Part shown: in pieces, positions 1 to 64,000 of the stretch
How the letters are laid out: every line of letters begins with the position of its first letter
Position numbering within the stretch: position 1 is the first letter of the stretch
From: Salinicola endophyticus
GTDB lineage: Bacteria; Pseudomonadota; Gammaproteobacteria; Pseudomonadales; Halomonadaceae
DNA: 64,000 nucleotides
Assembly (NCBI RefSeq): GCF_040536835.1
Contig: NZ_CP159578.1
Coordinates: 310,001-374,000, forward strand
Direction of reading: 5' to 3'
Notes under the pieces: generated by a model
Database searches by the model: none
What the model was told of the DNA's origin: nothing
The model's input: only the letters and a program-made list of their open reading frames with translations
Position numbers and translations under genes: made by a program

Positions 1-1988
1 ACAGCCAGCCGTTCGTCGAGCCGCCGCCCAAGGAGCAGCGTACCGACAACCGTCGCGCGCACCCCAAGAAGGAGAAGGAGCGCGACAGCGGCGGCCGGCG
101 TGGTCGGCGTGACGACGACGACGATCGCGGTGAGCGGCGTCGCGGCGGCAAGAAGGTCAAGCGTGCCGAGCGTCGTGGCACCCGCCGTGGGCGTGGCGAC
201 AATCAGCACGGGTTCCAGAAGCCGACCCAGCCGATCGTGCGTGAAGTGGCGATCCCCGAGTCGATCAGCGTGGCCGACCTCGCCGACAAGATGTCGATCA
301 AGGCCAACGAAGTGATCAAGGCCATGTTCAGCATGGGCGCGGCGGTGACCATCAACCAGACCATCGACCAGGATACGGCTGCGATCGTGGTCGAGGAGAT
401 GGGCCACAAGCCGCGTCTGGTCAAGGAAGATGCGCTCGAGACCGAAGTGCTCGAGAACATCTCCTACGAGGGCGACGAGATCACCCGCTCGCCGGTGGTG
501 ACGGTGATGGGCCACGTCGACCACGGCAAGACCTCGCTGCTCGACTTCATCCGTCGCACCAAGGTGGCGACCGGTGAAGCCGGCGGGATCACCCAGCACA
601 TCGGCGCCTACCACGTCGAAGGCGAGCACGGCGGCGTGACCTTCCTCGACACCCCCGGACACGCGGCCTTTACCGCCATGCGTGCCCGCGGTGCCCAGGC
701 CACCGACGTGGTCATCCTGGTGGTGGCTGCCGACGACGGCGTGATGCCGCAGACGATCGAGGCGGTCGAGCACGCCAAGGCGGCCGGCGTGCCGCTGGTG
801 GTGGCGATCAACAAGATCGACAAAGAAGGTGCCGACCTCGACCGCATTCGTAACGAGCTCTCCCAGCACGGCGTGATCTCGGAAGAGTGGGGCGGCGACA
901 CCCAGTTCGTGCCCGTCTCGGCCAAGACCGGTGATGGTATCGATCAGCTGCTCGAATCCGTGCTGCTGGTCTCTGAAGTCCTCGAGCTCAAGGCCGTTCC
1001 CGAAGCGCCCGGCAAGGGTGTGGTGGTCGAGTCGCGGCTCGATCGCGGCCGCGGTCCGGTCGCCACCGTGCTGGTCCAGAACGGTACCCTGAGCCGTGGC
1101 GATATCGTACTCGCCGGCCTGCACTACGGCCGCGTGCGCGCGCTGACCAACGAACTCGGCCAGCAGGTCGAGTCGGTGGGCCCGTCGATGCCAGTGGAGA
1201 TCCAGGGGCTCGACGGTACGCCGGAAGCGGGCGAAGACTTCATGGTGCTGGCCGACGAGAAGAAGGCGCGCGAGATCGCCAACTTCCGTCAGGGCAAATA
1301 CCGCGAAGTGCGTCTGGCGCGGCAGCAGAAGGCCAAGCTGGAGAACATGTTCAGCCAGATGGGCCAGGACGAAGTGGCCAAGGTCAACGTCGTGCTCAAG
1401 GCCGACGTCCAGGGCTCGCTGGAAGCGATCCGTGGTGCACTGGAAGAGCTCTCCACCGACGAAGTCCAGGTCGCCGTGGTCTCCTCCGGGGTCGGTGGTA
1501 TCACCGGCACCGACGCCAACCTGGCGCTCGCCAGCGAGGCGATTCTGGTCGGCTTCAACGTGCGTGCCGATGCCTCCGCACGGGAGATCGTCGAGCGTGA
1601 AGGGCTGGATCTGCGCTACTACAGCGTCATCTACCAGCTGATCGACGAGGTCAAGCAGGCCATGAGCGGCATGCTGGCACCGGAGTGGAAGGAAGAGATC
1701 GTCGGTATCGCCGAAGTGCGCGACGTGTTCAAGGCGCCGAAGATCGGCGCGATCGCTGGCTGTATGGTCATCGAGGGCACCGTCCACCGCAACAAGAAGA
1801 TCCGTGTACTGCGCGACAACGTGGTCATCTACGAAGGCGATCTGGAGTCCCTGCGTCGCTTCAAGGATGACGTCAACGAAGTGCGCAACGGCATGGAGTG
1901 CGGTATCGGCGTCAAGAACTACAACGACGTTCAGGTCGGCGACAAGATCGAGGTCTTCGATCAGGTCAAGGTCGAACGCTCGCTGTAA
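1..1988 (+). CDS. infB: Translation initiation factor IF-2 (3' part of gene)
   Basis: IF-2 is the GTPase that brings fMet-tRNA to the 30S subunit and promotes subunit joining. The reading frame is open from base 3, so the N-terminal part lies outside the window. The visible start is a highly charged Arg/Asp/Lys-rich linker (to about base 220). It is followed by the IF2-N-like segment and the G domain with GHVDHGKT (about base 510), [12 protein letters not shown] and SAKTG, then domains II to IV. The frame ends in TAA. The internal GTG at 237 is probably not the true start, because coding sequence typical of IF-2 continues upstream. rbfA and truB follow closely, the usual nusA-infB-rbfA-truB-rpsO-pnp order. 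Confidence 0.97.
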
Positions 1989-2033
1989 GCGGCGATCCCC
2001 GGGGGCACGGCCTCCGGGGCCACGGAGCTAACG

Positions 2034-2486
2034 ATGCGCGAATTCAAACGAACCGACCGGGTCGCCGACCAGCTCCAGCAGGAGCTGGCCGTGCTGATCC
2101 AGCGCGAGATCAAGGATCCGCGGCTGGGCATGGTCACCGTCAGCTCGGTGAAGGTCAGCCGGGATCTCGGCTATGCCGATATCTTCGTGACCCTGCTGGG
2201 CGAAAACGATGCCGAGCGGGTGCGTGAGAACCTGGGCGTGCTCAAGCGCGCAGCCGGTTTCCTGCGCTCGCAGATCGCGCGTCGCATCAAGCTGCGTCAC
2301 GTGCCGGAGCTGCGCTTTCACTACGACGAAAGCGTGCTGCGGGGCCATCACCTCTCGGCGCTGATCGACGAAGCGGTGGCCAGCGACAAGCGTCACGACG
2401 AGCCTGCCGACGACGCGGCGTCTGATGATGACGCGCCGCAGCGGGGTGATGGAGCGCCGCAGCGGGGTGATGGAGAGCCGCGCTGA
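2034..2486 (+). CDS. rbfA: 30S ribosome-binding factor A
   Basis: RbfA is a small KH-fold protein that binds the 30S precursor and helps mature the 5' end of 16S rRNA, notably in the cold. The N-terminal sequence (MREFKRTDRVADQLQQELA) and the RIKLRHVPELRFHYDES segment are typical. At 150 residues it is longer than the roughly 130-residue E. coli protein. The extra part is an acidic/Gln-Arg tail containing a perfect 21-bp in-frame tandem duplication (2433-2453 and 2454-2474, encoding APQRGDG twice). Its TGA overlaps the ATG of truB by one base, suggesting coupled translation. Confidence 0.96.
   Translation: MREFKRTDRVADQLQQELAVLIQREIKDPRLGMVTVSSVKVSRDLGYADIFVTLLGENDAERVRENLGVLKRAAGFLRSQIARRIKLRHVPELRFHYDESVLRGHHLSALIDEAVASDKRHDEPADDAASDDDAPQRGDGAPQRGDGEPR
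2433..2474 (+). repeat. 21-bp tandem duplication in the rbfA tail
   Basis: Bases 2433-2453 are repeated exactly at 2454-2474. The unit is a multiple of three, so it simply adds seven residues to the C-terminal tail of RbfA. Perfect identity points to a recent slippage event. Confidence 0.95.
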
Positions 2487-3412
2487 TGGCCAGGCGTCGC
2501 AAGGGCCTGGCGATCGATGGCGTGCTGCTGCTGGACAAGCCCCAGGGCATCTCCAGCAACCACGCGCTGCAGCGGGTCCGACGTCTGTATCAGGCGCGCA
2601 AGGCGGGGCACACCGGTACGCTGGATCCGATGGCGACCGGGCTGCTGCCGATCTGTCTCGGCGAGGCGACCAAGTTCTCCGCGCACCTGTTGGAGGCCGA
2701 CAAGGTCTACCGTACCCGGGTCAAGCTGGGTGAGATCACCGACACCGGAGATGCCGAAGGCGAAGTGATCGCACGCCAGGCGCTCCCCGAGCGGCTGGAT
2801 CGCGAGGCCATCGAGGCACTGCTGACGCGCTTTCACGGCGAGATCGAGCAGGTGCCGCCGATGTACTCCGCGCTCAAGCATCAGGGGCGCAAGCTCTACG
2901 AGCTGGCGCGGGAGGGCAAGACGGTGGCACGTGCGCCGCGCCGTGTGACGGTGTATGATGTGCGCCCGCTCGGCTGGGAGCCCGATGGCTTCTGGCTTGA
3001 GGTGCGCTGTAGCAAGGGCACCTATATCCGCACGCTGGCCGAGGATATCGGCCGCGAAGCCGGTTTCGGCGCGCATATCACGGCGCTGGAACGGCTGCAG
3101 ACAGGGCCTTTCGACAGCGCCAACCGGGTGACACTCGAAGCGCTCGAGGCGATGGACGACGACGCCCGGCTGGCGCAGCTGCTGCCGGCCGATGCGATGC
3201 TCGACCATCTGCCACCGCTCGCGGTGGACGCCGAGACCGCCGACCGCCTGCTTCACGGGCAGCGCGCCGCGGTGGCCGCCGGTACGTTGGCATCTGGCAG
3301 CACGGCAAGACTCTATCTCGACCACGCCTTTCTGGGGCTGGTCGAGGCGACCGGGGCGACGGAGATTGCGCCCAAGCGCCTGGTCGATACCGCGGCCCTG
3401 GCGTCGGGCTGA
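2486..3412 (+). CDS. truB: tRNA pseudouridine-55 synthase
   Basis: TruB isomerises U55 in the T-loop of tRNAs and acts as a tRNA chaperone. The product has 308 residues, the usual size. The catalytic block KAGHTGTLDPMATGLLP (about residues 39-55) contains the nucleophilic Asp of the family, and the KGTYIRTLAEDIG motif typical of TruB follows later. The ATG overlaps the rbfA stop. The stop codon lies in the loop of a perfect 13-bp hairpin (3396-3427). Confidence 0.97.
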   Translation: MARRRKGLAIDGVLLLDKPQGISSNHALQRVRRLYQARKAGHTGTLDPMATGLLPICLGEATKFSAHLLEADKVYRTRVKLGEITDTGDAEGEVIARQALPERLDREAIEALLTRFHGEIEQVPPMYSALKHQGRKLYELAREGKTVARAPRRVTVYDVRPLGWEPDGFWLEVRCSKGTYIRTLAEDIGREAGFGAHITALERLQTGPFDSANRVTLEALEAMDDDARLAQLLPADAMLDHLPPLAVDAETADRLLHGQRAAVAAGTLASGSTARLYLDHAFLGLVEATGATEIAPKRLVDTAALASG

Positions 3413-3427
3413 GCCCCGACGCCAGGG
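3396..3427 (+). other. Hairpin spanning the truB stop codon
   Basis: CCCTGGCGTCGGG (3396-3408) pairs perfectly with CCCGACGCCAGGG (3415-3427) around a six-base loop that contains the TGA. No T-run follows, so it does not look like a simple terminator. It may be an RNA processing or stability element between truB and rpsO. Confidence 0.7.
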
Positions 3428-3553
3428 TAGTGACGGCGGCGAGCCTGGCTCGACGCCACACGCCGAAGCGCGCTTCGGCAATCATCGGGAGACTGCAAAT
3501 ATGCGTGGTCTCCGACATTCATCACTCAAGCATATTGCTTAGGAGAGTGTTTC

Positions 3554-3823
3554 ATGGCACTGACTGCCGAAAAGAAAGCCGAAATCGTCAAAGAGTTCGG
3601 TCAGGGCGAGAACGACACCGGTTCCCCTGAAGTGCAGGTTGCCCTGCTGAGCGCCAACATCGATGGCCTGCAGAGCCACTTCAAGGATCACAAGCAGGAT
3701 CACCACTCCCGTCGTGGTCTGATCCGCATGGTCAACCAGCGCCGCAAGCTGCTGGACTACCTCAAGGGTAAAGACTTCGACCGCTATCAGTCGCTGATCA
3801 AGAAGCTCGGTCTGCGTCGCTGA
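3554..3823 (+). CDS. rpsO: 30S ribosomal protein S15
   Basis: S15 binds the central domain of 16S rRNA early in 30S assembly. The 89-residue product has the conserved GSPEVQ and [11 protein letters not shown] segments. AGGAGAG stands just ahead of the ATG. It is followed by a strong terminator, so rpsO is separated from pnp. In E. coli S15 represses its own mRNA; no clear equivalent was identified here. Confidence 0.98.
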
Positions 3824-3829
3824 TACCGT

Positions 3830-3851
3830 CTGCCGGCACGCTTGCCGGCAG
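3830..3851 (+). other. Small hairpin after rpsO
   Basis: CTGCCGGCA (3830-3838) and TGCCGGCAG (3843-3851) form a 9-bp stem with a four-base loop just before the rpsO terminator. No T-run follows it directly. Confidence 0.55.
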
Positions 3852-3863
3852 CGCGTGTTCGAG

Positions 3864-3897
3864 ACAGGCAATCCCATTCGGGATTGCCTGTTTTTTT
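3864..3897 (+). terminator. Rho-independent terminator after rpsO
   Basis: ACAGGCAATCCC and GGGATTGCCTGT form a 12-bp stem with an ATTC loop, followed directly by seven T residues. Confidence 0.93.
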
Positions 3898-3927
3898 ATG
3901 TCCGCACTTTTTATTCCCGCACGGGCG

Positions 3928-4022
3928 CCGGGGGCAGGGTGAAGCGAGGGTCCTTTGCCATGGAAGGCAAAGGTAGCGCACAGGGATGTGTTTACAGCGC
4001 CCTCGCGAAGCCCTGCCCCCGG
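3928..4022. repeat. Multibranched palindromic element upstream of pnp
   Basis: The outer arms CCGGGGGCAGGG (3928-3939) and CCCTGCCCCCGG (4011-4022) are perfect complements. A second paired segment, GCGAGGG/CCCTCGC (3944-3950 with 4000-4006), continues the stem. Inside are two further hairpins: CCTTTGCC/GGCAAAGG (3952-3973) and CACA-GGGA-TGTG (3979-3990). The result is a three-way-junction-like fold of 95 bp. It looks like a dispersed intergenic palindromic repeat, but no second copy was seen in this window. Confidence 0.65.
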
Positions 4023-4283
4023 GAAAGCCCATGCAGCCTGTTGTGAGCGGTGTTTCAAGTCAACAGCGTAGGAAAGGGGCGAAGCACTGGCCCGGGTAAG
4101 GCGCAGGGCGCCCATTATCAGAGGGTGTGGCAATGAGCGCTTCGCGCGCTTTCCACGGCGGTTTTTCGCGTCTGTGCGGCGTGTGCCATGCGGGCGACGT
4201 CGGTAGCTCTCGCCCGCGCGAACGCCTAGAATGGTCGCCGAGTCAAAAGACCCACATGAATCCGACAAGTTGAAGGAATACCC
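4023..4283 (+). promoter_or_regulatory. pnp leader and promoter region
   Basis: This gene-free stretch leads into pnp. A TAGAAT box at 4227-4232 could serve as a -10 element, without a convincing -35. E. coli pnp is autoregulated through an RNase III-cut leader; no comparable long hairpin was traced here. GAAGGA at 4272-4277 is the ribosome binding site for the GTG start at 4284. Confidence 0.35.
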
Positions 4284-6413
<2,130 letters not shown>

Positions 6414-6448
6414 GCCCGCGGGCACTGCGCCCGCTGCTCGCTCGACCA

Positions 6449-6483
6449 CGCCCGGTCCGCCTCGTGCGGGCCGGGCGTTTTTT
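6449..6483 (+). terminator. Rho-independent terminator after pnp
   Basis: CGCCCGGTCCGC (6449-6460) and GCGGGCCGGGCG (6466-6477) form a 12-bp stem with one G-U pair, followed by six T residues. Confidence 0.92.
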
Positions 6484-6587
6484 GTGACGAGCACTTTTTC
6501 ATGAGGAACACTTCGGTGACGGGTGTCGAGATCAGCGCTGGGTCTGGCGGGGTCTCTGTAGCGCCGCCGACGCTCGGTGATGGTCTC

Positions 6588-7613
6588 TCAGGCGCTGACG
6601 GCGGCAGTTCGGGGTGCCGGCAGCCAGCGCTTGATCCGTCGCGACAGGCGCTTCTCCACCAGCTCGAAGCTGATCCAGGAGAGCAGCGCGATGATCGGCA
6701 AGCAGATCGCCAGGGTGAGATAGGGACCGAGTCCGAGGCGTTGAGTGAGCAGGTAGTTGCCGCACCACAGCACGATGACATGGAGCAGATAGGTCGAGTA
6801 GGACCAGTCGCCCATGCGCTTGAACACCCGGTTGTCGCCGATATAGGGCTCCAGTGCGATGCAGGCGATCACCAGCAGTGCGCTGGGCAGGCCCCAGGCG
6901 AAGAAGCGTAGCGCGCCGGAAGGGTCGTCGAAGGCGAGTAGCGTCGCCACGCTGAGCCCGATCAGCAGCAGCGGCCATAGCCGCCCGGTGGGTAGCCCGT
7001 GGCGGGCGTAGTAGACGCCGATACCCACGCCGAGCAGAAATTCGAAGATGATCGGGTCGCTATAGAAGCTGCTGATGAACGGCTGGGGGGCAAACAGCGT
7101 ATTGATCGCCACGATCGCGATCACCAGCCCCCACAGCCGCCACGGCCGCGCCAGCAGCAGCGAGGCGGCGAACACCAGATAGAACAGCATCTCGAAGTTG
7201 AGCGTCCAGCCCACCGGCAGGATCGGATAATAGCCGTAGCCGGCCGGGTTCTCGGCGGGGATGAACAGCAGCGATTTGACCAGCCCGATGACACTGAAGC
7301 CGTACTCCGGCATCACGTCGCTGGTGAACACGATCACCAGCGCGGTGATCGCGGTATACAGCCAGTAGGCGGGGACGATACGGGCGCAGCGCTGAAGCAG
7401 GAACTGGGGCATCGAGAGGCGCTTGCCGCGGGTCGAGACGGTGATCACGAAGCCGCTGATGACGAAGAAGATATCCACCCCTACCTGGCCGCGGGTGGAG
7501 AGCAGGTACTCGACCCAGTTATCGGCCTGGAAGCCGAAGAACACCTGCATGAAGTGGTGAAAGACGACGATCCACGCCGCCAGGGCGCGCAGCGCCTGTA
7601 CCGAAACCAGCAT
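6588..7613 (-). CDS. Acyltransferase 3 family membrane protein (OafA/YrhL type)
   Basis: This is a 341-residue integral membrane protein with about ten hydrophobic segments. The N-terminal RALAAWIVVFHHF segment carries the His pair typical of acyltransferase-3 proteins. GQVGVDIFFVISGFVI follows, as in O-acyltransferases that modify polysaccharides, lipid A sugars or osmoregulated glucans. The substrate cannot be deduced, because no polysaccharide or transport genes are adjacent. It stands alone between pnp (convergent) and coaA (same strand, separated by a probable terminator), so it may be an accessory insertion in an otherwise conserved neighbourhood. Base composition is like that of its neighbours. 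Confidence 0.85.
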   Translation of the reverse strand: MLVSVQALRALAAWIVVFHHFMQVFFGFQADNWVEYLLSTRGQVGVDIFFVISGFVITVSTRGKRLSMPQFLLQRCARIVPAYWLYTAITALVIVFTSDVMPEYGFSVIGLVKSLLFIPAENPAGYGYYPILPVGWTLNFEMLFYLVFAASLLLARPWRLWGLVIAIVAINTLFAPQPFISSFYSDPIIFEFLLGVGIGVYYARHGLPTGRLWPLLLIGLSVATLLAFDDPSGALRFFAWGLPSALLVIACIALEPYIGDNRVFKRMGDWSYSTYLLHVIVLWCGNYLLTQRLGLGPYLTLAICLPIIALLSWISFELVEKRLSRRIKRWLPAPRTAAVSA

Positions 7614-7653
7614 CCCGTCTTCCTGTCTTCGACCAAAGTTGACAGCTATCCGA

Positions 7654-7681
7654 GGGAAAATGGCGGCGAAAGTTCGCCGCC
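7654..7681 (-). terminator. Probable terminator after coaA
   Basis: On the minus strand GGCGGCGAA and TTCGCCGCC (7662-7681) form a 9-bp hairpin followed by ATTTTCCC. The T-run is short, but its position downstream of coaA fits termination. Confidence 0.5.
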
Positions 7682-7759
7682 GTCACACAGGCTGACAAAA
7701 CGCTATGTCTGGACAAGCTCTGTGCGGCAAGTTTGCAGAAACGGCGAGCCCGGCGTGGC

Positions 7760-8716
7760 TCACACCTTGCGCAGTGCCACTTGTTCGACCAGGTGATCGT
7801 GCCCCTTGCGCAGGATCAGATCGGCGCGCGGGCGGGTGGGCAGGATATTCTCGCGCAGGTTGCGGCGGTTGATGTCGCGCCACAGCCCCTCGGCGATCTC
7901 CAGCGCCTCGGTTTCGCTGATCTGGGCATAGCGGTGGAAGAAGGAGTCGGGGTTCTGGAAGGCGGTCTGGCGCAGCAGCTTGAAGCGCTCCAGGTACCAG
8001 TCGTGGATATGCTGCTCCTCGGCATCGATGTAGATCGAGAAGTCGAAGAAGTCGGAGACGAACGGCACCATCTTGCCGTCTTCGGGCAGATCGCGCACAT
8101 GCAGCACGTTGATGCCCTCGACGATCAGGATGTCGGGGCGGTCGATGGTCTGGAATTCGTGCTCACGCACATCGTAGGTGAGGTGCGAGTAGAGCGGTGC
8201 CTGGACGTTGCGCACCCCCGCCTTGATCCAGGAGAGAAAGCGTAGCAGCGCACCGATGTCGTAGCTCTCGGGGAAGCCCTTGCGGGTCATCAGAGCCTTG
8301 TCCTTGAGCACCGCGTTGGGATAGAGGAAACCGTCGGTGGTGACCAGGTCGACCTTGGGGCTCGACGGCCAGCGCGCCAGCAGCTCCTTGAGAATCCTTG
8401 CAGTGGTCGACTTGCCCACCGCGACCGACCCGGCGAGGCCGATGATGAACGGCGTCTTCTGGGTATCGTCGATGTCGAGGAAGCGCTTGCGCTGGGCGTA
8501 GAGCTGCTGGCTGGCCTCGACGTAGGAGGAGAGCAGCCGCGACAGCGACAGATAGATGCGCCGCACCTCGTCGAGATCGATCGGGTCGTTGAGCGAGCGC
8601 AGCCGCTGCACCTCCTCGGAGGCGAGCGTCAGTGGCGTGTCGGCACGAAAGGCAGCCCACTGCTGCGCCGAATAGAACTGGTAGGGTGAGAACGGGTCCG
8701 GTCTCAGTTGGTTCAT
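7760..8716 (-). CDS. coaA: Pantothenate kinase, type I
   Basis: CoaA phosphorylates pantothenate with ATP, the first and controlling step of coenzyme A synthesis. The 318-residue product matches the family length. The P-loop [12 protein letters not shown] lies at about residues 93-104, followed by [13 protein letters not shown] and the late [18 protein letters not shown] segment. The start was set at the ATG 8714-8716 ([20 protein letters not shown]), which fits known CoaA N termini; an upstream in-frame ATG at 8776 would add 20 unrelated residues overlapping the GNAT gene. It is the last gene of the pcnB-folK-panB-panC-GNAT-coaA series. Type I enzymes are inhibited by CoA, unlike type III CoaX. 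Confidence 0.95.
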
Positions 8717-8757
8717 TGGCTGTCTCTGACCATGATCGTCGAGTCGGCAGGCGGCGC

Positions 8758-9264
8758 TCAGCCGTCTTCCGGGCACTCATTGTCTGTGGTGTGGCCGGAA
8801 TCGGCAAACCGTGGCAGCCACATCGGTTGTATGCCGCGGGCGTCCGTCGTGCCTCGGTCGACGAAGCCCAGCGCCTGATAGAGGGCAAGTGCCGCAAGGT
8901 TGTCGCGAAACACGTTGAGCGTGACGCAGCGGGCCTGGCGCTGCCGAGCCTGCGCCAGCAGGTGTTGGCACAGGCTGCGCCCCAGCCCCTGACCGCGGCG
9001 CTCGGGGGCGACGATGAGCCGGGCCAGGTGCCAGTGGTCGGTCGCCTTGGGCACGAGCTGGCCGAAGGCGACGGGATGCTTTCCCTCACGCAGGGTGAAG
9101 GCGGGCGTGGCGCCGCCGCCGAACTCGCGCCACAGCGTGGCGGGCTCCGGCGGCCAGGAGAGCCCCGGGCCAGCCCAGCGTTCGAGTGCCTGCGGCGAGT
9201 CGATCCAGCCGGCGATCACGCGCAGATCGCTCGGCAGCGCCGCGCGCCAGCGGCGTTCAGGCAT
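8758..9264 (-). CDS. GNAT family N-acetyltransferase
   Basis: A 168-residue acetyl-CoA-dependent acetyltransferase of the GNAT superfamily. Motif A is clear ([24 protein letters not shown]), giving the R/Q-x-x-G-x-G/A acetyl-CoA loop. It is followed by the [19 protein letters not shown] block typical of small-molecule or peptide acetyltransferases. The substrate is unknown. Its ATG overlaps the end of panC by 8 bases, which implies translational coupling, and coaA follows after 41 bases. It is thus embedded in the CoA synthesis cluster and may link to CoA use or control, which is inference only. Confidence 0.88.
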
Positions 9265-10120
9265 GCGCAGGCTCTGGCAGGGTGACCGCGATATTGTCGA
9301 TCAGCCGCGTGCGGCCCAGATAGACGGCGCCCAGCAGCCGCGCCGCGCCGCTGGCCTGGGGCGCCAGCGGTGCCAGGCCGGCGTCACGCAGTTCCAGATA
9401 GTCCAGCTGCAGGCCCGCATTCGCCAGGGCCTGGCGCGCCCGGGCCAGGCTGGTATCGATAGCGGCACCCTCGGCCAGCGCGGCGGCGCACTCGCGCAGG
9501 CTGTGATAGAGCGCAGCGGCGCGCTGGCGCTCCTCGGCGGAGAGATAGCCATTGCGTGAGGAGAGCGCCAGGCCATCCTCGGCCCGCGCCGTGGCCACGC
9601 CCTCGATCTGGATCGGGAAGTGCAGATCGGCCACCAGCTTGCGAATCACCGCCAACTGCTGGAAATCCTTCTCGCCAAAACAGGCGACGTCCGGCTGGGT
9701 CAGATGGAACAGCAGCGAGACCACGGTGGCGACGCCGTCGAAGTGGCCGGGGCGGCTGCCGCCGCAGAGCCCCTCCGAGACGCCGGGTACCCGCACCCGG
9801 GTCAGACCATCGAGCCCCTGCGGGTAGAGGGTCTCCACGCTGGGGGCGAACAGCAGGTCACAGCCGTGGCGTTCGAGTTGCTCACTGTCGGCCGCCAGGG
9901 TGCGCGGGTAGCGTGCGAAGTCCTCGCCCGGGCCGAACTGCAGGGGATTGACGAACAGCGTCGCCACCACCACGTCGGCCAGCTCCCGGGCCCGGTCGAC
10001 CAGCGCCAGATGGCCCGCATGCAGGTTGCCCATGGTGGGTACCAGCGCGATGCGCCGGCCGCGGCGGCGCTCGCCGTCGAGCCACTCGCGCAGCGGCGCA
10101 ATGGCGTGCAGGGTGTGCAT
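9257..10120 (-). CDS. panC: Pantothenate synthetase
   Basis: PanC ligates pantoate and beta-alanine using ATP to make pantothenate. The protein has 287 residues. The nucleotide-binding HIGH-like motif HAGH (residues 34-37, in [14 protein letters not shown]) is present, as are [17 protein letters not shown] and the late SSRN motif. The ATG overlaps the TGA of panB by one base, so the two enzymes of this pathway branch are probably translated together. Confidence 0.97.
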
Positions 10121-10911
10121 CAGAACGTATGCTCCTCGGCCGGGAAGGTGCGCGCCTTGACCGCCTCGTGGTAGGCGCGGAAGGCGTCGAGGATGCTGTC
10201 ACGGCCACTCAGGAAGTTCTTGACGAAGCGCGGTACGTAGCCGCTGTTGAGCCCCAGCACGTCGTGCATCACCAGGATCTGGCCGTCGACCTCGGCGCCG
10301 GCGCCAATGCCGATCACCGGTGCGGCGACGGCGTCGCGCACCGCCTTGCCCAGATCCGCCGGCACGCACTCCAGCAGGATCACCGCCGCACCCGCATCGA
10401 CCAGACACTGAGCGTCATGGATGATGCGCTGGGCCTGATCGCGCTCGCGGCCCTGGACCTTGAAGCCGCCGAAACGGTGCACGCTCTGCGGGGTCAGGCC
10501 GAGATGCGCGCACACCGGCACGCCGCGGCGGTGAAGCTCGTTGACGCCCTCGGCCATCCACGCCTCGCCCTCGATCTTGATCATCTCGGCCCCTGCGCGC
10601 ATCAGGGTGCCGGCGTCGCGCAGCAGCTGCGCGGTGTCGACGTTGCTCATGAACGGCAGGTCGACCATCAGCAGGCTCTGGCGCTTGGCGCGGGCCACGC
10701 AGGCGGTGTGGTAGCAGAGGTCATCGAGGGTGACCGGCAGCGTGCTGGCGTGACCCTGCAGCACCATGCCGAGGGAGTCTCCCACCAGCAGCACTTCGAT
10801 GCCGGCTTCGTCGGCGCAGCGGGCGAAGGTCGCATCATAGGCGGTCAGGCAACTGAAGGTATCGCCGCGCGTCTTGAGCTCGCGCAGCGTATTCAGGGTA
10901 ACGGGCTTCAT
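10120..10911 (-). CDS. panB: 3-methyl-2-oxobutanoate hydroxymethyltransferase
   Basis: PanB transfers a hydroxymethyl group from methylene-tetrahydrofolate to ketoisovalerate, giving ketopantoate. The protein has 263 residues from the ATG at 10909-10911 ([13 protein letters not shown]), preceded by GAGAG. A longer frame to 10992 has no family support. [12 protein letters not shown], the metal-binding region, and PVIGIGAG are typical. Its neighbour folK makes the folate precursor whose product serves as the one-carbon donor here. panD (beta-alanine supply) is not in the window. Confidence 0.96.
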
Positions 10912-11022
10912 CACGGTTCTCTCGCAGGTATCGAACGCCGGGTACCTTGGGCGCGGGGCCGAGTGTAAAGCGTTGTTCGGGGGACGCAACACGACATTAG
11001 GCTGCCGTCGGTGCGCCGGCGC

Positions 11023-11517
11023 TCACGCCGGCAGGCGGTGCAGCGGCTGGTGCGCCAGGGCGGCGGCGCGTTCGCCCACCGGGGTGCCGTCGAGCACCAG
11101 CGTGGGGTCGATCTCGGCCAGGGGTTCGAGCACGAAGCGCCGCGCCAGCCGCTGCGGATGCGGCAGCGTCAGGCGCGGGGTGTGCAGGCTCAGGTCGGCG
11201 TAGCTGAGCAGGTCGAGGTCCAGCGTGCGCGGCCCCCAGTGGCGCAGGCGGACACGACGGTGGCGCTGTTCCAGCGCCTGCAGCTGATCGAGCAGCGCCA
11301 GCGGCGAGAGGCGGGTGCGCAGTGCCACTACCGCATTGACGAAATCGGGCTGGTCCTGGGGGCCCACTGGGGCGCTCGCATAGAGCGAGGAGCGCGCCAC
11401 CAGCGTGCTCAGCGGCAGGACCGCGAGCGCCTCGAGGGCGCGCTCGAGCTGATCGCGCGGTGCCTCGAGATTGCTGCCGAGGCCGATATAGGCCAGCGCG
11501 CCGGTGGGATCACTCAT
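11023..11517 (-). CDS. folK: 2-amino-4-hydroxy-6-hydroxymethyldihydropteridine pyrophosphokinase
   Basis: FolK transfers pyrophosphate from ATP to the pterin in folate synthesis. The protein has 164 residues from the ATG at 11515-11517 (MSDPTGALAYIGLGSN), overlapping the end of pcnB by 8 bases. The HPPK signature RHWGPRTLDLDLL lies at about residues 92-104, with the two Asp residues that bind magnesium. The longer frame to 11613 would lie mostly inside pcnB. Confidence 0.95.
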   Translation of the reverse strand: MSDPTGALAYIGLGSNLEAPRDQLERALEALAVLPLSTLVARSSLYASAPVGPQDQPDFVNAVVALRTRLSPLALLDQLQALEQRHRRVRLRHWGPRTLDLDLLSYADLSLHTPRLTLPHPQRLARRFVLEPLAEIDPTLVLDGTPVGERAAALAHQPLHRLPA

Positions 11518-12943
11518 CCAGGGTCGGCGGTGCGGCGCGGTTGCTGGGGCGACGGCGCTTGCGCGGGCGGCGGCGCTTGGGCTTGCCGTTGGTGGAGGCC
11601 GGGTGGCCACCATCGACCTGCTTCATCAGCTCGTGCTGGCGGCTCTCGTCGGCGTGCTGGAACTCGGTCCACCACTCGCCCAGCTCAGGCGCGAGTTCGC
11701 CGGCCTGCTCGCGCAGCAGCAGGAAGTCGTAGGCGGCACGGAAGCGCGGGTGTTCGAGCGTCTGGAACACCTTGCGCCCGCGTCGGCGCGGCAGGTGCTG
11801 CTGGAGATCCCAGATCTCGCGCATGGGGATGCTGAAACGCTTGGGAATCGAGGTGTGCTTGAGCTGGCGGCTGATGACCTGCTGTGCCGCCGCCTGCTGG
11901 GCGGGGACATCGGGCAGCTCCTGCTCGTGGGCCAACTGGGCGGTACGCTGTACCACGCAGGGCCACAGCAGCGCGGCGAAGAGGAAGGCCGGCGTGACCG
12001 GGCGATCCTCGGCCAGACGGGCGTCGGTGTTGGCCAGCGCCTGCTCGACCAGGGCTTCTGCCCAGGGCAGCTCTGCCAGCGCCTCGTCGCTCTCCGGGAA
12101 CAGCATGGCGTAGAGACCGAGTTCGCGCAGGCAGCGGAAGCTCTGCACCGCGTGACCGGAGAGGAACAGCTTGAGCACCTCTTCGAACAGACGTGCCGGC
12201 GGAATCTGCAGCAGCAGCGGGGCGAGTTCGCGGATCGGCGCCTCGGTGCCGGCTTCGATGGCGAAATCGAGCTTGGCGGCGAAGCGGGCGGCACGCAGCA
12301 TGCGTACCGGGTCCTCGCGATAGCGCGTCTCGGGGTCGCCGATCAGGCGCAGCAGGCGCCGCTCGAGATCGGCGATGCCGCCGGTCCAGTCATAGATGCT
12401 GAAGTCGCTGACGCTGTAGTAGAGGGCGTTGACGGTGAAGTCGCGACGGATGGCGTCCTCTTCCACGCTGCCCCAGACGTTGTCACGCAGCAGCAGCCCC
12501 TCGTCGGACTGCTGGCTGACATTGCCGTCATCGCCGTCGCCGTGGCTGCCGCGGAAGGTAGTGACCTCGATGATCTCGCGGCCGAAGCGCACGTGGACGA
12601 TACGGAAACGCCGGCCGATGATGCGCGAGTTGCGAAACAGCTGGCGCACTTCATCGGGGGTGGCGCTGGTGGCAACGTCGAAATCCTTGGGCTGCCGGCC
12701 GAGCAGGGAGTCACGGATACAGCCGCCCACCAGATAGGCGTCGTAGCCGGCGCCGTTGAGCCGGTAGAGCACCTTGAGGGCGCTTTCGCTCAGATTCTTG
12801 CGCGATACGCTGTGCTCGTCGCGGGGGAGCACGATCTGTTGCAGGACCGGTTCGGCGGCGTCGGCGCGGGCGGACTCGGGGCCGAAGAGACTCTTCAAAC
12901 GTTCACCGGGACGTTGTAGAAAGCGGGAAAATCCTTTGAACAT
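11510..12943 (-). CDS. pcnB: Poly(A) polymerase I
   Basis: PcnB adds 3' poly(A) tails that promote RNA decay; its ColE1 plasmid copy-number role gave the name. The product has 477 residues from MFKGFSRFLQ (ATG 12941-12943), which lines up with the E. coli start region. An upstream ATG at 13036 is possible, but the extra sequence lacks support. The nucleotidyltransferase head has YLVGGCIRDSLLG and the catalytic DFD at about residues 87-89. The C-terminal tail is strongly basic (KRRRPRKRRR), as in other PcnB proteins. It lies directly downstream of the CrcZ-like sRNA, as in Pseudomonas. Confidence 0.94.
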   Translation of the reverse strand: MFKGFSRFLQRPGERLKSLFGPESARADAAEPVLQQIVLPRDEHSVSRKNLSESALKVLYRLNGAGYDAYLVGGCIRDSLLGRQPKDFDVATSATPDEVRQLFRNSRIIGRRFRIVHVRFGREIIEVTTFRGSHGDGDDGNVSQQSDEGLLLRDNVWGSVEEDAIRRDFTVNALYYSVSDFSIYDWTGGIADLERRLLRLIGDPETRYREDPVRMLRAARFAAKLDFAIEAGTEAPIRELAPLLLQIPPARLFEEVLKLFLSGHAVQSFRCLRELGLYAMLFPESDEALAELPWAEALVEQALANTDARLAEDRPVTPAFLFAALLWPCVVQRTAQLAHEQELPDVPAQQAAAQQVISRQLKHTSIPKRFSIPMREIWDLQQHLPRRRGRKVFQTLEHPRFRAAYDFLLLREQAGELAPELGEWWTEFQHADESRQHELMKQVDGGHPASTNGKPKRRRPRKRRRPSNRAAPPTLDE

Positions 12944-13274
12944 GCGGCGAAGTCGACTCGCGAGATAGCAAAGCCCCAGTGTAGCGGAGCCCCGCAGGCT
13001 TGCATAGCGAAGCCCTGGCCATCTGTCCAGCCTCATATCCGTCTTCTGGCCTGTCGGGGCGTATTGTCGGGACGGACTGCCGGTGCGGATTGCCGTGGTG
13101 GGGCATCGGGGCCGGTGGCTAGGCGTGAGGGACGAGTGCCGCTGGCCCGAGGGTAAATCGTGTGGGGGAATGCACCCTGGCGGGCGGTGAGCGCTCGGTG
13201 GCCTCGATGATCGGCGGGAATGTTCCTGCGGCTGCGTGCTGGTAGGGTCGCGCACGGCAATACTGGCGCACAGC
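12944..13274. other. Gene-free spacer between pcnB and the CrcZ-like sRNA
   Basis: This stretch of 331 bases should contain the pcnB promoter. No convincing coding sequence was found; short frames here lack family features and good ribosome binding sites. No clear sigma-70 pair could be assigned on the minus strand. Confidence 0.4.
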
Positions 13275-13300
13275 AAAAAGGGGAGGCCATCGGCCTCCCC
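13275..13300 (-). terminator. Terminator of the CrcZ-like sRNA
   Basis: On the minus strand GGGGAGGCC and GGCCTCCCC pair perfectly around a GAT loop and are followed by TTTTT. Confidence 0.9.
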
Positions 13301-13707
13301 TCTTAAGCATTTTCTGCAACGTCCATGCCGCTTCTTTTTGTTCGTGATGGCGCATCGCCTTGAATACGCAACACAGTCACCGGGCGGGGCATCGCAATAC
13401 CGCGGGTGGCGACCACCTCGTATTCAAAACAATAATCCAACCACGACAGGCAATGCCTTTTCCCGAGTCTTGTTGTTATATCGGGAAGTCTTCGGGTTAC
13501 GGGGCGCGTTGTTGTTGTTGCCCGGCCTACCGAAGAACGTCGCGTCCTGGTTGCATGCATGACTCGAGGGCGTTGTCGTTGTTATCGCCCCGGCGGCAGC
13601 GAGTCGTTCGAGTCGACGCCTGAGTTGTCGTTGTTGGCGTCAGTGCTGTCTTCCTGTCGCGATTGTTATTGTTGGTGCGACTAGAGAATGTCGTTTGTTC
13701 TTCTTGT
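13275..13707 (-). ncRNA. crcZ: CrcZ-like small RNA with five CA-motif hairpins
   Basis: In Pseudomonas, CrcZ is a roughly 400-nt RNA that sequesters Hfq/Crc through repeated CA motifs (AAnAAnAA) and so lifts carbon catabolite repression; it lies upstream of pcnB. Here the minus strand holds five successive hairpins, each with the motif in its loop: 13656-13681 (AACAATAACAA), 13615-13641 (AACAACGACAA), 13568-13590 (ATAACAACGACAA), 13502-13523 (AACAACAACAAC) and 13460-13487 (ATAACAACAAG). Stems are 4 to 7 bp. A sigma-54-like promoter predicts a start near 13707, and a 9-bp G+C-rich terminator with five Ts ends the transcript, giving about 433 nt. The position is the same as in Pseudomonas, but cbrA and cbrB are missing next to it. 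The 85-residue open frame (13303-13560) within it looks accidental. Identification rests on pattern and context, not on a search. Confidence 0.8.
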
Positions 13708-13717
13708 CCAATGTGAG

Positions 13718-13733
13718 TGCACTGGGCGTGCCA
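13718..13733 (-). promoter_or_regulatory. Candidate sigma-54 promoter of the CrcZ-like sRNA
   Basis: The minus strand reads TGGCAC-N5-GTGCA: a perfect -24 element and a -12 element with one mismatch to TTGCA. The GG and GC doublets are separated by exactly 10 bases, the fixed sigma-54 spacing. Pseudomonas crcZ is driven by sigma-54 and CbrB. I did not find a CbrB-type TGTTAC/GTAACA palindrome upstream. Confidence 0.65.
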
Positions 13734-13970
13734 TCCCCTGGTTTTTTCTTTTTGATCAATGGGTTGGCTTTTTTCTCGCGGCCAGGTCTTGATCTTGTCG
13801 GCCCGTATGCCTGAGAGGGGTGGTTCAAAACGGGGCAGAAAATACCCTTGATGCTTGTTCTTGGTGCAGAACCCCTCCTGCAATGGCGACAAGGGTGACG
13901 CAAAATGACATGAATTGCGCTTAGACCATGGTCGTCAGTCGAAGGGGGTAGACGTGCATCCCCTCTGTGA
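13734..13970. other. Spacer between the sRNA promoter and gluQ
   Basis: These 237 bases follow gluQ on the minus strand and precede the sRNA promoter. No gene was recognised. The region may hold the enhancer site of a sigma-54 activator. Confidence 0.4.
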
Positions 13971-14849
13971 TCACGTCAGATCGCGGTAGGCACGGGGTGT
14001 CAGTGCCTGTGGGGACCAGGCGTCCACCGCCCATGCCAGTTGGGTGGCGACCGGGGCCTGATGTAACTCCGAGGGAGGGCGCTGGTCGAGCAGCGCCAGC
14101 GCTTGGTGGAGCAGCGGGCGCACGGCGGCGTCATCCAGTGGCAGCGGTGGCGCCAGATTCTGCTTGGAGAGTTTCTGTCCGTCGTCGCCGCGAATCAGTG
14201 GCAGATGCAGATAGCGCGGCTCAGGGTAGCCCAGCGCCTGTTGCAGCTGGCGCTGCCACGGGGTGTTATCGAGCAGGTCAAAGCCGCGCACCACGTCGGT
14301 AATACCCTGGGCGGCGTCGTCGACCACCACCGCCAGCTGATAGGCCCACAGGCCATCCTTGCGCTTGATCACCACATCGCCCTGGGTGGTCGGGTCGAGC
14401 CGCTGGGTTCCGAACAGCCGGTCCTGCCAGATCACCGGGTTGGGGCCGAGGTCGGTACGTAGCCGCCACGCCTGGGGGCGCTGGGGATGACGCGGATGCT
14501 CGCGGCACCAGCCGGGGTAGTGGCCGAGATGCTGCCACTCCTTGCGCGAGCAGCCGCAGGGGTAGACCCGGCCGGCGGCGGCCAGGCGTTCGAGCGCGGT
14601 GTGGTAGGCGTCGTCGCGCCGGTGCTGGAAGCAGATCTCGCCGTCCCAGGTAAGGCCGAAGGCCGCCAGCTGGCGTTGAATGGTCGCCGCGGCCTGGGGC
14701 GGGCAGCGCGGCGGGTCGATGTCCTCGATGCGCAGCAGCCAGCGCCCGCCGGCGGCGCGCGCATCGAGCCAGCTGCCCAGGGCGGCGACCAGCGACCCCA
14801 GGTGCAGCGGGCCGGAGGGCGTGGGGGCGAAACGACCGATGTAGGGCAT
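13971..14849 (-). CDS. gluQ: Glutamyl-Q tRNA(Asp) synthetase
   Basis: GluQ-RS attaches glutamate to the queuosine base at the wobble position of tRNA-Asp; it is a short paralogue of the catalytic domain of glutamyl-tRNA synthetase. The 292-residue length fits. FAPTPSGPLHLGSLVAAL carries the HIGH-like motif HLGS at about residues 16-19. CGCSRKEW and the late CREH contribute the zinc-type ligands, and GQKLSKQN is the KMSKS-like loop. The C-terminal anticodon-binding domain of GltX is absent, as expected. It follows dksA on the same strand after a terminator. Confidence 0.95.
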   Translation of the reverse strand: MPYIGRFAPTPSGPLHLGSLVAALGSWLDARAAGGRWLLRIEDIDPPRCPPQAAATIQRQLAAFGLTWDGEICFQHRRDDAYHTALERLAAAGRVYPCGCSRKEWQHLGHYPGWCREHPRHPQRPQAWRLRTDLGPNPVIWQDRLFGTQRLDPTTQGDVVIKRKDGLWAYQLAVVVDDAAQGITDVVRGFDLLDNTPWQRQLQQALGYPEPRYLHLPLIRGDDGQKLSKQNLAPPLPLDDAAVRPLLHQALALLDQRPPSELHQAPVATQLAWAVDAWSPQALTPRAYRDLT

Positions 14850-14906
14850 CGTCTCTCCATGGTGGTCTGGGAAAGCCAGCGTGACGGGAAGCGCCTGCAG
14901 TACGGG

Positions 14907-14936
14907 AAAACAAAACGGGCACCCCTCGGTGCCCGT
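14907..14936 (-). terminator. Terminator after dksA
   Basis: On the minus strand ACGGGCACC and GGTGCCCGT pair around GAGG and are followed by TTTGTTTT. It separates dksA from gluQ, perhaps partially. Confidence 0.85.
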
Positions 14937-14987
14937 CTGCTGCTGGCTCCGGCGATCCGTGGATCGCCGAGCTACTACCTGGCGCGA

Positions 14988-15425
14988 TCAGCCGCCGAGC
15001 TGTTTCTCTTTCAGCTCCGCCAGCGTCTTGCAGTCGACGCACAGGGTGGCGGTGGGGCGTGCCTCGAGGCGGCGGATGCCGATCTCGACGCCACACGCTT
15101 CACAGAAGCCGTAATCGTCTTCGTCGATCTTGTCGATCGTTTCGTTGATCTTCTTGAGCAGTTTACGCTCGCGGTCACGCGTTCTCAGCTCGAGGCTGAA
15201 GCCCTCTTCCTGCGTCGCCCGGTCGGCGGGATCGGCGAAGTTGTTCGCCTCTTCCTGCAGGTGGCGCACCGTGCGATCGACCTCTTCCATAAGATCCTGT
15301 TTCCAGCCCAGCAGGATCTCACGGAAGTGCGCAAGCTGCTTTTCGTTCATGTACTCTTCACCCGGTGCCGGCTGGTACGGGGTGAATGCCTTGGGCGCTT
15401 CCGTTTTCTTTTCTGCTACTGGCAT
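14988..15425 (-). CDS. dksA: RNA polymerase-binding transcription factor DksA
   Basis: DksA inserts into the RNA polymerase secondary channel and, with ppGpp, represses rRNA and ribosomal protein promoters and activates amino acid synthesis genes. The 145-residue product has the coiled coil (about residues 30-105) with the functional tip residues D65 and D68 in ADPADRATQEE. A four-Cys zinc finger (C108, C111, C129, C132) confirms the full, zinc-dependent form. Many likely DksA targets (rRNA and ribosomal promoters) lie in this same window. A candidate promoter stands at 15516-15544. Confidence 0.97.
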   Translation of the reverse strand: MPVAEKKTEAPKAFTPYQPAPGEEYMNEKQLAHFREILLGWKQDLMEEVDRTVRHLQEEANNFADPADRATQEEGFSLELRTRDRERKLLKKINETIDKIDEDDYGFCEACGVEIGIRRLEARPTATLCVDCKTLAELKEKQLGG

Positions 15426-15515
15426 GGGGCTGCCTCGTTACACAAGTGTCGTGACGCGTGTGATTCGGTCGAGAATCGACCATGGGCAGCATCAGCCGCC
15501 GCCCGAAGCCATGCT

Positions 15516-15544
15516 TGTTTAGCGAAAAAGTTACCGCATTGCAA
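15516..15544 (-). promoter_or_regulatory. Candidate sigma-70 promoter of dksA
   Basis: On the minus strand TTGCAA and TAAACA are separated by 17 bases, about 90 bases before the dksA start. Confidence 0.5.
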
Positions 15545-15699
15545 CCAAAGCCGCGCTTTATTTTTGGCTACCGCAACGCTGCGACCGGTATGTCGCCGCG
15601 CGCTGCGGTGGCTCCATCCAAATGGGGTGATGCGGGGCGCCGGCCCTGCTGTCGGCGTCCGGAGCGCCGAGTGCCCCGGTGACGAGGAGTCGATACGAG

Positions 15700-16869
15700 A
15701 TGTCCTGGAGCGATCGCCTGGCGGCGGTGGCGCCGTTTCGCGTCATGCGTCTGCTGGAAGCGGCCCAGGCCCGCGAGGCCGCCGGTCACGACGTCATTCA
15801 TCTGGAGATCGGTGAGCCCGATTTTCCCTCCCCCGCGGCGGTGGTCGCGGCGGGCCAGCAGGCGCTGGCGGCGGGGCACACCCGCTATACCCCGGCGTGC
15901 GGTTTACCGGCGCTGCGCGAGGCGATCGCCGCCCACTACCAGCGCTGCCACGGGGTGGCACTCGACCCGCGTCGGGTGATCGTCACGCCCGGGGCTTCCG
16001 GGGCGCTGCTGCTGGCGAGTCAGCTGCTGGTGCAGCGCGGTGACCGGGTGCTGATGGCCGACCCCACCTATCCCTGCAACCGCCACTTCATGGCGCTGGC
16101 CGAGGCCGCGGTGGACTGTGTACCGGTCGGTCCGGAGAGCGGCTGGCAGCTCGATGCGGCGCTGCTCGCGCAGCACTGGCAGCCCGACACGCGGCTGGCG
16201 ATGCTGGCCACTCCTTCCAACCCCACCGGCCACATGCTGTCGGCGTCGCAGCTGGCGGCCGTGGCGCAGACGGTGGCGGCACGCGATGCGGCGCTGCTGG
16301 TCGACGAGATCTATCAGGGGCTGTGCTACGACGTCGCGCCGGTCTCCGCGGTGAGTGCGGCGCCGGAGGCGTTCGTGGTCAACAGCTTCTCCAAGTTCTT
16401 CGGCATGACCGGCTGGCGGCTGGGCTGGCTGGTGGCCCCCGAGGCCGCAGTGGAGCCGCTGTCGCGGCTGGCCCAGAACGTCTTCCTGGCGCCGCCGACG
16501 CTCTCCCAGCACGCCGCCCTGGCGGCCTTCTCGTCCGAGTGCCTGGCGCAGCTGGAAGCGCGCCGCGCCGAGCTGCAGGTGCGCCGCGATGCGCTGCTCG
16601 CAGGGTTGGCTCGGCTCGGCCTGGCGCCGGCGCAGCCGCCCCAGGGCGCGTTCTATGTCTGGCTCGACGTCTCTGCCCACACCGATGACAGCGAGGCGTT
16701 CTGCCGCGCGCTGCTCGACGAGGAGAACGTGGCGATCACCCCGGGCACCGATTTCGCCGTGCGCGGTGGGGGCCACCATGTGCGGATCGCCTTCACCACC
16801 GGGGTGGCGCGGCTGGAGGAGGCGGTCGCGCGTCTCGAGCGCTTTCTGGCCCGGCGGGGGCGCGGATGA
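15700..16869 (+). CDS. PLP-dependent aminotransferase, class I/II
   Basis: A fold-type I aminotransferase of 389 residues. The PLP lysine is K232 in NSFSKFFGMTGWRLG; NPTG (about residue 174) and DEIYQGL supply the other cofactor contacts, and the C-terminal Arg lies in HHVRIAFTT. The substrate is uncertain; aspartate, alanine or aromatic amino acids are all possible in this family. The ATG at 15700 is preferred over a GTG at 15679 because GAGGAG stands at 15684-15689. Its TGA overlaps the ATG of sfsA by four bases (ATGA). The aminotransferase-sfsA pair next to dksA is also found in Pseudomonas. Confidence 0.9.
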   Translation: MSWSDRLAAVAPFRVMRLLEAAQAREAAGHDVIHLEIGEPDFPSPAAVVAAGQQALAAGHTRYTPACGLPALREAIAAHYQRCHGVALDPRRVIVTPGASGALLLASQLLVQRGDRVLMADPTYPCNRHFMALAEAAVDCVPVGPESGWQLDAALLAQHWQPDTRLAMLATPSNPTGHMLSASQLAAVAQTVAARDAALLVDEIYQGLCYDVAPVSAVSAAPEAFVVNSFSKFFGMTGWRLGWLVAPEAAVEPLSRLAQNVFLAPPTLSQHAALAAFSSECLAQLEARRAELQVRRDALLAGLARLGLAPAQPPQGAFYVWLDVSAHTDDSEAFCRALLDEENVAITPGTDFAVRGGGHHVRIAFTTGVARLEEAVARLERFLARRGRG

Positions 16870-17636
16870 GCCTGCCCAAGGACCCGCCCCGGATCGAGCT
16901 GGTGCCCGGCACGCTGCTGCGCCGCTACAAGCGCTTTCTGGCCGATGTGCGTCTCGATGATGGGCGCGAGGTGGTGGCGCACTGCCCCAATACCGGTTCG
17001 ATGCGCGCGGTGAACGTGCCGGGTTGCCGGGTGTGGCTGTCTCCGAGCACCAATCCGGCACGCAAGCTGGCCTGGACCTGGGAGCTGATCGAGCTGCCGG
17101 ACGGCCAGGGTGGGGTCGACTGGGTGTCGGTGCATACCGGGCGCGCCAATGCGCTGGTGGCGGCGGCACTGCGGGCCGGACGCGTGGCGCCGCTGGCCGA
17201 CTTCGTGCGTTTGACGCCGGAGGTCAAGGTCGAGGGGGCGCGGCTCGACTTCCGCCTCGACCTGGCCTCCGGTGACGCCTGCTACGTCGAGGTCAAGCAG
17301 GTGACGCTGAAGGAGCGCGACGGCCACGGTTACTTTCCCGATGCGGTGAGTGAGCGCGGGCGGCGCCATCTGGATGCGCTGGCGACACTCGCTGGCGCGG
17401 GCCAGCGCAGTGTGCTGCTGTTCTGCGTGGCGCATACCGGCATAAAAGACGTGGCGCCGGCGGCGCATCTCGATCCCGCCTACGCCGCGCGGCTGCGCGA
17501 GGTGGCCGCGCAGGGGGTGGAGGTGCTGGCCTATGGCTGCGATCTGCTCCAGGCCCAGGGGCGGCCGCTGGGCATGCGCCTCGTGCGCCGGCTGGCGGTG
17601 GATCTCGAACGTCGACTGCCGCCGTCGGCAGGCTGA
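16866..17636 (+). CDS. sfsA: DNA/RNA nuclease SfsA
   Basis: The 256-residue product shows the SfsA signature AHCPNTGSM near residue 42 and the nuclease-like core EVKQVTLKERDGHGYFPDAVSERGRRHL. SfsA was first named for sugar fermentation stimulation in E. coli; a nuclease activity has been assigned to the family. The cellular role remains unclear. It is translationally coupled to the upstream aminotransferase and ends close to the convergent metW. Confidence 0.93.
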   Translation: MSLPKDPPRIELVPGTLLRRYKRFLADVRLDDGREVVAHCPNTGSMRAVNVPGCRVWLSPSTNPARKLAWTWELIELPDGQGGVDWVSVHTGRANALVAAALRAGRVAPLADFVRLTPEVKVEGARLDFRLDLASGDACYVEVKQVTLKERDGHGYFPDAVSERGRRHLDALATLAGAGQRSVLLFCVAHTGIKDVAPAAHLDPAYAARLREVAAQGVEVLAYGCDLLQAQGRPLGMRLVRRLAVDLERRLPPSAG

Positions 17637-17643
17637 GGCCGAG

Positions 17644-18240
17644 CTAGCGCCCTCGGCAGACCCGGAAGATCGCCGTCTCGCCAAACAGATTGGGCCAGCG
17701 CCGCGAGGTCCAGTGAGGCTGGTGGTCGGCGCTGCCCACCGCTTCGTCGGCGATGCGCACACCCTTTTCACGGCACAGGTTGGCGAAGTCGCGGAAGGTC
17801 GACAGGTGGATGTTGGGGGTGTCGTACCAGGCGTGGGGCAGCGAACGCGACACCGGCATGCGACCGCGCAGGCTCAGGTGCAGGCGGTGCTTCCAGAAGG
17901 CGAAGTTGGGAAAGGCGATGATGCACTCCGGGGCCACTCGCAGCATCTCGACGAGCATGCTGTCCGGTCGCCGCAGGGCCTGCAGCGCCTGGGTCATCAC
18001 CACCACGTCGAAGGCGTCGTCGTCGAAGTTGCCGAGGCCGTCGTCGAGGTTCTGCTCGATCACGTTGACCCCGCGGCGCAGACAGGCGGCGAGCCCCGCC
18101 GGGTCGATCTCCAGCCCGTAGCCGGTGACCCCCTTGCGCTGGCCCAGGGTGTCCAGCAGGGTGCCGTCGCCGCAGCCGAGGTCGAGAATGTGGGCGCCGG
18201 CGGGCACCCAGTCGTAGATCAGTTCGAGATCGGCGCGCAT
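17644..18240 (-). CDS. metW: Methionine biosynthesis protein MetW
   Basis: MetW is a small SAM-methyltransferase-like protein that works with MetX in methionine synthesis. The 198-residue product has HILDLGCGDGTLL (the SAM-binding glycine loop), YGLEID and FPNFAFWKHR. The start at 18238-18240 ([12 protein letters not shown]) overlaps the metX stop by one base; a start six codons upstream would lie inside metX. This tight coupling with metX is typical of pseudomonads and related bacteria. Confidence 0.94.
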   Translation of the reverse strand: MRADLELIYDWVPAGAHILDLGCGDGTLLDTLGQRKGVTGYGLEIDPAGLAACLRRGVNVIEQNLDDGLGNFDDDAFDVVVMTQALQALRRPDSMLVEMLRVAPECIIAFPNFAFWKHRLHLSLRGRMPVSRSLPHAWYDTPNIHLSTFRDFANLCREKGVRIADEAVGSADHQPHWTSRRWPNLFGETAIFRVCRGR

Positions 18241-19397
18241 CAGCGACTCTCCCCGCAAATATCGGCATAAACCCGCTGCATGAAGCTACCGAACACCGCC
18301 TGGTAGTGGTCGTTGGGCAGCAGGAAGGCGTCGTGCCCGTGGGGCGAGTCGACGTTGACGTAGCTCACCGCCTTGCCCGCGCGCAGCAGGGCGTCGACCA
18401 GCTCGCGCGAGCGCGCCGGGGCGAAGCGCCAGTCGGTGGTGAAGCTGATCACCAGATAGGGGCAGGCGACCGGGGCCAGCGCCGCGGCGAGATTGCCGTC
18501 GTGCTGGCCGGCGGGGTCGAAGTAGTCCAGCGCCTTGGTCATCAGCAGGTAGGTGTTGGCGTCGAAGCGGGTCGAGAAGGTGTCGCCCTGATGGCGCAGA
18601 TAGGACTCGACCTGGAACTCGACGTCATAGCCGAAGTTGAGCTGGTCGCTGCGCAGGTCGCGGCCGAAGCGCGAGCCCATCGAGTGTTCCGAGAGATAGG
18701 TGATGTGGCCGATCATGCGTGCCAGCTTCAGCCCCAGCTTGGGGATCGCCTCGCGTTCGGCGTACCAGCCGTCGAAGAAGTCGGGGTCGGAACGGATCGC
18801 CTGGCGCGCGACCTCGTTGAAGGCGATGTTCTGGGCCGAGAGGCGCGGCGTGGCGGCGATCACCACCGCGTTGGCGACCCGCTCAGGGTAGGCGATCGTC
18901 CACTGCAGCGCCTGCATGCCGCCGAGGCTGCCGCCGACCACTGCGGCGAAGCGGTTGATGCCGAGATGGTCGGCCAGGCGCGCCTGGCTATGCACCCAGT
19001 CGGCCACGGTGAGTACCGGAAAGGTCGGCCCCCACAGCCGTCCGGTCTCGGGATTGACGCTGCCCGGCCCGGTGCTGCCGTGGCAGCCGCCGAGGTTGTT
19101 GAGCGAGACGACGAAGAAGCGGTCGGTGTCGATCACCTTGCCGGGGCCGATATAGGCATCCCACCAGCCGGGCTTGCGCTCGTCGGCGCCATGGTAGCCG
19201 GCGGCGTGGTGGTGGCCGGAGAGCGCATGGCAGATGAGCACGGCGTTGCTGCGCTCGGCGTTGAGCGTGCCGTAGGTCTCGTAGACCAGCTCGAAGCGCG
19301 CCAGCGTCTTGCCGCAGGCGAGCGGCAGCGGCGTTTCGAAGGTCGCGGTCTGGGGCGTGACCAGGCCGACCGAGTCGGGCGGGAAGGAAGCGGACAT
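18240..19397 (-). CDS. metX: Homoserine O-acyltransferase MetX
   Basis: MetX acylates homoserine, the first committed step to methionine. The 385-residue alpha/beta-hydrolase carries the nucleophile S157 in [14 protein letters not shown], the acidic residue in the FTTDWRF region and the catalytic His in DSPHGHDAF near the C terminus. The acyl donor (succinyl-CoA or acetyl-CoA) cannot be settled from motifs alone. Related pseudomonad enzymes linked to metW use succinyl-CoA, so succinyltransferase is more likely. Confidence 0.94.
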
Positions 19398-19477
19398 GAA
19401 ACGCGGAGGTCTCCAGAATCAGCAGGGCAGACGACCGCCGCCCGGACGCAGCGTGCGACCGGGGGCGGTGGCGGCGT

Positions 19478-20068
19478 TCAGAATCCGACCAGGGCGCCCG
19501 GCAGACCGGCGGCGCGAGCGAGCGCGCCGACCAGCAGGCTGTCGAGCAGGTTGATGGCGATGAAGACCACGATAGGCGACAGATCGATCATGCCCAGCGG
19601 CGGGATGACCCGGCGCACCGGTGCCATGATCGGCTCGACGATCTGCATCACCAGCAGCGCGCCGGGATGGCTCGCGCGCGGGGCCACCCAGCTCAGGATG
19701 ATCATGATGATCAGGGCGAAGAAGTAGATCTTCAGAATGGCGTTGAGCACCCCGGCGATGGACGCGAGCAGGATGCCCTGCAGTGGCGGCATGCCGAAGC
19801 CGGCGAACTGGAAGATGGCGATGATCACGATCGCCTTGAGCAGAAAACCGGCGAACAGGGTGGCGATGTCGATACGCCCGAGCGGGCGCAGGAACTTCTG
19901 CAGCGGCGCCACCACCGGCTGGGTCGCCTTGACGATCCCCTGGCTCATGGGGTTGTAGTAGTCCGCCTGCGAGAACTGCAGCAAGAAGCGCAGCATGAGG
20001 ACGAAGAGGTAGATGCTGGCGAGGCTGTTGACCAGCATCAGACCGGCGCTTCCGAGATGACTGCCCAT
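19478..20068 (-). CDS. yggT: YggT family integral membrane protein
   Basis: A 196-residue membrane protein with two copies of the YggT unit, each a hydrophobic helix pair followed by PxxxP-type segments (QPVVAPLQKFLRP and EPIMAPVRRVIPP). The function is not firmly known; the family has been tied to osmotic or salt-shock survival and to cell-division or plastid-type membrane processes in other organisms. It lies 28 bases after proC on the same strand, in the common yggS-proC-yggT order. Confidence 0.9.
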   Translation of the reverse strand: MGSHLGSAGLMLVNSLASIYLFVLMLRFLLQFSQADYYNPMSQGIVKATQPVVAPLQKFLRPLGRIDIATLFAGFLLKAIVIIAIFQFAGFGMPPLQGILLASIAGVLNAILKIYFFALIIMIILSWVAPRASHPGALLVMQIVEPIMAPVRRVIPPLGMIDLSPIVVFIAINLLDSLLVGALARAAGLPGALVGF

Positions 20069-20096
20069 CGAATGATCTCCTAGTGATTCGGCAACT

Positions 20097-20936
20097 TCAG
20101 TTCTGGCTCAGTTCGCGTGACAGCTCGCGGGCGCGCTCTGCGGCGGCCTCGGCGGCGGTGGCCACGATGCGTGCGAGCTCGGCATCCTGGAAGCTCTGGA
20201 TGGCGCGCTCGGTGGTGCCATTGGGCGAGGTGACGCGGCGGCGCAGCTCGGCCGGTTCGAACTCGCTTTCGCGCGCCATCTTGGCCGCGCCATAGACTGT
20301 CTGCAGGGCCAGCCGGCGCGCGCTCTCCGGCGCCAGCCCCAGCGCGGTGCCGGCGGCTTCCAGCGACTCCATGAACAGGAAGCAGTAGGCCGGGCCGCTG
20401 CCGGAGACGGCGGTCACGGCATCGATCTGCGCCTCCTCCTCGACCCACTCGACCAGTCCCACCGCCCCCAGCAGTTCGCTCGCCAGACTGCGCTGGGCGG
20501 CGTCGACGCGGGCGTTGGCGTAGAGGCCGCTGGCGCCGGCGCCGACCAGTGACGGGGTGTTGGGCATGCAGCGTATCACGGCCAGCTCGCCGCCCAGCCA
20601 CTGCTCCAGCGTGGCCGCCTCGAGCCCGGCGGCCACCGATACGATCAGCGGGCGGCGCGCTTGCACCGCGTCACGCAGGGATAGACACAGCTCGCGCATC
20701 ATCTGCGGCTTGACCGCGAGCACCACCACGTCGGCCGTGGCGACGGCGGCGAGGTTGTCACGGGTGGTGTGGACCGGGTACTGCGCGGCGATGGCGTCGA
20801 GGCGCTCCTGGCTGCGCGAGGTGGCGGTGATGGCGGCGGCCGGATAGCCGCTGTCGAGCATGCCGCCGAAGATGGCGCTGGCCATGTTGCCGGCACCGAT
20901 GAAGGTGATGTGGCTGGCCTGGGATGAGTCGGTCAT
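20097..20936 (-). CDS. proC: Pyrroline-5-carboxylate reductase
   Basis: ProC reduces pyrroline-5-carboxylate to proline with NAD(P)H. The protein has 279 residues from the ATG at 20934-20936. The N-terminal Rossmann motif reads ITFIGAGNMASAIFGG, and the conserved VTAVSGSGPAY block forms the C-terminal dimerisation region. The longer frame to 21068 overlaps yggS and is not credible. Proline is also a compatible solute in halophiles, but this gene is a general housekeeping enzyme. Confidence 0.96.
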   Translation of the reverse strand: MTDSSQASHITFIGAGNMASAIFGGMLDSGYPAAAITATSRSQERLDAIAAQYPVHTTRDNLAAVATADVVVLAVKPQMMRELCLSLRDAVQARRPLIVSVAAGLEAATLEQWLGGELAVIRCMPNTPSLVGAGASGLYANARVDAAQRSLASELLGAVGLVEWVEEEAQIDAVTAVSGSGPAYCFLFMESLEAAGTALGLAPESARRLALQTVYGAAKMARESEFEPAELRRRVTSPNGTTERAIQSFQDAELARIVATAAEAAAERARELSRELSQN

Positions 20937-20973
20937 GACGAAATCCTGTATCGCAGCGAAGAAAAGGGTGGCC

Positions 20974-21690
20974 TCACGGCCGGGCGCCGGCGGGAGGGCG
21001 GCTGCCGAAGAGGGCGGTACCCAGGCGTACCAGCGTGGCGCCTTCGGCGACGGCAGCCTCGAGGTCACCGCTCATGCCCATCGACAGGGTGTCCAGCGGC
21101 GCCTCGGGGAAGCGGCTGCGCAGCGCCTCGAAGGCCTCGCGCACGGCGCGGAAGGCCTCGCGCTGACGGGCCGGGTCGTCGCTCGGCGCCGGCAGCGCCA
21201 TCAATCCACGCAGGCGCAGATTGGGCAGCGCCAGCAGCGCCTCGGCCAGGGCCGGCAGCGCCTCGACGTCGACGCCGGCCTTGCTCGCCTCGCCGCTGAC
21301 ATTGAGCTGCAGACAGACATTGAGCGGGGCGAGCGTCGGCGGGCGCTGGTCCGACAGCCGGCGCGCGATCTTCTCGCGCTCGACGCTGTGGACCCAGGCG
21401 AAGTGCTCGGCGACGTCACGGGTCTTGTTCGACTGCAGGGCGCCGATGAAATGCCACTCGATATCGTCGAGCGCGGCCAGTTGGGCCTGCTTCTCCAGCG
21501 CCTCCTGCAGGTAGTTCTCGCCGAACGCGCGTTGACCGGCGTCATATGCCTGACGCAGCATGACAGCAGGCTTGGTCTTGCTGACGGCCAGGATACGGGC
21601 CGCCTGCGCGGGGCGTCCTGCGGCCTGCAGGGCGGTCTGCAGACGCTGGTTGGCCGCGTGAAGGGACTGGGGCACCGACGCTTCTGGCAT
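20974..21690 (-). CDS. yggS: PLP homeostasis protein YggS
   Basis: A 238-residue alanine-racemase-like TIM barrel without the second domain. It binds pyridoxal phosphate through the Lys in ILAVSKTKP near the N terminus and helps keep vitamin B6 and amino acid pools balanced. FGENYLQEALEK, EWHFIGALQSNKT and SMGMSGDLEAAV are typical. The start at 21688-21690 is used. It is transcribed divergently from pilT, whose ATG is only 40 bases away, so the promoters overlap closely. Confidence 0.95.
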   Translation of the reverse strand: MPEASVPQSLHAANQRLQTALQAAGRPAQAARILAVSKTKPAVMLRQAYDAGQRAFGENYLQEALEKQAQLAALDDIEWHFIGALQSNKTRDVAEHFAWVHSVEREKIARRLSDQRPPTLAPLNVCLQLNVSGEASKAGVDVEALPALAEALLALPNLRLRGLMALPAPSDDPARQREAFRAVREAFEALRSRFPEAPLDTLSMGMSGDLEAAVAEGATLVRLGTALFGSRPPAGARP

Positions 21691-21730
21691 ACTAGACAGC
21701 GACCTTATGCAGGGGATCGTATAAAAGCCC

Positions 21731-22771
21731 ATGGATATTACCGAACTGCTGGCGTTCTCGGCAAAGCAAGACGCCTCGGACCTGCACCTCTCGGCGGGTC
21801 TGCCGCCGATGATTCGCGTCGATGGCGACATGCGGCGCCTCAATGTGCCAGCGCTCGACGATAGCCAGGTTCGGCGGCTTATCTACGATGTGATGAACGA
21901 TCGTCAGCGGCGCGACTTCGAGGCCGATCTGGAAGCCGATTTCTCGTTCGAGGTGAACGGGGTCGCTCGCTTCCGGGTCAATGTCTTCACCCAGGGGCGC
22001 GGTGCCGGCGCGGTGTTCCGAGTCATTCCCAGCCTCGTGCGCTCGCTCGAGGAGCTCGATCTGGGCGAGGTGTTCCGCCGCCTGGCGATGCTGCCGCGGG
22101 GCCTGGTGCTGGTCACCGGCCCGACCGGTTCGGGCAAGAGCACCACGCTGGCGGCGATGATCGACTACATCAACAGTCACCGCCAGGAGCATATTCTCAC
22201 CATCGAGGACCCGATCGAGTTCGTCCACCAGAGCAAGCGCTGTCTGATCAACCAGCGTGAGGTGCATCGTGACACCAAGGGTTTCGCGCCAGCGCTACGC
22301 TCGGCGCTGCGCGAGGACCCCGATGTGATCCTGGTCGGAGAGCTGCGTGACCTGGAGACGGTGCGTCTGGCGCTGACCGCCGCCGAGACCGGGCATCTGG
22401 TCTTCGCCACCCTGCACACGACCTCGGCGGCCAAGACCATCGATCGCATCATCGATGTCTTCCCCGGAGAGGAGAAGGGTATGGTGCGGTCGATGCTGTC
22501 TGAGTCACTGCAGGGCGTGATCTCGCAGACGCTGCTCAAGCGTGCAGGTGAGGGTGGGGGGCGTGTCGCGGCGCACGAGATCCTCGTCGCCAACTCGGCG
22601 ATCCGCAATCTGATCCGCGAAGGCAAGGTGGCACAGATGTACTCGGCGATGCAGACCGGCGGCAATCTGGGCATGCAGACCCTGGATACGGCGCTCGCCC
22701 GACTGATCGCCGATGGCGTGGTGTCGCGTCAGGAGGCACAGGCCAAATCCCGAGGGGGATTCGAGGGCTAA
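21731..22771 (+). CDS. pilT: Type IV pilus retraction ATPase PilT
   Basis: PilT is the hexameric cytoplasmic ATPase that disassembles type IV pili and powers twitching. The 346-residue product has the N-terminal PAS-like domain, Walker A GPTGSGKST at about residues 130-138, the Asp box EDPIEFVH, Walker B in DPDVILVGELRD, the His box TGHLVFATLHT and the PilT-specific AIRNLIREGK. No pilus structural genes are nearby. Confidence 0.97.
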   Translation: MDITELLAFSAKQDASDLHLSAGLPPMIRVDGDMRRLNVPALDDSQVRRLIYDVMNDRQRRDFEADLEADFSFEVNGVARFRVNVFTQGRGAGAVFRVIPSLVRSLEELDLGEVFRRLAMLPRGLVLVTGPTGSGKSTTLAAMIDYINSHRQEHILTIEDPIEFVHQSKRCLINQREVHRDTKGFAPALRSALREDPDVILVGELRDLETVRLALTAAETGHLVFATLHTTSAAKTIDRIIDVFPGEEKGMVRSMLSESLQGVISQTLLKRAGEGGGRVAAHEILVANSAIRNLIREGKVAQMYSAMQTGGNLGMQTLDTALARLIADGVVSRQEAQAKSRGGFEG

Positions 22772-22814
22772 TGCCGTAGGTCACCGCTATCGCTGCCCGG
22801 TGAGCGGGCCGAGC

Positions 22815-22850
22815 GCGACGGGGCCCCGGGCCTGTCGCAGCCGTTTTTTC
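22815..22850 (+). terminator. Possible terminator between pilT and pilU
   Basis: GCGAC and GTCGC, enclosing a G+C-rich inner pairing, form an imperfect hairpin followed a few bases later by six Ts. Given pilT-pilU co-transcription in relatives, it may act only partially. Confidence 0.35.
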
Positions 22851-22864
22851 GTTCAGGACTCGTC

Positions 22865-24004
22865 ATGACGCCGCACCAATGGTTTGAACAGCTTCTCGAT
22901 ATCATGATTGCCAAGCAGGCCTCTGACCTGCTGATTTCCACCGGCGCGCCGCCTTGTCTCAAGCTCGACGGCAAGCTGGTCGCGCTGGGTGATGTGCCGC
23001 TGCGACCCGAACAGGTGCGTGAGCTGGTGGCGACCACGCTGCCCCAGGGAGGGCGCGAGGATTTCGAGCGCGAGCGCGAGGCCAACTTTGCGCTCAGCCT
23101 GAGCGGCAAGGGGCGGTTCCGGGTCAGCGCCTTCTTCCAGCGCAGCCAGCAGGCGATGGTGGTGCGCCGCATCGCCTATGACATCCCGGCACTCGAGAGT
23201 CTGGGGCTACCCGAGGCGGTGGCCTCGCTGCCGACCATCCGACGCGGTTTGGTACTGGTGGTCGGGGGAACCGGCAGCGGCAAGTCGACCACCCTGGCGT
23301 CGATGATCCAGCACCGCAACCGCACCAGCGGCGGACATATCATCTGCATCGAAGACCCGATCGAGTACATGCATCCGCATCAGCGCGGGATTATCAATCA
23401 GCGCGAGGTGGGCATCGACACCGAGTCCTACGAGATCGGACTCAGGAATGCGCTGCGTCAGGCGCCGGACGTGATCGTGATCGGTGAGATCCGCAGCCGC
23501 GACACCATGGAGCTGGCGCTCGCCTTCGCCGAGACCGGGCATCTGTGTCTCGCCACGCTCCACGCCAACAATGCCGACCAGGCGGTGGAGCGGATCCTCA
23601 ATCTGTTCCCGGCCGAGCGCCATGACCAGATATGGATGGATCTGTCGCTCAACCTGCGCGCGGTCGTGGCCCAGCAGCTGCTGCCGCGGCGCGATGGCGA
23701 GGGGCGCTGTCTGGCCACCGAAGTGATGCTGCAGTCGCCGCTGATCAGTGAGCTGATCCGGCGTGGCGAGATCAGTGAACTCAAGCCGCTGATTCGGCGC
23801 TCGCGGGAGCTGGGCATGCAGACCTTCGACCAGTCGCTCTACGCTCTCTATAGCCAGGGCCTGATCGGCGAGCACGTTGCGCTGTCGCACGCCGACTCCG
23901 CCAACGATCTGCGCATGCTGATCAAGTATGGCGAGGCCGGCGCATCGGGTGAGGTCGGCGGCGAGGCTGGAGAAGGCCAGTTCACTCTGGCCGATGACGA
24001 CTGA
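22865..24004 (+). CDS. pilU: Type IV pilus retraction ATPase PilU
   Basis: PilU is the accessory retraction ATPase that works with PilT. The 379-residue product has Walker A GGTGSGKST at about residues 134-142, EDPIEYMHPHQRGIINQREVG, Walker B DVIVIGEIRS and TGHLCLATLHANN. It extends beyond PilT with an acidic, Gly/Glu-rich C-terminal tail (after about residue 350). It lies 93 bases after pilT on the same strand. Confidence 0.95.
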   Translation: MTPHQWFEQLLDIMIAKQASDLLISTGAPPCLKLDGKLVALGDVPLRPEQVRELVATTLPQGGREDFEREREANFALSLSGKGRFRVSAFFQRSQQAMVVRRIAYDIPALESLGLPEAVASLPTIRRGLVLVVGGTGSGKSTTLASMIQHRNRTSGGHIICIEDPIEYMHPHQRGIINQREVGIDTESYEIGLRNALRQAPDVIVIGEIRSRDTMELALAFAETGHLCLATLHANNADQAVERILNLFPAERHDQIWMDLSLNLRAVVAQQLLPRRDGEGRCLATEVMLQSPLISELIRRGEISELKPLIRRSRELGMQTFDQSLYALYSQGLIGEHVALSHADSANDLRMLIKYGEAGASGEVGGEAGEGQFTLADDD

Positions 24005-24096
24005 ACCACCGCCGGCCGCGGCTCAACGGCGCCTAGGAGTCATGCTACTATTGCCGCCTTTCAAGACCGATAGCGTTTGGAGTGGAGACGGATACG

Positions 24097-25296
24097 ATGA
24101 GCGAGGTCGCCGAGGCGCTGGCACTGATCAAGCGGGGCACGCAGGAAATCCTGGTCGAGGAGGAGCTGGTCAAGAAGCTTGAGTCGGGCCGCAAGCTGCG
24201 TATCAAGGCCGGATTCGACCCCACGGCACCCGACCTGCACCTGGGGCACAGCGTGCTGCTGACCAAGATGCGCCAGTTCCAGGACCTGGGTCATGAAGTG
24301 ATCTTCCTCATCGGTGACTTCACCGGACGTATCGGCGACCCCACCGGCAAGAACGTCACCCGCAAGCCGCTCACCGAAGAGGAGGTCAAGGCCAACGCTC
24401 AGACCTACCGTGAGCAGGTGTTCAAGATCCTCGATCCGGCCAAGACCGAGGTGCGCTTCAACGCCGAGTGGTTCGGCCAGATGTCGGCGGCGGACATGAT
24501 CGAACTCGCCGCCCAGAGCACCGTGGCGCGCATGCTCGAGCGCGACGACTTCGAGAAGCGCTACCGCGCAGGGCAGTCGATCTCGATCCACGAGTTTCTC
24601 TATCCTCTGGTCCAGGGCTACGATTCGGTCGCTCTCGAGGCGGACGTCGAGCTCGGCGGCACCGATCAGAAGTTCAATCTGCTGATGGGACGCGAGATCC
24701 AGAAGCACTTCGGTCGCGAGCCGCAGGTGGTCATCACCATGCCGCTGCTCGAAGGGCTGGATGGCGTCAACAAGATGTCCAAGTCGCTCAACAACTATGT
24801 CGGCGTGGACGACGCACCCGGGGTGATGTTCAACAAGCTGGTGTCGATGCCCGACAGCCTGATGTGGCGCTACTTCGAACTGCTGTCGCTGAAGTCCAAC
24901 GACGAGATCGAGGCGATTCGCCGCGACATCGAGCAGGGGGCCAATCCGCGCGACATCAAGATGACCCTGGCGCGTGAACTGATCGCGCGCTACCACGGCG
25001 ACGAGGCAGCGGCCAATGCCCACCGGTCCGCCGGCAACCAGCTGGCGGACGGCGAGCTGCCCGAAGACCTGCCCGAGGTCGAGGTGAGCTTCGACGGCGT
25101 AGCCGAGGCCCCGATCGCCGCCGTGCTCAACCGCGCCGACCTGGCCACCAACAGCGCCCAGGCCAAGGATATGCTCAAGAACGGTCGGGTGAAGGTCGAT
25201 GGCGAGGTGGTTGCGCCGAGTGCCCTGCTGGCCACCGGCAAGAGTTACATCATTCAGGCCGGCAAGAAGCGCTACGCCCGCGTCACGCTCGGCTGA
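24097..25296 (+). CDS. tyrS: Tyrosyl-tRNA synthetase
   Basis: Class I synthetase charging tRNA-Tyr. The 399-residue product has HLGHS at residues 48-52, KMSKS at 226-230 and a C-terminal S4 RNA-binding domain ([19 protein letters not shown]). It resembles the second bacterial TyrRS group rather than E. coli TyrS. The ATG at 24097 with GGAG nine bases upstream is preferred to a GTG five codons earlier. A tRNA-Tyr gene is present at 33403. tyrS immediately before an rRNA operon is also seen in pseudomonads. Confidence 0.96.
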
Positions 25297-25315
25297 GCGT
25301 CTTCGCTGAATCCCG

Positions 25316-25347
25316 ATAACGCCCGCCCTGCGCGGGCGTTATGCGTT
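25316..25347 (+). terminator. Terminator after tyrS
   Basis: ATAACGCCCGC and GCGGGCGTTAT form an 11-bp stem with a CCTGC loop, followed by a short T-rich stretch (GCGTTT). Confidence 0.7.
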
Positions 25348-25396
25348 TCGGGAGGAGCGTGCTGGACCGCTCGGTCAACTTTTTCGACATTCCCCC

Positions 25397-25425
25397 TTGC
25401 CAAGTCCGGGGTAGATCCGTAAAGT
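25397..25425 (+). promoter_or_regulatory. rRNA operon promoter P1
   Basis: TTGCCA-N17-TAAAGT with a G+C-containing discriminator. It is the furthest upstream of three tandem promoters. Confidence 0.65.
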
Positions 25426-25479
25426 ACGCATCCGCTGACGCCGAGACAGGTTCTCGGGGTTGGTGGAAAAGCTAGCTAA

Positions 25480-25535
25480 GCTGTTGAAAAGATTGAAAAA
25501 AATCGATTGACACTTAGCCGCGGAGGTAGCAGAAT
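25480..25535 (+). promoter_or_regulatory. rRNA operon promoter P2 with UP-like A tract
   Basis: TTGACA (25507-25512), a 17-base spacer and CAGAAT (25530-25535). The discriminator that follows is very G+C rich (ACGCGCC), as in stringently controlled promoters. A-rich sequence with runs of four and seven As lies directly upstream, resembling an UP element. Confidence 0.8.
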
Positions 25536-25606
25536 ACGCGCCTCGCTTTTCCAGGATCGGTTCTCAGGCGGCAACGTGAACCGGGCAAGGGTCGACAAGA
25601 AAGACG

Positions 25607-25634
25607 TTGACATCTTCGCCAAGATCCTTAAAAT
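25607..25634 (+). promoter_or_regulatory. rRNA operon promoter P3
   Basis: TTGACA (25607-25612), a 16-base spacer and TAAAAT (25629-25634), followed by ACGCCTC. It is the strongest match of the three. Confidence 0.82.
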
Positions 25635-25745
25635 ACGCCTCTCCTTACGGCGACCCAGAAAGCAAGCGCTGACAAGCACTTGAGTCACTTTCGGGTCACG
25701 GCAGAAGGCTCGACACTCTGCGTGAGACGAGACTTCAAGTAAGGA

Positions 25746-25756
25746 CGCTCTTTAAC
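25746..25756 (+). promoter_or_regulatory. boxA antitermination site before 16S rRNA
   Basis: GCTCTTTAACA matches the rRNA boxA core bound by NusB/NusE. Confidence 0.88.
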
Positions 25757-25758
25757 AA

Positions 25759-25775
25759 TCGATCAGGTAATTGAT
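25759..25775 (+). other. 5' arm of the 16S processing stem
   Basis: This 17-base sequence is the exact complement of 27491-27507, on the other side of 16S. Together they form the long stem cut by RNase III. Confidence 0.9.
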
Positions 25776-25917
25776 GTGGGCGCTTGTCTTGCGTGACGCC
25801 AGTCACAGCATATCAAGGCAAGCGACTCGTCTAAGATTCGTTTGACCTTGAACCAAGTTTGGTCCGCTTCGCTTCTTCTGTCTTCGGGCAGAGAAGAGGT
25901 AAGGACTATCAGACTTT

Positions 25918-27457
<1,540 letters not shown>

Positions 27458-27490
27458 AACGATTAGCGGATCGCGAGATAAGCGCTCACA

Positions 27491-27507
27491 ATCAATTACC
27501 TGATCGA
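27491..27507 (+). other. 3' arm of the 16S processing stem
   Basis: Perfect complement of 25759-25775, placed just after the 16S 3' end. Confidence 0.9.
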
Positions 27508-27526
27508 CCAAGAGCAATGACTGTTT

Positions 27527-27603
<77 letters not shown>

Positions 27604-27706
27604 AATTTACGCCATGACCGCGTTGTTTCCCGGCTCGCATAGCAGGCTATGCGTCACCGTGAAACGCCTTGTCATGACGAAAATTATCCAGATAGCTGGA
27701 TTATCT

Positions 27707-27782
27707 GGGGCCATAGCTCAGCTGGGAGAGCGCCTGCCTTGCACGCAGGAGGTCAGCGGTTCGATCCCGCTTGGCTCCACCA
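27707..27782 (+). tRNA. tRNA-Ala (anticodon TGC)
   Basis: A 76-base cloverleaf with acceptor GGGGCCA/TGGCTCC (one G-U pair), anticodon loop CTTGCAC and an encoded CCA. It is the second spacer tRNA. Confidence 0.97.
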
Positions 27783-27886
27783 AATCTTTCCCCGTTGGCA
27801 CACGCCACACAGTCACCAAGTTCTAAGCCATCCGCTTCGTCGCTAACACTGCGACCGAGTCGATCGCTTAGAGCTTCTGCTCTAAA

Positions 27887-27898
27887 CGCTCTTTAACA
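27887..27898 (+). promoter_or_regulatory. boxA antitermination site before 23S rRNA
   Basis: CGCTCTTTAACA repeats the boxA sequence found before 16S. Confidence 0.85.
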
Positions 27899-27901
27899 AT
27901 G

Positions 27902-27914
27902 TGGATCATGCTGA
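27902..27914 (+). other. 5' arm of the 23S processing stem
   Basis: TGGATCATGCTGA is the exact complement of 30969-30981 downstream of 23S. Pairing continues inward with GATACGTCT and TATCCGGCAATTGTCG (one mismatch to the 3' side). Confidence 0.85.
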
Positions 27915-28011
27915 CAGTTCTTCTCGCAAGAGAGGAACGAAAAGTGATACGTCTCAAGCGTATCCGGCAATTGTCGTTGTGATCGCGCGACCAGACTCCT
28001 TCGGGTTATAT

Positions 28012-30900
<2,889 letters not shown>

Positions 30901-30968
30901 ATAACCCCAAGGGGTCTGGGTCGGGCGATCACATCGCGACAATGGCCGGATAGGCAAGAGACGTATCA

Positions 30969-30981
30969 TCAGCATGATCCA
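30969..30981 (+). other. 3' arm of the 23S processing stem
   Basis: TCAGCATGATCCA pairs with 27902-27914. Confidence 0.85.
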
Positions 30982-31043
30982 GATTGGTCGATGTGAAGCC
31001 GGTGCGTGAAAGCGCGTCACATGGTTCATGTCGACGTCAGTTT

Positions 31044-31162
31044 TGCCTGACGACCATAGCGAGTGGGAACCACCTGATTCCATGCCGAACTCAGAAGTGA
31101 AACCGCTTAGCGCCGATGGTAGTGTGGGGTCTCCCCATGTGAGAGTAGGTCATCGTCAGGCA
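31044..31162 (+). rRNA. rrf: 5S ribosomal RNA
   Basis: A 119-base RNA with terminal helix TGCCTGACG/CGTCAGGCA and the conserved CCATGCCGAACTCAGAAGTGAAA region. Confidence 0.97.
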
Positions 31163-31170
31163 CCTATACC

Positions 31171-31205
31171 GAACCCCCGGCTCATGCCGGGGGTTCATTC
31201 GTTTT
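31171..31205 (+). terminator. First rRNA operon terminator
   Basis: GAACCCCCGGC and GCCGGGGGTTC form an 11-bp stem with loop TCAT, followed by ATTCGTTTT. Confidence 0.9.
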
Positions 31206-31264
31206 GGGGTCTCTCCCTGGAGAGTAGCGGAGCGCCGCCCGGGTCCTAATCAGGCATCGATACC
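31205..31264 (+). pseudogene. Remnant of a duplicated 5S rRNA 3' end
   Basis: TGGGGTCTC, GAGAGTAG, TCAGGCA and TACCGAACCCC occur in the same order here as at the 5S 3' end and its terminator (31135-31175), with insertions and changes between them. The likely source is a second 5S gene lost by deletion. Only the 3' part is recognisable. Confidence 0.6.
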
Positions 31265-31303
31265 GAACCCCAGTCTCGATAGAGACTGGGGTTCACTCGT
31301 TTC
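31265..31303 (+). terminator. Second rRNA operon terminator
   Basis: GAACCCCAGTCTC and GAGACTGGGGTTC form a 13-bp stem with loop GATA, followed by ACTCGTTT. It is similar in layout to the first terminator. Confidence 0.88.
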
Positions 31304-31612
31304 TGGGACCTGAATCCTTCGAAACCTTTCCCCGCTACGCGGCCCAGGCCCGCTGCTCTTAACTTATCCCCACCCCCTTTATCGAGAGCCCGCAGTGACC
31401 GCCTGTGGATAGTTGGCCGGTGTCCTGCCTGTGCTCCGTCTCTGCCTCGTCTGGCATGACGCATCGAGACGTTGATACATCGATGCACGTGATAGTCGCC
31501 TTCGGCGCATTCGATTAGCCCGCTAACAGTGACGCCCCCATACTGTCATCAACGGTTGAGGCCAAGACCCAACCCTCGAATCGATAGACCCGACAGTCAT
31601 TGGAGGTTCACC
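31304..31612. other. Gene-free spacer after the rRNA operon
   Basis: No gene was recognised. GCATCGA and TCGATGC (about 31458-31483) form an inverted repeat. GGAGG at 31602-31606 is the ribosome binding site of the following gene. No clear promoter was assigned. Confidence 0.4.
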
Positions 31613-31978
31613 ATGAAAACTCGTCTTCTTACCGCTATCGCTCTGATCGTCGCCCTGCCGGCCGTGGCCCAGGCCAACAGCGCCGCTGAGAAAGCTGCCT
31701 TCGCCTCGCTGCACCAGCCGCTGAATACCCAGGTGGTCAGCGACTATCAGGCGCTGCCGACCCGCTACAGCGTCGATACGGTCAGCGGTGGTCACAGCAC
31801 CGCTGCCAATCAGGCCCTGGTTCAGGTCGCCGAGCAGACCCAGCGCGGCACCCATCTGCGCGCCGGTGACGCCGACCTGGTCGGCCAGGGGCAGAGTGTC
31901 GCCGCCGCCCAGGCGCTGCAGAACGTCAACGCTGGCCATCAGGGCAGCGTCGAGGTGAGCTTCGCCAGCCTCGACTGA
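31613..31978 (+). CDS. Small secreted protein of unknown function
   Basis: I do not recognise this family. The 121-residue product begins with a clean Sec signal peptide (MKTRLLTAIALIVALPAVAQA, cleavage expected after residue 21). The mature part of about 100 residues is rich in Ala, Gln, Ser and Val, has no Cys and no further membrane segment, so it is probably a soluble periplasmic or secreted protein. The start at 31613 has TGGAGGT a few bases upstream; earlier in-frame starts would bury the signal peptide. It is monocistronic, between the rRNA terminators and its own terminator, a place where no gene is expected in the conserved tyrS-rrn-birA order. Confidence 0.82.
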   Translation: MKTRLLTAIALIVALPAVAQANSAAEKAAFASLHQPLNTQVVSDYQALPTRYSVDTVSGGHSTAANQALVQVAEQTQRGTHLRAGDADLVGQGQSVAAAQALQNVNAGHQGSVEVSFASLD

Positions 31979-31993
31979 GGACCGCTGAGCCCC

Positions 31994-32017
31994 GGCACGA
32001 GTCGCGCTCGTGCCTTT
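31994..32017 (+). terminator. Probable terminator after the secreted protein gene
   Basis: GGCACGAG and CTCGTGCC form an 8-bp stem with loop TCGCG, followed by TTT. Confidence 0.55.
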
Positions 32018-32126
32018 CCCAGCAGACATATCGTAAACAAGGCGCCACGGACAGAGACGCTTCTCTCAGGAGGCGCTTCTCTCAAAACATCCGGAGCCGC
32101 GAGCGCCAGACCCCACACCTCCACTT

Positions 32127-32156
32127 CCCCGGCCCGCCCCCGCGCCGGGGCTTTTT
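32127..32156 (+). terminator. Second terminator upstream of birA
   Basis: CCCCGGC and GCCGGGG form a 7-bp stem with a 10-base loop, followed by CTTTTTG. A repeat of CGCTTCTCTCA lies just upstream (about 32058-32090). Confidence 0.6.
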
Positions 32157-32213
32157 GTGTGTAAGGGATCGGTGGGGCGGGTGGCGGTGGGCGGACTGCG
32201 GCAGCAAGGTCCG

Positions 32214-32243
32214 TTAACGGTGGGCGAGCGATTTCGTTAGAAT
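32214..32243 (+). promoter_or_regulatory. Candidate birA promoter
   Basis: TTAACG-N18-TAGAAT, about 27 bases before the birA ATG. Confidence 0.5.
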
Positions 32244-32269
32244 GCTCTCTTTTACGCTGGACGATCGGT

Positions 32270-33250
32270 ATGAGCATCGGTGAACTGATACGCCTGCTGG
32301 GGGATGGTGATTTCCACTCGGGACAGCAGCTGGGCGAGCGCTTGGGCGTCTCGCGCACCGCGGTCTGGAAGCAGCTGAAGAAGCTGGAGACGATGGATCT
32401 GCCTCTGGAGGCGGTCAAGGGGCGTGGCTATCGGCTGGTCGATGCTATCGAGTCGCTGGACGGCAAGTCGATCGTCGCGCAGCTGAGCGCCGAGCCGCGG
32501 CGTCATCTCAAGCGACTGTTCGTCGAGGACGTGCTCGACTCCACCAATACTTACCTGCGTGAGCGCTTCCGGCAGGGCGCCGGGCATGGCGAGGTGTGTC
32601 TCGCCGAGAGTCAGACGGCGGGGCGGGGACGGCGTGGCAAGGCGTGGAGCACCAGCTGGGGGCGTAGCCTGATCCTGTCCCTGGGCTGGCGTTTCGATGC
32701 CGGCGTGGGGGCACTCGAGGGGCTGAGCCTGGCGGTCGGTGTGGCTGTGGCAGAGGTGCTCGAAGCGGCAGGGGCGGAGATCGCCCTGAAGTGGCCCAAC
32801 GACATCCTGATTGCGGTCGACGGAGAGTGGCGCAAGCTCGCCGGCATTCTGCTCGAGGTGACCGGTGACGTGGAGGGGCCGTGCGAGGTGGTGATCGGGA
32901 TTGGCCTCAACGTGTCACTGAGCGCCGCCGGGCGCGAGGCCGCCGGTCAGCCGGCCGGTGCGCTGGCCGACAGGCTGCCGGCACCCTCGCGCAATCATCT
33001 CGCTGCCGCCATCATCGATGCGCTGCTGATGCTGTTGCCACAGTTCGAGCAGCGCGGTTTCGCGGCCTGGCAGGCGGGCTGGAACCAGCGCCACGCCTTT
33101 GCCGGGCAGCCGATCAAGGTCATTCAGGCGCGGGAGACGTATCCCGCGACGGCCAAGGCGGTGGATGCCAGCGGCAATCTGGTCGTGACCACGGCGGAGG
33201 GCGATCTGACGCTGATGGGGGGCGAGATCAGCATTCGCCCCGGGCGCTGA
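32270..33250 (+). CDS. birA: Biotin-[acetyl-CoA carboxylase] ligase and biotin repressor
   Basis: BirA makes biotinyl-AMP and attaches biotin to the carboxyl carrier protein of acetyl-CoA carboxylase. The N-terminal winged helix (HSGQQLGERLGVSRTAVWKQLKKLE) marks the bifunctional, DNA-binding form. The catalytic domain has DSTNTYL, the biotinyl-AMP loop TAGRGRRGKAW (about residue 116), LKWPNDIL and GIGLNV. The length of 326 is usual. In pseudomonads coaX follows; here the next genes are tRNAs. Confidence 0.95.
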   Translation: MSIGELIRLLGDGDFHSGQQLGERLGVSRTAVWKQLKKLETMDLPLEAVKGRGYRLVDAIESLDGKSIVAQLSAEPRRHLKRLFVEDVLDSTNTYLRERFRQGAGHGEVCLAESQTAGRGRRGKAWSTSWGRSLILSLGWRFDAGVGALEGLSLAVGVAVAEVLEAAGAEIALKWPNDILIAVDGEWRKLAGILLEVTGDVEGPCEVVIGIGLNVSLSAAGREAAGQPAGALADRLPAPSRNHLAAAIIDALLMLLPQFEQRGFAAWQAGWNQRHAFAGQPIKVIQARETYPATAKAVDASGNLVVTTAEGDLTLMGGEISIRPGR

Positions 33251-33361
33251 CAAAAAATGCGTTCCGCGCTTGCAATCGCCCCATCGCTTTGACACAATGC
33301 GCCCCGCCTTGGGGACAAGGTGATCGAGTCTCAGCTCTGTTAGTCGAATAAAAACAGAGGC

Positions 33362-33389
33362 TTGACATCGATAAGCGACAGGTTAGAAT
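33362..33389 (+). promoter_or_regulatory. Promoter of the tRNA-Tyr/Gly/Thr operon
   Basis: TTGACA-N16-TAGAAT, with the -10 box 13 bases before tRNA-Tyr. Confidence 0.82.
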
Positions 33390-33402
33390 GTGTCGCCAGC
33401 TA

Positions 33403-33486
<84 letters not shown>

Positions 33487-33571
33487 GATTCAGTAGTATC
33501 GCTGCGCTGTTGGCAGCAAGAAGTGGTAGTAAGGCCGGTCTGCTTCGGCAAATCGGAGTCAGAGCGGGTAG

Positions 33572-33645
<74 letters not shown>

Positions 33646-33668
33646 GTTCGAGGTTGTGGTGGTGTAGT

Positions 33669-33743
33669 GCTCATGTAGCTCAGGGGTAGAGCACACCCTT
33701 GGTAAGGGTGAGGTCGACGGTTCAAATCCGTCCATGAGCTCCA
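33669..33743 (+). tRNA. tRNA-Thr (anticodon GGT)
   Basis: A 75-base cloverleaf with acceptor GCTCATG/CATGAGC, anticodon loop TTGGTAA and an encoded CCA. In E. coli and Pseudomonas tufB follows this tRNA; it does not here. Confidence 0.96.
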
Positions 33744-33769
33744 TTGCTCGATGTCGAACGCTGTGAAAG

Positions 33770-33792
33770 GCGAGCTGAAGGCTCGCTTTTTT
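33770..33792 (+). terminator. Terminator after tRNA-Thr
   Basis: GCGAGC and GCTCGC pair around TGAAG and are followed by six Ts. Confidence 0.82.
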
Positions 33793-33819
33793 GGTGGCGA
33801 GAGAAAAAGATCCCAAGGG

Positions 33820-33849
33820 TTGCTTTTGCCCTCCTTTTTTCGCTATCAT
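33820..33849 (+). promoter_or_regulatory. Candidate promoter of tRNA-Trp-secE-nusG
   Basis: TTGCTT-N18-TATCAT, about 44 bases before tRNA-Trp. Confidence 0.5.
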
Positions 33850-33892
33850 AGCGCCCTCCAAATTTCCGGGTGCTTCTCGGATGTTTTGATAC

Positions 33893-33968
<76 letters not shown>

Positions 33969-34040
33969 GTCTTCCCCAGGCTGGCTCATATTTGATACCT
34001 TGTCATGTTCGGTTATCGCGCCTTGAGTTGAGGAGTTTTC

Positions 34041-34409
34041 ATGAAGCACAACGCCGAGGTGCAAGTCTCCCGCTACGACACGCTCAAGTGGGCCGTTGTC
34101 GTGCTGCTGCTTGCCGTCGCGGTGGGTGGTAATGCCTGGTTCGCCGATCAGGCGCTGCTCTATCGTGTCCTGGGCGTCGTCGTCTTGTGTGCTGCCGCCG
34201 CTGCCGTGGGGCTCACCACCGCCAAGGGGCAGGCGCTGATGGATCTGGCCAAGGGCTCCAAGCGCGAAATTCAGCGCGTGGTCTGGCCAACTCGTCAGGA
34301 AACCGTACAGACGACCCTGATCGTCCTCGCTGCAGTGCTCGTGGTCGGTCTGCTGCTGTGGCTCATCGATACCGTCCTCGGCTGGGCGATGTCCGGAATC
34401 ATTGGCTAG
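34041..34409 (+). CDS. secE: Preprotein translocase subunit SecE
   Basis: SecE clamps SecY in the inner-membrane translocon. The 122-residue product has three membrane segments (about residues 17-35, 42-60 and 93-115), as in E. coli. The conserved cytoplasmic amphipathic stretch [21 protein letters not shown] precedes the last helix. nusG begins eight bases after its stop. Confidence 0.96.
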
Positions 34410-34417
34410 GAGTTTTC

Positions 34418-34951
34418 ATGTCCAAGCGTTGGTACGTCGTTCACGCTTATTCCGGGTTCGAGAAGCAGGTCATGCGCTCGCTCATCGAGCGCGTGAAGCT
34501 GTATGAGGTCGAGGATCAGTTCGGCGAGATCCTGGTGCCGACCGAAGAGGTCGTCGAGATGCGCGACGGCAAGCGCCGCAAGAGCGAGCGCAAGTTCTAT
34601 CCCGGCTATGTGCTGGTCGAGATGGAGATGAACGAGCAGACCTGGCACCTGGTCAACGAGACGCCACGCGTCATGGGCTTCATCGGCGGTACGCCGGAGA
34701 AGCCGGCGCCGATCACGCCGAAGGAAGCCGAGGCGATCCTGCGTCGGGTGCAGGACGGCACCGACAAGCCGCGCCCCAAGACGCTGTTCGAGCCGGGCGA
34801 GACCGTGCGTGTGGTCGATGGCCCGTTCGCCGACTTCAACGGCGTGGTCGAAGAGGTCAACTACGAGAAGAGCCGTCTGCAGGTCAGCGTGCTGATCTTC
34901 GGTCGTTCCACGCCGGTCGAGCTCGAGTTCGTACAGGTGGTCAAAGACTGA
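34418..34951 (+). CDS. nusG: Transcription termination/antitermination factor NusG
   Basis: NusG binds RNA polymerase and links it to Rho or to ribosomal protein S10. The 177-residue product begins [18 protein letters not shown]. The NGN domain includes [12 protein letters not shown], and the C-terminal KOW domain includes [19 protein letters not shown]. The longer frame from 34187 overlaps secE and is not used. Confidence 0.97.
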
Positions 34952-35014
34952 GCCGAAGGCTGGGTCGACATTTTTTTCATCGCGGCGCTATTCAAGCGTC
35001 GCGTTGTCGTTGCC

Positions 35015-35073
35015 GGTGATGCGCCGGCCAAACCGGGGAGCCGCAAGGCGCTAATACCCAACAGGAGTTCCAC
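35015..35073 (+). promoter_or_regulatory. Candidate L1-binding leader upstream of rplK
   Basis: GGGGA, a GCC-GCAA-GGC hairpin and then GCTAATA-CCC (35035-35059) form a stem with an asymmetric internal loop, the shape of the L1 site on 23S rRNA and in L11-L1 operon mRNAs. The ribosome binding site AGGAG follows at once. L1 feedback control of rplK-rplA is well known in E. coli. Confidence 0.6.
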
Positions 35074-35505
35074 ATGGCTAAGAAAGTCCAGGCCTATATC
35101 AAGCTGCAGGTCGCAGCTGGCAAGGCCAATCCGAGTCCGCCCGTCGGTCCCGCACTGGGTCAGCACGGTGTCAACATCATGGAGTTCTGCAAGGCGTTCA
35201 ACGCTGCAACCCAGGATGTCGAGCCGGGCCTGCCGACGCCGGTCGTGATCACGGTCTACTCCGACCGTAGCTTCACCTTCGTCACCAAGACGCCGCCGGC
35301 TGCCGTGCTGCTGAAGAAAGCCGCAGGCATCAAATCCGGTTCTGGCGTGCCGAACAAGACCAAGGTCGGCACTGTGACCCGCGAGCAGCTCGAAGAGATC
35401 GCCAAGACCAAGGAGCCGGATCTGACGGCTGCCGATCTCGACGCCGCCGTTCGTACCATTGCTGGCAGCGCCCGTAGCATGGGCCTCAACGTGGAGGGCC
35501 TCTGA
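35074..35505 (+). CDS. rplK: 50S ribosomal protein L11
   Basis: L11 forms the base of the L7/L12 stalk and the GTPase-associated centre, and is required for RelA activation. The 143-residue product has the typical [13 protein letters not shown] start and [19 protein letters not shown]. It is translationally close to rplA. Confidence 0.98.
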
Positions 35506-35507
35506 TC

Positions 35508-36200
35508 ATGGCAAAGCTTTCCAAGCGCGCGCAGATGATTCGCGAGAAGGTCGAGCCGGGCAAGGTCTACTCCCTCGAGGAAGCCGTCTCCCTGCTGTCC
35601 GATCTGTCGACCGTCAAGTTCAAGGAAGCGGTGGAAGTCGCCATCAATCTGGGCGTCGATCCACGTAAATCCGACCAGGTCGTGCGTGGCGCCACCGTGC
35701 TGCCCAACGGTACCGGTCGTGACGTGCGCGTCGCCGTGTTCGCCCAGGGCAACGCCGCCGACGCCGCCAAGGAAGCCGGTGCCGATATCGTCGGCATGGA
35801 CGACCTGGCCGAGGACGTGAAGAAGGGCAATCTGAACTTCGACGTCGTCATCGCTGCTCCGGACGCCATGCGTGTGGTCGGCCAGCTGGGTCAGATCCTC
35901 GGCCCGCGCGGCCTGATGCCGAACCCCAAGGTCGGCACCGTGACGCCGGACGTCGCCACCGCGGTCAAGAACGCCAAGGCGGGTCAGGTGCGTTTCCGTA
36001 CCGACAAGAACGGCATCATCCATGCCTCTATCGGTAAGGTCGACTTCTCCGCCGACGCGCTCAAGGGCAACCTGGAAGCGCTGGTCAACGACCTCAAGCG
36101 TCTGAAGCCGAGCACCTCCAAGGGCATCTATCTCAAGAAACTGACCCTCTCCAGCACCATGGGGCCGGGTCTGACCGTCGATCACAGCGCTTACGTGTGA
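35508..36200 (+). CDS. rplA: 50S ribosomal protein L1
   Basis: L1 forms the mobile L1 stalk at the E site and represses its own mRNA. The 230-residue product includes [17 protein letters not shown] and the L1 signature region [15 protein letters not shown]. It starts two bases after the rplK stop. Confidence 0.98.
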
Positions 36201-36202
36201 TC

Positions 36203-36460
36203 GATCACCGAGCAGTAACTTTGCGGTCCCCGTGCGCCGTCTCGCGAGAGGCGGAAAGGGGCGGGGCACCGTCAAAGACCGCAGGTGTCGGCCAGCGGCC
36301 GACTTAATGTCCGCACCCGGCATCGCCGGATGGAGACCTGCGCAGATGGTGTGGCTCGCCGAATTCAGGTGTGCAGCCATCATCCAAGACTTCCGCCGCG
36401 GTTCAAGCGGAAGAGATGGTAACCACCGGGTCGCGACATCGTCGCCCCGGCACGAAGGAG
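36203..36460 (+). promoter_or_regulatory. L10 leader upstream of rplJ
   Basis: The rplJ leader holds a clear three-way junction. GCAGGT (36280-36285) pairs with ACCTGC (36335-36340), enclosing the hairpins GTCGGCC-AGC-GGCCGAC (36286-36302) and CCGGC-ATC-GCCGG (36316-36328). A further G+C-rich fold precedes it. This matches the kind of structure bound by the L10-L12 complex, which represses rplJL translation in E. coli. Confidence 0.65.
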
Positions 36461-36468
36461 TAACCACT

Positions 36469-36972
36469 GTGCCACTAGCACTCGAAGGCAAGAAAGCGAT
36501 TGTTGCCGAGGTCAGTGAAGCCGCTAAGGACGCTCTTTCCGTCGTAGTTGCCGACTCTCGCGGTGTGACCGTTAGCGCAATGACAGATCTGCGCAAACAG
36601 GCTCGCGAGAATGGCGTCCAGATTCGTGTTGTCCGCAACACCCTGGCACGCCGCGCTTTGGCAGGCACTTCCTGGGAGTGCCTGAACGAGACTTTCGCAG
36701 GTCCGACGCTTCTGGCCTTCTCCTACGAGCACCCCGGCGCTGCCGCGCGGCTGTTCAAGGAGTTCGGCAAGACGCAGAAGGAGTTCGAAGTCAAAGCGCT
36801 GGCCTACGAAGGCGAGATGATCCCGGCGGCCGATATCGACCGTCTGGCAACGCTGCCGACTTACGAGGAAGCACTGGCCAAGCTGATGTCCGTCATGAAG
36901 GAAGCTTCTGCCGGCAAGCTGGTTCGTACCCTCGCAGCCCTGCGCGCGAAGAAGGAAGAAGAGGCGGCCTGA
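36469..36972 (+). CDS. rplJ: 50S ribosomal protein L10
   Basis: L10 anchors the L7/L12 dimers to the ribosome and regulates its own operon. The 167-residue product starts at GTG 36469 with AAGGAG eight bases upstream. A longer frame from 36232 would translate the leader and is rejected. [25 protein letters not shown] is the typical N-terminal block. Confidence 0.96.
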
Positions 36973-37071
36973 GCCGACACTTCTCCCGACTCGCCTGCGC
37001 CAGGTTGAACTGAATCTCATCGAGTGGGCAGGCCACATGGCCGCCGCTCCGCAAAGTTAGGAATAGGTAAC

Positions 37072-37443
37072 ATGGCACTGACTCAAGAAGACATCATCAA
37101 CGCCGTTGCTGAAATGTCCGTGATGGAAGTTGCGGAACTGGTCTCTGCAATGGAAGAGAAGTTCGGCGTGTCTGCCGCTGCAGCCGTCGTGGCTGGCCCT
37201 GGTGGCGGTGATGCCGCTGCTGAAGAAGAGCAGACCGAGTTCGCGCTGGTTCTGACCGCTGCCGGTGACAAGAAAGTCAACGTCATCAAGGTCGTCCGCG
37301 AAATCACCGGTCTGGGTCTGAAGGAAGCCAAAGGCGCCGTCGACGGTGCTCCGGCTACCCTGAAAGAAGGCCTGTCCAAGGACGACGCCGAAGAAGCCAA
37401 GAAGAAGCTGGAAGAAGCTGGCGCCTCCGTGGAGCTCAAGTAA
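37072..37443 (+). CDS. rplL: 50S ribosomal protein L7/L12
   Basis: The multi-copy stalk protein that recruits translation GTPases. The 123-residue product has the N-terminal dimerisation helices, the Ala/Gly hinge ([19 protein letters not shown]) and the C-terminal domain with [15 protein letters not shown]. The start at 37072 ([12 protein letters not shown]) is typical. Confidence 0.97.
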
Positions 37444-37481
37444 CTCTGTGTTCACGGCTCCACGCGCTGCGTAAGCGCCAC

Positions 37482-37516
37482 GGCTGGTGGCGGGCCTCCC
37501 CGCTGCCGGCCTTTTT
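37482..37516 (+). terminator. Attenuator between rplL and rpoB
   Basis: GGCTGGTGGCGGG (37482-37494) and CCCGCTGCCGGCC (37499-37511) form a 13-bp stem with three G-U pairs, followed by TTTTTCT. In E. coli a partial terminator at this place lowers rpoBC expression relative to the ribosomal genes. Confidence 0.8.
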
Positions 37517-37593
37517 CTGTTGTTGCTAGCCTGGCGTTAGACCACCTGGCTTGGGATCCCCCGAATCAGGGTTAAAGCCACTAGACGAATTCC

Positions 37594-37659
37594 GACGGCG
37601 AGCTCCCTCCGGGCAGCTTGCCGTCAGCGCCTAACGGGGTCACCCCCGTTGGGGAGCGC
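37594..37659 (+). other. Two further hairpins in the rplL-rpoB spacer
   Basis: GACGGCGAGCT/AGCTTGCCGTC (37594-37625) and AACGGGG/CCCCGTT within GCGCCTAACGGGG...GAGCGC (37627-37659) follow the attenuator. One could be the RNase III site known between these genes in E. coli. Confidence 0.55.
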
Positions 37660-37704
37660 CGACCACGCACCGGTCACCCATGGTGAACAAGCTGGGGAAT
37701 ACAG

Positions 37705-41781
<4,077 letters not shown>

Positions 41782-41871
41782 GACCGGCACAGTCGATCGA
41801 TAGCGACGGGTTGCGGGGCCGACGAGAGAGTCGCGGCCCCGCTCATGACAACTCCGCAACGGAGCGATCCC

Positions 41872-46098
<4,227 letters not shown>

Positions 46099-46109
46099 GT
46101 CGTCAGCCT

Positions 46110-46137
46110 GCCGCCCGCCCCGTACGGGGCGGGCGGC
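46110..46137 (+). terminator. Strong palindrome after rpoC
   Basis: GCCGCCCGCCCC and GGGGCGGGCGGC form a 12-bp stem with loop GTAC. Only CCTT follows, so it may be a weak or partial terminator; the -35 box of the rpsL promoter begins within the next bases. Confidence 0.6.
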
Positions 46138-46138
46138 C

Positions 46139-46168
46139 TTGACGGCTCTCGCGACAACTGATTAGAAT
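46139..46168 (+). promoter_or_regulatory. Promoter of the str operon (rpsL)
   Basis: TTGACG-N18-TAGAAT followed by GCGCAGC, about 79 bases before rpsL. Confidence 0.72.
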
Positions 46169-46246
46169 GCGCAGCCTTTATGTGTGGGGCGGTACAACCG
46201 TCGTGCGCGTAAGGCAAGGCAACCCATTGGAGTCAGCTAAAACACT

Positions 46247-46621
46247 ATGGCAACGATCAACCAGCTCGTGCGCAAGCCGCGCAAGCGCCCCGTCGAGACT
46301 AGCGACGTGCCGGCGCTGCAGGCCTGCCCGCAACGCCGTGGGGTCTGCACCCGCGTCTACACCACCACGCCCAAGAAGCCGAACTCGGCTCTGCGTAAGG
46401 TGTGCCGCGTGCGCCTGACCAACGGTTTCGAAGTCAGTTCCTATATCGGCGGTGAAGGTCACAACCTGCAGGAGCACTCCGTGGTCCTGATCCGTGGCGG
46501 CCGCGTCAAGGACTTGCCGGGTGTGCGTTATCACACCGTGCGCGGTGCCCTTGACACCTCCGGTGTCCAGAACCGTAAGCAGGGCCGTTCCAAGTACGGC
46601 ACCAAGCGTCCCAAGGCTTGA
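46247..46621 (+). CDS. rpsL: 30S ribosomal protein S12
   Basis: S12 shapes the decoding centre. The 124-residue product has [16 protein letters not shown] and [14 protein letters not shown] with wild-type Lys residues at the classic streptomycin-resistance sites, so no such resistance is predicted. Confidence 0.98.
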
Positions 46622-46719
46622 TGCCCGGACGTCTCCCAACATTTTTATCGGTCAGATAAGAGTAAGGTCGGCCGGAGTCGCTGTTACGGCGTCTCGGCGT
46701 GCCGGGTTTACCTGAACGA

Positions 46720-46734
46720 CCCTTCAATTGAGGG
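46720..46734 (+). promoter_or_regulatory. Small hairpin sequestering the rpsG ribosome binding site
   Basis: CCCT (46720-46723) can pair with AGGG (46731-46734), which is part of the GAGGG ribosome binding site six bases before the rpsG ATG. S7 regulates this region in E. coli; a role here is inferred. Confidence 0.35.
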
Positions 46735-46740
46735 CTTATC

Positions 46741-47211
46741 ATGCCTAGAAGAAGAGTTGCCGCTAAGCGCGAGATCCTTCCCGATCCCAAGTTCGGAAGT
46801 GAGCGCCTGGCCAAGTTCATGAACCATCTGATGATCAGCGGCAAGAAGTCCGTAGCTGAGCGTATCGTTTACGGTGCGCTGGACAGGGTTGCCGAGCGTG
46901 GTAAAGAAGCGCCGCTGGACATCTTCGACAAGGCGCTGGAAGCGATCCAGCCGATGGTCGAGGTCAAATCCCGCCGTGTCGGCGGTGCCACCTATCAGGT
47001 GCCCGTCGAAGTGCGTCCGTCCCGTCGTCAGGCGCTGGCCATGCGCTGGCTGGTGGACGCCGCACGCAACCGCGGTGAGAAGACCATGGTTCAACGTCTT
47101 GCCGGCGAAATGCTCGACGCCGCCGAAGGCAAGGGCGCTGCCGTGAAGAAGCGTGAAGACGTGCATCGCATGGCAGATGCCAACAAGGCCTTCTCTCACT
47201 ACCGCTTCTAA
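46741..47211 (+). CDS. rpsG: 30S ribosomal protein S7
   Basis: S7 organises the 3' domain of 16S rRNA. The 156-residue product has [21 protein letters not shown] and the [16 protein letters not shown] segment. fusA follows after 18 bases. Confidence 0.98.
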
Positions 47212-47229
47212 CCAACGGGGACTTCCATC

Positions 47230-49353
47230 GTGGCACGCAAGACACCACTCAAGCGTTATCGCAATATCGGTATCGTTGCCCACGTCGACGCCGGCAAGAC
47301 CACCACTACCGAGCGTGTCCTGTTCTACACCGGTCTGTCCCACAAGGTGGGTGAGGTTCATGAGGGCGCCGCCGTCATGGACTGGATGGAGCAGGAGCAG
47401 GAGCGTGGCATCACGATCACCTCTGCTGCTACCACCTGCTTCTGGCAGGGGATGAACAAGCAGTTCGACGAGCACCGCATCAACATCATCGACACCCCGG
47501 GACACGTTGACTTCACCATCGAAGTCGAGCGTTCCCTGCGTGTTCTCGATGGCGCGGTCGTCGTGCTGTGTGGCTCTTCCGGCGTGCAGCCGCAGACCGA
47601 GACCGTCTGGCGTCAGGCCAACAAGTACGAAGTCCCGCGCATGGTGTTCGTCAACAAGATGGACCGCGCCGGCGCCGACTTCTTCATGGTCGTCGATCAG
47701 CTCAAGAATCGTCTGGGCGCCAACGTCGTACCGATCCAGATCAACTGGGGTGCCGAGGAAGAGTTCAAGGGCGTCATCGATCTGCTGCAGATGAAGGCGA
47801 TCCTGTGGGACGAAGACAACTTCGGTATGAACTACGAGTTGGTCGACATCCCGGCTGATCTGCAGGAGACCGCCGAGACCTATCGTGAGCAGATGGTCGA
47901 AGCCGCCGCAGAAGCCAACGAAGAGCTGATGGACAAGTACCTCGAAGAGGGCGACCTGTCCATCGACGAGATCAAGGCCGGTCTGCGTGCGCGCACGCTC
48001 GCCAACGAGATCGTGCTCGTGACCTGTGGCTCTGCGTTCAAGAACAAGGGCGTTCAGGCCGTGCTCGACGGCGTCATCGAATACCTGCCGTCGCCGACCG
48101 AGGTCAAGGCGATCGAAGGTGAGCTCGACGACAAGGACGGCACCGTCGCCACGCGTGAGGCTGACGACAACGCCCCGTTCGCGGCGCTGGCGTTCAAGAT
48201 CGCCACCGACCCGTTCGTCGGTACCCTGACCTTCATGCGCGTCTACTCGGGCGTTCTGAAGTCGGGTGACAGCGTCTTCAACTCGGTCAAGTCGAAGAAA
48301 GAGCGTGTCGGCCGTATCGTTCAGATGCACGCCAACTCGCGCGAAGAGATCAAAGAGGTCTACGCCGGCGACATCGCCGCCTGTATCGGCCTCAAGGACG
48401 TGACCACCGGTGACACCCTGTGCGACCTGGATGCCAAGATCATCCTCGAGCGCATGGAGTTCCCGGAGCCGGTCATCTCGGTCGCCGTGGAGCCGAAGTC
48501 CAAGGCCGACCAGGAGAAGATGGGCGTCGCCCTCGGCAAGCTGGCGCAGGAGGATCCCTCCTTCCGCGTGCAGACTGACGAAGAGACCGGCCAGACCATC
48601 ATCTCCGGGATGGGCGAGCTGCACCTCGACATCATCGTTGACCGCATGCGTCGCGAGTTCAAGGTCGAGGCCAACATCGGCAAGCCGCAGGTGGCCTACC
48701 GCGAGACCATTCGTCAGTCGGTCGAGCAGGAAGGCAAGTTCGTGCGGCAGTCGGGTGGTCGCGGTCAGTACGGTCACGTTTGGCTGCGTATCGAGCCGCT
48801 GACCGACGCTGACAAGGGCGAGGACGAAGAAGAAGTCCACTTCAAGTTCGCGTCCGAGATCGTCGGCGGTGTCGTACCCAAAGAGTACGTGCCGGCCGTC
48901 GAGAAAGGGGCCTACGAGCAGCTCAAGAATGGTGTCATCGCGGGCTACCCGATGATCGACGTCAAGGTGACGCTGTTCGACGGCTCCTACCACGACGTGG
49001 ACTCTAACGAGACCGCGTTCAAGGTCGCCTCATCCATGGCGATCAAGGAAGGTGCTCGCAAGGCTAAGGCCGTGCTGCTCGAGCCGGTGATGAAGGTCGA
49101 GGTCGTGACCCCGGAGGACTTCATGGGTGACGTCATGGGCGACCTTAACCGCCGCCGTGGCCTTGTCCAGGGCATGGATGACTCCTCCTCCGGCAAAGTC
49201 ATTCGCGCCACGGTTCCGTTGGCTGAGATGTTCGGTTACGCGACCGATCTGCGTTCTCAGACCCAGGGACGCGCAAGCTACACCATGGAGTTTGCGAATT
49301 ACGAAGAGGCGCCCTCCAGCGTCGTTGATGCCGTCATCAATCAGAACGGTTAA
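47230..49353 (+). CDS. fusA: Elongation factor G
   Basis: EF-G drives translocation by GTP hydrolysis. The 707-residue product starts at GTG 47230. G1 is [19 protein letters not shown], followed by DTPGHVDFT and NKMDRAG, then domains II to V with [16 protein letters not shown]. The sequence is the housekeeping type used in translation. Confidence 0.98.
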
Positions 49354-49382
49354 CCGTTAGCTAACGTAAAGAGGTTATAGCA

Positions 49383-50576
49383 GTGGCTAAGGAAAAATTT
49401 GAACGCTCCAAACCGCACGTCAACGTCGGCACCATCGGTCACGTCGACCACGGCAAGACGACTCTGACGGCGGCTCTGACCCGTGTTTCCGCTGAAGTCT
49501 TCGGCGGCGAATGGCGTCAGTTCGACACCATCGACAACGCTCCGGAAGAGCGCGAGCGCGGTATCACCATCGCGACCGCTCACGTCGAGTACCAGTCCGA
49601 AGTGCGTCACTACGCGCACGTCGACTGCCCGGGACACGCTGACTACGTCAAGAACATGATCACCGGTGCTGCCCAGATGGACGGCGCTATCCTGGTCTGT
49701 TCCGCTGCTGACGGCCCGATGCCGCAGACCCGCGAGCACATCCTGCTGTCGCGTCAGGTCGGCGTTCCGTACATCGTCGTGTTCCTGAACAAGGCCGACA
49801 TGGTCGACGACGAAGAGCTGCTCGAGCTGGTCGAGATGGAAGTGCGTGAACTCCTCAACGAGTACGACTTCCCGGGCGACGACACCCCGATCATCATCGG
49901 CTCCGCGCTGATGGCGCTGGAAGGCAAGGATGACAACGGCATGGGTACCACCGCCGTTGCCAACCTGATCAAGTCGCTCGACGACTACATCCCGGAGCCG
50001 GAGCGTGCCATCGACCAGCCGTTCCTGATGCCGATCGAAGACGTGTTCTCGATCTCCGGCCGCGGTACCGTCGTGACCGGTCGTGTCGAGCGTGGTCTGG
50101 TCAAGTCCGGCGAAGAAGTCGAGATCGTCGGTATCCACGACACCACCAAGACCACCGTTACCGGTGTCGAAATGTTCCGCAAGCTGCTCGACGAAGGTCG
50201 TGCTGGCGAGAACATCGGTGCGCTGCTGCGTGGTACCAAGCGTGACGACGTCGAGCGTGGTCAGGTCCTGGCCAAGCCGGGCACCATCACCCCGCACACC
50301 AAGTTCGAAGCCGAAGTCTACGTGCTGTCCAAGGAAGAAGGTGGTCGTCACACCCCGTTCTTCAAGGGCTACCGTCCGCAGTTCTACTTCCGTACCACTG
50401 ACGTGACCGGTACCTGTGAACTGCCGGAAGGCGTCGAGATGGTCATGCCGGGCGACAACGTCCAGATGGTCGTGACCCTGATCGCTCCGATCGCCATGGA
50501 AGACGGCCTGCGCTTCGCCATCCGCGAAGGCGGTCGTACCGTCGGCGCCGGCGTGGTCGCCAAGATCATCGAGTAA
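49383..50576 (+). CDS. tuf: Elongation factor Tu
   Basis: EF-Tu delivers aminoacyl-tRNA to the ribosome. The 397-residue product starts at GTG 49383. [36 protein letters not shown] and [11 protein letters not shown] are the GTP-binding motifs. It is the only tuf gene in the window; the second copy usually found before tRNA-Trp is missing. Confidence 0.98.
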
Positions 50577-50596
50577 GTCTCGCTGATCGGATAGAG

Positions 50597-50622
50597 AAGG
50601 GGCGCTCCGGCGCCCCTTTTTC
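50597..50622 (+). terminator. Rho-independent terminator after tuf
   Basis: AAGGGGCGC and GCGCCCCTT form a 9-bp stem with loop TCCG that runs into five Ts. It closes the str operon. Confidence 0.93.
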
Positions 50623-50646
50623 TGTCGCTGTCGGGAGGGGGTGTGT

Positions 50647-50675
50647 TTGACACTCAAATGGGCCTCCCCTATAAT
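50647..50675 (+). promoter_or_regulatory. S10 operon promoter
   Basis: Perfect consensus TTGACA-N17-TATAAT, followed by a G+C-rich discriminator (GCGCG). The leader to the rpsJ ATG is only about 57 bases, with a small GACGGC-TCGC-GCCGTC hairpin. Confidence 0.93.
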
Positions 50676-50739
50676 GCGCGTCCTTTGAACGCGTGGGTCG
50701 ACGGCTCGCGCCGTCAGTATCCATTGGAGCAGAACGTCA

Positions 50740-51051
50740 ATGCAGAACCAAAAGATTCGCATCCGGCTGAAAGCGTTTGACCATCGCCTGATCGATCAGT
50801 CGGCCCAGGAGATCGTGGACACTGCCAAGCGCACTGGCGCTCAGGTGCGTGGTCCGATCCCGCTGCCGACCAATCGCGAGCGTTACACCATCCTGATCTC
50901 ACCGCACGTCAACAAGGACGCGCGCGACCAGTATGAGATTCGCACGCACAAGCGCGTTCTCGACATTGTCGAGCCGACGGAGAAGACCGTTGACGCGCTG
51001 ATGAAGCTCGACCTCGCCGCCGGCGTGGACGTGCAGATCAAACTCGACTAA
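50740..51051 (+). CDS. rpsJ: 30S ribosomal protein S10
   Basis: S10 (NusE) acts in the 30S head and, with NusB, in antitermination at boxA sites such as those before 16S and 23S in this window. The 103-residue product has [15 protein letters not shown] and the typical [21 protein letters not shown] loop. It is followed by an unusually long 135-base gap. Confidence 0.98.
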
Positions 51052-51186
51052 CCAACACTAGACACTAGCGGGAGCTGAGTTCGCAGCGACCGCCGCGTCG
51101 TGAGACGCCACACAATGTGCTAGTGGAATGCTCTGGAAAGGGCAGCCATAGCGGGTGATAGCCCCGTACACTATAGGAGACTGAAC
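51052..51186 (+). promoter_or_regulatory. rplC leader with a 23S rRNA-like element
   Basis: The rpsJ-rplC gap contains a near copy of 23S domain I. Bases 51133-51168 match 28311-28346 of the 23S gene without gaps: CTGGAAAG, then four bases of which one is the same, then 24 identical bases from GCCATAGCGG to AGCCCCGTA. The stem below the TGGAAA loop is TGCTC/GGGCA here, different from 23S but still paired. CACTAGC (51063-51069) can pair with GCTAGTG (51119-51125), and GCGTC-GTGA-GACGC forms another hairpin. L4, encoded just downstream, binds this part of 23S and controls the S10 operon in E. coli, so an rRNA-mimic feedback element is likely. Confidence 0.75.
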
Positions 51187-51825
51187 ATGACTATCGGTTT
51201 GGTCGGTAAAAAGGCGGGCATGACCCGTGTTTTCACCGAAGATGGCGCATCCGTGCCCGTAACCGTGATCGAGGTTGAGCCCAACCGTATCGCTGCTGTC
51301 AAGACCATCGAGTCCGACGGCTATCGTGCGGTGCAGGTCACAACCGGCTCCCGCAAAGCCAAGCACCTCACCAAGGCGATTGCTGGTCAATACGCCAAGG
51401 CCGGGGTCGAGGCTGGCCGTTCCCTGATGGAGTTTCGTCTCGCCGAGAGCGACGAAGCACCGGAAGTGGGCGGTTCCTTCACCGTATCCCTCTTCGAAGC
51501 TGGTCAGAAAGTCGATGTGACCGGTACCTCCAAGGGCAAGGGCTTCCAGGGCGCTGTCAAGCGCTGGAATTTCCGTACCCAGGACAACAGCCACGGTAAC
51601 TCGCTGTCTCACCGTGCGCCGGGTTCCATCGGTCAGTGCCAGACCCCGGGTCGCGTCTTCAAAGGTAAGAAGATGGCCGGCCAGATGGGCAACGAGCGCG
51701 TCACCGTCCAGAGCCTGGAAGTGGTGCGTGTCGATGCCGAGCGCAATCTGCTGTTGATCAAAGGCGCCGTGCCTGGTGCTCCGGGCTGCGATGTCGTCGT
51801 GCGCAGCGCCGTGAAAGCTCGCTGA
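51187..51825 (+). CDS. rplC: 50S ribosomal protein L3
   Basis: L3 is an early-assembly protein reaching the peptidyl-transferase centre. The 212-residue product has [20 protein letters not shown] and the long extension with [10 protein letters not shown] and [15 protein letters not shown]. The Gln methylated by PrmB in E. coli has its equivalent in this loop. Confidence 0.98.
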
Positions 51826-51839
51826 GGGGACTGAGACCG

Positions 51840-52445
51840 ATGAATCTGAATCTCGCAGGTGCCGCTGGCACCGTCGAAGTGTCCGCAGAGACCTTTGGCA
51901 AAGAATTCAACGAAGCGTTGGTGCACCAGGTCGTCACCGCCTATCTGGCGGCGGGCCGTCAGGGCACCCGTGCCCAGAAGAACCGCTCCGACGTGCGTGG
52001 CGGCGGCAAGAAGCCGTGGCGCCAGAAGGGCACCGGCCGCGCTCGCGCCGGCACCATCCGCTCGCCGCTGTGGCGTAGCGGCGGTGTGACCTTCGCTGCC
52101 CGTCCGCAGGACTACACGCAGAAGGTCAACCGCAAGATGTACCGTGCGGCGATGCGTTCGATCCTGTCCGAGCTGGTGCGTCAGGAGCGTCTGGTGCTGG
52201 TCAACGAGTTCGCCGTCGACGCGCCGAAGACCAAGCAGCTGGCCAGCAAGCTCAAGGAGCTGGATCTGGAGAAAGCGCTGATCGTCACCGAAGAGCTCGA
52301 CGAGAAGCTCTACCTGGCCGCGCGCAACATCCCCAACGTCGATGTCGTCGATGCTGCGGCCGCCGATCCGGTCAGCCTGATCGCCTTCGACAAGGTGCTG
52401 ATGACCGTCTCCGCTCTGCGTAAATTCGAGGAGAAGCTGGGATGA
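51840..52445 (+). CDS. rplD: 50S ribosomal protein L4
   Basis: L4 lines the exit tunnel and, in E. coli, represses transcription and translation of the S10 operon. The 201-residue product includes the tunnel loop [23 protein letters not shown]. It lies downstream of the 23S-like element in the rplC leader. Its end overlaps the rplW start by four bases. Confidence 0.98.
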
Positions 52446-52738
52446 ACCAGGAACGCGTATACAAGGTTCTGCTCGGACCTCACATGACCGAGAAGGCCGC
52501 GCGCGCCGCCGAGAACAATCAGTACGTGTTCAAAGTGGCCCAGGACGCGACCAAGCCTGAGATCAAGAAGGCCGTCGAAGCGCTGTTCGGCAAGAAAGTC
52601 GCCGGTGTTTCCGTGCTCAACGTCAAGGGCAAGACCAAACGCACGCGCTTCGGCACGGGTCTGCGCAAGGGTTACCGCAAGGCGTACGTGACTCTGGCTG
52701 CGGGCGAAACGCTCGAAGACTTCTCTGGCGCCGAGTAA
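52442..52738 (+). CDS. rplW: 50S ribosomal protein L23
   Basis: L23 sits at the tunnel exit and docks trigger factor and SRP. The 98-residue product has [16 protein letters not shown] and [19 protein letters not shown]. It shares ATGA with rplD. Confidence 0.97.
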
Positions 52739-52754
52739 GGCAGGAGTACGGATC

Positions 52755-53582
52755 ATGGCAGTAGTCAAGACAAAACCCACGTCCGCCGGTCGTCGTCACG
52801 TCGTCAAAGTCGTCAATGACGAGCTCTACAAGGGCCGTCCGTTCGCGGCGCTGACCGAGAAGCAGTCGAAGTCCGGTGGTCGTAACAACAATGGCCGCAT
52901 CACCACGCGTCACGTCGGTGGTGGCCATCGTCAGCATTATCGTCTGGTCGACTTCAAGCGCACCAAGGATGGCATCAACGCCGTCGTCGAGCGCATCGAG
53001 TACGACCCGAACCGTAGCGCCAACATCGCGCTGCTGAAGTACATGGACGGCGAGCGTCGTTACATCATCGCACCCAAGGGCCTGGTGGCCGGGGATGTGG
53101 TGGAGTCCGGCGTCAACGCTTCCATCAAGCGTGGCAACGCGCTGCCGCTGCGCAACATCCCGGTCGGTTCCACGGTGCACTGCATCGAGCTGAAGCCGGG
53201 CAAGGGTGCGCAGATTGCACGCAGCGCCGGCGCCAGCGCTCAGCTGGTCGCCCGTGAAGGCAACTACGCGACCCTGCGTCTGCGCTCCGGCGAGATGCGT
53301 CGTGTACTGTCCGAGTGCCGCGCCACGCTGGGTGAAGTCGGCAACTCTGAGCACAGCCTGCGTCAACTGGGCAAGGCCGGTGCGAAACGGTGGAGAGGGG
53401 TGCGCCCGACCGTTCGCGGTGTCGCGATGAACCCGGTGGATCACCCGCACGGTGGTGGTGAAGGCCGCACCAGCGGTGGTCGTCATCCGGTCAGCCCGTG
53501 GGGTATCCCCACCAAGGGCCACAAGACCCGCAAGAACAAGCGTACCGACAAGCTCATCGTTCGTCGCCGCAAGTCCAAGTAA
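52755..53582 (+). CDS. rplB: 50S ribosomal protein L2
   Basis: L2 is needed for subunit joining and peptidyl transfer. The 275-residue product ends with the conserved [20 protein letters not shown] block containing the essential His, then [19 protein letters not shown]. Confidence 0.98.
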
Positions 53583-53604
53583 CAGACATTAAGAGGTAAC
53601 GGCT

Positions 53605-53880
53605 GTGCCACGTTCACTGAAGAAAGGTCCCTTTATCGACCTTCATCTGTTGAAGAAGGTCGAAGTCGCCGCGGAAAAGAACGATCGCAAACCGATCAAG
53701 ACCTGGTCGCGTCGTTCGATGATCCTGCCGAACATGGTCGGGCTCACCATCGCGGTACATAACGGTCGCCAGCACGTCCCGGTGCATGTCTCCGAGGAAA
53801 TGGTCGGCCACAAGTTGGGCGAGTTCGCTGCTACCCGCACCTATCGCGGTCATGCGGCGGACAAGAAAGCCAAACGCTGA
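53605..53880 (+). CDS. rpsS: 30S ribosomal protein S19
   Basis: S19 binds the 16S 3' domain in the head. The 91-residue product starts at GTG 53605 and has [11 protein letters not shown] and [18 protein letters not shown]. Confidence 0.97.
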
Positions 53881-53897
53881 GCCAAGAGGATTAAGAG

Positions 53898-54230
53898 ATG
53901 GAAGTCGCTGCTAAGTTGCGTGGCGCTAGCTTGTCCGCCCAGAAGGCCCGTTTGGTGGCTGACCAGGTGCGCGGTAAGCCGGTCGCCGAAGCGCTCGACG
54001 TGCTGACCTTCTCCCCCAAGAAGGCTGCCAAGCTGGTCAAGAAGGTGCTGCAGTCCGCGATTGCCAATGCGGAAGAAAACAACGGCATGGACATCGACGA
54101 GCTGCGTGTCTCGACCATCTGTGTCGATGAGGGCATGACGCTCAAGCGCATTCAGCCGCGCGCAAAAGGCCGGGCGGATCGCATTCTGAAGCGCACCTGC
54201 CACATCACCGTCAAGGTAGCCGAGAAGTAG
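53898..54230 (+). CDS. rplV: 50S ribosomal protein L22
   Basis: L22 lines the exit tunnel beside L4. The 110-residue product has [14 protein letters not shown] and the long beta-hairpin region ending [19 protein letters not shown]. Confidence 0.97.
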
Positions 54231-54241
54231 GAGTCGACCAG

Positions 54242-54943
54242 ATGGGTCAGAAAGTCAATCCAGTCGGGATTCGTCTCGGCATCGTGAAAGATCACTCGTC
54301 GGTCTGGTACGCAGAGCGCGGTGCCTATGCCGACAAGCTGAACAACGATCTGGAAGTGCGTCGCTTCCTCGAAGAGCGTCTGAAGAACGCCTCCGTGAGC
54401 CGCATTACCATCGAACGTCCGGCCAACAACGCCCGTATCACCATTCACACTGCCCGTCCGGGCATCGTGATCGGTAAGAAGGGTGAGGACGTCGATCGTC
54501 TGCGCCAGGATGTCACCCGCATGATGGGTGTGCCGGTGCACGTCAACATCGAAGAAGTCCGCAAGCCGGAACTCGACGCCGCCCTGGTCGCGCAGAACAT
54601 CGCCGGTCAGCTCGAACGTCGCGTGATGTTCCGCCGCGCCATGAAACGCTCCGTCCAGAACGCCATGCGTCTGGGTGCCGGCGGTATCAAGGTGCAGCTC
54701 TCCGGTCGTCTCGGTGGTGCCGAGATCGCGCGTACCGAATGGTACCGCGAAGGTCGCGTGCCGCTTCACACCCTGCGTGCCGACATCGATTACGCCACCT
54801 ATGAAGCGCACACCACCTACGGCGTCATCGGCGTCAAGGTGTGGGTCTTCAAGGGCGAGATCCTCGGGGGCATCGAAGAGGTGCGTGCCAAGCAGAAGCA
54901 ACAGGCTCAGGCACCTGCACCGAAGAAGAAAGGTTCCAGGTAA
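54242..54943 (+). CDS. rpsC: 30S ribosomal protein S3
   Basis: S3 lies at the mRNA entry site. The 233-residue product has [14 protein letters not shown], the KH motif ([16 protein letters not shown]) and [22 protein letters not shown]. Confidence 0.98.
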
Positions 54944-54957
54944 GGGGAGACTGATCG

Positions 54958-55371
54958 ATGTTGCAACCCAAGCGTACAAAGTTCCGCAAGGTGCAGAAAG
55001 GTCGTAACCGTGGCCTGGCGCATCGCGGCAGCAAGGTGAGCTTCGGAGACTTCGGTCTCAAGGCCACCGATCGCGGTCGTATCACCGCACGTCAGATCGA
55101 AGCTGGTCGTCGTGCTATCACCCGTCACGTCAAGCGTGGTGGCAAGATCTGGATCCGCGTATTCCCGGACAAGCCGATTACCAACAAGCCTCTCGAGGTT
55201 CGTATGGGTAAAGGTAAGGGTTCCGTCGAGTACTGGGTGGCCCAGATTCAGCCGGGCAAGGTGCTCTACGAAATCGAAGGCGTCTCCGAGGAGCTGGCGC
55301 GTGAAGCGTTCTCCCTGGCGGCCCAGAAGATGCCCATCTCCACCACCTTTGTGAAACGGACGGTGATGTGA
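54958..55371 (+). CDS. rplP: 50S ribosomal protein L16
   Basis: L16 contacts tRNA in the A site. The 137-residue product has [19 protein letters not shown] and [20 protein letters not shown]. Its TGA overlaps the ATG of rpmC by one base. Confidence 0.98.
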
Positions 55372-55565
55372 TGAAAGCCAACGAAATGCGTGAAAAATCA
55401 GTCGATGCGCTGCAGGAGCAGCTCTTCGAACTGCTCAAGGAGCAGTTCAACCTGCGCATGCAGAAGGCCACCGGCCAGCTGAGCCAGACGCACCTGCTCA
55501 AGCAGGTTCGTCGCGACATCGCTCGCGTCAAGACTGTGCTCAACCAGAAGGCAGGTGACCAATAA
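55371..55565 (+). CDS. rpmC: 50S ribosomal protein L29
   Basis: A helical-hairpin protein near the tunnel exit. It has 64 residues from ATG 55371 ([12 protein letters not shown]). A GTG at 55368 would add one residue. Its TAA overlaps the rpsQ ATG. Confidence 0.95.
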
Positions 55566-55825
55566 TGGCTGAAGCGAATAAAGCCCGTACGCTCACCGGT
55601 AAGGTCGTGAGCGACAAGATGGAAAAATCGATTGTCGTATTGATCGAGCGCCGCGAGCGTCATCCGATCTACGGCAAGTACATGAAGCGCTCCACCAAGC
55701 TGCACGCCCATGACGAGGCGAATCAGGCACGGACTGGCGATACGGTTTCCATTCAGGAATGCCGTCCGCTGTCCAAGAAGAAAGCCTGGACGTTGGTCGA
55801 GGTGGTCGAGCAGGCCAAGGGCTGA
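55565..55825 (+). CDS. rpsQ: 30S ribosomal protein S17
   Basis: A primary 16S-binding protein of 86 residues with [17 protein letters not shown] and [25 protein letters not shown]. Confidence 0.97.
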
Positions 55826-55878
55826 GCCCGACAGCGCCTTCTGAACCAGTGCAGTCAGATTAGGTTTGGAGAAAACCA

Positions 55879-56250
55879 ATGATTCAGACTCAGACAATGC
55901 TGGATGTCGCCGACAACAGCGGCGCGCGCCGGGTGCAGTGCATCAAGGTGCTTGGCGGTTCACACCGCCGTTACGCTCGCGTGGGTGATGTCATCAAAGT
56001 GACGGTCAAGGAAGCGATTCCGCGGGGCAAGGTCAAGAAAGGCCAGGTCCTCAAGGCCGTCGTGGTGCGTACGCGCAGCGGTGTTCGTCGTAACGACGGC
56101 TCGCTGATTCGCTTCGATGGAAATGCGGCGGTTCTGTTGAACAACACCAACGAACAGCCGATCGGTACCCGTATCTTCGGGCCGGTTACTCGTGAACTTC
56201 GTAACGAGAAGTTCATGAAGATCATTTCCTTGGCGCCCGAAGTGCTGTAA
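55879..56250 (+). CDS. rplN: 50S ribosomal protein L14
   Basis: L14 lies at the subunit interface. The 123-residue product has [20 protein letters not shown]. It is the first gene of the classic spc operon; the 53-base gap before it shows no evident promoter. Confidence 0.98.
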
Positions 56251-56264
56251 GGAGCGAGGCGGAT

Positions 56265-56582
56265 ATGCACAAGATCAAACGTGACGACGAAGTCATCGTC
56301 ATCGCCGGCAAGGACAAGGGCAAGCGTGGCACGATCAAGCGCGTCCTCGAGAACGACCGTTATGTCGTCTCGGGCGTCAACATGATCAAGCGCCACACCA
56401 AGCCCAATCCGATGGCTGGCAACCCGGGGGGTATCGTCGAGCGTGAGGCTCCGATCCATGCGTCCAACGTGGCCATCTTCAACGCGGAGACCGGCAAGGC
56501 GGATCGCGTCGGCTTCCAAGTGCAGGAAGACGGTACCAAGGTACGTATCTACAAGTCGACGCAGAAGCAGATCGACGCCTAA
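56265..56582 (+). CDS. rplX: 50S ribosomal protein L24
   Basis: L24 starts 50S assembly by binding domain I of 23S rRNA. The 105-residue product has the KOW motif [20 protein letters not shown] and [19 protein letters not shown]. Confidence 0.97.
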
Positions 56583-56600
56583 CGCGAGTCGGGTAGCAAA

Positions 56601-57140
56601 ATGGCGAACTTGAAAGAACGTTATCAAAGCGAGGTCATGGCTAAACTGCAGGAGCAGTTCAGCTATGCCAACGTGATGCAGGTGCCCCGGATCACCAAAG
56701 TGACCCTGAACATGGGCATCGGCGAAGCGACCAGCGATAAAAAGCTGATCGAAAACGCCATCGGCGACCTGGAGAAGCTCTCCGGTCAGAAGCCGATGGT
56801 GACCAAAGCGCGCAAGTCCATCGCTGGCTTCAAGGTCCGCGAAGGCTGGCCGATCGGCGTCAAGGTGACCCTGCGCCGCGAGCGGATGTGGGACTTCCTG
56901 GATCGCCTGGTCAACATCGCGATCCCCCGCGTGCGTGACTTCCGTGGTCTCAACCCGAAGTCCTTCGACGGCCGCGGCAACTACTCGATGGGCGTCCGTG
57001 AGCAGATCATCTTCCCGGAGATCGAATATGATAAGATCGACCGGATCCGTGGTCTGGACGTAACCATCACGACCAGCGCCAACACCGACGAAGAAGGTCG
57101 TGCGCTGCTCAGCGCGCTGAACTTCCCGTTCAAGCAATAA
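56601..57140 (+). CDS. rplE: 50S ribosomal protein L5
   Basis: L5 binds 5S rRNA in the central protuberance. The 179-residue product has [14 protein letters not shown] and [21 protein letters not shown]. In E. coli the mRNA around rplE is the target of repression by S8. Confidence 0.98.
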
Positions 57141-57150
57141 GGGTGGATTC

Positions 57151-57456
57151 ATGGCAAAGAAAAGCATGATTGAGCGTGAGCTCAAGCGCGCGAAGCTGGT
57201 CGACAAATACGCCGCCAAGCGTGCCGCGCTCAAGAGCGTGATCTACGACGTCAACGCTTCTGACGAAGAGCGCTTCGACGCTCAGCTGAAGCTGCAGCAG
57301 CTGCCGCGCGACTCCAGCAAGGTTCGTGCCCGCAACCGCTGCCGCATTACCGGTCGTCCGCACGGTTACTACAACAAGTTCGGTCTGGCCCGTAACAAGC
57401 TGCGCGAAGCGGCCATGCGTGGCGATGTCCCTGGGCTGAAGAAGTCCAGTTGGTAA
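57151..57456 (+). CDS. rpsN: 30S ribosomal protein S14
   Basis: The 101-residue, zinc-free long form of S14 found in most proteobacteria. It ends with [31 protein letters not shown] and lacks the paired Cys motifs of the short zinc form. Confidence 0.97.
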
Positions 57457-57488
57457 GCCACGTCGAGGAATTCAGGAGCGCAATGTAA

Positions 57489-57881
57489 ATGAGCATGCAA
57501 GATACTCTGGCGGATATGTGTACCCGTATCCGCAATGCGCAGATGGCCACCAAGGAGACGGTCACCATGCCGTCTTCCAAGCTCAAGACGGAAGTGGCCC
57601 GCGTACTCAAGCAGGAAGGCTACATTACCGACTTCGCGGTCTCCGAAGGCGCCAAGCCCGAGCTGACCGTGACCCTCAAGTACTTCGAGGGCAAGCCGGT
57701 CATCGAGCACCTCCAGCGTGTATCCAAGCCGTCGCTGCGGATCTACAAGGGCAAGAGTGCCATGCCCAAGGTCGCAGATGGTCTGGGTATCGCGATCGTC
57801 ACCACCTCTCAGGGTGTCATGACCGATCGCGCCGCACGCCAGGCGGGTGTCGGTGGTGAAGTCATCTGCACCGTATTCTAG
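57489..57881 (+). CDS. rpsH: 30S ribosomal protein S8
   Basis: S8 binds the 16S central domain and regulates the spc operon in E. coli. The 130-residue product starts [18 protein letters not shown] and has [29 protein letters not shown]. Confidence 0.97.
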
Positions 57882-57890
57882 GAGTGAGAA

Positions 57891-58421
57891 ATGTCTCGCG
57901 TAGCCAAGTATCCGGTTAAACTGCCCAGCGGCGTCGAGGTCAAGTTCGACGGCGACCAGCTGTCCGTCAAGGGCGGCCAGGGCACGCTAGAACTGACTGT
58001 CCATCCCGACGTGAAAATCGCTCAGGAAGACGGTCAACTGACCTTTGCTCCCAGTGAGCAGGCCAAGAGCTGGGCCATGGTCGGCACGACTCGTGCCCTG
58101 GTCCAGAACATGGTCACCGGCGCCTCCGAGGGTTTCACTCGGTCGCTGGAAATCAATGGCGTCGGCTATCGTGCCCAGGCAAGTGGCAAGACGCTGAATC
58201 TGACACTCGGTTTCTCCCACCCGATCGACTACACGCTGCCTGAAGGTGTCACGGCCGAAACGCCGAAGAACACCGTCATCGTGCTGAAAAGCGCGGACAA
58301 GCAGAAGCTCGGCCAGGTGGCTGCGGAAATTCGCGCCTTCCGTCCGCCGGAGCCCTACAAGGGCAAAGGTGTTCGGTACAGCGACGAACAGGTCCGCCGC
58401 AAAGAAGCCAAGAAGAAGTAA
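57891..58421 (+). CDS. rplF: 50S ribosomal protein L6
   Basis: L6 lies near the factor-binding site. The 176-residue product has [17 protein letters not shown] and the C-terminal [18 protein letters not shown] signature. Confidence 0.98.
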
Positions 58422-58430
58422 GGCAGGGTT

Positions 58431-58781
58431 ATGAACGCGAAGAAAGAATCTCGTCTCCGTCGTGCCCGCCGCGCGCGCGCCAAGATCCGCGATCTGGGTG
58501 TGAACCGTCTGTGCGTCAACCGCACCCCGCGTCACATCTATGCGCAGATTATCTCGCCGGACGGCGGCAAAGTGCTGGCCAGCGCGTCCACGCTCGACAA
58601 GAGCCTGCGCGAAGGTACGACCGGTAACGCCGATGCGGCTGCCAAAGTGGGTGCTCTCATCGCTGAGCGCGCCAAGGATGCCGGCATCTCTCAGGTTGCC
58701 TTCGACCGCGCTGGTTTCAAATACCACGGGCGTGTCAAGGCGTTGGCGGATGCCGCACGCGAAGGCGGTCTGCAATTCTAA
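58431..58781 (+). CDS. rplR: 50S ribosomal protein L18
   Basis: L18 binds 5S rRNA. The 116-residue product ends with [26 protein letters not shown]. Confidence 0.97.
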
Positions 58782-58792
58782 AGGGTTTTACG

Positions 58793-59293
58793 ATGGCGAA
58801 TAACGAACAGAAGGGCGGTGATCTGCAAGAGAAGTTGGTGCAGGTCAACCGCGTCGCCAAGGTGGTCAAAGGTGGTCGTATCTTCGGCTTCACCGCGCTG
58901 ACCGTCGTTGGCGATGGCAACGGCCGGGTCGGTTTCGGTCGTGGCAAGGCGCGTGAAGTGCCGGTCGCGATCCAGAAAGCCATGGACCAGGCGCGTCGCA
59001 ACATGGTCAAGGTCAGCCTCAGCGGCAGCACGCTGCAGTACCCGGTTCGCGCCCGTCACGGTGCGTCCAAGGTCTTCATGCAGCCGGCTTCCGAAGGTAC
59101 CGGCATCATCGCCGGCGGCGCCATGCGCTCCGTCCTCGAGCTGGCCGGTGTCCATGACGTTCTGGCCAAGTGCTACGGCTCCACCAACCCGGTGAACGTC
59201 GTGCGTGCCACCATCAAGGGGCTCGCATCCATGCAGTCTCCGGAAGACATCGCCGCCAAGCGTGGCCTGTCTGTCGAAGAACTGGCGGGGTAA
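58793..59293 (+). CDS. rpsE: 30S ribosomal protein S5
   Basis: S5 works with S4 at the mRNA entry and in fidelity. The 166-residue product has [25 protein letters not shown] and the second domain [23 protein letters not shown]. Confidence 0.98.
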
Positions 59294-59299
59294 GCGACC

Positions 59300-59482
59300 A
59301 TGGCAGAGACGATCAAAATCACTCAGACCCGCAGCACTATCGGTGTCCTGAAGAAGCACAAAGCGACCATGACGGGCCTCGGCCTGCGTCGCATCGGGCA
59401 CTCGGTCGAGCTGGAAGACACCCCCGCCGTTCGCGGCATGATCAACAAGGTTCGTTACCTTGTTCGAATCGAGGGAGAGTAA
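59300..59482 (+). CDS. rpmD: 50S ribosomal protein L30
   Basis: A 60-residue protein with [19 protein letters not shown] and [21 protein letters not shown]. Confidence 0.97.
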
Positions 59483-59485
59483 TCC

Positions 59486-59920
59486 ATGAAACTCAACAGC
59501 TTAAGCCCGGCTCCGGGTTCCAAGCACGCTGAGAAGCGCGTCGGGCGCGGCATCGGCTCCGGTCTGGGCAAGACCGGTGGCCGTGGCCACAAAGGTCTGA
59601 AGTCGCGTTCCGGCGGCTCGGTCAAGCCCGGTTTCGAAGGCGGCCAGATGCCGCTGCAGCGCCGTCTGCCGAAGTTCGGCTTCACCTCGGCCAAGTCGCT
59701 GGTGTCCGAAGAAGTTCGCCTCGGCGAACTGGCCAAGGTCGAAGGCGATGTCGCCGATCTCGCCAGCCTGAAGAAGGCCAACGTGCTCAAGAACGCAACC
59801 GAGCACGCCAAGGTCATCCTCTCCGGCGAGCTGACCAAGGCGATTACCGTGCGTGGCCTCAAGGTCACCAAAGGTGCACGCGCTGCGATCGAAGCGGCCG
59901 GTGGCAAGGTAGAGGACTAA
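59486..59920 (+). CDS. rplO: 50S ribosomal protein L15
   Basis: A 144-residue protein with the Gly/Arg/Lys-rich N-terminal extension ([18 protein letters not shown]). Its stop codon is directly followed by the secY ATG. Confidence 0.97.
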
Positions 59921-61255
59921 ATGGCTAAGTCAGGAAACGTGCCGGCGAACATGGGTAGTGGCCTCAGCGAGCTGTGGGCGCGCCTGCGTTTCGTCTTCAT
60001 CGCGATCGTGGTGTACCGCATCGGTGCCCACATTCCCGTACCCGGCATCGATCCTGACCAGCTGGCTGCCCTGTTTCGGGAGAACCAGGGCACCATCCTC
60101 GGCATGTTCAACATGTTCTCGGGTGGTGCGCTGCAGCGCATGAGTATCTTCGCGCTGGGGATCATGCCGTACATCTCCGCGTCGATCATCATGCAGCTTC
60201 TGACCGCGGTATCGCCTCAGCTCGAAGCGCTGAAGAAGGAAGGCGAGGCCGGGCGCCGGAAGATCAACCAGTACACCCGCTACGGCACGGTGCTACTGGC
60301 GTTGATCCAGGCGAGCGGCATGTCAGTTGGTCTGGTCAGTCAGGGCGTCGCCTACACCGGCGGCATCAGTTTCTACTTCACCGCCGTCGTCACCTTCGTG
60401 GCTGGGGCCGTGTTCCTGATGTGGCTGGGCGAGCAGATCACCGAAAAGGGGATCGGCAACGGTATCTCGCTGATCATCTTCGCCGGTATCGTGGCTGGGC
60501 TGCCCAGTGCGATCGGTCAGTCGTTCGAGCTGGCGCGCAACGATGGCGCCTGGAACGTACTGCCGCTGCTCGCGCTGTCGCTGCTGGCCATTGCGACCGT
60601 GGCGTTCGTGGTGTTCATCGAACGCGGCCAGCGCCGCATCACGGTGAACTATCCGCGGCGTCAGGTCGGCAACAAGATGTATGCCGGTCAGAGCAGCTAT
60701 CTGCCGCTGAAGGTCAATATGGCGGGTGTGATTCCGCCGATCTTCGCGTCCAGTATCCTGCTGTTCCCGGGCTCCATCGGTCAGTGGCTGGGTCAGAGCG
60801 ACGGCTTCGAGTGGTTGCAGGTGGCATCGCAGCAGCTCTCCCCGGGTGCGCCTCTGTACATCATCCTGTTTGCGGCGGCAGTGCTGTTCTTCTGCTTCTT
60901 CTATACGGCGTTGGTGTTCAACCCCAAGGATGTCGCCGACAACCTCAAGAAGTCGGGCGCCTTCCTGCCGGGGATCCGTCCGGGTGAGCAGACCGCGCGC
61001 TACGTCGACAAGGTGATGACACGGCTGACCCTGTTCGGGGCGCTCTACATCACCCTGGTGTCGCTGATGCCGCAGTTCCTGGTGGTGGCCTGGCAGGTGC
61101 CGTTCTACTTCGGCGGCACGTCGTTGCTGATCGTGGTCGTGGTGATCATGGACTTCATGGCCCAGGTTCAATCGCACCTGATGTCGCACCAGTACGAGTC
61201 GGTGATGAAGAAATCGAACCTGAAGGGCTACGGTAGCGGCGGCGTGATGCGCTGA
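59921..61255 (+). CDS. secY: Preprotein translocase subunit SecY
   Basis: The channel subunit of the Sec translocon, 444 residues with ten membrane helices. [12 protein letters not shown], the plug region, the [32 protein letters not shown] loop and the cytoplasmic [21 protein letters not shown] loop are typical. It directly abuts rplO without a gap. Confidence 0.98.
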
Positions 61256-61285
61256 GCCTCCGCGAGAGAGCATTTGGAGAGAACG

Positions 61286-61399
61286 ATGAAAGTTCGAGCT
61301 TCTGTAAAGAAAATGTGCCGTAACTGCAAGATCATTCGGCGCAACGGCGCGGTCCGTGTCATCTGCACGGAACCGCGTCACAAGCAGCGCCAGGGTTGA
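61286..61399 (+). CDS. rpmJ: 50S ribosomal protein L36
   Basis: A 37-residue protein starting [21 protein letters not shown]. The three Cys (11, 14, 27) and a His (32) form the zinc site, so this is the zinc-containing type. GGAGAG lies just upstream of the ATG. Confidence 0.95.
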
Positions 61400-61427
61400 T
61401 TCCCTAGCTGCACGAAAGCGGGCCATG

Positions 61428-61465
61428 GCATGCCCCTTGCCTCGAGAGAGGCAAAGGGGTATGCT
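61428..61465 (+). promoter_or_regulatory. Hairpin and candidate alpha-operon promoter
   Basis: A long imperfect hairpin (GCATGCCCCTTGCCTC with GAGGCAAAGGGGTATGC, loop GAGA) covers 61428-61464. It coincides with TTGCCT-N17-TATGCT (61437-61442 and 61460-61465), a fair sigma-70 promoter for rpsM. No T-run follows, so it is not a typical terminator. Confidence 0.5.
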
Positions 61466-61522
61466 ATTGCGCCCTTTGTGGACGACTAAACGAGCAAGCC
61501 GCTCAACATTCGGAGTAAGCTG

Positions 61523-61879
61523 ATGGCCCGTATTGCAGGCGTCAATATCCCGGACAACAAGCATGCGGCGATCTCGCTGACCTACATCTTCGGGATTGGC
61601 CGCACTCGCGCACAGGCGATCTGTGCCGCGGCCGGTATTGCACCGACGACCAAGATTCAGGAACTGTCTGGCGAAGAGCTCGACATCCTGCGTACCGAAG
61701 TCGGTAAGTACACCGTAGAAGGCGACCTTCGCCGTGACGTGACGCTGAACATCAAGCGTCTCATGGATCTGGGTTGCTATCGTGGTCTGCGCCATCGTCG
61801 TGGTCTTCCGCTGCGTGGTCAGCGTACCAAGACCAATGCGCGTACCCGTAAGGGACCGCGTAAACCGATTCGTAAATAA
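61523..61879 (+). CDS. rpsM: 30S ribosomal protein S13
   Basis: S13 forms intersubunit bridges from the head. The 118-residue product has [24 protein letters not shown] and [24 protein letters not shown]. Confidence 0.98.
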
Positions 61880-61915
61880 TTAACGTTTCGACGTTAACTA
61901 TCAGGAAACATCAAC

Positions 61916-62302
61916 ATGGCTAACCCGCGTAGTAACCGTAAAAAGGTTAAAAAGCAGGTCGTGGACGCCGTCGCGCACATCCACGCCTCTTTTAACAATA
62001 CGATCGTGACGATCACAGACCGCCAGGGCAACGCGCTTTCTTGGGCGACTGCCGGTGGTTCGGGTTTTCGTGGTTCTCGCAAGAGCACCCCGTTCGCAGC
62101 TCAAGTAGCGAGTGAACGTGCAGCGACCGCTGCAGCCGAGTATGGTGTGAAAAACGTCGACGTGCTGGTCAAGGGCCCCGGCCCGGGCCGTGAGTCTGCC
62201 GTGCGTGCACTCAACGCCGCCGGCTTCCGTGTGCAGAGCATTACTGACGCGACGCCCATCCCGCATAACGGGTGCCGTCCGCCGAAGAAACGCCGCGTTT
62301 AA
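61916..62302 (+). CDS. rpsK: 30S ribosomal protein S11
   Basis: S11 lies on the platform at the E-site mRNA exit. The 128-residue product has [21 protein letters not shown] and ends [14 protein letters not shown]. Confidence 0.98.
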
Positions 62303-62314
62303 GGAGAACGACTC

Positions 62315-62935
62315 ATGGCTCGTTATCTAGGACCCAAGTGCAAACTGTCTCGTCGTGAGGGTACCGACCTCTTCCTCAAGAGCGGTGTCACCCCCTTCGA
62401 GAAGAAGTGCAAATCCGAGCAGATCCCGGGTGTGCACGGCCAGCGCCGTCAGCGTCTTTCCGACTACGGCTTGCAGCTTCGTGAGAAGCAGAAAGTGCGT
62501 CGTATCTACGGCGTCCTCGAAAACCAGTTCCGCAACTACTACAAAGAAGCCGCGCGCCAGAAAGGGGCGACCGGTGAAGTGTTGTTGCAGCTGCTGGAAT
62601 CCCGGCTGGACAACGTGGTTTACCGCATGGGCTTCGGCTCCACGCGCAGTGAATCGCGTCAGCTGGTGAGCCACAAGGCGATCTCGGTCAACGGCCGTAC
62701 CGTCAACGTGGCTTCCTATCAGGTGCGTCCTGGCGACGTCGTGTCTGTGCGTGAGAAGGCCAAGAACCAGGCCCGTATCCAGCAGGCGCTGTCCATCGCC
62801 GCCAACCGTGGCGACGTGAACTGGATCGACGTCGACGCGAAGAAGATGGAAGGCACTTTCAAGGCTGTCCCGGAACGCGGCGACCTGTCTGCCGACATCA
62901 ACGAAAACCTGATCGTCGAGCTGTACTCCAAGTGA
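62315..62935 (+). CDS. rpsD: 30S ribosomal protein S4
   Basis: S4 starts 30S assembly and represses the alpha operon in E. coli. The 206-residue product has the N-terminal [23 protein letters not shown] and the S4 domain [34 protein letters not shown]. Confidence 0.98.
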
Positions 62936-62942
62936 GGCCTGA

Positions 62943-62968
62943 GTTCGGACCGCCACGGCGGTCCGAAC
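62943..62968 (+). other. Perfect palindrome between rpsD and rpoA
   Basis: GTTCGGACCGCC and GGCGGTCCGAAC are exact complements with a two-base centre. No T-run follows. It may mark RNA processing or partial attenuation between the ribosomal gene and rpoA. Confidence 0.6.
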
Positions 62969-63014
62969 CGGCTGGAGTACCGATATTCGTTAGGCAGCCT
63001 GAGAAGGTGTTCAT

Positions 63015-64000
63015 ATGCAGCGTTCAGTGACAGAGTTTCTCCGTCCCCGCGACATCAAGGTCGAAGAAGTCAGTGCGAATCACGCCAAGATCGTGCTGGA
63101 ACCCTTCGAGCGTGGTTTCGGCCATACCCTGGGGAATGCGCTGCGTCGCATCCTGCTCTCTTCGATGCCCGGCTGTGCCGTGGTCGAAGCGGAAATCGAC
63201 GGCGTGCTGCATGAATACAGCGCCATCGAAGGTGTTCAGGAAGACGTCATCGAGATTCTTCTGAATCTCAAGGACGTGGCCATCAAGATGCACGGCCGCG
63301 ACGAGGCGCTCCTCACCCTGAACAAGCAGGGCCCGGGCATCATGACCGCAGGCGATATCGCCGTCGACCACGACGTCGAGATCGTCAATCCGGATCATGT
63401 GATCGCGCACCTCAACGACGGCAGCGAGCTCAAGATGCAGCTGAAAGTCGTGCGGGGCCGCGGTTACGAGCCCGCCGACGTGCGGCTCTCCGACGAGGAC
63501 GAATCCCGTGCCATCGGTCGTCTGCAGCTGGATGCGACCTTCAGCCCGGTTCGTCGCGTGTCCTACGCGGTCGAAGCGGCGCGTGTCGAACAGCGCACCG
63601 ACCTCGATAAGCTGGTCATCGATCTCGAAACTGACGGCACCTTGGACCCCGAAGAAGCGATTCGTCGTAGTGCGACCATCCTTCAGGAACAGCTGGCCGC
63701 CTTCGTCGATCTCGAAGCTGACCGAGAGCAGGAAGTCGAAGAGGAAGAGGATCAGATCGATCCGATCCTGCTGCGCCCCGTGGACGATCTCGAACTCACG
63801 GTTCGTAGCGCCAACTGCTTGAAGGCCGAGAATATTTACTACATTGGCGATTTGATTCAGCGCACGGAAGTCGAGCTGCTCAAGACGCCGAACCTTGGCA
63901 AGAAGTCCTTGAACGAAATCAAGGACGTGTTGGCTTCGCGCGGTCTTTCCCTCGGCATGCGGCTGGAAAACTGGCCGCCGGCGAGTCTGAAGGACGACAA
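63015..64000 (+). CDS. rpoA: DNA-directed RNA polymerase subunit alpha (5' part)
   Basis: Alpha nucleates polymerase assembly and its C-terminal domain binds UP elements and activators. The frame starts at ATG 63015 ([19 protein letters not shown]) with AAGGTG upstream, and is still open at the window end after 328 codons. [23 protein letters not shown] (assembly face), the linker and the alpha-CTD ([33 protein letters not shown]) are visible. Only the last residues are missing. Confidence 0.97.

What the first reader, a model, noticed from the sequence alone, without database searches (positions are those of the whole stretch)
51052..51186. The rplC leader carries a near copy of a 23S rRNA domain I segment
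The sequence shows a 36-base ungapped match between 51133-51168 and 28311-28346 in the 23S gene, including 24 identical bases in a row (51145-51168 = 28323-28346). The stem under the shared TGGAAA loop differs from 23S (TGCTC/GGGCA) but is still able to pair, which suggests selection on structure rather than a fresh copy. From memory, flanking bases (TAGTGGAA, GTACAC) look even closer to the corresponding E. coli 23S helices than to this organism's own 23S. Established: L4 binds domain I of 23S around these helices and autoregulates the S10 operon in E. coli. Inference: the mRNA segment before rplC-rplD is a decoy target for L4 (or L24 or L3), giving feedback control by direct rRNA sequence mimicry at a new position in the operon.
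Basis: partly seen in the sequence, partly recalled or inferred. Interest (0 to 1): 0.95.

Follow-up and report, generated by a model that had tools for sequence, protein, structure and literature searches.

The report
Ribosomal RNA lookalike before rplC
Just before the gene for ribosomal protein L3, this bacterium and most sampled families of its order (Pseudomonas among them) carry a conserved, near word-for-word copy of a piece of 23S ribosomal RNA, probably a decoy that lets excess ribosomal protein L4 shut off its own operon, where the E. coli version of that control is not conserved in Pseudomonas.

Summary
Window 51121-51171, in the rpsJ-rplC gap, matches 23S helices H18-H20 of the same genome (28299-28349): 42 of 51 identical, 24 in a row. 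Rfam's 23S model aligns without gaps (E 2e-9, below its gathering score).

It is neither a stray copy nor local. 90 of 110 sampled genomes of the order, in 33 of 43 families, carry it at the same place. The H19 stem is rewritten with pairing kept: 39 two-sided changes against 5.3 in shuffles. It does not track each genome's own 23S (n 17). The Shine-Dalgarno starts 2-4 bases after its closing helix in 92 of 113 gaps. I found no such leader outside the order.

Best reading: a ribosomal leader that L4 binds to repress rplC-rplD, standing in for the E. coli leader that a review reports as not conserved in Pseudomonas. L4 binding and feedback are inferred; L24 is the main rival. In passing: an unrelated covarying hairpin precedes rplC in 17 of 129 class loci.

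The parts
50647..50675 (+). Consensus sigma-70 promoter TTGACA-17-TATAAT before rpsJ; the implied 5' UTR before rpsJ is only about 60 bases
   Evidence: 12 of 12 hexamer positions; distance read from the sequence; not a mapped start site
50740..51051 (+). rpsJ (S10)
   Evidence: ORF list; S10 tblastn matches in relatives
51056..51068 (+). CACTAGACACTAG: family-specific strand; CACTAG 51056-51061 can pair with CTAGTG 51120-51125, an alternative to H18
   Evidence: Paired so in the MFE; CACTAG present in 26 of 28 same-family gaps, and the 2 without it also lack CTAGTGGAA
51121..51171 (+). 23S H18-H20 mimic (ribosomal leader element), model R1
   Evidence: R1 74.6 bits (the window's own copy, L007, is a seed of R1); Rfam LSU model E 2e-9; core in 90 of 110 genomes of the order (recounted)
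51123..51125 (+). H18 5' strand GUG, pairs with CAC 51169-51171 (extendable by UA 51121-51122 with UA 51172-51173)
   Evidence: 99.0% of cells paired over 70 distinct sequences, 4 two-sided changes
51129..51144 (+). H19 hairpin TGCTC-TGGAAA-GGGCA
   Evidence: All 5 pairs have two-sided changes
51145..51168 (+). Exact 24-base copy of 23S 28323-28346: GCCATAG, H20 GGG..CCC, GTA
   Evidence: most conserved part of A1
51175..51179 (+). Shine-Dalgarno AGGAG of rplC, 3 bases after H18
   Evidence: sequence; spacing survey
51187..51825 (+). rplC (L3), first gene downstream
   Evidence: ORF; same-family matches at 78-100% identity
51840..52445 (+). rplD (L4), proposed ligand gene, second downstream
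   Evidence: ORF list; identity read from gene order and sequence, not searched
28299..28349 (+). 23S rRNA H18-H20, the mimicked site
   Evidence: Rfam 23S at 28012-30900; R1 56 bits

Best explanation
The 51-base element is a ribosomal leader placed inside the S10 operon. It copies the shape and most letters of 23S helices H18-H20, the domain I region that L4 (and L24) bind during 50S assembly. When L4 is in excess over new 23S rRNA it binds this mRNA element instead; the bound element closes H18 two to four bases before the Shine-Dalgarno of rplC and keeps the 30S subunit off, lowering L3, L4 and the genes coupled behind them. New 23S rRNA competes L4 away and releases the mRNA. Shown here: the mimicry, its conservation, covariation, independent evolution, and fixed place at the ribosome binding site. 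Inferred: L4 as ligand, repression, steric block.
For: Mimicry. Conservation at one place: 90 of 110 genomes of the order by core motif; 88 of 100 loci drawn from the 133 order loci score E<0.001 with model R1 (32 of the 88 are seeds of R1, 56 are not); 119 of 120 named pattern hits lie 14-39 bases before rplC (the other contig ends before rplC). Covariation on 70 distinct sequences: 99.1% of cells paired, 39 two-sided changes against 5.3 +- 2.0 in shuffles, 0 of 500; sliding the partner by 1-3 columns gives 0-9. With the weak matches left in: 44 against 5.6 +- 2.1. No own-23S tracking: 0.733 identity to own, 0.737 to other genomes' 23S, n 17. Distance to Shine-Dalgarno 2-4 bases in 92 of 113. 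L4 prior: E. coli L4 controls this operon, its leader is outcompeted by the 23S fragment that L4 binds, and that site is not conserved in Pseudomonas (PMC10931766 section 3.3 read); 23S domain I competes for L4 (PMC7186457 passages); L4 binds initially to domain I (PMC2672003 passages); the title of Stelzl and Nierhaus 2001 names one short 23S fragment with the sites of L24 and L4 (seen in a reference list). That this fragment is about nt 295-343, i.e. H18-H20, is recalled.
Against: No binding or expression data. Thermodynamic folding does not favour H18 on its own (median cost 3.5 kcal/mol, P above 0.5 in 7 of 81 loci; the own 23S segment gives P 0.16) and forming H18 does not change Shine-Dalgarno pairing in a consistent direction (lower in 15, higher in 21 of 80), so a simple pairing switch is not supported and the block would have to come from the bound protein. 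RNAalifold pairs the H18 5' strand elsewhere. In the unfitted alignment the number of pairs with a two-sided change is not exceptional (4; 39 of 500 shuffles reach it). Rfam's 23S model did not list the element at E 0.1 in three other leader loci (L070, L043, L119). L24 binds the same 23S region. 20 of 110 genomes lack the core, among them all sampled members of 10 families, six of these sampled once. In 23S the three H18 pairs vary among species, whereas the leader keeps the 3' strand CAC in 97 of 113, a constraint that L4 recognition does not obviously explain.
Confidence: 0.7

Rival explanations
1. Same leader, but the sensor is L24 (rplX, further down the ribosomal gene cluster), or L4 and L24 together.
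For: L24 is an assembly initiator binding near the 5' end of 23S (PMC2672003 passages); L24 and L4 share one short 23S fragment by the title of Stelzl and Nierhaus 2001; an ORF that reads as rplX lies in the same cluster at 56265-56582 (identity by order and sequence, not searched).
Against: No source seen reports L24 as a leader ligand of this operon; L4 is the established E. coli regulator; rplD is two genes away, rplX much further.
Confidence: 0.18
2. A 23S fragment copied into the gap, with no function (pseudogene or gene conversion).
For: 24 identical bases in a row.
Against: Same place in 33 of 43 families, covariation, no greater likeness to own 23S than to others', fixed distance to the Shine-Dalgarno.
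Confidence: 0.02
3. The element binds something other than an operon-encoded ribosomal protein, such as an assembly helicase or nuclease that recognises 23S domain I, and acts as an RNA-processing or stability site.
For: L4 interacts with the DEAD-box helicase SrmB and with RNase E (PMC10931766 section 3.3); Eckert and Weinberg allow that some RNAs controlling ribosomal genes may bind no ribosomal protein (PMC7247131 text).
Against: Position beside the rplC ribosome binding site fits translation control better; the same paper states that in all known cases the ligand is encoded by a regulated gene.
Confidence: 0.07
4. The element enhances rather than represses rplC translation, restoring initiation where rpsJ and rplC are too far apart to be coupled.
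For: E. coli rpsJ-rplC gap is 32 bases and the pair is translationally coupled there (PMC12548453 passage and cited title); here the gap is 135.
Against: Does not explain why 23S letters, rather than any structure, are kept.
Confidence: 0.03

Closest known systems
E. coli S10 operon leader (L4-dependent control of transcription and translation)
   Same: Same operon, likely same protein; leader binding is outcompeted by the 23S fragment with the L4 site (PMC10931766 section 3.3)
   Different: E. coli leader is 5' of rpsJ, 172 nt (PMC7186457 passages), and its likeness to 23S is described as structural; here the element is between rpsJ and rplC, is a near copy of 23S, and S10 lies upstream of it. 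R1 finds nothing in the E. coli locus L450, which holds 300 bases before rpsJ
L1 leader of rplK-rplA
   Same: mRNA site very similar in sequence and structure to the 23S site (PMC10931766 passage)
   Different: Different protein, operon and rRNA site
S8 site in the spc operon (start of rplE)
   Same: Internal operon position, close likeness to rRNA, here 16S (PMC10931766 passage)
   Different: S8 and 16S; site at rplE
Archaeoglobi L4 r-leader candidate
   Same: Before rplC-rplD, assigned to L4 (PMC7247131 Table 1)
   Different: Archaeal, rated borderline, not marked as similar to rRNA; its sequence was not compared

Membership tests
Ribosomal leader (general class) | Consistently upstream of ribosomal protein genes | tested here: met
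   Directly before rplC in 90 of 110 order genomes and 119 of 120 named hits
Ribosomal leader (general class) | Conserved secondary structure supported by covariation | tested here: met
   the H20 pairs and the single C-G pair never vary and so give no support
Ribosomal leader (general class) | Bound by a protein encoded downstream, with feedback | not testable with these tools
   needs binding and reporter assays
E. coli-type S10/L4 leader | Located 5' of rpsJ | tested here: not met
   Element at 51121-51171 lies after rpsJ; the promoter leaves about 60 bases before rpsJ
E. coli-type S10/L4 leader | L4 ligand | not testable with these tools
   inferred only
23S rRNA gene (RF02541) | Reaches the family's gathering score | tested here: not met
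   36.4 bits against 50
Any Rfam 15 ribosomal leader | Match to a described leader family | tested here: not met
   None in the gap at gathering score nor at E 10; none to E 0.1 in three other loci with this element, L070, L043, L119

The most novel reading that the evidence does not exclude
A whole order including Pseudomonas has moved control of the S10 operon inside it: S10 (NusE) is left outside the feedback, and rplC onward is gated by a transplanted, structurally complete 23S H18-H20 that acts as a sensor of the early 50S assembly module (L4 with L24), while some other gammaproteobacterial families use an unrelated hairpin at the very same spot.
Probability: 0.25. Interest if true: 0.88.

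Novelty: new variant of a known kind. Interest (0 to 1): 0.76.

Why it matters
A 2024 review (PMC10931766 section 3.3) says the E. coli-like L4 site is not conserved in Pseudomonas. This element is a candidate for the missing control in a large and well-studied group, and it can be tested at once in a laboratory pseudomonad. Many leaders resemble rRNA only loosely; here 70 distinct natural variants of an rRNA site, free of the ribosome's own constraints, hint at which letters a ribosomal protein may need: GCCAUAG, GGGU..AGCCCCGUA and the closing helix are largely kept, while the H19 stem and both loops are not.

Tried and rejected
Chance match: rejected. Non-functional rRNA copy or gene conversion: rejected. 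L3 as ligand: set aside because L3 binds the 3' end of 23S. Sequestration of the Shine-Dalgarno by H18: not supported by folding. Transcription attenuation: the only terminator-like hit on the + strand in 50560-51260 lies before rpsJ, so not favoured. A 23S or 16S counterpart for the second hairpin class (model R2): none found in the window's rRNA operon.

Spread outside the order: a strict pattern search of 398 genomes of the phylum gave 31 with a match, 30 of them in the order; the one outside it (G588, L419) lies in 23S context, as do two further returned loci from order genomes (L440, L441); the other 27 of 30 returned loci have rplC. R1 on 94 of the 129 class loci held and on the E. coli locus found nothing at E<0.1; the best were L304 at 0.14 and L291 at 0.2. 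The other 35 class loci had only the core-motif check. That check gave, over all 129, one true hit, L262, itself of the order, and one regex hit, L375, that R1 does not bear out. Five of the 135 class genomes with rplC were not fetched.

Literature: the listings of ten searches and the passages opened in eleven papers hold no description of this element. A 2010 table lists a gammaproteobacterial motif, Gamma-cis-1, whose sequence I could not see. Allen 1999, Stelzl 2003, Fu 2013, Meyer 2018, Stelzl 2001 and the paper sought as Weinberg 2017 are not held. Supplements could not be read.

Full report
What is there. The gap between rpsJ (50740-51051) and rplC (from 51187) is 135 bases. Its part 51121-51171 aligns base for base with H18-H20 of the 23S gene of the same window, 28299-28349: 42 of 51 identical, with 24 in a row. 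The next longest exact match of 23S to the rest of the window (rRNA operon and 33401-34000 left out) is 14, and 30 Markov-1 sequences reach 12-17. Rfam's bacterial 23S model aligns to 51120-51176 without a gap, E 2e-9 in a 674-base search, though under its gathering score; in a larger search of ten loci it did not list the element in L070, L043 or L119 at E 0.1. In the whole genome the gap matches itself and five 23S places.

How far it is conserved. I took rplC from 116 genomes of the order (110 with a hit), had or fetched the upstream DNA and cut out the gap. A core CCATAG-N-GGG motif, with variants, is present in 113 of 133 loci examined; that is 90 of the 110 genomes of the order sample (recounted), in 33 of its 43 families. 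The 20 without it include every sampled member of 10 families, six of them sampled once, and one of four in family f24 (families tallied by me). Put to a covariance model built from 34 sequences that I chose for regular spacing (R1), 88 of 100 loci match at E<0.001, 32 of them seeds; L113, L122 and L125 of family f15, and L064 and L120, are the weakest of these. 119 of the 120 lie 14-39 bases before rplC, and in the last the contig ends first.

Outside the order I found none. No R1 match at E<0.1 in 94 of the 129 class loci nor in E. coli; among all 129 the core motif occurs in L262, itself of the order, and falsely in L375. Of 31 pattern-positive genomes among 398 of the phylum, the one outside the order is a 23S gene. 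That pattern is strict and misses order genomes that do carry the element (for example G039, G049, G084), so it bounds only close copies.

It is a structure under selection. On 77 loci (70 distinct sequences; of the 100 loci I left out 12 negatives and 11 near-duplicates or weak matches) 99.1% of 815 cells form a standard pair; 7 of 12 pairs have changes on both sides; 39 cells carry such changes against 5.3 +- 2.0 in shuffles, none of 500 as high, and 0-9 when partners are slid. Leaving the weak matches in, with two spurious ones, gives 44 against 5.6 +- 2.1. These alignments were fitted to the model, which leans towards the structure; the unfitted 34-sequence alignment gives 23 cells against 5.5 +- 1.7, but only 4 pairs with a two-sided change, which 39 of 500 shuffles reach. 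The signal is in H19 and, more weakly, H18; the H20 pairs and the C-G pair of CCATAG never vary and neither help nor hurt. RNAalifold on its own prefers to pair the H18 5' strand with CAU in CCAUAG, so H18 rests on its few compensatory changes and on the 23S parallel. H19 also changes length freely, and two loci (L064, L120) carry a much longer H20 loop.

It evolves apart from rRNA. For 17 genomes the leader is no more like its own 23S (0.733) than like other genomes' 23S (0.737); 1607 of 2000 permutations are as high. Twenty-eight genomes had a 23S locus and a leader; 11 were dropped because my regular expressions failed on one side, and one or two parses are off by a base. In 23S the H18 pairs switch among GAC/GUC, GGA/UCC, GUA/UAC, GCG/CGC, GCA/UGC and GUG/CAC; in the leader the 3' strand is CAC in 97 of 113.

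Where it sits. The Shine-Dalgarno starts 2-4 bases after the H18 3' strand in 92 of 113 gaps, and the start codon 12-28 bases after it, median 15. A perfect sigma-70 promoter, TTGACA-17-TATAAT, sits at 50647-50675, leaving about 60 bases before rpsJ, too short for the 172-nt E. coli leader. E. coli has a 32-base rpsJ-rplC gap and no R1 match there.

How it probably works. E. coli L4 represses this operon from a leader 5' of rpsJ; the 23S fragment to which L4 binds outcompetes the leader; and the E. coli-like site is not conserved in Pseudomonas (PMC10931766, section 3.3 read). 23S domain I competes for L4 in vitro (PMC7186457, passages). One short 23S fragment holds the sites of L24 and L4 (title of Stelzl and Nierhaus 2001, seen in a reference list; its extent, about nt 295-343, is recalled). 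If that recall is right, the element is that fragment. I therefore take L4 as the most likely ligand, L24 as the main rival, and L3 as unlikely since it binds the 3' end of 23S (PMC2672003 passages). Folding gives no sign that forming H18 hides the Shine-Dalgarno, so I favour a block by the bound protein beside the ribosome binding site over a base-pairing switch. In the window's own family the free RNA may hold H18 open: CACTAG at 51056-51061 pairs with CTAGTG at 51120-51125 in the minimum-energy fold, and CACTAG and CTAGTGGAA occur together in 26 of 28 family gaps and are both missing in the other 2.

Novelty. Leaders that mimic rRNA are a known kind (L1, S8, L20; PMC10931766 passages). This one is new in place, in taxon and in how literally it copies 23S, as far as the held literature shows: ten searches, the Eckert and Weinberg 2020 table (first two of six parts read, and passages) and Rfam 15 do not describe it. 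Several key papers are not held, and one listed motif, Gamma-cis-1, could not be compared. I file it as a new variant of a known kind.

Noticed in passing
L264, L266, L272, L278, L291, L294, L305, L307, L316, L317, L323, L324, L338, L346, L348, L353, L383, rpsJ-rplC gap: A second, unrelated candidate leader in other gammaproteobacterial families: a hairpin with the loop CAAUCGNA (variants CAACCG, CAACUG, CAAUUG), 21-67 bases before rplC, in 17 of 129 class loci (found by its loop). 7 of 8 pairs have two-sided changes, 28 cells against 6.9 in shuffles. Model R2 finds its 17 seeds and beyond them only L310 (E 0.024) and L375 (0.79) in 100 loci; no Rfam match in the 7 of these loci searched; no rRNA counterpart found.
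   Followed up: partly
window 51056-51061 and 51120-51125: In the window's family, CACTAG just after rpsJ can pair with CTAGTG at the start of the mimic; CACTAG and CTAGTGGAA are present together in 26 of 28 family gaps and absent together in 2. Possible switch strand.
   Followed up: partly
L064, L120: The H20 loop of the leader is replaced by a long insertion that looks able to form its own hairpin, with the rest of the mimic kept.
   Followed up: no
families f28, f42, f35, f38 and six families sampled once (e.g. L077, L086, L097, L105, L110): These lack the mimic; some have very short gaps, and L086, L088 and L092 (f42) show other inverted repeats by eye. How they control the operon is open.
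   Followed up: no
window 3485-3610: Rfam S15 leader (RF00114), 56.1 bits.
   Followed up: no
L202 and L209: Records titled Pantoea sp. Ap-967 and Alphaproteobacteria bacterium carry this order's leader before rplC; the titles look misassigned.
   Followed up: no
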